Assembly (NCBI GenBank): GCA_900548895.1
Contig: URLZ01000022.1
Coordinates: 1 to 38,219, forward strand
From: an uncultured Akkermansia sp.
GTDB taxonomy: Bacteria > Verrucomicrobiota > Verrucomicrobiia > Verrucomicrobiales > Akkermansiaceae
Reading direction: 5' to 3'
Length of the DNA stretch: 38,219 bases
A model generated the notes under the pieces. It saw only the letters and a list, made by a program, of their open reading frames with translations, did no database searches and was not told the DNA's origin. Shown here piece by piece: positions 1-38,219 of this stretch. A program made the position numbers and the translations under genes. Position 1 is the stretch's first letter. Every line of letters begins with the position of its first letter.

Positions 1-592
1 GGCGCGGGCCGCAGGGGCCGCAGTCAGGACGACGCGGAGCCCACTTGCCGCAGTCAGGGCGCTGGGGCATCATGGAGCCGCAGACGATGAGGCGAACGGC
101 CTCGGCGCGACCCTGCGGGCCTTTGGGGCCCTTCGGACCCATCATGCCGGGCATACCCTTCGGGCCTTTCGGGCCCTTCATACCGGGCTTGCCTTTGGGC
201 CCCTTCGGGCCGCAGCAGGGGCAGGGCATACCCTTGGGGCCCTTCGGTCCCTTCATGTGATGTTTGCCCTTGGGTCCCTTCGGGCCTTTCATGCCGGGCT
301 TGCCCTTCGGGCCCTTCGGGCCATCCACACCGGGCTTGGGGGGCTCGGGCTTGACGATCTGCGGAGCGGGCGCGGGCGCGGGGGCCGCAGCCTGCGGAGC
401 GGGTGCCGGCGCCGGGGCGACAGCCTGCGGGGCAGGTGCCGGGGCGGGGGCATTGACCTGCGGGGCGGGAGCCGGTGCAGGGGCGGGCGCGACGGCCTGA
501 GGGGCGGGCGCGGGGGCGTTCACCTGAGGAGCAGCCTGCTGAGCCACGAGGGGCAGCGAGGCGATCAGGGAGAGAATAAATGCGGTTTTCAT
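1..592 (-). CDS. collagen-like secreted protein (3' end cut by window start)
   Basis: The frame opens at an ATG (590-592) and runs off the window without a stop, about 197 residues. Residues 1-17 form a signal peptide ([17 protein letters not shown]). Residues 22-77 are an Ala-Pro hinge made of four to five near-copies of APAPAPQ followed by VN, AV or AA. Residues 86-160 are about 23 Gly-X-Y triplets, mostly GPK-GPK pairs broken by KPGMK or GMP, with two interruptions (HHMK and CPCC). The tail has further Cys residues in two DCG motifs. No Shine-Dalgarno is seen. The likely product is an exported fibrous or surface protein that forms a Lys-rich triple helix. The function is unknown. The opposite strand also reads as Gly-Pro-rich ORFs, but only this strand has a signal peptide. 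Confidence 0.8.
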
Positions 593-681
593 GTGTAATG
601 GGAGCTTGGGCAATGGCCCTTTGGAGGTGAGAACGGCTCGGCGAGAAAAAATCTACAGCCTTTGCTTCATTTTTTTCACAA

Positions 682-713
682 AGAGGGCGACGGCTCACTC
701 GCCGCCGCCCTCT
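682..713 (-). terminator. probable terminator of the alpha/beta hydrolase gene
   Basis: A 13-bp stem (682-694 with 701-713) and 6-base loop lie just past the hydrolase stop. Position 690/705 pairs as G-U only in the minus-strand RNA, which favours action on that strand. The U-run after it is weak (CUCUUUGUG). Confidence 0.5.
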
Positions 714-771
714 GATACTGCTGTTCTCGACTGAAAATCAGGTGCGTTTGAGCTTTTGGTGCGGATGGCGC

Positions 772-1962
772 TCAGGCCTTATTTTTTTCACCCACGGGCA
801 TGTTCTGCTTCAGGAAGCTGTCGATGCTGTCGAAGGGGATGAGGCGGTCGTAGAGGTCGGTGTGCACGGCGCCCGGAACGATGATGAGTTTTTTGTTGTC
901 GCCCTTGAGCTTGCGGAAGGCATCCTCACCGAAGTAGCGCGAGTGCGCCTTTTCCCCGTGCACGATGAGCACGGCGCTGCGGATTTCATCGGCATAGGCG
1001 AGCAGGGTGCCGTTGAGCAGGCTGATGGCGGAGGTGGTGTTCCAGCCGGCGTTCGAGTTGAGTGAGCGCGGGTGGTAGCCGCGCGGGGTCTTGTAGTAGT
1101 CGTAATAGTCGCGCACGAAGGCGGGCGCGTCTGCCGGCAGGGGATCAACGACGCCGCCGGCGCGCTGCGGGCTGCCGTTGCGGTAGTCGAGGGTGCGCTG
1201 GGCGCTGAGCTTCTCGCGCAGGCGCTGGCGGGCTTCGGGGCTGTCATCGGCGTCGAAGTAGCCGCGGGCGGTGACGCGGCACATGTCGTACATGGTGGAG
1301 GCGACGGTGGCCTTGATGCGCGTGTCGACGGCGGCGGCGTTAATGGCCATGCCGCCCCAGCCGCAGATGCCGATGATGGCGATGCGCTCCGGGTCGACGT
1401 CCGGGTGGGTGCTCAGGTAGTCGACGGCGGCGCAGAAGTCTTCGGTGTTGATGTCGGGGGAGGCGACGTTGCGCGGCTCGCCGCTGCTCTCGCCGGTGAA
1501 GGAGGGATCAAAGGCGATGCAGAGGTAGCCGCGGGCGGCCATGGTCTGGGCGTAGAGGCCCGAGCACTGCTCTTTGACGGCGCCGAAGGGGCCGCTGACG
1601 GCGATGGCCGGCAGGGGTGCCGCAGCGCCTTTCGGGCGGTAGAGGTCCGCGACGATGGTGTTGCCGAAGCGGGTGCGGAAGCTGATTTTGCTGTGTTCAA
1701 CGCGCGGGTCGGCCGGGAAGGTTTTGTCCCAGTCGGCGGCGCTCGGGGCGGTGGTGTTGGGCGATGAGCTCATGGTTTGTGAGGGGGTGGATGGGTTGTT
1801 GCCGGTGTTGGCAGCGGTATTGGCGGGGGTATTCGCCGCGGCGGCTGCGGGAGCAGAGGCCGGGGCGGGAGCCGCGGGCGGCGGTGCGGGGGCGGCGCTG
1901 TCGGCGAGGGCCGGTCGCCAGAGCAGCAGGAGGGCAGCGAGGGTGATGACGTTCAGTTTCAT
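772..1962 (-). CDS. secreted alpha/beta hydrolase (YcjY/dienelactone-hydrolase-like)
   Basis: 396 residues. The ATG at 1962 is chosen because it begins a clear signal peptide (MKLNVITLAALLLLWRPALA); the longer open frame upstream overlaps the promoter. An Ala/Pro/Thr/Asn-rich linker of about 60 residues precedes the hydrolase fold. The nucleophile elbow reads GICGWGG, so the nucleophile would be Cys rather than Ser, as in dienelactone hydrolases and many YcjY-type proteins. The likely catalytic His lies in PGAVHTDLYD and an acid near VHGEKAHSR. The substrate is unknown. It is divergent from a MerR regulator whose operator sits in this gene's promoter, so it is probably the regulator's target. 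It is exported, unlike most YcjY relatives as I recall them. Confidence 0.82.
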   Translation of the reverse strand: MKLNVITLAALLLLWRPALADSAAPAPPPAAPAPASAPAAAAANTPANTAANTGNNPSTPSQTMSSSPNTTAPSAADWDKTFPADPRVEHSKISFRTRFGNTIVADLYRPKGAAAPLPAIAVSGPFGAVKEQCSGLYAQTMAARGYLCIAFDPSFTGESSGEPRNVASPDINTEDFCAAVDYLSTHPDVDPERIAIIGICGWGGMAINAAAVDTRIKATVASTMYDMCRVTARGYFDADDSPEARQRLREKLSAQRTLDYRNGSPQRAGGVVDPLPADAPAFVRDYYDYYKTPRGYHPRSLNSNAGWNTTSAISLLNGTLLAYADEIRSAVLIVHGEKAHSRYFGEDAFRKLKGDNKKLIIVPGAVHTDLYDRLIPFDSIDSFLKQNMPVGEKNKA

Positions 1963-2039
1963 GGGGATGGCTTCGGGTTGTTGATGGTTGCGGTGTTGCC
2001 GGTGGAGGCGGCGTTTTTTGACGTGGACGCGGCTTGCGC

Positions 2040-2068
2040 TTGACGCGGGTCGCGCGTTCCGGTATGCT
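2040..2068 (+). promoter_or_regulatory. merR promoter
   Basis: TTGACG (2040-2045), 17-bp spacer, TATGCT (2063-2068). The expected start of transcription near 2075 lies just before the MerR dyad at 2078-2097, so bound regulator could repress its own gene. Confidence 0.65.
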
Positions 2069-2069
2069 G

Positions 2070-2100
2070 ATGCTAGCACCTGAAGCTGACTTCAGGTCAA
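2070..2100 (-). promoter_or_regulatory. MerR-type promoter and operator of the hydrolase gene
   Basis: On the minus strand the -35 is TTGACC (2095-2100) and the -10 is TAGCAT (2070-2075), separated by 19 bp instead of 17. The spacer region holds a perfect 8-bp inverted repeat, ACCTGAAG and CTTCAGGT, with 4 bases between (2078-2085, 2090-2097). An overlong spacer with a dyad inside is the hallmark of promoters that MerR proteins activate by DNA distortion. It overlaps the divergent merR promoter. Confidence 0.85.
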
Positions 2101-2129
2101 GATCTTTTTTTGACAATTTTCTCTTTTTT

Positions 2130-2594
2130 ATGGCGGATGGCGTTTACACGATTGGTCAGGTGGCGGCGATGACGGGTTTGCCGGTGTCGACGCTGCGCTA
2201 TTATGATCGCGAGGGCTTGTTGCCGGGCCTCCAGCGACGCTCGGGGGTTCGGCTCTTCACCGAGCAGCATTTGGAGGCTCTCCGCGTGGTGGAGTGCCTC
2301 AAGGCCTCGGGGCTCGAGATTGCCGACATTCGCCGCTTCATGGAGTGGTGCGCCGAGGGGGCGGCGAGCTATCCGCGCCGCCATGAGCTCTTCGTCCGCC
2401 AGCGTGAGCGGGTGCGCGAGCAGATGGCATGCCTGCGCCGCACGCTGGCGATGCTGGATTTCAAGTGCTGGTATTATGAGCAGGCGATGCGCGACGGCCA
2501 TGAGGAGCGCCTGCAGGCGATGATTCCCGATACCCTGCCGCCGGAGATTCAGCCGGCCTTTGCGGCGGCGCATGCGGATGCTGATGCCCGGTGA
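2130..2594 (+). CDS. MerR family transcriptional regulator (YyaN-like)
   Basis: 154 residues. The ATG at 2130 gives MADGVYTIGQVAAMTGL, the usual start of the MerR winged helix; the longer frame runs through the promoter. The N-terminal helix-turn-helix (about 5-72, with STLRYYDREGLLP) is followed by a coiled coil and an effector region with DIRRFMEWC and MLDFKCWYYEQA. These match the YyaN-type subgroup, which commonly sits beside oxidoreductase or hydrolase genes. Cysteines are present but there is no obvious metal-binding loop, so the inducer is unknown. It is predicted to bind the dyad at 2078-2097, activate the hydrolase gene and limit its own expression. Confidence 0.9.
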   Translation: MADGVYTIGQVAAMTGLPVSTLRYYDREGLLPGLQRRSGVRLFTEQHLEALRVVECLKASGLEIADIRRFMEWCAEGAASYPRRHELFVRQRERVREQMACLRRTLAMLDFKCWYYEQAMRDGHEERLQAMIPDTLPPEIQPAFAAAHADADAR

Positions 2595-2726
2595 TGCGGT
2601 TTTCGCGCGGGGCCGAGGGCTCGACGCTCCTTCGCGGGGCACGCTCGCGCCACTCTGCGCTCCCCGTGGCTGCGTGCTGGGGGCCTGCTCGGATGATGAG
2701 GGTATATCAGGCTCAAGGCCGGGCGC

Positions 2727-3335
2727 TCAGGGACGGGCGAAGCGCTCGCGGAGGTAGCGGATGAGCGGTTCGTGGTCGGCGGGGCGCAGGCCGGGCGGCA
2801 GCATGACGGCGTCCCAGGCGGTGCCCTTGACGCTGATGGGGCCGCTGAGGCCGCGGCTGAGGATTTCCGGCAGGCGCGAGGGCTGCGCGGTGAGCCATTC
2901 GGAGCCGAGCAGCGGGGGGTATTGCCCGGGTTGCCCGAGGCCGTCACTGCCGTGGCAGGCGGCGCATTTGGCGAGGTAGAGGCGCTCGCCGCGGCGGCTC
3001 TCTTGACGGGCGGCGAGGGCGGGGAGCTGCCGGCGGGTGATTTCTTCAGCGACGCTCCGCAGGTCGGCATCGTTGATCAGCTTGCCGATGAGGTCGGGGT
3101 GGGCGCGGCGGAAGGCGGCGGTGACGAGGGGGGTGACCGGCTGCCCGCTCCGCCAGGAGCGCAGGCAGCTCAGCGGGTCGCTGAAGGCGTCAGCGTGGCA
3201 GAGGTAACAGAAGCGCTCGCGGCAGAGGCGATCGGCCTCGCTGCGGCCCATGCCGACGTAGATGACGAAGGCGGCAAGCAGCAGAAGCCCGCCGCCGAGC
3301 AGGATGTTGAGCAGGGGCAGCAGGCGCTTCTTCAT
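2727..3335 (-). CDS. membrane-anchored di-heme cytochrome c
   Basis: 202 residues with an N-terminal membrane anchor (about 5-28). There are two haem c sites, CYLCH at 43-47 and CAACH at 124-128. The second domain resembles a class I cytochrome c: CAACHGSDGLG, then PPLLGSEW, and a likely distal Met at 178 in VMLPPG. The first domain is short and its axial ligand is unclear. The protein would face the periplasm and pass electrons to an oxidase or peroxidase not in this window. It starts 26 bases after murA stops and has no clear promoter of its own, so it is probably cotranscribed with murA. A cytochrome behind murA is an odd pairing. Confidence 0.85.
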   Translation of the reverse strand: MKKRLLPLLNILLGGGLLLLAAFVIYVGMGRSEADRLCRERFCYLCHADAFSDPLSCLRSWRSGQPVTPLVTAAFRRAHPDLIGKLINDADLRSVAEEITRRQLPALAARQESRRGERLYLAKCAACHGSDGLGQPGQYPPLLGSEWLTAQPSRLPEILSRGLSGPISVKGTAWDAVMLPPGLRPADHEPLIRYLRERFARP

Positions 3336-3361
3336 GCTGAGCAGGGGCTGCCGAGGCGCGC

Positions 3362-4660
3362 TCAGGCCTCGGTCGCGGGGCTCTCTTCGACGTCCGGCAC
3401 GCGGCGCACGCGGGCGCCGATGCTCAGCAGCTTGTCGTCGAGCATTTCATAGCCGCGGTCGATGTGGTAGAGGCGGTGGATTTCCGTCGTTCCCTCGGCG
3501 GCGAGGGCGGCGAGCACGAGGGCGGCGGAGGCGCGCAGGTCGCTGGCCATGACGGGCGCGGCCGAGAGGCTCTCGACGCCGGTGATGATGGCGGTGCCGC
3601 TGTCGACTTTGATGTTGGCGCCCATGCGCTTGAGCTCGGAGCAGTGCATGAAGCGCTGCGGGAAGATGGTGTCCTTGACGACGCTGATGCCCGGCGTGAT
3701 GGCGAAGAGGGCAGTCATCTGCGCCTGCATGTCCGTCGGGTAGCCCGGGTAGGGGTTCGTGGTGATTTTGCCGCTGCGGGGGTGTTCGCCGGGGCGCACG
3801 AAGACGCTCTCGCCGTCTTCGCTGAATTCGACGTGGTGGCCGCACTCGATGAGCAGGTTCGCGATGGCGCCGACGTGCTCGCGGCAGATGCGGTTGAGGC
3901 GCAGGCCGTCGCTGATCATGGCGCCGGCGACCATGAAGGTGCCGGCCTCGATGCGGTCGGGGATGACGGTGTGCTCGCAGCCGTGGAGGCTCTCGACGCC
4001 GTGGATGGTGATGGTGCGCGAGCCGGCGCCTTCGATGCAGGCGCCCATCTTGTTGAGGAAGTTGGCGAGATCGACGACTTCGGGCTCGCGGGCGGCGGAT
4101 TCGATGACGGTGGTGCCGCGCGCCAGCACAGCGGCCATCATGAGGTTGTCGGTGCCGAGCACGGTCGGGCCGTTGTCGCCGCGCATGTCGACGGTGTTGC
4201 CGACGAGGCCGTTGGGCGCCTCGATGAGCAGGTTGCCGCCTTTGATGCGCACGCGCGCGCCCAGAGCCTGAATGGCGCGGACGTGGAGGTCGACGGGGCG
4301 GTCGCCGATGACGCAGCCGCCGGGGAGGGGAAGGGTGCAGCGCTTCATGCGGGCCATCATGGGCCCGAGCAGGCAGATGCTGGCGCGCATTTTGCGCACC
4401 TGTTCGTAGGAGGCGCTGGAGCTGATGCCGTCCGGGCTTTCGACGCGGACGGTGCCGCTGCTGCGCTCGACGGAGGCGCCGAGCTGGCTGAGGATTTGCA
4501 GCATGTAGTTGGTGTCCGACACGTCGGGCACGCGCGAGATACGCACCGGTTCATCGGTCAGCAGGGTGGCGGCGAGAATCGGCAGAGAGGCGTTTTTGGA
4601 ACCGCTGATATTGAGGGTGCCCTTCAGGCGGTGGCCGCCCTCGACGATGAGTTTATCCAT
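3362..4660 (-). CDS. murA: UDP-N-acetylglucosamine 1-carboxyvinyltransferase
   Basis: 432 residues, the usual length. MurA transfers enolpyruvate from PEP to UDP-GlcNAc, the first committed step of peptidoglycan synthesis in the cytoplasm. Seen: the N-terminal [13 protein letters not shown] with the substrate-binding Lys-Asn at 22-23, and the active-site loop [15 protein letters not shown] with catalytic Cys116. The Cys predicts sensitivity to fosfomycin rather than the resistant Asp form. The second half carries the expected repeat of the inside-out barrel. A good promoter lies 34 bases upstream and the cytochrome gene follows. Confidence 0.97.
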
Positions 4661-4693
4661 GGTAGGTCAGTGGCTGGGTGCGTGGTCTGCGCG

Positions 4694-4722
4694 ATTGTAT
4701 CACAGCGGCTGAGCTGATGCAA
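4694..4722 (-). promoter_or_regulatory. murA promoter
   Basis: TTGCAT (4717-4722), 17-bp spacer, TACAAT (4694-4699) on the minus strand. This predicts a leader of about 27 bases with no Shine-Dalgarno. Confidence 0.75.
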
Positions 4723-4915
4723 GTTTTACCGACACTCCGGCCGAGAAAAACAGGATGGGGAGATGTCGCTTCGGGGCTGCGCGCAGCGGGCTTCGGCGGG
4801 CCGGGCTGCGGGGGCGGGTCTCGGCGGGCTTCGGCTCTCGATCACGGTGTCCTTGGAGCTGGAGGTATCCCCTGCCCCGCCTCGGCTCCTCGTCGCGGTC
4901 ACCATCCTCTGCCGC

Positions 4916-4961
4916 AAAAAAAGAGGCGGTCGCCTCTCCCGCCGAGGGGTGAGGCGACCGC
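4916..4961 (-). terminator. intrinsic terminator of hppA
   Basis: A perfect 11-bp stem (GCGGTCGCCTC with GAGGCGACCGC, 4926-4936 and 4951-4961) is followed in the minus direction by CTC and a run of seven T (4916-4922). It lies 24 bases past the hppA stop. The rest of the 324-base murA-hppA gap is GC-rich with no gene. Confidence 0.93.
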
Positions 4962-4984
4962 AGGTTGTGCCGTGGCCGGTTGGC

Positions 4985-7222
4985 TTACAGCAGGGTGACG
5001 GCGATGTTGAGGCCGGCCGTCACGATGGAGACCATGCTCATGAGCTTGATGAGGATGTTCAGCGAGGGGCCCGAGGTGTCCTTGAAGGGATCGCCCACGG
5101 TGTCGCCCACGACGGAGGCGTCGTGAATCGGCGTGTGTTTGCCGCAGAAGGGGGCGTCGCCGGTCTCGATGAACTTCTTGGCGTTGTCCCAGGCGCCGCC
5201 GGAGTTGGCCATGAAGACGGCCAGCACGAAGCCGCCGGCCAGACCGCCGGCCAGCAGGCCGAACACGCCGGGCACGCCGAGCACGATGCCGGTGAGAATC
5301 GGGGTGACGACGGCGATGAGAGACGGGATGATCATCTCGCGCTGGGCGCCCTGGGTGGAGATGCCCACGCAGCGGGCGTAGTCGGCCTTCTTGCGGCCTT
5401 CCAGCACGTCCTTGTCCGAGAGCTGACGGCGCACTTCCTCAACCATGCTCTTGGCGGCGCGGCCGACGGCGTTCATCGTCAGACCGCAGAAGAGGAAGGA
5501 GAGCATGGCGCCGATGAAGATACCCAGCAGTACCTTCGGGTTCATGAGGGTGACGTCGAAGGCTTCCATGAACTCCGCGATGCCCATCTTCGAGAGGGCC
5601 TCGCTGCTGATGATGGTGCCGCCGGCCACTTCGACCGTCTCGCCGAGCTTGAGGGCGGCAATCTTGAGCTCTTCGATGTAGGAGGCGAGCAGGGCGAGGG
5701 CCGTGAGGGCGGCCGAGCCGATGGCGAAGCCCTTGCCGGTGGCGGCGGTGGTGTTGCCGAGGGCGTCGAGGGCGTCGGTGCGCGAGCGCACGTCCTCACC
5801 GAGGTTGCTCATCTCGGCGTTGCCGCCGGCGTTGTCGGAGATGGGTCCGTAGGCGTCCGTGGCCAGGGTGATGCCGAGGGTGGAGAGCATGCCGACGGCG
5901 GCGATGCCGATGCCGTAGAGGCCCTGGTTCATGTTGTCGGTGGTGAAGGCGAATTCACCCGCCGCGCAGAGGTAGGCGCCGATGGTGCCGATGACGATGA
6001 AGATGACGGGCCAGCAGGTCGAGATCATGCCGGTGCCGATGCCCGAGATGATGACGGTGGCGGGGCCGGTCGTCGCGTTTTCGGCGATGAACTTCACGGG
6101 CTTGAACTCAAAGGAGGTGTAGTATTCGGTCACCTTGCCGATGGCGATGCCGACGATGAGGCCGATGATGATCGAGCCCCAGAGGCCGAGCCAGTTGTTG
6201 ATGCCCAGCAGGTAGAGCACGCCGAGGGAGGCGAGGGCGATGAGAACGCCCGAGATGTTGATGCCGAGGTTGAGGGCGCCCATGAGCTGGCTCTGGCTGG
6301 CACCGGGCTTGGTGCGCACGAGGAAGATGCCGATGATGGAGAGGATGGCACCCACGGCACCGATGATCATCGGGGCCATGACGGCCTTGAGGCCGTCGCC
6401 GTAGCTGAGGCCGGCAGAGGCGGCTGCCGCGGCACCGAGGGCGGCCGAGGCGAGGATGGAGCCGGCGTAGGATTCGTAGAGGTCAGCGCCCATGCCGGCC
6501 ACGTCGCCGACGTTGTCACCGACGTTGTCCGCGATGGTGGCGGGGTTGCGGGGATCATCTTCGTTGAAGTGATACTCCGTCTTGCCGACGAGGTCGGCGC
6601 CGACGTCGGCAGCCTTCGTGTAGATGCCGCCGCCCACGCGGGCGAAGAGGGCCTGCAGGGAGGCGCCCATGCCGAAGGTCAGCATGATGGTGGTGATTTG
6701 CACGAGGTCGCTGACGTTTTCGCCGTTGAGGCCGAAGGCCGGAATCTTGCTGAGGATGAGGTACCAGGCCGAGATATCGAACAGACCGAAGCCCACCACC
6801 GTCAGGCCGAGCACGGCGCCGGAGCGGAAGGCGAGCTGCAGACCCTTGTTGAGGCCGTCCTTTTCATCGCGGCAGGCCTGAGCCACGCGCCCGGAGGCGT
6901 AGGTGGCCGTCTTCATGCCGATGAAGCCCGCCAGACCGGAGAAGATACCGCCGGTGAGGAAGGCCACGGGGACGATGTTGTTCTGCATGTTGAAGTAGGC
7001 CATCACCGCGAAGATGAGGGCGATGATGATGAAGAAGATGCCGACGATTTTGTACTGCTGCTTGAGGTAGGCCATGGCGCCTTCGCGTACGTAGCCGGCG
7101 ATTTCCTTCATGCGATCCGTGCCCTCATCGGCCTTCTTCATGCTGAAGAAGAAGATGGCTGCAAAGAGCAGCGCGACGATGGAGGCCACGGGAACGATCC
7201 AAAATAGTGTTTCGGTGGTCAT
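4985..7222 (-). CDS. hppA: membrane-bound, K+-dependent, ion-pumping pyrophosphatase
   Basis: 745 residues with about 16 membrane helices. It hydrolyses pyrophosphate and pumps cations across the inner membrane. Seen: the pyrophosphate site with DVGADLVGKTE (207-216), DDPRNPATIADNVGDN and VGDVAGMGAD; and GNTTAATGKG, with Ala and Gly at the positions that are Lys and Thr in K+-independent enzymes. Glu250 in DLYESYAGS is at the helix-6 position used by Na+-pumping enzymes; plant H+ pumps have it four residues later. Thr90 and Phe94, with Asp149 and Met180, resemble the four residues reported for pumps moving both Na+ and H+. It is a single-gene unit with its own promoter and terminator. Confidence 0.95.
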   Translation of the reverse strand: MTTETLFWIVPVASIVALLFAAIFFFSMKKADEGTDRMKEIAGYVREGAMAYLKQQYKIVGIFFIIIALIFAVMAYFNMQNNIVPVAFLTGGIFSGLAGFIGMKTATYASGRVAQACRDEKDGLNKGLQLAFRSGAVLGLTVVGFGLFDISAWYLILSKIPAFGLNGENVSDLVQITTIMLTFGMGASLQALFARVGGGIYTKAADVGADLVGKTEYHFNEDDPRNPATIADNVGDNVGDVAGMGADLYESYAGSILASAALGAAAAASAGLSYGDGLKAVMAPMIIGAVGAILSIIGIFLVRTKPGASQSQLMGALNLGINISGVLIALASLGVLYLLGINNWLGLWGSIIIGLIVGIAIGKVTEYYTSFEFKPVKFIAENATTGPATVIISGIGTGMISTCWPVIFIVIGTIGAYLCAAGEFAFTTDNMNQGLYGIGIAAVGMLSTLGITLATDAYGPISDNAGGNAEMSNLGEDVRSRTDALDALGNTTAATGKGFAIGSAALTALALLASYIEELKIAALKLGETVEVAGGTIISSEALSKMGIAEFMEAFDVTLMNPKVLLGIFIGAMLSFLFCGLTMNAVGRAAKSMVEEVRRQLSDKDVLEGRKKADYARCVGISTQGAQREMIIPSLIAVVTPILTGIVLGVPGVFGLLAGGLAGGFVLAVFMANSGGAWDNAKKFIETGDAPFCGKHTPIHDASVVGDTVGDPFKDTSGPSLNILIKLMSMVSIVTAGLNIAVTLL

Positions 7223-7249
7223 AGTTTCTGCTGGTGGTCCTGGGTTTGA

Positions 7250-7270
7250 GCTTTTTTACGAAAAAAAAGC
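7250..7270 (-). promoter_or_regulatory. hairpin at the 5' end of hppA mRNA
   Basis: GCTTTTTT, ACG, then AAAAAAAAGC on the plus strand form an A/T stem of about 8 bp in the hppA leader. The predicted transcription start (about 7269) falls at its edge, so the mRNA would begin with the hairpin. It may protect the 5' end; this is inference. Confidence 0.45.
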
Positions 7271-7275
7271 GCACC

Positions 7276-7304
7276 ATTCTAGCGGAAGAGTGTCTGTTTG
7301 GCAA
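7276..7304 (-). promoter_or_regulatory. hppA promoter
   Basis: TTGCCA (7299-7304), 17-bp spacer, TAGAAT (7276-7281) on the minus strand, giving a leader of about 47 bases. Confidence 0.8.
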
Positions 7305-7498
7305 TACGAAATTCAGACATTTTTTTGTCTCCTCTTCGCGGCGGTTAGACGCGGGTGTCGGTGTGCGGGCCGATGCGCTGAGGCGGGACAAGGTCGAGAC
7401 AAGGGTCGAGAAAGGAGGAGGGGCTTTTTTGAGGCTCGTGGTGCGTTGCCGGATGCCGGCAGCGCGAACCCGAGGGAGGAGCGTTTCACCCACAGGAC

Positions 7499-7539
7499 AA
7501 AAAAGCCCCGCCGAACCGATATGCGGCTGAGGCGGGGCT
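7499..7539 (-). terminator. intrinsic terminator of ftsAZ
   Basis: A 9-bp stem AGCCCCGCC / GGCGGGGCT (7504-7512 with 7531-7539) leads into a T-run in the minus direction (7499-7504), 52 bases past the ftsZ stop. The rest of the 368-base ftsZ-hppA gap holds only this and the hppA promoter. Confidence 0.9.
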
Positions 7540-7590
7540 GAGATCGCTCTGCGGCGGGCGCGCGGGGGCGGCCTGCGGCAGCGTGGGGCG

Positions 7591-9525
7591 TCAGTTGTCG
7601 GGGAAGAAGGTGTTGAGGTTGTTGAAGCGCAGGGCCGGGGGGATGTCGAGGTCATCGCTGTCGAGGCCGCGGCCTTCGGCGCTCTCGCGCGGGTGCCCGT
7701 CGCGGAAGAGGCGGCGGCCCTGAGTCGGCGGCGGGGCGTCGTCATGCGGCTCGGACTCGCTCATGAGTTCTCCCTGACGCAGAGAGGAGGCCGAGCCGGC
7801 GGGGCGCTCGCCGAAGCGCTCATCGATTCTCTCGTTGAGGCGCTCATCGATGCGGGTGCCGCTCAGCGGTGTCTCGGGGGAGCTCTGGGGGCGGCGGTGC
7901 TCGGCGGCCTCGCGGCTAAAGCGCGGGGCGCGGTCGCTGCCGACGTCAAAGAGGCTCTCGGGCTCTTCATCGGCGGGGCCGTCGTCGAGCACCGAGGGGG
8001 CGGCTGCCGGGCGGGGGAAGCGCTCGGGCGCCTCGCTGTCGTCGATGACGTGCCAGGGTTCGCGGGCACGCTCGTCGTGAGCGTCGCTGTACTCGGGCTC
8101 CTCGGGCTCGAGCAGGGGCTCGCCTCGGTGCAGAGAGGGCTCCTCCTGCGGGGCGTAGGGGGCTGTGGGACGGGGCTCCGGGGCGGCCGCTCGGGCGCCG
8201 AGACGGGCGCCTGCGCCGCTCTCGCGGTCGGCGCGGGCGGGCTCGCCCTGCGCGGCGCGGTCGCGGGTGTCGGTGCCGAGGGAGCCGTGGGAAGTGTTGG
8301 CGGGGGCTTGGGCTGCCGGGGTGTGGGCGGGGGCTGCGCCGGCCGCCGATCGGCCGCTGCCCTCGGTGCGGGCGGTATCGCGGGGCTCGGTGTTGCGGGG
8401 CTTGACGTCTGCCGCGGCGTTGAGGACGTCGTCGGCTCCCTCAGCGCCCTCGCCGGCTTCGCTGGTGCCGTCGCTTTCCTCGTCGCCGTCTGCGTTGGCG
8501 CCGTCGTCGGGCTTCTGGTCCGGGGCCGGAACGGGGGGATTTTCAATGGCCTGCCGGAGCTCTTCGCCGTTGATGGAGGCGATGAGCGTCATGCGCATTT
8601 CATCGCCGAGGTGGGGCTTGACGGAGGTGCCGAAGTAGAGGGTGACGTCGTCGTCGGCCAGGGCCTGGCGCACGGTCTCCATGGCGGTGCGGACTTCGGT
8701 CAGCGACATGTTGTCGCCGCCGGCGACGTGCGCGATGACGCAGCGCGAGTAGCGGATGGCGTTGTGGAAGGCGAGCAGGGGCGATTGCAGGGCGGCGCGG
8801 GCGGCGCTTTCGGCGCGGTTGGCGCCGTAGCCGCTGCCCGAGCCGAAGAGGCAGCGCGAGTCGCTGTTCTCCAGCGCGGTGGCCAGTTCGTCGAGCCCGA
8901 GGTTGATGAGGCCGGGCGAGGAGGCGAGCATGGGCACGGAGGCGGTGGCTTTGGCCAGCAGGCGGTTGACTTCTTCAAAGACGGCCCGGGCGCCGGAGCG
9001 CCCGCGGAAGAGGTCTTCCATGTAGTCGTTTTCAAAGCAGTAGACGATGTCGGAGAGCTGGGAGACGTCTTCGAGGGCGGCGTCGGCCTGCGCGCGGCGC
9101 CGGCGGCCTTCGAAGGCGAAGGGCATGACGGCGACGGTGACAAGGAAGAGGCCTTCGTCTTTGGCGAGGCGCGCGAGCATGGGGGCGGCGCCGGAGCCCG
9201 TGCCGCCGCCGAGGCCGACGACCATCACGAGCAGGCGCGCGCCGCGGATGAGGCGGCGGATCTCGCCCTCGCTTTCCGCGGTGGCGCGGCGGCCGACTTC
9301 GGGGTCACCGCCGGAGCCGAGGCCGTGGTTGAGCCCGGCGCCGAGTTGCAGGAATTCGACGTTGCCGCTGTTTTGCCCGACGCGTTCGTCGAGGGACATG
9401 GTGCAGAGGCGCACGTTGGCGGCGCTGGAGCCGCCGAAGCACTGGAGGATGTTGGCGCCGGCGCCGCCGATGCCGACGATGACGATGCGGTCATCTTGCC
9501 GGATGCTGGTTTGATAGGGGAGCAT
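7591..9525 (-). CDS. ftsZ: cell division GTPase FtsZ, divergent, with long C-terminal tail
   Basis: 644 residues, against about 350-400 usual. FtsZ polymerises with GTP into the division ring. Seen: VGIGGAGANI (17-26), the tubulin signature GGGTGSG (106-112), MPFAFEGRRR (134-143) and ND in ENDYM. Odd: the T7 loop, NVDFAD in E. coli, reads NLGLDE (208-213), so the two catalytic aspartates appear replaced by Gly and Glu, with an extra Asp between. The position of E. coli Asp187 (guanine contact) aligns with Asn, as in tubulin. From about residue 330 a linker of nearly 300 residues rich in Ala, Pro, Glu, Asp and Arg ends in DLDIPPALRFNN, a recognisable FtsA-binding peptide. The gene follows ftsA after 133 bases. 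Confidence 0.95.
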   Translation of the reverse strand: MLPYQTSIRQDDRIVIVGIGGAGANILQCFGGSSAANVRLCTMSLDERVGQNSGNVEFLQLGAGLNHGLGSGGDPEVGRRATAESEGEIRRLIRGARLLVMVVGLGGGTGSGAAPMLARLAKDEGLFLVTVAVMPFAFEGRRRRAQADAALEDVSQLSDIVYCFENDYMEDLFRGRSGARAVFEEVNRLLAKATASVPMLASSPGLINLGLDELATALENSDSRCLFGSGSGYGANRAESAARAALQSPLLAFHNAIRYSRCVIAHVAGGDNMSLTEVRTAMETVRQALADDDVTLYFGTSVKPHLGDEMRMTLIASINGEELRQAIENPPVPAPDQKPDDGANADGDEESDGTSEAGEGAEGADDVLNAAADVKPRNTEPRDTARTEGSGRSAAGAAPAHTPAAQAPANTSHGSLGTDTRDRAAQGEPARADRESGAGARLGARAAAPEPRPTAPYAPQEEPSLHRGEPLLEPEEPEYSDAHDERAREPWHVIDDSEAPERFPRPAAAPSVLDDGPADEEPESLFDVGSDRAPRFSREAAEHRRPQSSPETPLSGTRIDERLNERIDERFGERPAGSASSLRQGELMSESEPHDDAPPPTQGRRLFRDGHPRESAEGRGLDSDDLDIPPALRFNNLNTFFPDN

Positions 9526-9658
9526 GGTGTGTGTTGCGTCTGGCTGGGTGGGTGAGGGAGGGGCCGGAGTTCAGGCGCGCGGCAGGCGCGCTGCGGCGCG
9601 GGTGATGCGGGTGATGCGGACTCGGGGTGCTGCGGGCCTTCGCCTGCGCTCCTCGGGC

Positions 9659-10867
9659 TCAGCTGCCGAAGCCGAAAAACTGCTTGAGGCGGCCGAAGAA
9701 GCCGATGTTCTGCTCGCGCTCTTCCTCGAGGCGCTGGGCGTAGCGGATGAGGCCGATGGAGGTGCAGTAGCGCGGATCCGCCTGATAGGAGTGCGGCTGC
9801 GTGGGGTCGAGGGGCGGGGGCTGAAAGACCTCGGTGCCGAAGATGTACTCCGCGAGGCCGTCGAGGCCGCGCATCATGCTGGTGCCGCCGGTGAGGTAGA
9901 CGGAGAGGGCGCGCTTTTGCAGCAGCTCGCGCGGAATCTGGTCGCGCACGCGCAGCAGGGTGTCAGCGAGGCGATCGCGGATGATCTTGTTGAGCACGCC
10001 GCGCTCGATGCTCACGTCGTGCAGGCCGTTCTCGCTGCGGTAGTGGGCGAGGGTGTGATCCTTGATGCCGCCCCAGGCGTTGCCCTCGGTGCACTTGAGT
10101 TTCTCCGCGGCCTTCATCGAGAAGCGCGGCATGAGCTTGACGATGTCCTGATTGATGGTGTTGCCGCCGACGGGGACGCAGCCGACGCAGACGATCTCGC
10201 CGTCTTTGTAGCAGACGAAGTCCGAGGTGCCGCCGCCGATGTCGATGAGCAGGGCGCCGTCCTGCTTCTGCGCGCGAGAGAGCACCATCTGCGCGGTGGC
10301 CAGCGGTGCAAAGACGATGTTGGTGACCTCCAGCGGGACGCTGCGCACGCAGAGCAGCGAGTTTTGCAGGCGCGTGCTGATGCCGTGCACGATGTGGCAG
10401 TTGATGTCGATGGTGCGCCCGGCGAGGCCGATGGGGTTGCTGATTTGGTGGCGCCCGTCGATGGAGTAGTTGCCCTCTTCGCGGTTGATGATGAAGCGAT
10501 CGGCGGCGACTTCGAGGTGGCGCGCCTTCTCCAGCGCCTTGGCGGCGAACTCTTCGTCGATGATGTTCTCGTTGTCGGGCAGGCGGAAGGAGCCGGTGTT
10601 GCTCTCGCCGATGATGTGGTCGCCGGTGACGGAGAGGATGACGGAGAGGATGTCGACTTCGGCCTCGTCCTGCGCGGCCTGCCATGCGTCGCAGATGCAC
10701 TGCCGCGCCATGTTGCCGTCGACGATTTCTCCCTTGCGCACGCCGGCACTGGGCACTTCGCCGACGGTCAGGATGGTCGTGGAGGCATCGGGCTTGACTT
10801 CACCGACGACCATGCAGGTCTTGGAGGTGCCGATCTCGAGCCCGGCGAGGATTTTGTTGCGGAACAT
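9659..10867 (-). CDS. ftsA: cell division protein FtsA
   Basis: 402 residues. FtsA is the actin-like ATPase that tethers FtsZ to the inner membrane. Seen: phosphate-1 motif LAGLEIGTSKTCMVVGE (8-24), the SHS2/1C region around 85-165, phosphate-2 LLIDIGGGTSDF (about 207-218), adenosine motif VYLTGGTSMMRGLDGLAE, and a C-terminal amphipathic helix GFFGRLKQFFGF as membrane anchor. It lies directly upstream of ftsZ. No ftsQ or ddl is found upstream; a 271-base gap and an unrelated lipoprotein gene follow instead, so the usual division cluster is broken here. Confidence 0.96.
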   Translation of the reverse strand: MFRNKILAGLEIGTSKTCMVVGEVKPDASTTILTVGEVPSAGVRKGEIVDGNMARQCICDAWQAAQDEAEVDILSVILSVTGDHIIGESNTGSFRLPDNENIIDEEFAAKALEKARHLEVAADRFIINREEGNYSIDGRHQISNPIGLAGRTIDINCHIVHGISTRLQNSLLCVRSVPLEVTNIVFAPLATAQMVLSRAQKQDGALLIDIGGGTSDFVCYKDGEIVCVGCVPVGGNTINQDIVKLMPRFSMKAAEKLKCTEGNAWGGIKDHTLAHYRSENGLHDVSIERGVLNKIIRDRLADTLLRVRDQIPRELLQKRALSVYLTGGTSMMRGLDGLAEYIFGTEVFQPPPLDPTQPHSYQADPRYCTSIGLIRYAQRLEEEREQNIGFFGRLKQFFGFGS

Positions 10868-11138
10868 GGGGTGAGTTGCGTTGCGGTTGTGCGGGTGAAA
10901 GGCGGAGCGGGAAGGTGCGGAAGGGGGGGGAGGAGACGGAGGCCGGAGGCGGCAACGGGTTGAGGAAGGGGGAGGAGCCGAACGTTCAGGGGGCGATGTC
11001 CGCGCGGTCGGAGGTGAAGCGGTGGAGAGGCTTGGGGCTGTGGCGGGGGTGGAGGAGAGGGAGATGAGCCGAATCCGGCGGGTGGGCGAGCGGCACTCCC
11101 GCCGCGCTCCGGCGCAATCTCAGCGTGTGGGGAGTGCC
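10868..11138. other. 271-base gap upstream of ftsA
   Basis: The stretch is purine- and G-rich on the plus strand (runs such as GGAAGGGGGGGGAGG). I see no gene. A promoter for ftsA must lie here or further up, but none with good boxes is visible. Confidence 0.6.
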
Positions 11139-11657
11139 TCAGCGGCTGTACTGCTTGACTTGCTCGACCGTGGGCATGATGCCCGGCATGAGGGTGACGT
11201 AGCCAGGGAGGTACTGCTCGGAGGGCTTGAAGAGGAAGCCGGGCTCTTTGCTGCGCAGCTTGAAGGAGGTCGGGCGGAAGAGGGGCAGAATCTGGTTGCT
11301 GTTCGGGTCGTAGGCCTTTTCATCGAGATACGAGCCGGTGATGTAGTACTCGTAGTTGTTGTCGAAGCTGTAGGTGGCCTTGGGGTGCGGGTATTCCCAG
11401 CCGCGGTCGGGCGTGTGCGTGACGCTCTCGTCCATCATCACGAGCTTGGCCTCGCGCCAGCTCTTCCCCGCCGGGCGAACGTAGCCCCAGAAGCGCGTGT
11501 TGGGCAGGTAGTAGCGGCGGCCGACATAATAGTCGCCCGGGGTTTCGCGGGCGATGTCCGCCTCGCGCTCGGCAATGGCTCGGCAGTCTGAGCGCAGGCT
11601 GTTGCACTGGGTGAGGCTGAGCACGGTCAGCGCGGCGATGAAAAGTCGTTTGATCAT
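11139..11657 (-). CDS. hypothetical secreted or lipoprotein-like protein
   Basis: 172 residues. It begins with a signal sequence (MIKRLFIAALTVLSLTQC). Cys18 could be lipidated, though Gln just before it is unusual in a lipobox. The rest is rich in Tyr and aromatics (YYVGRRYYLPN, SFDNNYEYYITGSYLDEKAYDP), suggesting a small beta-rich domain. I do not recognise the family. It has its own strong promoter placed so that the mRNA would carry only about 5 leader bases. It is not obviously linked to the efflux operon upstream or to ftsAZ. Confidence 0.75.
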   Translation of the reverse strand: MIKRLFIAALTVLSLTQCNSLRSDCRAIAEREADIARETPGDYYVGRRYYLPNTRFWGYVRPAGKSWREAKLVMMDESVTHTPDRGWEYPHPKATYSFDNNYEYYITGSYLDEKAYDPNSNQILPLFRPTSFKLRSKEPGFLFKPSEQYLPGYVTLMPGIMPTVEQVKQYSR

Positions 11658-11668
11658 GAACGCCTGTC

Positions 11669-11697
11669 TTTCTACTCCATTGCTCGGCTCAGGTCAA
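11669..11697 (-). promoter_or_regulatory. promoter of the small lipoprotein-like gene
   Basis: TTGACC (11692-11697), 17-bp spacer, TAGAAA (11669-11674). The -10 ends 11 bases before the ATG at 11657, predicting a nearly leaderless transcript. Confidence 0.78.
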
Positions 11698-11699
11698 GC

Positions 11700-12129
11700 A
11701 AATTCAGCAGGCGGGAGCTAGGCCCGAAGCGGGCAACCCCCACTGAGATTCAGGAGTCCTTTCGGTGGGCACTCGGAGGGCTTTCGCTGCCGGGCGCGGC
11801 GCGGATGGGCTCCGGGAGCGGCTGAGATCGTCCCGGGCTGCTGGCGGCCCGAGGACAGCCCCGTGACGGCCTGCGGGCAACCCGCGGATCACCCGCGAAA
11901 CGCCCGTGGTCAAGACCTCCGATGGCCGCAGACCGCCCTTTGTCGCCCCTCAGGCGGCGCTCCGGCGAGAGGTGATGCCGCGTCCGGGCCGAGCCGCGGC
12001 CCGGCGAAGTCTCGTCGGCAGGCCGGGCCGCAAGCCGAAGGCGAGGGGGGCAGGCCGCAGGCTGATGTCGAAGGGGGGCAGGCCGCAGGCTGAGGGCGAG
12101 TGGGGTCGCGCGGCGGCTGAAGCCCGGGC
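11700..12129. other. gene-free GC-rich stretch with degenerate direct repeats
   Basis: About 430 bases downstream of the outer-membrane channel gene. Between about 12017 and 12104 a unit of about 28 bp beginning GGCAGGCCG occurs three times in degenerate form; two copies share GGCAGGCCGCAGGCTGA. No convincing gene or terminator is seen. Confidence 0.5.
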
Positions 12130-13569
12130 TCAGGGCGCCGGCGTGGGGGCGGAGTAATTGACTCGCGGGATGTCGCGCTTCTCGTCGAGGATGCGGCGAT
12201 CGTCCCAGCCGCCGCCGAGGGCCGAGCAGAGGCGGGCGAGCGTCTTGCGGATCTCCTGACGGGTGGAGATGATGTTGAGCTCCGAGCTCAACCACGAGCG
12301 CTCGGCGGTGGCGACGTTGAGGAAGTCCGTGTTGCCGACCTCGTAGAGGCGCTCGGAGATCTCGGCGGCGCGCTTGTTGGCGTCGGCCGCGGCGATGTAT
12401 TCCGGCAACTGGTTGACGAGCTGGGCGTAGGTGATGAGGCAGTCCTCCACCTCGGCGAAGGCGGCCAGCACCGTCTTGCGGTACGACTGGGCCGAGGAGC
12501 TGGTGCTCAGCTTGGCTTGCAGCACGTTTTCATTGAGGCTCGTGCGGTTGAGCAGGGTGGTGGCGGCCGAGGCCGCGAGGCTCCAGCCGGCGCTGCGGAA
12601 GAAGTCGGCGAAGTCACTGCTTGAGCCGGCGCTGGTGCTGCCGGTCAGCGAGATGTTCGGGAAGAGGTTGGCCACCTCGACGCCAATGCCGGCGACCTCA
12701 GCGTGCAGGGAGTATTCAGCGCTGATGATGTCCGGGCGGCGGCGCAGCAGGTCGGAGGGCAGGCCCGTGGGCACGCGCGGGATGAGGTTGTAGACCGAGG
12801 GGGAGGGAAGCGTGAGCTTGATCTGATCAACCGTGGTGCCGAGGTAGGTGGCCAGCGCGTTGCGGCAGCTTTCGATCTGGGCGCGCAGCGCGGGGATCTG
12901 CGCGCGGGTGGCGGCGATGGTGGCCTGGGACTGGGCGAGCGCCAGCCCGGTGTCCATGCCGCTGCGCGCGCGCTCTTCGGTGCGGCGGTGGGTGCGCTCC
13001 TGATAGGCGAGCTGCTCTTCGGCGACGCGCAGGCTCTCGCAGGCGGAGATCCAGTCAAAGTAGGTGGTGGCGACGCTGCTGGCCAGCGCGACGCGGCTCG
13101 CGGCGGCTGCGGCGTAGTCCGAGTGCAGCAGGGCGACCGCGGCTTCGATGCTGCGGCGGGTCTTGCCCCAGACGTCGGGGGACCAGGAGGCGGAGAGCGC
13201 ACCGGTCCACTTGCCGTGCGCGGTCGAGTTCTCAAAGCTGCCGCTGTTGCTGCCGCCGGCGCTGATGCCCAGCGACGGGAAGAGGTCGCTGCGGGTGCTG
13301 CGCAGGGCGGACTCGCCCTTGAGGATGTTGAGCAGGGCCGTGATCTCATCCGGGTTGTTGCGGAAGGCCGTGGTGATGAGGTCGTTGAGCTGGGGGTCGC
13401 CGAAGCTCTCCCACCAGCGCGTCAGAGATGTTTCATCGCTGGCGGGGGGCATGTCATTGACCCAGGTGACGGGCAGACGGACGTCTTGCACGCCTTTGTA
13501 GTCCGGCCCGACGAGGCAGGAGCTGCTCAGCAGAGCGATGAGGGTGAGGCAGATGGCGGAGCGTTTCAT
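12130..13569 (-). CDS. outer-membrane efflux lipoprotein (TolC/NodT family)
   Basis: 479 residues. The lipoprotein signal MKRSAICLTLIALLSSSC is followed by LVGPDYKG, typical of NodT-type channels (OprM/CusC relatives). Two repeated halves of long alpha-helical hairpins follow (about 60-260 and 270-460), with the family motif RRRPDIISAEYSLHAEVAGIGVEVANLFPNISLTG. The trimer would form the outer-membrane and periplasmic exit duct for substrates pumped by the MacAB-like genes upstream. It is the last gene of the operon, 246 bases after the permease; that spacer holds tandem repeats. Confidence 0.93.
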   Translation of the reverse strand: MKRSAICLTLIALLSSSCLVGPDYKGVQDVRLPVTWVNDMPPASDETSLTRWWESFGDPQLNDLITTAFRNNPDEITALLNILKGESALRSTRSDLFPSLGISAGGSNSGSFENSTAHGKWTGALSASWSPDVWGKTRRSIEAAVALLHSDYAAAAASRVALASSVATTYFDWISACESLRVAEEQLAYQERTHRRTEERARSGMDTGLALAQSQATIAATRAQIPALRAQIESCRNALATYLGTTVDQIKLTLPSPSVYNLIPRVPTGLPSDLLRRRPDIISAEYSLHAEVAGIGVEVANLFPNISLTGSTSAGSSSDFADFFRSAGWSLAASAATTLLNRTSLNENVLQAKLSTSSSAQSYRKTVLAAFAEVEDCLITYAQLVNQLPEYIAAADANKRAAEISERLYEVGNTDFLNVATAERSWLSSELNIISTRQEIRKTLARLCSALGGGWDDRRILDEKRDIPRVNYSAPTPAP

Positions 13570-13612
13570 GGCGGAACGAGTGGGGGGTGGACAAAGAGAT
13601 GCGCTGGAGATC

Positions 13613-13687
13613 GCGGCAGGTGAGGAAGCGGCGGGCGCGGAAGCGGCAGGTGAGGAAGCGGCAGGTGAGGAAGCGGCAGGTGAGGAA
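13613..13687. repeat. 15-bp tandem repeat between permease and channel genes
   Basis: Five consecutive 15-bp units. Four are identical (GCGGCAGGTGAGGAA, starting 13613, 13643, 13658, 13673) and the one at 13628 is a variant; a degenerate sixth follows. The array lies 44 bases upstream of the tolC-like start. Confidence 0.95.
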
Positions 13688-13735
13688 GCGGATGGCGGGG
13701 ATGCGAACGATGGGGATGATTCGAAGGATTTGAAC

Positions 13736-13780
13736 GATTCGGATGATTCGGATGATTCGGATGATTCGGATGATTCGGAG
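13736..13780. repeat. 9-bp tandem repeat (GATTCGGAT)
   Basis: Five head-to-tail 9-bp units; the last differs by one base. It follows the 15-bp array in the same spacer. Neighbouring sequence (about 13700-13735) looks like decayed copies. Confidence 0.95.
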
Positions 13781-13815
13781 AAGGCCGGGGCTCGTGAGGT
13801 TGCCGGCGGGCGGCT

Positions 13816-15189
13816 TTACTCGTGGTGGAGGGCGTCGATGGGGTCGAGCTTCGAGGCCTTGTAGGCGGGGTACCAGCCGAAGACGATGCCGATGACGGCC
13901 GAGACGCTCACGGCCAGCAGCATGGCGGCGGGTGAGGATTCGACGGGCAGGCCCGTCTTGGCGGCGACGATGAGCGAGATGGTGCGCCCGAGGGCGATGC
14001 CGAGGATGCCGCCGGTGAGGCAGAGCAGGACGGCTTCGAGCAGGAACTGCCACATGATGTCGCGCGGGCGGGCGCCCACGGCCATGCGCAGGCCGATTTC
14101 GCGCGTGCGCTCGGTGACGGAGACCATCATGATGTTCATGATGCCGACGCCGCCGACGACGAGCGAGATCATGGCCACGGCGATGAGCAGCGTGCTCATG
14201 GTGTCGGCCGTTGAGGTGACCATCTTGGTGAACTGGGCGCGGTCGCGCAGGTTGAAGTCATCGAGCACGCCGGGCTCCAGGCGGTGCTGGCGGCGCAGCA
14301 CAACGGCCATGTCGTCCATAGTCTGCGGGATGGTCTTGACGTCGCGCACCTTGACGCTGACGAAGTCCACAGTGACCGTGCGCAGGGGGTGCGGGGCGCT
14401 GGTGTAGGGCTGCAGGTCGTTGCCGGTGCCGGGGTAAAAGTCCACGGCGCTCGTGGAGAAGGTGCCGGTGGAGGAGACGCTGCTGCTGTTGGCCGCGCCG
14501 CCCTTGCTGATGGTCGCCTCGTTGCTGGCGCCTTTGAGGCGCGTGCGGATGCTCGACCAGGGCAGGATGATGCAGTCGTCCTTGTCATTGCCGCCCATGT
14601 CCGCACCCTTCGTGGCGAGCACGCCGATGACGGTGAACATGACGTCCTTGATGCGGATGTCCTGCCCGATGGGGTCCTGCCCGTCGAAGAGCTCGCGGGC
14701 GATGGTGCTGCCGATGAGGCAGACGCGCGCGGATTTCTCCACGTGCTCCTTGGTGAAGGCGGTGCCGGAGGCCACTTCCCAGCCCTCGATGTCGAGGTAG
14801 TTCTCGTTGCCGCCCATGATGGAGTTGGGGTTCCAGTTTTTGTTGCCCACGATGACTTGGGCACTGGCGCGCACGACGGGGGTGGCCGTCAGCACGGTGT
14901 CGCTGCACTCCTTCATGATGGCGTCGGCATCCTCGGCGTAGATGGAGGCGCGGGTGTTCATGCCGCCGCTCACGCCGGCGGTGCGCGTCGAGGCGCTGAA
15001 GACGTTGATGACGTCCGCGCCGAGGCCGGCCATCTGGTCGGCGATCTGTTTTTTGGAGCCGTTGCCGATCTCCATGATGGCGACGACGGCGGCGATGCCG
15101 ATGACGATGCCGAGCACGGTGAGCATGGCTCGCATCGGGTTGCGGATGAGCGCGTTGATGCAGGTGAGCAGCAGGGGGCCGAACTTCAT
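13816..15189 (-). CDS. macB: MacB-type ABC transporter permease
   Basis: 457 residues. An N-terminal helix (about 20-42, AMLTVLGIVIGIAAVVAIMEIGNG) precedes a large periplasmic domain (about 45-330), then three helices near the C-terminus with MMVSVTERTREIGLRMAVGA, the FtsX/MacB signature. Unlike E. coli MacB the ATPase is a separate gene, the common split form. The periplasmic domain has a Ser/Thr/Gly-rich stretch (GGAANSSSVSSTGTFSTS). As a dimer it drives a mechanotransmission pump, exporting peptides, lipids or drugs from the periplasm. Its ATG overlaps the ATPase stop (ATGA), so the two are translationally coupled. Confidence 0.95.
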   Translation of the reverse strand: MKFGPLLLTCINALIRNPMRAMLTVLGIVIGIAAVVAIMEIGNGSKKQIADQMAGLGADVINVFSASTRTAGVSGGMNTRASIYAEDADAIMKECSDTVLTATPVVRASAQVIVGNKNWNPNSIMGGNENYLDIEGWEVASGTAFTKEHVEKSARVCLIGSTIARELFDGQDPIGQDIRIKDVMFTVIGVLATKGADMGGNDKDDCIILPWSSIRTRLKGASNEATISKGGAANSSSVSSTGTFSTSAVDFYPGTGNDLQPYTSAPHPLRTVTVDFVSVKVRDVKTIPQTMDDMAVVLRRQHRLEPGVLDDFNLRDRAQFTKMVTSTADTMSTLLIAVAMISLVVGGVGIMNIMMVSVTERTREIGLRMAVGARPRDIMWQFLLEAVLLCLTGGILGIALGRTISLIVAAKTGLPVESSPAAMLLAVSVSAVIGIVFGWYPAYKASKLDPIDALHHE

Positions 15190-15893
15190 TTCTGCAGGGT
15201 GGCTGATAGTTCTTCAGAGACGCCTTCGAGGATGAGGCCGTCGCTCATGTTGATGGCGCGGTCGGTGAAGGCGGCGGTCTTGGGGTCGTGCGTGACGATG
15301 ATGACGGTGAGACCCTTGCGGCGGTTGAGCTCGCGGAACATGTTCATGACTTCGACCGAGGTGGTGGAGTCGAGGTTGCCGGTGGGCTCGTCGGCGAGCA
15401 GGATGCCCGGGTTGTTGATGAGGGAGCGCGCGATGGCGACGCGCTGCTGCTGGCCGCCGGAGAGCTGCGCGGGGGTGTGGTGCATGCGCTCTTCGAGGCC
15501 GACGAGGCGGATGAGCTCGAGCGCGCGGCGGCGGATCTCGGCGTTGGGCAGCGCCGGGTGGTGGTAGGCCGCCGGCATCATGACGTTCTCGAGTGCCGAG
15601 GTGCGCGGCAGCAGGTTGAAGTTCTGAAAGACGAAGCCGATGCGGTCGTTGCGCAGGCGGGCGCGCTGGTCGGCGTTGAGCCCGGCGACGTTGCGGCCGT
15701 CAATCCAGTACTCGCCGCCGCTGGGGTGATCCAGGCAGCCGAGAATGTTCATCAGGGTGGACTTGCCTGAGCCCGAGGCGCCCGTCAGCGAGACGAACTC
15801 CCCGTCCTCGATTTTCAGCGAGATGCCTTTGAGCACGGGCAGGTCGATTTCGCCCAGGTGGTAGACCTTGGTGATGTTTTTGAGTTCGATCAC
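15186..15893 (-). CDS. MacB-type ABC transporter ATPase
   Basis: 235 residues, the normal size for a LolD/MacB-type ATPase. The start is taken as GTG at 15893 (MIELKNITKVYHLGEID), because the frame upstream is repeat-rich and non-conserved. Seen: Walker A GASGSGKST, Q-loop FVFQNFNLLPRTSALENVMMPA, signature LSGGQQQRVAIARS, Walker B ILLADEPTGNLD, and the switch His in IIVTHDPKTA. It powers the permease encoded next to it, whose start overlaps this stop by 4 bases. Confidence 0.95.
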   Translation of the reverse strand: MIELKNITKVYHLGEIDLPVLKGISLKIEDGEFVSLTGASGSGKSTLMNILGCLDHPSGGEYWIDGRNVAGLNADQRARLRNDRIGFVFQNFNLLPRTSALENVMMPAAYHHPALPNAEIRRRALELIRLVGLEERMHHTPAQLSGGQQQRVAIARSLINNPGILLADEPTGNLDSTTSVEVMNMFRELNRRKGLTVIIVTHDPKTAAFTDRAINMSDGLILEGVSEELSATLQK

Positions 15894-16339
15894 GGTCGGA
15901 GGAGGTTGAAGAGGTGAGTCCGGCGCGCGCTTGCGCCGAGAGGCGGTGCTGTGGTGATGAGGCGGTGCTGTTACGACTGAACGGTGCTGTTGCGGAACGG
16001 TGCTGTTGCGGAACGGTGCTGTTGCGGAACGGTGCTGTGTTGCGGCAGGGCGGGCCGGATAGCGGTCCGGCTGTGGCGGAAAGGAGGCCCGTGCCGCGGA
16101 AGACCTGCGCCGACGCCGAGGGAGCCTGAGGCTGCGCCGAAGGTCCGTGCGAGGAGGGAGAGGCCCCTGCACTCTCGCCGATGCCCGCCCGCGGCCGCCC
16201 CTTGTCACGGCGGGGCGCTGCGGGCAAAGCCCGAGCCGAGCGGACGCGGCTCCCTTCATCCCGCGCCCGTCAAGCGGGCTCGCCGGGTGGCGGAGCCGCT
16301 GTCGGGGTGCCGGGGAGCCGGAGTCCCTCGGGCGGGGCA
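15894..16339. other. 446-base spacer inside the efflux operon
   Basis: This lies between the adaptor and ATPase genes. It holds the 16-bp tandem repeat (15944-16040) and otherwise GC-rich sequence with no conserved coding potential. Such a long gap inside a pump operon is unusual. I see no promoter in it. Confidence 0.6.
15944..16040. repeat. 16-bp tandem repeat (GGTGCTGTTGCGGAAC)
   Basis: GGTGCTG recurs at 15944, 15964, 15983, 15999, 16015 and 16031. The last three steps are exactly 16 bp with identical units; the first are diverged (20 and 19 bp). It ends about 50 bases upstream of the ATPase GTG. Confidence 0.93.
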
Positions 16340-17902
16340 TCAGTTGGGGGGCGGACCGCCGGGGCCGCGAGCGCCCTTGGTGTCCTGGCCGGGCTTGGCC
16401 TCAACACCGCCGGTGCCGCGCGGGCGGCGCTCCGGGCGCTTGGGGCCGAAGAGGTTCGTCTCACCCTTGGAGGCCACCGTCTCCGTCTGCACGGCCTGAC
16501 GCTCCACGCCGGTGACGAGCAGGGTGTTTTCATCGAGGCTCTCGCCGGGCAGCAGGCGCACGATGCTGCGCGCGCCGTCGCTCGTGCCGCGCAGCACGCG
16601 CACGGGGAAGAGCTTGCCGTCCTTCTGCTGCGTCCAGACAACCGCGGGGCTGTAACTCACCGCCTCTTCGGCCGGAGCTTCGGCAGCCTCGGCAGAGCCG
16701 TCAGCAGCATCGTCTGCCGCCTGCTCAGCGCCCTCGGCGGGCGCCTGATCGGAGGGCGCGGCGCCCTCGGGAGCCGGCGCACCGGCGGGCGGGGCCGGGC
16801 GGCGCTTGAGCGCCTCGGCGGCACCGGGGGCCAGCATGTCAGGCGAGGGCTTGAAGCTGAAGGCGGCGTCGGGAATCATCAGCGCATCCTTCTGCTCAAA
16901 GACAATGAAGTTCGCGTTGGCGCTCATGTAGGGCAGCAGCTTGCGATCCGGGTTCTCGATGTCCACCTCGACAATGTAGGTGACGACGTTGGAGCTCATC
17001 GTCGCGTTCGGGCGAATCTTGTTGACCGTGCCCGTGAAGTTCTGATTCGGCATGGCATCCACCGTGTAGCGCACAAGCTGCCCGGGGCGAATCTTGGCGA
17101 TGTCGGCCTCATTGACGCTCGTCCAGATCTGCATGTGGCGCAGGTCGCGCGCGACGAGGAAGAGGGTGGTGGCGCTCATGTTGCTCACGACCGTCTGGCC
17201 GACGTTGACCTGGCGCACCACGATGGTGCCGTCCACCGGGGTGGTGATGCGCGTGTAGTCGCGGTTGCGCAGCTCGCTCTTCAGCTGGGCCTGCGCGCTG
17301 AGCAGCTGGGCGTCGGCGTTCTGCTGCTGCGCCTCGGCGGTCTCCAGCTGGGCCTTGGCGGACTCGAGGTTAGCGGCGGCCGTCTCGCGCGCGTTGATGT
17401 ACTGGTCGTAGTCCATCTGCGAGAGTGCATCGCCGACGCCGAGTTTCTCCGCACGCTTGAAGTCGCGCTCCGCGCGGTTGAAGTTGGACTGCGCCTGCTG
17501 AATGCCGGCCTTGGCGGAGCTCACGGCGGCGGCCGCTGAAGCAATCTGCGCCTTGGCCTGCGCCACGCTGGCCTCCGCGCGCTGGATGTCGAGCTCAACG
17601 ATGGTGTCGTCGATGCGCGCCAGCAGCTGCCCGGCCTTCACCTCGCTGCCGTAGTCGATGCGCTTGCCGTTCAGATCGGTGCCGAACTCCTTGATTTCGC
17701 CCGTCACCTGAGCGCCGACGTCGACGAGCTCGCTCGGCTCAAGGGTGCCCGTGGCCTGCACCTTGTCGGTAAAGACGCCGCGCACGGGTTTGGTCGTTTT
17801 GAAGCGGAAGCTCTGCTGCTCGTCTTCGCCGAGCAGATACCAAGCCCCGACGCCCGCCGCACAGACGGCTCCGGCTATTCCCCATCGGTAAATTGCTTTC
17901 AT
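16340..17902 (-). CDS. macA: periplasmic adaptor of the efflux pump (MacA/HlyD family)
   Basis: 520 residues; MacA is usually about 370-400. The ATG at 17902 starts MKAIYRWGIAGAVCAAGVG, an inner-membrane anchor. Next come a lipoyl half-motif (about 40-100), a coiled-coil hairpin (about 100-215, Ala/Gln-rich), the second lipoyl half (TRITTPVDGTIVVRQVNVGQ, 217-236) and the beta-barrel with membrane-proximal domain. Odd: residues about 352-418 are an Ala/Pro/Glu-rich insertion inside the membrane-proximal domain, and the C-terminus is a basic Gly/Pro tail. The protein bridges MacB and the TolC-like channel. It is the first gene of the operon and has a near-consensus promoter. Confidence 0.92.
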   Translation of the reverse strand: MKAIYRWGIAGAVCAAGVGAWYLLGEDEQQSFRFKTTKPVRGVFTDKVQATGTLEPSELVDVGAQVTGEIKEFGTDLNGKRIDYGSEVKAGQLLARIDDTIVELDIQRAEASVAQAKAQIASAAAAVSSAKAGIQQAQSNFNRAERDFKRAEKLGVGDALSQMDYDQYINARETAAANLESAKAQLETAEAQQQNADAQLLSAQAQLKSELRNRDYTRITTPVDGTIVVRQVNVGQTVVSNMSATTLFLVARDLRHMQIWTSVNEADIAKIRPGQLVRYTVDAMPNQNFTGTVNKIRPNATMSSNVVTYIVEVDIENPDRKLLPYMSANANFIVFEQKDALMIPDAAFSFKPSPDMLAPGAAEALKRRPAPPAGAPAPEGAAPSDQAPAEGAEQAADDAADGSAEAAEAPAEEAVSYSPAVVWTQQKDGKLFPVRVLRGTSDGARSIVRLLPGESLDENTLLVTGVERQAVQTETVASKGETNLFGPKRPERRPRGTGGVEAKPGQDTKGARGPGGPPPN

Positions 17903-17942
17903 CTTGCAAGTTCTGGTAACGCCAATTTTTCGCACAATCTAC

Positions 17943-17966
17943 AGGCGAAGACACATTTTTTCGCCT
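17943..17966 (-). promoter_or_regulatory. leader hairpin of the macA operon
   Basis: AGGCGAA and TTCGCCT (17943-17949, 17960-17966) form a 7-bp stem with a 10-base loop in the untranslated leader. No T-run follows, so it is not a terminator. A regulatory role is possible but unsupported. Confidence 0.35.
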
Positions 17967-17996
17967 TGCCCTCCGCGCACACCGCCGGGGCGCGGG

Positions 17997-18025
17997 ATTG
18001 TAGCGTAGCCCCTCGCGCCTGTCAA
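17997..18025 (-). promoter_or_regulatory. promoter of the macA-macB-tolC operon
   Basis: TTGACA (18020-18025), 17-bp spacer, TACAAT (17997-18002). This is the strongest promoter in the window, with a leader of about 88 bases. Confidence 0.9.
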
Positions 18026-18125
18026 GGCGCGGGCGCGTCATGCCTCGCCCCGCTCGTGCGCACGGTCACCGAGCCTCGGGAGCTCCGCCGATGACTGAGG
18101 CAGAGAGGCGGAGAGGGTAGGCGGC

Positions 18126-18175
18126 GCGGAACGACTCCGCGGGCGGCGCTGTGCCCGCCCGCGGAGTCGTTCCGC
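18126..18175. repeat. perfect 21-bp inverted repeat
   Basis: Arms 18126-18146 and 18155-18175 pair without mismatch around an 8-base loop (CGCTGTGC). It lies between the PBP2 stop and the macA promoter. No T-run follows on either strand, so it is a poor intrinsic terminator. It may act as an mRNA 3' end block or be a palindromic repeat element. Confidence 0.9.
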
Positions 18176-18227
18176 CTCAGGCGGCCCCGCGAGGCGCTCA
18201 GCGGCGTTTAGCGGGCGCTCAGCGGCC

Positions 18228-18261
18228 TCAGTGGACTCAGTGGACTCAGTGGACTCAGTGG
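18228..18261. repeat. 9-bp tandem repeat (TCAGTGGAC) at the PBP2 stop codon
   Basis: Three full units and most of a fourth. The TCA starting the last unit (18255-18257) is the TGA stop of the PBP2 gene read on the minus strand, so the array starts exactly at the end of the gene. Confidence 0.9.
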
Positions 18262-20639
18262 CGCTCGCGGCCGTCCGACCAGCCGTCGCTGCTGTGGCGG
18301 CGCTCGCGCTCCTGGCGCTGCTGCTCCGCCTCTTCGGCGGCGCGGGCCTCCTCCTCCTCGCGAGCCTGCACCTCGGCCTCCTGCTCAGGCGTCAGCGGCG
18401 CCTGCCCGCTGACCTCCGGCAGCTCGCGCTCGCGGGCGAGCTCCTCCTTCATGCTGCGCGAGATGCTCTCAAAGAAAGTCTTGACGATGGCGCCGGCCGA
18501 CGCACCGCCGCCGATGCGCTGGTGCGGCCGCCCCTCGTAGAGCGCCGCATAGGCGTAGCGCGGATTCTCCGCCGGCAGGAAGCCCGCGAACCAGGCCAGT
18601 CGGCAGTCATCGGACGGGCGCCCCCACTGGGCCGTGCCCGTCTTGCCCGCATTGCTCACGTAGCTGAGCTTGGCGCGGCGACCGGTGCCGCCGGCCACCA
18701 CCTCCGTCATCGCGCGGCGCACCGTCGCGAAGGCGCTGCTCATATCGCGCAGGTTCGACTGCTCCGTCGGCGTGAAGCGGTAGACAACGTTGCCGTCGGC
18801 ATCGAGCACCTGATTGATCAACTGCAACTTCGGCAGATACTGCCCGTTGGCGATGCCCGAAATCGCGTGCGCCACCTGAAGCGGAGTCGCCAGCAGCGGG
18901 CCCTGCCCGATGGCCATGTTCGCCTCGTCGCCGGCCATGAAGCTGCGGCCGTAGTTGCGCATCATCCACGCCTCATCCGGCACAATGCCCGCCTTGTCGG
19001 GCAGCGGAATCCCCGTGCTCTGGCCGTAGCCGAGGCGCCGCGCCATCTCGCAGAGGCGGTGGGCGCCGATGTGCGGGTTGAGCACCGCCGCCGTCAGATA
19101 CATGAAGGGGTTGTTTGAAATCATCAGCGCCGTCACGCAGTTGATGGAGCCGGAGAACGAACTGTGGTTGCGGAACTCGTGCCCGCCGATGCGCACGCTG
19201 TAGGGGCAGTTGATGTAGGTGTCCTCCGTGATGATGTGATGGCGCAGCGCCGCCGCCACCGTCACCGTCTTGAAGGTCGACGCCGGGGGGTAGACACCCG
19301 CGAAGGCGCGTGACACCAGCGGGTTGTTCGGGTCATTGCGCAGCTTGTCGTAGTCCTCCTGCGAAATCGAGGGGATGAAGGCGTTGGGGTCAAAGTTCGG
19401 CGTCGAGGCCAACACCAGCACCTCGCCCGTGTGCACATCGACCATGACGAAGGCGCCGCGGCCGAGCGTATTCTCCTTCAGCGCCTTCTCCGCCGCCTTC
19501 TGCCACTCCAGATTCAGCGTGGTGACGACGGTGCCGCCCGGTCGTGGGCGCGTCTGCAACTCATCGAGAATCTTGCGGCCCGTTTCGTCGAACATCAGGC
19601 GCCAGATGCCCGGCTGGCCCGTGAGCTGCTTGTTGAAGCGCTGCTCCAGCCCCGAGCGCCCCTCCTGGCGCTGAAAGATGGGGTCATTGTGGTTGATCGG
19701 GCCCGTAGGCAGCTTCGCCTGAGCACCCGTGTAGCCGAGAATGTGGCAGGCCGACTCGCGGTTCGGGTAGTTGCGGATGTAGAGCGGCATCAGGTAGCCG
19801 TAGGGAATGGCGTCCAGCTCCGCTTTGTCCTTTTTCACCTCCGAGGCGCGCACCGTCGGCCCCACGGGCAGCGGCAGCCAGCGGCGGTTGCGGTAGTGAT
19901 CGACGAGCTGCTCGTCCTTTTTCTCGTAAACCGTGAGCCCCTTGGCCTCGTAGGCCGCCATGACGCCGCGCGCGATGTTGATGATGTGGCCCTCGCTCTC
20001 GTCCTCCAGCTGGCCGAAGTTGACCGAGGGCTGGTAGGCGACCTCCGAGCAGGCCATCACCAGCCCGTTGCGGTCGCAGATGATGCCGCGCGGACCCGGC
20101 ACCGTCAGCGACATCGTGCGGGCGTTGCGGCGCGTGCGCGCGTAGGTGATGCGCGAGGGATCGGGAACCGAGGGATCGTTGGCCTGCCGGTCGTCGCGCA
20201 GGGGCTGGCTGGAGCCGTCATCGGGATCATCCGCCGAGACATCGACGCGCGTCGGGCTGTCGTCCTCCTCCTCCACCTCGGCCACACTGTCCTCATAGCT
20301 GTCCGCCTGCTCCACACCGCCGACATTCGCGTGGGCATCCTCACCGCCGAGGCGCACGGTCTCCACAATCTCATCCTCCTCCACCTCCGGCACCTCTTCG
20401 GACGCCGCGCCCCCGGCCGAGGACGCCGCCCCCTGTCCCGGCGCAGCGGCAGCCCCGCTCGTGAGCTCCGCCGCGCTGCGGCTTGTCTCCGCCGCGCCGC
20501 GCGTAGCCGTGACCGTCCCGCGAGCAGCGGCGGACGTCCGTGCCGAAGGGGCAGCGGAGCGACCCTGCGCCTGCAGGGGCAAGGCCGTGAGACTGAGGGA
20601 TAAAGCCGCCAGCGTGCAAAAGATATTCGTGCGGAGCAT
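18255..20639 (-). CDS. mrdA: penicillin-binding protein 2-type transpeptidase
   Basis: 794 residues, against about 600-650 usual. It crosslinks peptidoglycan for cell elongation. Seen: the pedestal start GPRGIICDRNG (182-192), catalytic STFK (Ser454), SNN (508-510) and KTGT (666-669). Odd: the hydrophobic N-terminus (1-24) looks like a signal peptide ending in Ala-x-Ala, and residues about 26-175 are a low-complexity Ala/Ser then Glu/Asp-rich linker before the pedestal; usual PBP2 has a membrane helix close to the pedestal. The last 65 or so residues are Glu/Arg-rich and probably helical. FtsI is a less likely alternative. A single-gene unit with a nearly leaderless promoter. Confidence 0.88.
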   Translation of the reverse strand: MLRTNIFCTLAALSLSLTALPLQAQGRSAAPSARTSAAARGTVTATRGAAETSRSAAELTSGAAAAPGQGAASSAGGAASEEVPEVEEDEIVETVRLGGEDAHANVGGVEQADSYEDSVAEVEEEDDSPTRVDVSADDPDDGSSQPLRDDRQANDPSVPDPSRITYARTRRNARTMSLTVPGPRGIICDRNGLVMACSEVAYQPSVNFGQLEDESEGHIINIARGVMAAYEAKGLTVYEKKDEQLVDHYRNRRWLPLPVGPTVRASEVKKDKAELDAIPYGYLMPLYIRNYPNRESACHILGYTGAQAKLPTGPINHNDPIFQRQEGRSGLEQRFNKQLTGQPGIWRLMFDETGRKILDELQTRPRPGGTVVTTLNLEWQKAAEKALKENTLGRGAFVMVDVHTGEVLVLASTPNFDPNAFIPSISQEDYDKLRNDPNNPLVSRAFAGVYPPASTFKTVTVAAALRHHIITEDTYINCPYSVRIGGHEFRNHSSFSGSINCVTALMISNNPFMYLTAAVLNPHIGAHRLCEMARRLGYGQSTGIPLPDKAGIVPDEAWMMRNYGRSFMAGDEANMAIGQGPLLATPLQVAHAISGIANGQYLPKLQLINQVLDADGNVVYRFTPTEQSNLRDMSSAFATVRRAMTEVVAGGTGRRAKLSYVSNAGKTGTAQWGRPSDDCRLAWFAGFLPAENPRYAYAALYEGRPHQRIGGGASAGAIVKTFFESISRSMKEELARERELPEVSGQAPLTPEQEAEVQAREEEEARAAEEAEQQRQERERRHSSDGWSDGRERH

Positions 20640-20648
20640 ACCGGCGGC

Positions 20649-20677
20649 AGTTTAGCTCATTTTCCCGCCCAGTGCAA
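20649..20677 (-). promoter_or_regulatory. PBP2 gene promoter
   Basis: TTGCAC (20672-20677), 17-bp spacer, TAAACT (20649-20654). The -10 ends 9 bases before the ATG at 20639, so the mRNA would have about 3 leader bases. Confidence 0.75.
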
Positions 20678-21110
20678 CCCTCAAATCTGCCATGACCGGG
20701 TGCATGCCGCGCGCCGGGCCTCGCGCGGGCGCCTCGCGCAGCTCGCCCCGCCGATCTCCCCGTCGAACGCCCTCCCGGCACCCCGTCAGGCAGCCCACCA
20801 AGAACCCCGTCAGGCAGCCCGAATATCATCCCGCACATCGCCCCGCGCGACAGCTTCGTCGTCCACCCGTATAACGGCCCGCCGAGCACCGGCGCCCCGC
20901 TTTGCCGCCACCGCGGCAACATCCCATTGCCCCCTCCGGCCACCATCCCGTCGGCCACTCCGCCCGGCACTCCGTTCGCCGCCCACAGGGCTGCCCTCCG
21001 GCATCCTTCGACAGTATTCAGCAGGATCCGATCGGCGCCGCTCGGGAGGCGGCAGCGCAGCCGCGGGCAGCCTTGGAGGGCGCATGACACAATGAAAATC
21101 TTTGAAAGAC
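20678..21110. other. gene-free stretch between divergent PBP2 and EIIA genes
   Basis: About 430 bases, rich in CCG. ACCCCGTCAGGCAGCCC-like units occur twice in close succession (about 20782-20820), and looser copies of the CCGTCGG/CACTCCG type follow to about 20990. This resembles a decayed tandem array. Frames on both strands read as Gly/Pro- or Arg-rich junk, so I call no gene. Confidence 0.5.
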
Positions 21111-21139
21111 TTGAAGATTCGGGCCGAATGTGCTACATA
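21111..21139 (+). promoter_or_regulatory. promoter of the EIIA gene
   Basis: TTGAAG (21111-21116), 17-bp spacer, TACATA (21134-21139). It ends 10 bases before the chosen ATG, again predicting a nearly leaderless mRNA. Confidence 0.6.
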
Positions 21140-21149
21140 CACGGCCCGT

Positions 21150-21695
21150 ATGTCAGCTGATGAGCTTGCTGTGCGACTGAGGATAGAGGGCGATTGTCGC
21201 GGGGAGATCGCCAGAGAGACGTTCATCGAACAATTGTCCTCCGCGATGGCCGACCTGATTGCGCCGCGGCGCGAGGCCGAGATTCTGGCCTCGGCCCGGG
21301 AGCGCGAGCAGCTCGCGCCCACTTGGATCGGCCTCGGCATGGCCGTGCCGCATGCCCGCATTCCCTCGCTGACGGCGGCGGGCGTCATCGCCGTGCGCTG
21401 CCCGCAGGGCGTCGTCTGGACGCCCGAGGGAGACCGCGCCAATCTCGTCTTTTTCCTGACCGTGCCCGAGGAGAGCCCCGAGCTGCACCTGCACCTGCTC
21501 AGCCGGCTCATGCGCTGGCGCCGCTCGCTGAAGCTCACCGAGCAGGAGCTGCTGGCCCTGCCGACCGGACAGTGGGAGGCCAGCCTGCGGGAGGCCCTCG
21601 GCACGAGTGCCTCCACCGGCGGCTCGCTCTGCCGCGAGCCGAGCCCCGCCGCCGCGCCTGCCGAAGCCACTGCCGCGGCCGCCGCCGGAGCCTGA
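21150..21695 (+). CDS. PTS EIIA domain protein (fructose/nitrogen type, PtsN-like)
   Basis: 181 residues. The phosphorylation site is His68 in GLGMAVPHARIP, the EIIA(Fru/Ntr) motif. The surrounding REAEILASAREREQLAPTWIG and LVFFLTVPEESPELHLHLLSRLMR fit the fold through about residue 150. The last 30 or so residues are an Ala/Pro-rich tail. No EIIB, EIIC, HPr or EI gene is nearby, so a regulatory rather than sugar-transport role is likely. The ATG at 21150 is chosen because the EIIA fold starts soon after it and the promoter overlaps any longer frame. It lies 165 bases upstream of the sialidase gene in the same direction. Confidence 0.85.
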   Translation: MSADELAVRLRIEGDCRGEIARETFIEQLSSAMADLIAPRREAEILASAREREQLAPTWIGLGMAVPHARIPSLTAAGVIAVRCPQGVVWTPEGDRANLVFFLTVPEESPELHLHLLSRLMRWRRSLKLTEQELLALPTGQWEASLREALGTSASTGGSLCREPSPAAAPAEATAAAAAGA

Positions 21696-21824
21696 AGTGC
21701 GCCAAAACCCGCAGACTCGCGGGAGTCCCGCAGGCGCGGCGGCATCCCGATACCTGCGAGAGAGGGTGAGCCCTCGCGAAAGACAACGAAGCGTTGACCG
21801 CCCCGCTGCCCGCGCTCTTTGCGC

Positions 21825-21854
21825 TTGACGTCGCTTGCGCTTCTGTGGTAGAAG
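21825..21854 (+). promoter_or_regulatory. sialidase promoter
   Basis: TTGACG (21825-21830), 18-bp spacer, TAGAAG (21849-21854), ending 6 bases before the ATG. The transcript would start at or next to the start codon. Confidence 0.6.
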
Positions 21855-21860
21855 TAAAGC

Positions 21861-23960
21861 ATGTACAAACCCCTCATCGCCGCCCTCATCGGCTGCGGCA
21901 TCGCCGGTGCCGCCGAAAGTTTTGAAAAGCTGCCGGCCGGCTCCGTCGACAACAGCCCGACGGAATACGGCCCCCTGAGCACCCTCACGGGTGAAGCCCG
22001 CATCCTCAAGGAAGCCCGCCTCGCCCGCAGCGGCACGTCCGCCCTGCGCCTGATGGGCGGGGAGAGCTCCGTGCAGCTCAACTTCGCCGCCCCCCTGACC
22101 GAGGACACGCTCGGCACCCTTTGGATTCAGCGCTGGACGCGCCAGGGCGACTTCGCCTTCACCTGCACTGCCGTGACGCCCGAAGGCGAAAAGGAGGTGG
22201 CCGCCGCGGGCAACAAGCTCGGCGTCGGCGGCTATAAGCAGCGGTTGGAGTTCACCCTGCCGGCCGGCACCACGGCCCTGCGCCTCAGCTGCCGCTCGCA
22301 TGCCGAGGGCGGTGTGCTGATCGATGACCTCGCGCTGCACAGCGGCAAGATGGAGGTCACCTCCCTCACCTTCATCAACCCCGGCCCCTTCCCGCTGCTC
22401 AAGCGCGCCCCTGTGAACCCGGCCTTCGCCCTGCAGGTGCAGACGGAGGGAGCCGGCGAGCCCGTCGAGCCGGAGAGCGTCAGCTTCAGCGTCTACCCGG
22501 CGGACAGCATCGCCTCGGTGACCCTGCGCACCGGGCCGAAAAACGGCAATGACTTCCGCAACAGCCGCGTGCTGGGCAAGGCTGAGGTCGCCGCCGACGG
22601 CTCGGTGACCATCCGCTGCAGCGAGCCGCTCGACTCGGGTGAAAACTGGCTGTGGGTCGACGCCGAGCCCTCGACGGGCAGCTCGGTGGGCGGCGTTGTT
22701 GAGTTCCGCGAGCTCGCCGCGAGCATCGGCGGGCAGGAGGCCAAGGGCGAGCCCGTGCAGCAGCGCATCGGCTACATGGTTGCCGTGCCTCGGGAGAAGG
22801 TCGACAACCAGCCGGACGGCGCCGCGCCGCGCGAATGCGTCGGCTTCCGCATCCCCGGGCTCATCCGCACGCGCAAGGGCACCCTCATCGGCTGCTTTGA
22901 CGCCCGCTACGTCCACGAAGGCGACCTCTGCGCCGACATCGACGTCGCCACCGTGCGCTCGACGGACGGCGGGCAGACTTGGACGGCCCCGGCCGTGGCG
23001 ATGGACTCCGGCCCCGGCGCCAACAACGGCAACGGCGACGCCTGCATCGTGCAGGATCGCCGCGGCCGCATCTGGCTTCAGGCGCTCGCCGGGCACTTCG
23101 GCGGCGGAGCGATTCTCGGGGTCTCGAAATCGGGCCAGGGTGAGGACCGCACCGGCCAGTGGGTGATGACCTACAGCACCGACGAGGGCAAGACCTGGAA
23201 GCGCGACTTCATCAACCCCACGCGCGAGATCAAGAAGGACGAGTGGACCTGCATTCTCGCCGGCCCCGGCAACGGCATCTGCACGCGCAAGGGCGTCATC
23301 GTCTTCCCGGCCCAGATCTGGCAGAACGGCGCCAACCCGCGCTGCCGCAGCACGATCTGTTACTCGAAGGACAACGGCAAGAGCTGGCACTTCGGCGAGG
23401 GCATTCCGCACAGCACCTCGGAGTGTCAGGTCGTCGAGCTCAAGGACGGCTCGCTCATGCTCAACTGCCGCAATGAGGCGCGCAGCGGCAAGCGCATCGT
23501 CTACGTGACGAAGGATCTCGGCAAGACCTGGCAGCCGCACGAGTCGAACAACTCCGCGCTGCGCGAGCCCGTCTGCCAAGCCTCGCTCATCCGCGCCGAG
23601 TCGCCCAAGCACGGCTGCCTGCTGCTCTTCTCGAACCCCAAATCCGGCGCGCGCGACCACATGACCATCCGCGTCTCGGAGGACGAGGGCAAGAGCTGGA
23701 GCGAGGGCTATGAGTACGACTGCCGCCCCTGCTACGGCTACTCCTGCCTGACGCAGGTGGACGAGAACCACATCGGCGTCTTTTACGAAGCCTCGCACAC
23801 CACGAAGGGCAGCCGCGGCATCGGCTTCCTGCTCATCCCGCTGGACACCATCGTGAGCGAAAAGACCGAGGCGGCCGGAACGCCCGTGGAGACAGAGGCC
23901 TCCAAGAGCGGCAAGGAGGGCTCCAAGAGCCGCCGCAGTTCGCGCCGCAGCCGCCGTTGA
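21861..23960 (+). CDS. secreted exo-alpha-sialidase (GH33)
   Basis: 699 residues. Signal peptide at 1-18. Residues about 20-165 form a beta-sandwich likely to bind carbohydrate or pack on the catalytic domain, and about 166-290 fit a BNR-associated N-terminal domain (VTSLTFINPGPFPLLK). The catalytic six-blade propeller runs from about 300 to 670: FRIP motif with Arg330, five Asp-boxes (STDGGQTW, STDEGKTW, SKDNGKSW, TKDLGKTW, SEDEGKSW), a second Arg near 537, a third near 598-604, and the probable nucleophile Tyr627 in GYSCLT. It removes terminal sialic acid from mucin glycans. The C-terminus is a strongly basic Ser/Arg/Lys tail, unusual for an exported enzyme. Confidence 0.95.
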   Translation: MYKPLIAALIGCGIAGAAESFEKLPAGSVDNSPTEYGPLSTLTGEARILKEARLARSGTSALRLMGGESSVQLNFAAPLTEDTLGTLWIQRWTRQGDFAFTCTAVTPEGEKEVAAAGNKLGVGGYKQRLEFTLPAGTTALRLSCRSHAEGGVLIDDLALHSGKMEVTSLTFINPGPFPLLKRAPVNPAFALQVQTEGAGEPVEPESVSFSVYPADSIASVTLRTGPKNGNDFRNSRVLGKAEVAADGSVTIRCSEPLDSGENWLWVDAEPSTGSSVGGVVEFRELAASIGGQEAKGEPVQQRIGYMVAVPREKVDNQPDGAAPRECVGFRIPGLIRTRKGTLIGCFDARYVHEGDLCADIDVATVRSTDGGQTWTAPAVAMDSGPGANNGNGDACIVQDRRGRIWLQALAGHFGGGAILGVSKSGQGEDRTGQWVMTYSTDEGKTWKRDFINPTREIKKDEWTCILAGPGNGICTRKGVIVFPAQIWQNGANPRCRSTICYSKDNGKSWHFGEGIPHSTSECQVVELKDGSLMLNCRNEARSGKRIVYVTKDLGKTWQPHESNNSALREPVCQASLIRAESPKHGCLLLFSNPKSGARDHMTIRVSEDEGKSWSEGYEYDCRPCYGYSCLTQVDENHIGVFYEASHTTKGSRGIGFLLIPLDTIVSEKTEAAGTPVETEASKSGKEGSKSRRSSRRSRR

Positions 23961-24009
23961 GGCGGCTGCCCCCGGACGGTGGCCCCTCTTCGACTTTTTT
24001 GATGACGGC

Positions 24010-24041
24010 CGGGAGCCTTCGCCGAGCGGCGGGGGCTCCCG
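24010..24041 (+). terminator. possible sialidase terminator
   Basis: An 8-bp stem CGGGAGCC / GGCTCCCG (24010-24017, 24034-24041) is followed by CTTTCGTT. The T-run is poor. Confidence 0.4.
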
Positions 24042-24612
24042 CTTTCGTTGCCCGGCGGCCCGCGCTGATGCGCCGCGCAGGCTCCCGAGAGCTGCCCGCG
24101 GTCGCCGTCGTTGCTCTGGCTGGTGCTCGCGTCATCGCTCACCATCTCCGGCCCCAGACACACCGATCCCGACCCCTGACCTCACCACCCCCGGCCGCGC
24201 CGCCATCGGCCGCGCCCCCTCCTCCCCCCCGGCCGCGCCGCCCTCAGCCGCTCAGCTCTGAACATGCAGCCCCGACCATCGCCCCGTGGCAGCCTCTCGC
24301 TTGCACCTGCTGCTCCGCATCGCGCGAGCCGGCTGCTCCATACCCTCCGCATCGCCCGAGTCGGCTGCTCCGCATTGAGTCAACCGGCCCGGATCGCCTC
24401 CTGACGAGCCTCACCTCTTCCGCCGCCGACCTGCCGCAGCCTCCCCACGTCCCTCACCACTTTCCCCCGCGCGGAGCCGGGAGGCAGACAGAGACGCGAG
24501 GCGCGGGGAGGAGCGGGACGCAGGGATTCGGAGCGGAATCGCGGCGCGGACATCGGGGGGGGGCTGAGGGATCCTCTCTCTCGAAAAGGGGAGATATTCC
24601 GCGCATTTTGGC
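24042..24612. other. about 570 bases without a gene
   Basis: C-rich on the plus strand. It includes a direct repeat of about 27 bp (24313-24339 and 24345-24371, two mismatches; core CTCCGCATCGC) with a 32-bp period. No ORF in it shows motifs. Confidence 0.6.
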
Positions 24613-24641
24613 TTGACAAAAGCCGCCGAATCATGTATCTC
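24613..24641 (+). promoter_or_regulatory. rplI promoter
   Basis: Consensus TTGACA (24613-24618), 17-bp spacer, TATCTC (24636-24641); leader of about 25 bases without a Shine-Dalgarno. Confidence 0.8.
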
Positions 24642-24672
24642 ATCCCCTCACACCAAACCCACTATTTGAGTT

Positions 24673-25179
24673 ATGGCACACATGAAAGTTATTCTCGCTA
24701 CGAAAATTGAAGGTCTGGGCTGCGAAGCCGACCTCGTTACCGTGAAGGCCGGTTATGGCCGCAACTACCTGATTCCTCAGGGACTTGCGTTCGAGGCGAC
24801 CCCCGCCAACCAGCGCTTCATCAACATGCTGCAGCGCAAGCGCGCCGAGCGCGAAGCCGCTGAGCTCGCCAACTTCCAGGAGATCGCCGCCAAGATCGCC
24901 GCCGTCACGGTTGAACTGACCCTTGAGGCCGGCGAGAATGGCAAGGTCTTCGGCGCCATCACCAACCAGCAGATCACCGAGGCTCTCGCGGCCAAGGGTA
25001 TCGAGATCGACCGTCGCGCCATCGAGCTCGAGAAGCCGCTCAAGAAGTCCGGCACCTACGACGTGGTCGCCAAGCTGCACCCGCAGGTGGCCCCCATCGT
25101 CAAGGTCGTCCTGACGGTCAAGGGCGAAGTGACCGAGGAGGCTCCCGCCGCCGAGGCTCCCGAGGCTGCCGCCGAGTAA
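24673..25179 (+). CDS. rplI: 50S ribosomal protein L9
   Basis: 168 residues; usual length is about 150. The N-terminal rRNA-binding domain has the L9 signature (GLGCEADLVTVKAGYGRNYLIP, positions about 16-37), then a long connecting helix (about 41-75) and the C-terminal domain. An acidic Glu/Ala/Pro tail (last 16 residues) is added. L9 supports reading-frame maintenance on the large subunit. Here it is a single-gene unit with its own promoter and terminator, rather than following rpsF-ssb-rpsR as in many bacteria. Confidence 0.97.
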   Translation: MAHMKVILATKIEGLGCEADLVTVKAGYGRNYLIPQGLAFEATPANQRFINMLQRKRAEREAAELANFQEIAAKIAAVTVELTLEAGENGKVFGAITNQQITEALAAKGIEIDRRAIELEKPLKKSGTYDVVAKLHPQVAPIVKVVLTVKGEVTEEAPAAEAPEAAAE

Positions 25180-25205
25180 GGCTCCCCTTTCCCTTTGAAC
25201 ACCGA

Positions 25206-25243
25206 AACCCCTCCCTGCCACAGGCAGCGGAGGGGGTTTTTAT
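25206..25243 (+). terminator. intrinsic terminator of rplI
   Basis: Stem AACCCCTCC-CTGCC with GGCAG-C-GGAGGGGGTT (one bulged C), a 3-base loop and then TTTTTAT, 27 bases past the stop. Confidence 0.93.
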
Positions 25244-25560
25244 TGGGGGCTGAGGGGCTTCCTCGGGGTGCGGGGAGGAGATTTCACGCGGGAAGGGCTC
25301 TCGCAGTCGAGATGGATGGGCGGCGGCGCGCCCTTTTCGCGCGGCGGGGGCGATGATCGGCAAGGGGAGAGAAAGTCACGCGAGCGGGACGCAGCAGCGG
25401 GCGAGGAGGACCTGCACCAAAACACGGCGCGGGAGTCTCGGGCCGGGCTCTGTGTCGGAGCTGCACCGGCCTCGCGCGTCGGATCAGCATTGGCTGGGCG
25501 TCGGATCAGTGTCTGATCGGCTTCTGCGCGGCGTTTGCCCGCTGTCTGCTCAGACGCGTC
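25244..25560. other. 317-base gap between convergent rplI and the SprT-like gene
   Basis: Beyond the rplI terminator I see no gene, promoter or second terminator. A short direct repeat GTCGGATCAG occurs at about 25478 and 25501. Confidence 0.5.
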
Positions 25561-26229
25561 TCAGGGCTCGAGCCCGGGGGCCGGGGGCAGCGGGCCTTCG
25601 GGGGGAAGCTCGACGAGGCGGAGGCGCCCCATCGTCTCCTCGCGCCGCCCGGGGATGTAGCAGGTTTTCAGGTAAGCGGGGGTGAGGCGCGCCGGGCGGC
25701 GGCGGTAGTAGCGCAGCACTTCGCCGCTGTCGGCCAGACAGAGGGCATAGCGCGGGCGGCTCAGGTGCTCGGGCACGAAGGACTCGCAGCGCACCGTCGC
25801 CCGCTCCCCCGGAATGCCGAGGGCTGCGCAGCAGGCGCGCCATGCGGGGCCGTGCCCGCGGCGGCGTACCCTCTCCCAGCAGAGGGCATGCGCGAGCTCG
25901 TGCAGCAGCGTGCGGCGGATGAGCTCGACGTCGCGCTCGAGGTAATGCGCCACGAAGTAGCGCGAGAGGCTCACCCTCTTCTCTGCCGTGCGGCAGCAGC
26001 CGAGGCGCCGCACGGCGCGATCCCAGGCGAAGCTCCAGCCCTCCAGCTCCAGCGCGGCGATGCAAGCGAGCGCGTAGGCCTCCACCTCCTCCGCGGCACG
26101 CCAGCGGGTCGCCGGCGGCAGGCTCAGCGAGCCGGGCTTGGGCAGGGGAGCGGCCCGCCAAGCCGCGGGCGGGGGTTCGTCGGGCGTCAGCAGGCGGTGG
26201 ATGAAGCGCTGGGCGAAGGAGCGGCGCAT
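25561..26229 (-). CDS. SprT-like zinc metalloprotease domain protein
   Basis: 222 residues. The start ATG (26229) is chosen because the frame upstream is a 9-bp repeat array. The SprT domain (about 45-150) carries HELAH (110-114) with the third zinc ligand His126 in RRRGHGPAW, the usual HExxH...H spacing. After it, RYALCL...YYRRR...YLKTCY has the outline of the SprT zinc ribbon, but only one Cys remains in each half (164 and 190), so that zinc site is probably lost. Eukaryotic SprT relatives cleave DNA-protein crosslinks; the bacterial role is poorly known. It lies downstream of recA on the same strand with a 379-base gap. Confidence 0.82.
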   Translation of the reverse strand: MRRSFAQRFIHRLLTPDEPPPAAWRAAPLPKPGSLSLPPATRWRAAEEVEAYALACIAALELEGWSFAWDRAVRRLGCCRTAEKRVSLSRYFVAHYLERDVELIRRTLLHELAHALCWERVRRRGHGPAWRACCAALGIPGERATVRCESFVPEHLSRPRYALCLADSGEVLRYYRRRPARLTPAYLKTCYIPGRREETMGRLRLVELPPEGPLPPAPGLEP

Positions 26230-26238
26230 GGCGAGAAT

Positions 26239-26328
26239 CGGGAAAAACGGGAAAATCGGGAAAATCGAGCGAAACGAGGGAAGCGAGGAAGGCGAGGAAG
26301 GCGAGAAAGACGGGCAGGACGGGGAAGG
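26239..26328. repeat. degenerate 9-bp tandem array upstream of the SprT-like gene
   Basis: About ten successive 9-bp units of the form CGRGRARRN. The first three are CGGGAAAAA, CGGGAAAAT, CGGGAAAAT; later ones are CGAGGAAGG-like. The array begins 9 bases from the start codon and occupies the space where a promoter would be expected. Confidence 0.85.
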
Positions 26329-26608
26329 TCCGGGAAGAGCTCGGGGTGAGGGGGAATGCCGAGTGAGGAAGGCGCAGGGTGCGGGGCAGAGGGGAGGGAA
26401 GCGCGGAGAGGGGGGCGGCGGTCGGGGAAGTGGGAGGGTGGCGGTGTTCAGCCGTCCGCTTGGCGGGCTCAAGCGTGCAGCAAGCGGCAGCCCGCGCCGC
26501 GGGGGCTCGGACTGCCGATGAAAGGCTTGAGAGGGGCTTCGGGAGGGGCGGAGCTGCGCCGCAAAGCCGCAAAGCCGCGTGCCGCGCCGCAAAGCCGAAG
26601 CTTGTCGG
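26329..26608. other. spacer downstream of recA
   Basis: The stretch is purine-rich on the plus strand, with no gene. Near recA, CCGCAAAG recurs three times (about 26560-26597). No clear intrinsic terminator for recA is visible. Confidence 0.5.
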
Positions 26609-27649
26609 TTATTTGCCGGCGGCGGCCTTCTCCTCCAGCTTCGCGCGCACGAGGTTCTCGATCTCAGCGTAGAGCTCGGGGTTGTTGCGCAGCGCGTCCT
26701 TGGCCGCGTCGCGGCCCTGGGCAAGCTGGCTGCCGTTGTAGCTGAACCACGAACCGCGCTTCTGGATGATGTCGTACTCCATGGCGAGGTCGATGAGGCT
26801 GCCCACCGACGAAATGCCTTCGTTGTACATGATGTCGAACTCGCACTCCGTGAAGGGCGGCGCTACCTTGTTCTTGACGACCTTGAGCTTCGTGCGGTTG
26901 CCCGCCACCGTGCCGTCGCTGCCCTTGATCTGGCCGATGCGGCGGATATCGCAGCGCACCGAGGCGTAGAACTTCAGCGCGCGGCCGCCCGGCGTCGTCT
27001 CCGGATTGCCGAACATCACGCCGATCTTCTCGCGGATCTGGTTGGTGAAGATGCAAATCGTGCGCGCCTTGGCGATGAGCGAGGTGAGCTTGCGCAGCGC
27101 CGCGCTCATCAGGCGGGCCTGAGCGCCCACCGTGCTGTCGCCGATGTCGCCCTCCAGCTCCTGGCGGGTGACGAGGGCGGCCACCGAGTCCACCACGATC
27201 ACGTCAATCGCATTCGAGCGCACCAGAGCCTCGCAGATCTGCAGCGCCTCTTCGCCGCTGCCAGGCTGAGACACCAGCAAGTCATCGAGATTCACCCCGA
27301 GCTTCGCCGCATAGGCCGGGTCGAGCGCGTGCTCCACGTCGATGAAGGCCGCGAGACCACCCGCCTTCTGCGCCTGCGCGATCACCGTGAGCGTCAGCGT
27401 CGTCTTGCCGGAGGACTCCGGGCCGAAGACTTCCACGATGCGCCCGCGGGGGAAACCGCCCACGCCCAGCGCGCGATCAATGAGAAGATTGCCGGTCGGG
27501 ATGACGTCCACCTCCATCTTCTTCTGGTCGCCGAGGCGCATGATGGCGTTCTCGCCGAAGTCTTTCTGGATCTGCAGCATCGCGGCATCGAGCGCGCGCT
27601 GGCGCTGCGCCTGCTGCTTTTCCTGTTCCGGGGTCAGCTCAGTACTCAT
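26609..27649 (-). CDS. recA: recombinase RecA
   Basis: 346 residues, normal length. RecA forms filaments on single-stranded DNA for recombination and SOS induction. Seen: Walker [10 protein letters not shown] (76-84), Walker [11 protein letters not shown], the RecA signature [27 protein letters not shown] and loop L2 with [19 protein letters not shown]. The C-terminal tail is short and lacks the strong acidic stretch of E. coli RecA. No clear LexA box or good promoter is visible in the 100 bases upstream. Confidence 0.98.
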
Positions 27650-27748
27650 ATCGCCACGAGCTTACCCGCCGCGCGCCGCCAACGCAAGCCCAAACTGCGC
27701 CAGCGGGGCAAAAGTTGAAGCGCGCGCGAACGCTGCCGCGATGAGGGC

Positions 27749-27776
27749 TTGACCTTGCGGGATTTTGTGGCAAAAT
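27749..27776 (+). promoter_or_regulatory. secDF promoter
   Basis: TTGACC (27749-27754), 16-bp spacer, CAAAAT (27771-27776); leader of about 17 bases. Confidence 0.6.
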
Positions 27777-27799
27777 GGGCTGACCAATCTCACACTTAC

Positions 27800-30304
27800 A
27801 TGTTAACAACGCTCCAGTCTATCATTGACAGCCCGGTCTTCTACCTCGTGGTGGGCCTGCTTCTGCTCGGCCTCTTCGCGTGGTACATGGCTGCGGAAAA
27901 GGACAAGGCAAAGCGCAACGCCGGCACGCTCTTCATCGTCGGTCTCTCGGCCTTCTCCCTGCTCTCTCTCTTCGTCAACGGCATGCAGTACGGCATCGAC
28001 ATCAAGGGCGGCGTCGAGCTGACTCTCGAGGTGCAGGACAAGGACGACGGCCGCGGCGGCAAGACACCTCCGACCGAGCAGGACATGCAGCAGGCCTGCG
28101 ACATTCTCAACGAGCGTCTCAACGCCACTGGCACCAGCGAAGTGCAGATTCTGCACTCAGGCAACAAGGTGCTCATCCAGATTCCGCAGCAGGACAAGGA
28201 CGAGGCTCGCAACGAGGAGAAGATTGACCGCATGGAGCGCACGCTCACCAAGATTGCTCGCCTCGAGCTGCTGATGGTGCACCCGGATTCCTCGCGCGTG
28301 CTCGCCGATCCCGCCACGCAGGAGGAGATCGCGCGCTACGAGGAGAAGCTGCTGCGCTACAAGGAGAGCCAGCTGACGGACGGCCGCGTGCCCGCCCCCG
28401 CCCTGCCGCGCATCAAGCTGCCCGGCTACACCAACTACATGATTCTGCCCAGCGCGGAGGTCAACCCCAAAACCAACCTGCCGCGCGAGTACTACGTGCT
28501 TGAGACCTCCATCGCGGCGCGCCAGCGCGGCGTCTACGTCGAGGGTAAGGACGTCGTGAGCGCGACGCCCAATGGCGCCCAGAAGGGCGTTGTCAACGTC
28601 ACCCTGAGCCGCGAGGGCGCCATGCGCATGGGCGAGCTCACGGGCGCCATGCAGATCGGCCGCGACTGTCTGGCCGTCGTGCTCAACAAGGAGGTGAAGT
28701 GCGCCCCCGTCGTGCAGGCGCGCCTCTCCAAGGATTTCCAGATCAGCGGCCTCGATGCGCCCGGCGAGGCGGAGGACGTCTCCAAGGCCCTCTCCAACCC
28801 GCTCTCCAGCGCCCTGAAGGTCGAGGGCCGCAAGGACGTTTCGGCCCAGCTCGGCAAGAGCGCGCTTGATCAGGGCATCGTGGCCGGCCTCGTCGGCATG
28901 GTCGGTATCTTCTGCTTCTGTTACTGGTATTATCGCAGCGCGGGCATCGTCGCCATGGTGGGTCTCGCCATCAACGGGCTGATTCTGCTCGGCCTGATGA
29001 GTCTCTTCGGCTTCGTGCTGACGCTGCCGGGCATCGCCGGTATCGTGCTGACTCTCGGTGTGGCGGTGGACGCCAACGTGCTCATCTACGAGCGCATGCG
29101 CGAGGAGCGCGACAAGGGCCGCCCCTTCATCGTCTGCTTGCGCACGGCTTACGATAAGGCTTTCTCGGCCATTTTTGACTCGAACATCACCTCGCTCATC
29201 ACCGCGCTCATCCTCTTCTGGCTGGCCAGCGGCTCGATCAAGGGCTTCGCCGTGACCACGAGCGTGGGTATCATCACCTCGCTCATCGGCGCCGTCGTCG
29301 TCACCCGCGTTCTCTTCTTCTGGGCTGAGCACCTCGGCGCCCTCAAGGAGTTCAAGTTCGGCAAGGCGCCGCTTGCCGGCAAGAGCTACGACTTCATGCG
29401 CATGGGCAAGCCGACGGCGATTCTCTCGGGCGCCGCGATTCTGCTCAGTGTGCTCTACGGCGTGTTCATCCGCGGTGAAAAGGCCCTCGGTATCGACTTC
29501 ACGGGCGGTGCCGCGCTGACCTACGTCGTGCCGCAGGAATCGGCGCTCGATTACTCGGCGGTTGAGAAGATGGTTGAGACGATGCCGCTCTCCAAGACGC
29601 CGACGATTCAGGAGTTCCAGAACAGCGGCATGGATCGCAACATCAAGATTCGCTGCGCCGGCAAGGCGGAGGCGCAGCATGTCGACGAGGTGCTGCGCCG
29701 CGACATCGAGCACATGAAGGATCTGCCGACCGCCTCGATTGAGGAAGTCAGCTCGTCGCTCGGCTCCACCTTCTTCAAGACGGCTCTCTGGGCCATGCTC
29801 GCCGGCCTGCTGGGCATCTCGCTCTACCTCGCCCTGCGCTTCGAATGGTCCTTCGCCTTCGGCGCGCTCGTGTCGACGGCGCACGACCTCATCGGCATCA
29901 TCGCGCTGGTAGTGCTGCTGGGCACGGAGCTGAACATCATCCACATCGGCGCCTTCCTCACGGTGATGGGCTACTCCATCAACGACACCATCGTCATCTA
30001 CGACCGCATCCGCGAACGCCTGCAAACGGCGGATAAGGGCGAGAAGATGGAGGACATCATGAACGAGGCCATCAACTCGACGCTCTCGCGAACGCTGCTC
30101 ACCTCGCTCTCGACCATCGCCGCGCTGATTGCCCTGCTGGCCCTCGGCGGCCCTGCCATGCGCGACTTCTCGCTGACGATGCTGCTGGGTATCTTCATCG
30201 GCACCTACTCCTCGATCTACATCGCCACCCCCGTGGTGCTCTGGGTCTCGCGCAAGCATGACCTGCGCGCCGAGGTGCAGGGCGCTCAGGATCCCGCTGC
30301 CTGA
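27800..30304 (+). CDS. secDF: fused protein translocase subunit SecDF
   Basis: 834 residues, 12 predicted helices. SecDF uses the ion gradient to pull exported proteins out of the Sec channel. The ATG at 27800 is preferred over the upstream TTG, which is part of the promoter. SecD half: first helix at about 12-30, YGIDIKGGVELTLEV, periplasmic P1 domain, then the helix block with VDANVLIYERMREE. SecF half (from about 540): GIDFTGGAALTYVV and GYSINDTIVIYDRIRERL. The conserved Asp residues in helix 4 and the Asp-Thr/Asp-Arg motifs are present. It leads a probable operon with the CbiX-like gene, 23 bases downstream. Confidence 0.96.
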   Translation: MLTTLQSIIDSPVFYLVVGLLLLGLFAWYMAAEKDKAKRNAGTLFIVGLSAFSLLSLFVNGMQYGIDIKGGVELTLEVQDKDDGRGGKTPPTEQDMQQACDILNERLNATGTSEVQILHSGNKVLIQIPQQDKDEARNEEKIDRMERTLTKIARLELLMVHPDSSRVLADPATQEEIARYEEKLLRYKESQLTDGRVPAPALPRIKLPGYTNYMILPSAEVNPKTNLPREYYVLETSIAARQRGVYVEGKDVVSATPNGAQKGVVNVTLSREGAMRMGELTGAMQIGRDCLAVVLNKEVKCAPVVQARLSKDFQISGLDAPGEAEDVSKALSNPLSSALKVEGRKDVSAQLGKSALDQGIVAGLVGMVGIFCFCYWYYRSAGIVAMVGLAINGLILLGLMSLFGFVLTLPGIAGIVLTLGVAVDANVLIYERMREERDKGRPFIVCLRTAYDKAFSAIFDSNITSLITALILFWLASGSIKGFAVTTSVGIITSLIGAVVVTRVLFFWAEHLGALKEFKFGKAPLAGKSYDFMRMGKPTAILSGAAILLSVLYGVFIRGEKALGIDFTGGAALTYVVPQESALDYSAVEKMVETMPLSKTPTIQEFQNSGMDRNIKIRCAGKAEAQHVDEVLRRDIEHMKDLPTASIEEVSSSLGSTFFKTALWAMLAGLLGISLYLALRFEWSFAFGALVSTAHDLIGIIALVVLLGTELNIIHIGAFLTVMGYSINDTIVIYDRIRERLQTADKGEKMEDIMNEAINSTLSRTLLTSLSTIAALIALLALGGPAMRDFSLTMLLGIFIGTYSSIYIATPVVLWVSRKHDLRAEVQGAQDPAA

Positions 30305-30327
30305 TACCCCACGGCTCCCCGTATTCC

Positions 30328-31248
30328 GTGAGCCGACGCTCCGCCAGATACCTGCTGTTGCTCTGCACCCTCGCCTTCGCGGCGGCGATGTGGGGCTCAG
30401 TGGACTGCGGAACGCGGCTCGCTGATCCTGATTTGCCGGTGCAGGACGCCACACGCCTGCGCCGGCTCATCTATTTTCACTTTGCGCTCTCGCAGCTCGC
30501 CGTGTTGGGCGCGGTGCTGGTCTTTTACGCGCGCCACGCGCGCTGGAAGCGCTACTACCTGCTCGTGAGCTACAATGAGCAGGGCATGCCGCTCGATCCG
30601 CCCGGCATCCGCATGCCCTCCGAGCGCGTCTACCGCTGCAACCTGCACGCCCTCGGCGCCGCCGAGCTGCCGCCCGACGATGCCCCGGTGCTCGTCTACC
30701 CGATGATGATGCTCTCGGGCAAGTCGAGCGGTGAGCGGCTGGAGGCTGCATTAAGCGACGCTTTTCGCCGCGCCGGGCGCCGGCCGGAGCTCTATTACCA
30801 GCCCGTGCTCGGTGCGTCTCCCTGGCTCGCCCGTGCGGCTGCCGAGCGCCTGAAGCCCCTGCTCGCTGCTGCGGACGGCTCCTCCACCGGCATTCTCGTC
30901 GTCGCGCACGACACCACCCTGCCCGAGCCGCCTCCCGAGCCCGCTCTCTTCTGCCGCCGCCTGCGCCGCCTGCTGCCCGGCGTTGAAATTGCGCTCGGCT
31001 ACATGCGCCAAGCGCCGCTGGCCGGCGACGTGCTCGCCCGCATGAGCAGCCCGCACATCCTGCTGCTGCCCTTCCTGCTCACCGAGGGCTACCACGCCAC
31101 GCGTGACCTTCCCACCGCCGCCCAAGCCGCCGCCTGCGGCAAAACCCTGCGCCGCCTGCCCGTCGTCGCCGCCCTGCTCAGCGGGGAGAACGGCGAGAGC
31201 CGTGAGAGCGACGCAGCTCAACCCACTTCCCCTGCTCCCGCCGCATGA
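30328..31248 (+). CDS. membrane-tethered CbiX-like (sirohydrochlorin chelatase-like) protein
   Basis: 306 residues from a GTG start. Two hydrophobic segments (about 7-24 and 48-68) are followed by a soluble region (about 118-270) that resembles CbiX-type chelatases. In the second half VVAHDTT (His194) and LLLPFLLTEGYHATRDLP (His256) match the two metal-binding His sites of CbiX; the preceding stretch VLVYPMMMLSGKSSGER looks like the end of a first repeat without its His. CbiX proteins insert cobalt, nickel or iron into tetrapyrroles and are normally soluble. No other tetrapyrrole gene is seen here, so metal handling or another role is possible. It overlaps the next gene by 4 bases. Confidence 0.65.
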   Translation: MSRRSARYLLLLCTLAFAAAMWGSVDCGTRLADPDLPVQDATRLRRLIYFHFALSQLAVLGAVLVFYARHARWKRYYLLVSYNEQGMPLDPPGIRMPSERVYRCNLHALGAAELPPDDAPVLVYPMMMLSGKSSGERLEAALSDAFRRAGRRPELYYQPVLGASPWLARAAAERLKPLLAAADGSSTGILVVAHDTTLPEPPPEPALFCRRLRRLLPGVEIALGYMRQAPLAGDVLARMSSPHILLLPFLLTEGYHATRDLPTAAQAAACGKTLRRLPVVAALLSGENGESRESDAAQPTSPAPAA

Positions 31249-31508
31249 AACTCGCCCTCAAAGTCTCCCCGGGCGCCAAGCGCAGCGAGCTGCTCGGCTG
31301 GGAGGAGGATTACCCGGGCGTCGGCCGCGTGCTGCGCCTGCGCATCGCCGCCCCTCCCGTCGAGGGCAAGGCCAACAAGGCCGTACTGGAGTTTCTCGCG
31401 GCGCGCCTCGGCCTGCCCAAGAGCGCGCTGAGCCTGCTGCACGGCAGCAGCGGCCGCCTCAAGCTCGTCGAGCTCCCCGACGGCACCGACCTCGGCCCCC
31501 TCGGCTGA
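31245..31508 (+). CDS. YggU/DUF167 family protein
   Basis: 87 residues, normal for the family. It has the conserved core VSPGAKRSELLGW and RIAAPPVEGKANKAVLEFLAARLGLPKSALSLLHGSSGRLK. YggU-type proteins are small, soluble and of unknown function. The ATG overlaps the preceding stop (ATGA), which suggests coupled translation with the CbiX-like gene. Confidence 0.9.
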   Translation: MKLALKVSPGAKRSELLGWEEDYPGVGRVLRLRIAAPPVEGKANKAVLEFLAARLGLPKSALSLLHGSSGRLKLVELPDGTDLGPLG

Positions 31509-31583
31509 GGGAGGTTCACTCGTCCGGGCGCTTCCTGAAGATGAGAGTCGCAGCGTCGGAGAGCCCTTTCCCCTGAAAACGCA

Positions 31584-31620
31584 ACAACCCCGGTTTGCCG
31601 CTGAGGCAAACCGGGGTTGT
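31584..31620. terminator. bidirectional terminator between convergent operons
   Basis: A perfect 16-bp stem (31584-31599 with 31605-31620) with loop GCTGA lies between the YggU gene and the convergent thioredoxin-like gene. The flanks are GATGTTCTCT on the plus strand and TGCGTTTTC on the minus strand, both only partly T-rich. Confidence 0.85.
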
Positions 31621-31777
31621 GATGTTCTCTGAGTACCCGGAGTTCGGCGCAGGCCGGACGGGACTTGGGCGGAACTCAGGCAGCTTTCCGGGCGGCTCTC
31701 GGAGCGGCACGCGATTCGCGGCCGCTCGCGCCGCCGGGCGTGCGATCGGGCGCGCGATCAGGGGGTGGAGCGTCGGC

Positions 31778-33043
31778 TCAGTCGCCGATGCGCTCCATCT
31801 TCACCTCGCCCGAGCAGCCCAGCCAGCCGTCGCGGCACTCCGCCGTCAGCCACACCTCGATGCGGTTGCCCTTGCCGGCGCGGGGCACGCGCAGCTCGAC
31901 GCTCTTCGTGTTCTGCTCCGGCGGAATCGACGCCTGCCCCACCACCTTGCCGTTGATGGCCAGTCGGTAGTTGCGCGTCACCATCCGGCCGTTGTTGCGC
32001 GGCACCAGGGTGAAGCGGTAGAGCCCCGGCTTCGTCACCTGATCCGTCACGCGCACGTGCCAGTCCTTCTCGAAATTGTGCGTCTGGTGGCAGCTGTCGT
32101 AGAAGCCCGAATCCACCGTGATGAAGGTGTCGGGATCCCAGTAATCCGCATAAAAGGCCGCGCCCTTGCCGTACTCGCTCTTGGGGTCCATCTTCACGAT
32201 TCTGCGCAGCGTCGCCGTGAGCGCCTTGCGCGCCGCGCGATCCTGAATCTTGTTCTGCGCCAGCATGCGCTCGCGCTCAATGTAGGCCAAGCCCGCCGTC
32301 CACTGCTGGCGGCGCATCCGGCTCAGGCTCTTGCGGGCGAGCACCCCCTTCACGTAGGCCTCCGCCGCATCGAAATCGCGTGCGGCGCCCTTGAGCTTGC
32401 CGTCCGCGCCATTGAGACGCTTGTTGATCTGGCCGTACATGTCCATGTGCCCCATCGCGTAGGCCGCGAGGTAGCCGCTTGCGTCCTCAGGATCCTTTTT
32501 GCGGATCTGCTCGACCACCGGCTTGCAGCGCACCGCGTCGTCCTCAGCCAGCAGATCGAGAGCGCGGCCCAGCAGGCGAGCACCCTCGACACCCTCCGTG
32601 CGGCGGCCCTGCTCCAGCAGCTCCGTGAACTGCGGCAGCGCCCGCAGCGAGCGCTTCACCGCCTTGCTCAGGCGCTCGGCGCTTCGCACCGTCTTGCCGT
32701 CGTAGATCGCCATCAGCGTCCCGTCCGGCGCCAGCAGCAGCGCCACCGGCAGATTGTAAATCTCCACCGGCATCAGCTTCGCGCGCACCTGATGCCCCAG
32801 ACCCGTCTTTTCGTCAAACTGGCCGAGAACCACCGGCAGATCGGCGCCGGCCAGCCGGCTCCATTCGCGGCAAAGTGCCTCGCCGCCGGGCAACCAATCC
32901 GAGCCGTGCCAGATGATGAGCGCCGGCTTGTTTTCCTTTTGCGCCGTTTGGCGCGCCGCCTCCACGCCGGGGTAGGCGAGCCCCTCGGCCGGCAGCAGCG
33001 GAGATGCGGCCAGCATCAGGGCCGCCAGAAGTGTCATTTTCAT
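31778..33043 (-). CDS. exported thioredoxin-fold protein lacking CXXC, with C-terminal beta domain
   Basis: 421 residues with a signal peptide (about 1-19). Residues 24-125 look like a thioredoxin fold: the place of the usual GSDWCxxC active site reads GSDWLPGG (47-54), so both cysteines are gone, while the cis-Pro loop NLPVALLLAPDG (97-108) remains. A helical middle follows, then a C-terminal beta-sandwich (about 325-421) with RFTLVPRNN and VELRVPRAGKGNRIEVWLT that could bind carbohydrate or protein. It begins 14 bases after the transglutaminase-like gene and is surely cotranscribed. It is probably a binding or scaffold partner in the periplasm or outside, not a redox enzyme. Family not recognised. 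Confidence 0.72.
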   Translation of the reverse strand: MKMTLLAALMLAASPLLPAEGLAYPGVEAARQTAQKENKPALIIWHGSDWLPGGEALCREWSRLAGADLPVVLGQFDEKTGLGHQVRAKLMPVEIYNLPVALLLAPDGTLMAIYDGKTVRSAERLSKAVKRSLRALPQFTELLEQGRRTEGVEGARLLGRALDLLAEDDAVRCKPVVEQIRKKDPEDASGYLAAYAMGHMDMYGQINKRLNGADGKLKGAARDFDAAEAYVKGVLARKSLSRMRRQQWTAGLAYIERERMLAQNKIQDRAARKALTATLRRIVKMDPKSEYGKGAAFYADYWDPDTFITVDSGFYDSCHQTHNFEKDWHVRVTDQVTKPGLYRFTLVPRNNGRMVTRNYRLAINGKVVGQASIPPEQNTKSVELRVPRAGKGNRIEVWLTAECRDGWLGCSGEVKMERIGD

Positions 33044-33057
33044 CGCAGTAAATCAGC

Positions 33058-35286
33058 TTATTTTTTGTAAATCAGAACGTGAGAGAGGTGGGCGAAATTC
33101 TTGTCCGCCCCGTTGTCAAACTCAACCTTCACCCACTTGGCCGACGTGCCGTCCGGGAACTGAACCGCCCACTCCTTGGGCATGTTCTCCGTCTCCGCGC
33201 GCTTGAACCACGTCGCGCCGTCGCTGCTCGTGTAGACCGCAGCGCGCTTCATGCGGCCCTCAAAGCCGTCAACCTTGCGGATGAGGCAGCCCGTGAGCTC
33301 CCCGCCCTCCGCCAGCTCGACGATCACATTCGGGCGGTTCTCCGCCGCCGTGTGGAAGCGGCCGCCCGCCGGCGTGAGAATGCCGCGGTGCTGCAGCGGG
33401 GAATCCCAGTTGCTCGTCGTCGACACGCGCACGAGGCCCGTCGGCGGCACCAGCGTGCCGCGCATCTGCCCCATCTGCGAGGGCTGCTTGCCCGCGCCCT
33501 GAGGCGTCACGAGCTTGTCCGCCACGTCGGAAATCGTCTGGAAGGCGAGCACCGAGCGCGCGTTCTCCGCCGAGATCACGGCCTTGGCGAGCGACTGGCT
33601 GATCTTGCCGGCGCGCTCGCTGCCGCTCTTGCTGGCCATCGGCGTCGAGAGCGAAGCCGCCTTCTCGAAGATGCGGTTGAAAGTCTCGGCCTGATCCTTC
33701 TCCACGTAGCGGCGGATGCACCACTCCAGCAGCTGGCCGAGAGCGGCGCCGTCGCCCGTGTTCATGTGGCAGGCGAGCACCGAGGCGAGATAGTCCGGCA
33801 GCTCCGCCTCGCTGTAATAGCGCGCCTCGCTGTCGAGCACCGGGTCAATCTTCACCGCCCAAGAGCTCGGCGTGCCCGCGATCACCTCGTGAAGCTTCGC
33901 AAACACCGAATTGCGCTGCCCGGCATCCATCGCCTTGAGCTCATCGGCGAACTGGTCCACCATCTCGGCCGCCGCAAAGCCGTTGCCCTTGTAGAGCGGC
34001 AGCATGGAGCCGAGGTACTCGGCCGCCGCCGCGGGCGTCAGCCCCTGCTGCTTCATGAGGCGGTGCAGCTGCGTGCGCATGAAGGGATGCAGCGGCGTGG
34101 CGCGCAGCGCCCGCTGCCACATCGCCAGCGCCCCGGGCACATCGCCCGTCGCCTCGAGAGCCCGCGCGCAGAACGCCGCGCGGTAGGCCTGCTGCACCTT
34201 CGCGTCGTCCGCGAAGACCGCCTCCATCAGCATGAACGAAGTCGGCGCCGTGTTGCCGAAGATGCGGTTGTGCATCCCGCCGTCCGGCCCGCCGAAGCCG
34301 CCGATCCACTTGCCGCGCTCCGGGCGCACCGCATACGCGCAGTGCCCCGGCTGCCCGCAGGTGTATGCCGGAATGCCGTGCGCCATCGCCGCATAGGTGC
34401 CGAGGTGCGAGAGCGCGCCGCAGACGCCGCCGTTGCGCTGCGTCATCTCCGCCATGCTCTCGCCGCTGAAGGGCAGCGTGTACTCGCCGCTCTGCACACT
34501 GTCGCCGAAGAGCGACGGATCCGTGTAGATGGCGGCCCAGCACGACCAGTCGTACTGATCCGGCGGCATGTTGATATTCTCCGCCGCCCAAGTGAAGGAG
34601 CGGTCATCCCAGTCCTGCCACGGAATGCCCACCACAAAGCGCAGCTCCCAGGGCTGAAGGCGGCCGTAGTTGCGGTGAAGCTTGCCCGCGGCCTGCTGCT
34701 TCATGAAGAAATTGTAGCGGCGCACCGGGTTGTAGCGGTCCGGGTCCTTGTCGAGCACGCCCGGGTGCGGATCCGTCTCACCGCCGCCCCAAGCTGAAGC
34801 CAGCGCCACCGCCAGCTTCTTGTTGCGCACCTTGCCGCGCTCCGCCTGATAAATGCGATACAGCACATCGAGACCCACCTGCGTCTCGTGCGGCACCAGA
34901 CCACAGCTCAGATACATCTCCGTCCACGCGCCGTCCAGCGCGAACGCCGCCAGGAAGCGGCGGCGCTGGGGTGAAATCGCCGCAAACTCATTCATCTGCT
35001 TCTCACCCGTCTCGCGAATGAGCTCCAGCAGAGTCGCCGCGCGCAGAGCCGCCGGGTTGTCCGGCCTTACCTTCACGCCGCTCAGCTCAGCCTTCAGCAG
35101 CCGAGCCGCCTCCGAAAAATCTCCCTTCTTCACGGCCGAGCGCACAGCCGCCGAGAGAGGCGCATCCTGCGACGCCGCGCGGCGAGCGCCCGCGGCGGGG
35201 GAAGCTTCGTCAGCCACCGCCTGCGGAGCAGACAGCGGCACCAGAACCAGCAGCCCCAGAGCTGCCACAGCCATGTAAGGTTTCAT
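33058..35286 (-). CDS. exported transglutaminase-like protein with C-terminal F5/8-type C (discoidin) domain
   Basis: 742 residues with a signal peptide (about 1-25). A helical N-terminal region leads into a papain/transglutaminase-like core: NGGVCGALSHLGTYAAMAHGIPA (Cys289) and GQPGHCAYAV (His315); the third residue may be Asp335 or Asn340. A helical repeat region follows (about 360-600). Residues about 627-742 match an F5/8-type C domain: SPLQHRGILTPAGGRFHT, NVIVELAEGGELTG, VYTSSDGATW and WVKVEFDNG. Such domains often bind host or bacterial glycans. Hydrolase or crosslinking activity on cell-wall or host peptides is inference. First gene of a two-gene operon. Confidence 0.72.
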   Translation of the reverse strand: MKPYMAVAALGLLVLVPLSAPQAVADEASPAAGARRAASQDAPLSAAVRSAVKKGDFSEAARLLKAELSGVKVRPDNPAALRAATLLELIRETGEKQMNEFAAISPQRRRFLAAFALDGAWTEMYLSCGLVPHETQVGLDVLYRIYQAERGKVRNKKLAVALASAWGGGETDPHPGVLDKDPDRYNPVRRYNFFMKQQAAGKLHRNYGRLQPWELRFVVGIPWQDWDDRSFTWAAENINMPPDQYDWSCWAAIYTDPSLFGDSVQSGEYTLPFSGESMAEMTQRNGGVCGALSHLGTYAAMAHGIPAYTCGQPGHCAYAVRPERGKWIGGFGGPDGGMHNRIFGNTAPTSFMLMEAVFADDAKVQQAYRAAFCARALEATGDVPGALAMWQRALRATPLHPFMRTQLHRLMKQQGLTPAAAAEYLGSMLPLYKGNGFAAAEMVDQFADELKAMDAGQRNSVFAKLHEVIAGTPSSWAVKIDPVLDSEARYYSEAELPDYLASVLACHMNTGDGAALGQLLEWCIRRYVEKDQAETFNRIFEKAASLSTPMASKSGSERAGKISQSLAKAVISAENARSVLAFQTISDVADKLVTPQGAGKQPSQMGQMRGTLVPPTGLVRVSTTSNWDSPLQHRGILTPAGGRFHTAAENRPNVIVELAEGGELTGCLIRKVDGFEGRMKRAAVYTSSDGATWFKRAETENMPKEWAVQFPDGTSAKWVKVEFDNGADKNFAHLSHVLIYKK

Positions 35287-35293
35287 GCTTCAT

Positions 35294-35323
35294 TCTTTAG
35301 CCCCGGCCCCGCCTCTCTGTCAA
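35294..35323 (-). promoter_or_regulatory. promoter of the transglutaminase-like operon
   Basis: Consensus TTGACA (35318-35323), 18-bp spacer, TAAAGA (35294-35299), ending 7 bases before the ATG at 35286. Leaderless mRNA is predicted. Confidence 0.75.
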
Positions 35324-35535
35324 GCCCAATCTGCCGGAGAAACACGGGAAAATGAGCCCGCGAAAAGACGGCAAAAACAGCCCTCTTACAACGTGTTATA
35401 TCAAGTTTTACCCTCGCTGTTTTGCCTGAAGGAACTAGCCGGGGTAACGCAGCAGGGAATGGGGGCGGGGGATACCGCTGCCGCCGCTTCCGGAGACGCG
35501 CCGGCGATGCTTCAAAGGACGCGCCGCCGCCGGCT

Positions 35536-36429
35536 TCAGGAGACGTTTTGCCCGGAGGCAGTGAAGCGGATGCGCGGCGTGGCGGAGAGCATGATCTCGC
35601 GGCACTGCTGCGGCGTCAGACCGCACCAGGTTCGAATCTTGCGGCAGAAGGACGAGGCCGTCAGGAAGCCCACGCGCGATGCGATGTCGCCGATGGGCAG
35701 ATCGGGCTCGGCCAGCAGAGAAATGGCCAGACCGAAGCGCCGATGCTCGAGGTAGCTGCCCAGCGGCACACCGAAAAAGTCCCGGAAGGCCGAATTGAGG
35801 TAGTTGGGCGTCAGGCCCAGCTTCGTCGCCAGCTCCTTGACGCGCATCGCACAGCTCTCCTGCGGCTTGAGCAGATACTGAAGGTCGGCGAAGAGCGGGG
35901 GCAGGGGAGAGGTCGTCAGGCGATGCAGGCGGTGCAGGCGGGCGCAGTCCGCGAGCTGCTCCCCGAGGCAGCGGGCCGCCCCGGCCTCATCCTGCCCGAG
36001 CCAGCAGCGCAGCAGCTCCGCGTGCCGCTCCTTCCACTGCTCCGGCATGGTGAAGGCCGTGTTGCGCAGGCAGCTCAGGTCAGCCTCGTCGCGGCAGTCA
36101 AAGAGCACGCGGCACAGCAGAGCATCCCGCGACTCGCGGATGAAATAGCGCGTCTGAAAGGGAACATAGGTGAAGCTGAAGCCCTGCCTCAGGTGCAGAG
36201 GGCAGCCGTCCAGCAGCACCTCCAGCTCCCCGCGCAGCACCGTGACCAGCCCCGAGCGGCCGTGGATCTCGTAGAAATGGCCCGGGCTCGATTGGCGGGC
36301 ATCCTGCCGCGCGATCCGGATTCCGGAGATCGCGGAACCCTCCTCCGGCGGCGGAAAATCAGCGCTGCCGTCGCTCTTGTCACCCTCTTCGGGAAGTTGG
36401 GACAGGTATGGCTCCAAATCATCCGGCAT
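35536..36429 (-). CDS. AraC family transcriptional regulator
   Basis: 297 residues. An N-terminal cupin-like sensor (about 40-130: HFYEIHGRSGLVTVLRGELEVLLDG) precedes the two helix-turn-helix motifs of the AraC domain (about 192-285): MRVKELATKLGLTPNYLNSAFRDFFG and PIGDIASRVGFLTASSFCRKIRTWCGLTP. The ligand is probably a sugar but not identifiable. The gene is divergent from the GH109 gene across 195 bases, which points to that gene as its target. Its own promoter would give an almost leaderless mRNA. Confidence 0.92.
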   Translation of the reverse strand: MPDDLEPYLSQLPEEGDKSDGSADFPPPEEGSAISGIRIARQDARQSSPGHFYEIHGRSGLVTVLRGELEVLLDGCPLHLRQGFSFTYVPFQTRYFIRESRDALLCRVLFDCRDEADLSCLRNTAFTMPEQWKERHAELLRCWLGQDEAGAARCLGEQLADCARLHRLHRLTTSPLPPLFADLQYLLKPQESCAMRVKELATKLGLTPNYLNSAFRDFFGVPLGSYLEHRRFGLAISLLAEPDLPIGDIASRVGFLTASSFCRKIRTWCGLTPQQCREIMLSATPRIRFTASGQNVS

Positions 36430-36437
36430 GCCTTGAC

Positions 36438-36466
36438 AGTGTAGTTGAAAGGGGAGGCTCGGTCAA
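36438..36466 (-). promoter_or_regulatory. araC-type gene promoter
   Basis: TTGACC (36461-36466), 17-bp spacer, TACACT (36438-36443), ending 8 bases before the ATG at 36429. Confidence 0.75.
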
Positions 36467-36521
36467 CCCCAAAGAGAGTCAGTAACGCGCCTCTGCCCGA
36501 TATACAAAAGCAACGGTAACT

Positions 36522-36582
36522 CTTTTTTAGTGGAAAAAAGCCGCTTATCGGTTAAAATAGCCGAAAGCAGACGGGTGTCTGC
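36522..36582 (+). promoter_or_regulatory. GH109 gene regulatory region
   Basis: This holds two perfect dyads: CTTTTTT/AAAAAAG around AGTGG (36522-36540), and GCAGAC/GTCTGC around GGGT (36567-36582). Between them lies a -10-like TAAAAT (36553-36558) with no good -35, as expected for an activator-dependent promoter. The second dyad would sit around the transcription start. Which dyad the AraC protein binds, if either, is inference. Confidence 0.5.
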
Positions 36583-36624
36583 CAGTATCAACACATCGAA
36601 ACCAAACTGAAAACACATTCAACT

Positions 36625-38112
36625 ATGATCAAACACGTCGTAATCGGGTTGATCGGCGCAACAGCGCTGTCTGCCGCCGCTTTGGCCGATGGAGCCCTCA
36701 AGGAAGCAGCCATGACACATCAGAAAAACATTTCTGTTGAAAACACCGCAGCCGTTACCCCGCGTCCCGCCGGCTCCATCTACATGGGCGGTTTCCGTGC
36801 ACCGGCCATCGAGTGCGTGCGTGTGGCGGTGATCGGTCTGGGCGAGCGCGGCCTGCCCCAGACGGAGCACTTTGCGGCGATCCCCAACTGCGAGGTCGTC
36901 GGTGTGTGCGATATCTACAGCGATGCGACGGACCAGGCCGCCGACTTCATCGAGAGCAAGACGGGCAAGCGCCCGAAGGAATACAGCGGCGATCCGAAGG
37001 CCTACCTCAAGATGCTCAAGGAGCTTCGCCCCGACGCCGTGATCATCAACACGCCCTGGGAGACCCACGCCCAGATGGCCATCGACGCGATGGAGAACGG
37101 CGCGCACGCCTTCGTCGAAGTGCCGCTGGCGCTGACGCTCGAGGACCTGTGGCGCGTCGTCGACGCCTCCGAGCGCACGAAGCGTCACTGCATGATGCTC
37201 GAGAACGTCAACTACGGCCGCGATGAGCTCATGTTCCTCAACATGGTGCGCCAGGGCCTGATCGGCGAACTGCTGCACGGCGAGGCCTCCTACATCCACG
37301 AACTGCGCATGCAGATGAAGAGTGAAGATCGCGGCTGCGGCTCGTGGCGCACCTACCACTACGCCGGCCGCAACGGCAACCTCTACCCCACCCACGGCCT
37401 CGGCCCGGTGGCGCAGTACATGAACATCGCCCGTACCGATGACACCTTTGACCGCATCGTCTCCTTCGGCAGCCCCGCGCTCGGCCGCGCCGCCTACGCC
37501 AAGAAGAACTTCCCGGCGGATCACAAGTGGAACCAGCTCGAGTACCGCTGCGCGGACATGAGCACCTCCATCATCAAGACCAAGGCCGGCCGCACCATCC
37601 TCGTGCAGTGGGATGAGACCAGCCCCCGCCCCTACGACCGCAAGAACCTGATTCAGGGCACCGAGGGCACGCTGGCCGGCTTCCCGACCCGCGTCGCCGG
37701 TGAGCGCATCGGCTACAGCGCTATCGAGGCCAAGACCAAGAAGGCTGCTGAGGAAGGCCAGCCCGGCGGCAAGGAGATCGCCAACCTCGGCGGCTACCAC
37801 CGCTGGTACGAGGGCGAGGAGGCCCTGAAGGACTTGTACAGCCAGTACGACCACCCCCTCTACAAGCGCCTCGGTGAGGCGGCCAAGAAGAACGGCGGCC
37901 ACGGCGGCATGGACTACATCATGCTCTACCGCGTCATCGAATGCCTGCACAAGGGCGAGCCGCTCGATCAGAACGTCTATGAGGGCGCCCTCTGGTCCGC
38001 CGTCGGCCCGCTGTCCGAGAAGTCCGTCAACGAAGGCGGCGCTCCCCAGGTGTTCCCCGACTTCACCCGCGGCGACTGGAAGACCACGGCTCCGCTTCCC
38101 ATCATCGAGTAA
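36625..38112 (+). CDS. secreted GH109 family glycosidase (alpha-N-acetylgalactosaminidase type)
   Basis: 495 residues with a Sec-type signal (about 1-22). The Rossmann domain binds NAD: VAVIGLGERG (67-76), with the Gfo/Idh/MocA EVPLALT loop at 165-171. The C-terminal domain has GSWRTYHYAGRNGNLYPTHGLGPVAQY, with His257 at the position of the proposed catalytic His in the Elizabethkingia enzyme, and GGHGGMDYIM. GH109 enzymes cleave terminal alpha-GalNAc, as on blood group A and mucin glycans, by a redox-assisted mechanism with bound NAD. A. muciniphila has two such genes, which fits the predicted host. Exact sugar preference cannot be read. Probably controlled by the divergent AraC regulator. 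Confidence 0.92.
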   Translation: MIKHVVIGLIGATALSAAALADGALKEAAMTHQKNISVENTAAVTPRPAGSIYMGGFRAPAIECVRVAVIGLGERGLPQTEHFAAIPNCEVVGVCDIYSDATDQAADFIESKTGKRPKEYSGDPKAYLKMLKELRPDAVIINTPWETHAQMAIDAMENGAHAFVEVPLALTLEDLWRVVDASERTKRHCMMLENVNYGRDELMFLNMVRQGLIGELLHGEASYIHELRMQMKSEDRGCGSWRTYHYAGRNGNLYPTHGLGPVAQYMNIARTDDTFDRIVSFGSPALGRAAYAKKNFPADHKWNQLEYRCADMSTSIIKTKAGRTILVQWDETSPRPYDRKNLIQGTEGTLAGFPTRVAGERIGYSAIEAKTKKAAEEGQPGGKEIANLGGYHRWYEGEEALKDLYSQYDHPLYKRLGEAAKKNGGHGGMDYIMLYRVIECLHKGEPLDQNVYEGALWSAVGPLSEKSVNEGGAPQVFPDFTRGDWKTTAPLPIIE

Positions 38113-38219
38113 GCTGAAGGGCCTCTGCCTCCGCCCCCTCGCCTGAGCGCTCGGTCACCACGGCCGCGAGTGAAGGGCAGGGCGGAGCAAGAGCCCGGAA
38201 TCCCGGCGCGGCGTCGCAC

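Follow-up and report, generated by a model that had tools for sequence, protein, structure and literature searches.

The ftsZ locus

The window (the whole stretch of DNA analysed, 38,219 nucleotides, from an Akkermansia gut bacterium) carries ftsZ at 7591..9525, where an earlier sequence-only reading had placed it, and the gene lies on the minus strand, running from 9525 to 7591. Its features and the adjacent ftsA are listed below, with residues numbered as in the window protein unless a species is named.

9525..7591, minus: ftsZ, 644 aa, ATG start, stop codon at 7591-7593; Pfam PF00091 109.1 bits, PF12327 64.3 bits
9659..10867, minus: ftsA, upstream of ftsZ on the same strand; TIGR01174 251.3 bits, over its cut-off
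9382..9390, minus: D46-E47-R48 of T2/H2; Asp46 is retained, and Arg stands in place of Gln48, which is a K+ ligand in S. aureus
9190..9210, minus: GTP-binding signature GGGTGSG, residues 106-112, intact; Ser at this place is noted in V. spinosum too (PMC1845146)
9097..9099, minus: Arg143 (E. coli R142), catalysis-assisting in S. aureus; kept
8965..8967, minus: Asn187, equivalent to E. coli Asn186 and B. subtilis Asp187; an ordinary residue
8887..8904, minus: T7 loop NLGLDE, residues 208-213 (E. coli 207-212), with D209G, A211D and D212E in E. coli numbering
7669..8550, minus: Ala/Pro/Glu/Arg-rich linker, residues 326-619, delimited by composition and low identity to congeners
7594..7656, minus: C-terminal peptide DDLDIPPALRFNNLNTFFPDN, an FtsA-binding-like part followed by a clade-specific ending

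Both domain scores of the window FtsZ exceed the Pfam gathering scores (33 bits for PF00091 and 27 bits for PF12327, FtsZ_C). The score for the NCBIfam equivalog TIGR00065 was 207.9 bits, under the cut-off of 295.2, and the protein was therefore named a divergent, non-canonical Verrucomicrobiota FtsZ. Tubulin-like side families (FtsZl, tubulin_2 and TubZ) are told by the absence of both an FtsZ_C match and a division-gene neighbourhood; as FtsZ_C is present and ftsA adjacent, they were rejected for the window protein. Among the 20 loci found in the species-genome collection (16 Akkermansia, two uncultured bacterium, one Verrucomicrobiales and one archaeon), the closest FtsZ was that of Candidatus Akkermansia intestinigallinarum (L001; 89% in the core). 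The AlphaFold2 model of the core (mean pLDDT 82.2) has the FtsZ fold: the best 50 Foldseek matches were FtsZ entries throughout, with B. subtilis 2rhj and S. aureus 3wgj at ranks 1 and 2 (TM 0.81-0.86). In this monomer model T7 comprises residues 203-210 and helix H8 starts from 211, and the least confident core block is 201-210 (T7; mean pLDDT 60).

The tail of about 300 residues pointed out by the sequence-only reading is present as the linker, though it is ordinary in length among relatives, as V. spinosum FtsZ has 673 aa and the longest open frames of the genus 676. The linker is 26-39% identical to those of four congeners, against 68-90% for the core, and is probably disordered, judging from its Ala/Pro/Glu/Arg-rich composition. 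The FtsA-binding tail peptide could likewise be recognised by resemblance (DDLDIPPALR, against E. coli DYLDIPAFLR), so that a neighbouring ftsA and a putative FtsA-binding peptide are both present. Many Akkermansia tails carry NDLRDMF beyond the FtsA-binding-like DLDxPPxLR; by coarse patterns, the 74 tails of the genus contained DLDxPPxLR in 49, NDLRDMF in 43, both in 23, NDLRDMF only in 20 and neither in 5 (two of them cut by contig ends). In about 20 of the 74 genomes, an NDLRDMF(P)-like ending apparently replaces DLDxPPxLR (L144-L209 tails, by the same coarse patterns).

Elsewhere in the window, a proton-pumping pyrophosphatase (H_PPase, 844.6 bits) lies directly downstream of ftsZ at 4985-7222 (minus), a tripartite efflux set occupies 12130-17935 (minus; NodT/TolC-like outer-membrane protein, MacB-type permease and ATPase in separate ORFs, HlyD-type adaptor), and the product of 36625-38112 (plus) combines a glycosyl hydrolase 109 C-terminal domain with a GFO_IDH_MocA domain.

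Active-site residues in the window protein and in Akkermansia

By phmmer, GLINLGLDELAT of the window protein aligned gap-free to GLINLDFADVKT in the FtsZs of B. subtilis and S. aureus. A MAFFT alignment of 137 rows that included E. coli agreed on D209G, A211D and D212E, with N207 kept (E. coli numbering here and below). The substitution of NLGLDE for E. coli NVDFAD, on which the earlier reading had centred, was confirmed by both alignments, and the canonical T7 NxDxxD with both catalytic Asp residues is absent. Window numbers at T7 equal those of S. aureus (N208, G210, D212, E213). Two substitutions beyond those reported before were found: N43S, and Q47R at the position of the K+ ligand Q48 of S. 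aureus. The E. coli state is kept at D45, T108, E138, R142, N165 and F182. The G-box GGGTGxG, stated earlier to be intact as GGGTGSG, is present together with N24, T108, E138, R142, N165 and F182, which we take to be the nucleotide contacts of FtsZ. A further claim, that the guanine-contact Asp187 had become Asn as in tubulin, arose from a register slip by one: the column of B. subtilis Asp187 (B. subtilis/S. aureus numbering), presumably the guanine-contact residue, holds Asn186 in E. coli and Asn in the window protein. As Asn stands there in E. coli too, a tubulin-like guanine contact was dismissed. At the level of aligned residues, the GTP-binding half of Akkermansia FtsZ was shown to be largely conventional, and the hydrolysis half-site contributed by the adjacent subunit was shown to be rebuilt.

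FtsZ was found in 74 of 76 genomes of the genus and in none of the remaining two; exactly one FtsZ over the family cut-off was present in each of the 74. G209, D211 and Asp or Glu at 212 occurred in 74/74, the loops being NLGLDE (39), NIGLDE (16), RVGLDD (9), NLGLDD (4), QVGLDD (4), RLGLDD (1) and RIGLDD (1). The genomes with RVGLDD or QVGLDD measure 2.7-3.3 Mb, and A. muciniphila is probably among them. R47 was present in all 73 readable rows, and R142 in 73 of 74. In the first protein search, the best 120 of 3173 matches, the window's own protein among them, all had N[LI]GLDE, R47, D45 and R142. A third protein search started from an RVGLDD protein; its nearer matches (P0243-P0326, for the most part lacking taxonomy) all combined G209 with an acid at both 211 and 212 (84/84). 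Sequencing error or chance was dismissed as the source of the T7 change, given the motif in these best 120 homologues and in all 74 genus FtsZs. Within the sampled genus the loop is fixed, and the implication that it is a peculiarity of this gene did not hold.

The core has a dN/dS of 0.07-0.13 against three congeners (saturated against a fourth) and by this measure is under purifying selection. As the core is so constrained and a single FtsZ occurs in 74 of 76 genus genomes, the window FtsZ should work; together with the upstream ftsA, these data agree with the earlier statement that the gene looks functional. The ftsZ gene of V. spinosum is described as essential, as is the disordered C-terminal extension of its product (PMC12283558). 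A pseudogene was dismissed on the dN/dS and the conserved motif. It is extremely improbable that the gene is non-functional or decaying, or that the changed loop is an alignment or sequencing artefact: the TIGR00065 score below cut-off could be read in that direction, but only 11 of 115 genomes of the phylum reach this cut-off, the ORF is intact, the pairwise alignments are gap-free at T7, and the low dN/dS and the motif in 120/120 of the best homologues speak against it as well.

A second FtsZ supplying hydrolysis was also dismissed, as one match over the family cut-off was found in 74 of 76 genus genomes. Extra matches under the cut-off (20.8-28.4 bits) occurred in six genus genomes; the one in genome G147 is probably the second fragment of a split gene, and L210 (405 aa), inspected by eye, is a different tubulin-like protein, unlike FtsZ. 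This extra tubulin-like protein of about 390-405 aa (PF00091 21-23 bits) appears in a few Akkermansia genomes, at 31-1248 (minus) in L210 and as matches of similar length in genomes G146 and G151.

The T7 loop across Verrucomicrobiota

The first 30 controls comprised E. coli, B. subtilis, two IMG/VR contigs (the two FtsZs yielded by a scan of IMG/VR viral contigs), 12 plasmid-record FtsZs (Pseudomonadota, Bacillota and Actinomycetota; chosen by eye for diversity among 60 listed of 117) and 14 over-cut-off FtsZs from an archaeal-phylum sample; D209 and D212 were both present in all of them. Added to these were 34 remote homologues from the third protein search (P0327-P0360), with both Asp residues in 30, D209 in 33 and at least one in 34; the four without one canonical Asp are unassigned to a phylum. 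Combined, the 64 controls, whose bacterial part is of modest breadth without deliberate Bacteroidota or Cyanobacteria, had both Asp residues in 60 and at least one in 64. L173, L229-L235 and L237 were dropped (24-70 bits by phmmer, unalignable at T7), and the best 120 matches of an E. coli-seeded protein search, near-identical and mostly enterobacterial, were kept out.

FtsZ was found in 114 of 115 Verrucomicrobiota genomes searched (genome G109 gave no match). The 114 rows exclude L141-L143, weak second matches of genomes already counted; left out of the rows of the 137-row alignment were L058 (E. coli itself), L020 (archaeal) and L021-L027 (duplicate genes of earlier loci). D209 with an acid at 212 was present in 19 rows, D209 alone in 57, a 212 acid alone in 35 and neither in three, namely L115, L129 (long branch) and L140 (gapped at T7). 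An acid at 209 or 212 was therefore retained in 111 of 114 rows, the full N207-D209-D212 triad in seven, and T7 variants included NLDFAT, NQDFSS, NITFAD, RIGFDD, PLTLQD and NLGLDE. Alignment across phyla confirms the changed loop but not its restriction to this gene, since 95 of 114 phylum rows depart from the two-Asp T7. Of the two residues regarded as indispensable for GTP cleavage, the window protein has lost one and altered the other. As this site is also remodelled in most sampled members of the phylum, what was considered invariable among bacteria seems to have been rebuilt in this group.

D209 and a 212 acid were strongly anti-associated in these related rows (Fisher 3e-12). A quick IQ-TREE phylogeny of 119 rows, made with the T7 and T2 columns removed (34 of 116 forks open), implied at least 12 changes at D209 and at least 13 at the 212 acid. 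On this single quick tree the Pagel dependent model outperformed the independent model (p 0.002, or 0.001 when ten long branches were removed), and the loss rate of the 212 acid lay at its lower bound after D209 loss. A stricter independent-pairs test of 209 against 212 was not significant (7 pairs, median p 0.25). An either-or rule, by which one acid is rarely lost once the other has gone, is likely from these comparisons, but not proven.

Thirty-eight positions that are at least 93% conserved in the 64 controls were scored in the 114 phylum rows. E138, G105, G107 and D45 were conserved in 96-100% of rows, whereas N43 (31%), D212 (41%) and D209 (67%) were reduced; N207 and Q47, just under the 93% bar in controls (92% and 91%), fell to 32% and 25%. 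Judged by residue conservation, the half-site for hydrolysis and K+ ranks with the most altered regions of FtsZ in the phylum sample. Residues of the GTP-binding site were below control levels too (G109 62%, G20 67%, F182 81%, T108 82%, N165 83%), as were R142 (75%), A243 (9%) and F99 (18%). We know of no catalytic role for A243 or F99. As binding-site and non-catalytic positions drift as well, general divergence contributes.

An acid at 211 tends to accompany G209, being present in 16 of 18 G209 rows and in 8 of the 96 other rows (Fisher 7e-12, with related rows and kinship uncorrected); L039 (GLAD) and L084 (GFSD) have G209 without it. Strict coupling of Arg47 to Gly209 was dismissed, as R47 occurs with D209 in L043, L049 and L057 and Q47 with G209 in L034 and in 5 of the 84 nearer matches; the association rests on essentially one clade. 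The G209 rows with Q47 suggest that G209 came first and R47 later.

Several other loops were observed. A clade with DAER-like T7 (L108, L119, L124, L128, L130, L132-L134 and L136) keeps D209, has Arg (once His) at 212, and carries Glu at 211 except in one member. T7 reads QTTLGD, without N207 and D209, in L053 and L056 from two 0.9 Mb genomes (G063 and G043). L135 and L137-L140 are extremely divergent FtsZs that score 46-71 bits against TIGR00065, and their T7 can hardly be aligned.

Possible routes of GTP hydrolysis

In S. aureus filaments, D210 swings and positions the attacking water, D213 and R143 assist, and K+ is held by N208 and Q48; D46, Q48, R143, N208, D210 and D213 are described as conserved between species (PMC8936486). 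In S. aureus, assembly is suppressed by D210N and likewise by D213N, and GTPase is about 6-fold lower with Q48A (PMC8936486); E. coli D212A is cited as having 7% of GTPase left (PMC8142252). As these mutants are impaired, the earlier suggestion that GTP turnover may be slow or rewired is reasonable. Glu254 of alpha-tubulin stands at what we take to be the position of FtsZ D212. It is the catalytic T7 residue of alpha-tubulin (PMC13394414). From the S. aureus, E. coli and alpha-tubulin data, we infer that hydrolysis could proceed via Glu212, the acid at 211, Arg142 and Arg47.

The best explanation, to which we give an even chance, is a functional FtsZ with a rebuilt and probably slower hydrolysis site, in which the acid has moved from 209 to 211 and is joined by Glu212 and Arg47. 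The swinging catalytic Asp (S. aureus D210) would have become Gly, and its job would pass to the acid two residues on (A211D) plus the Glu at the second-Asp position (212). Arg at the K+ site, instead of Gln, would supply or replace the cation, and Arg142 would take part in GTP hydrolysis with Glu212, Asp211 and Arg47. Hydrolysis would still occur at the subunit interface, probably more slowly, and filaments may be longer-lived. Fixation of the motif in the genus (G209, D211 and D/E212 in 74/74; R47 in 73/73 readable) supports such a site. Against a rebuilt working site, Asn is tolerated at neither Asp in S. aureus (PMC8936486); some G209 proteins have no acid at 211 (L039, L084), and the drift of G109, G20, T108, F182 and N165 in the phylum argues against rebuilding specific to the hydrolysis site.

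The impaired mutants would also suit a hydrolysis-poor scaffold, in which GTP binding drives polymerisation, very little GTP is split and the ring is renewed by means other than GTPase-driven treadmilling: S. aureus FtsZ assembly is suppressed when a catalytic Asp is lost (PMC8936486), the E. coli mutant has the cited 7% of GTPase (PMC8142252), and in the phylum sample hydrolysis residues vary although four GTP-binding residues hold at 96-100%. We consider this unlikely, as an acid at 209 or 212, needless in a dead hydrolysis site, is kept in 111 of 114 phylum rows, and Arg142 in 73 of 74 genus rows. Normal rates, with Glu212, Arg142 and main-chain groups doing the work of D209 and D212 and the other loop changes neutral, would accord with the use of Glu254 by alpha-tubulin (PMC13394414) and with the 35 of 114 phylum FtsZs that have a 212 acid without D209; Asp211 and Arg47 are nevertheless fixed together in the genus sample, beyond what a neutral loop would lead one to expect, and we regard normal rates as improbable.

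FtsZ catalysis has been described from few model species, and Verrucomicrobiota offers many natural substitutions in functional-looking proteins, which makes two questions testable: whether the chemistry requires both carboxylates, and whether division requires GTPase-driven turnover. Akkermansia is culturable. We tentatively propose, at somewhat less than even confidence, that in Verrucomicrobiota the two-Asp site held to be universal has been repeatedly dismantled and rebuilt in an either-or manner, a carboxylate at 209 or 212 sufficing; that in at least one clade the catalytic acid moved to 211 and the K+ ligand became Arg; and that these bacteria divide by a different hydrolysis chemistry or with little hydrolysis, possibly a step toward the FtsZ-less division of Planctomycetota and Chlamydiota. 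Verrucomicrobiota are described as FtsZ-bearing neighbours of FtsZ-less phyla (PMC12283558). In the accessible parts of the open-licence literature on FtsZ, no description of the T7 change in Verrucomicrobiota was found; those of a PVC division review do not contain 'T7 loop' (PMC5147048), nor those of an FtsZ conservation review 'Verrucomicrobi' (PMC9939409).

With S. aureus, B. subtilis and E. coli FtsZ, the Akkermansia protein shares the tubulin/FtsZ fold, GGGTGxG, D45, E138, R142, N165, N207, an FtsA-binding-like tail and, as in E. coli, ftsA next door; unlike them, it lacks D209 and has D211 with E212, Arg47, Ser43 and a linker of about 300 residues. Alpha-tubulin presumably retains Asp at the D209 position, unlike Akkermansia FtsZ. 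The feature shared with alpha/beta-tubulin is the Glu at the alpha Glu254 position, which completes the neighbour's site (PMC13394414). V. spinosum FtsZ (673 aa) has in common a long C-terminal extension, Ser in GGGTGSG and a long branch, and is essential in that species (PMC1845146, PMC12283558). The 2007 text on it counts eight unusual core positions, in the part available without naming T7 (PMC1845146), and T7 may be among the eight. Nitrosopumilus maritimus FtsZ is likewise said to be without the conserved NVDFAD T7, but differs in lacking a conserved GTP-binding motif and did not polymerise in the test described (PMC3684127). N. maritimus probably divides by Cdv proteins (PMC3684127), whereas Akkermansia FtsZ retains the GTP-binding motif, and no second FtsZ was found beside it.
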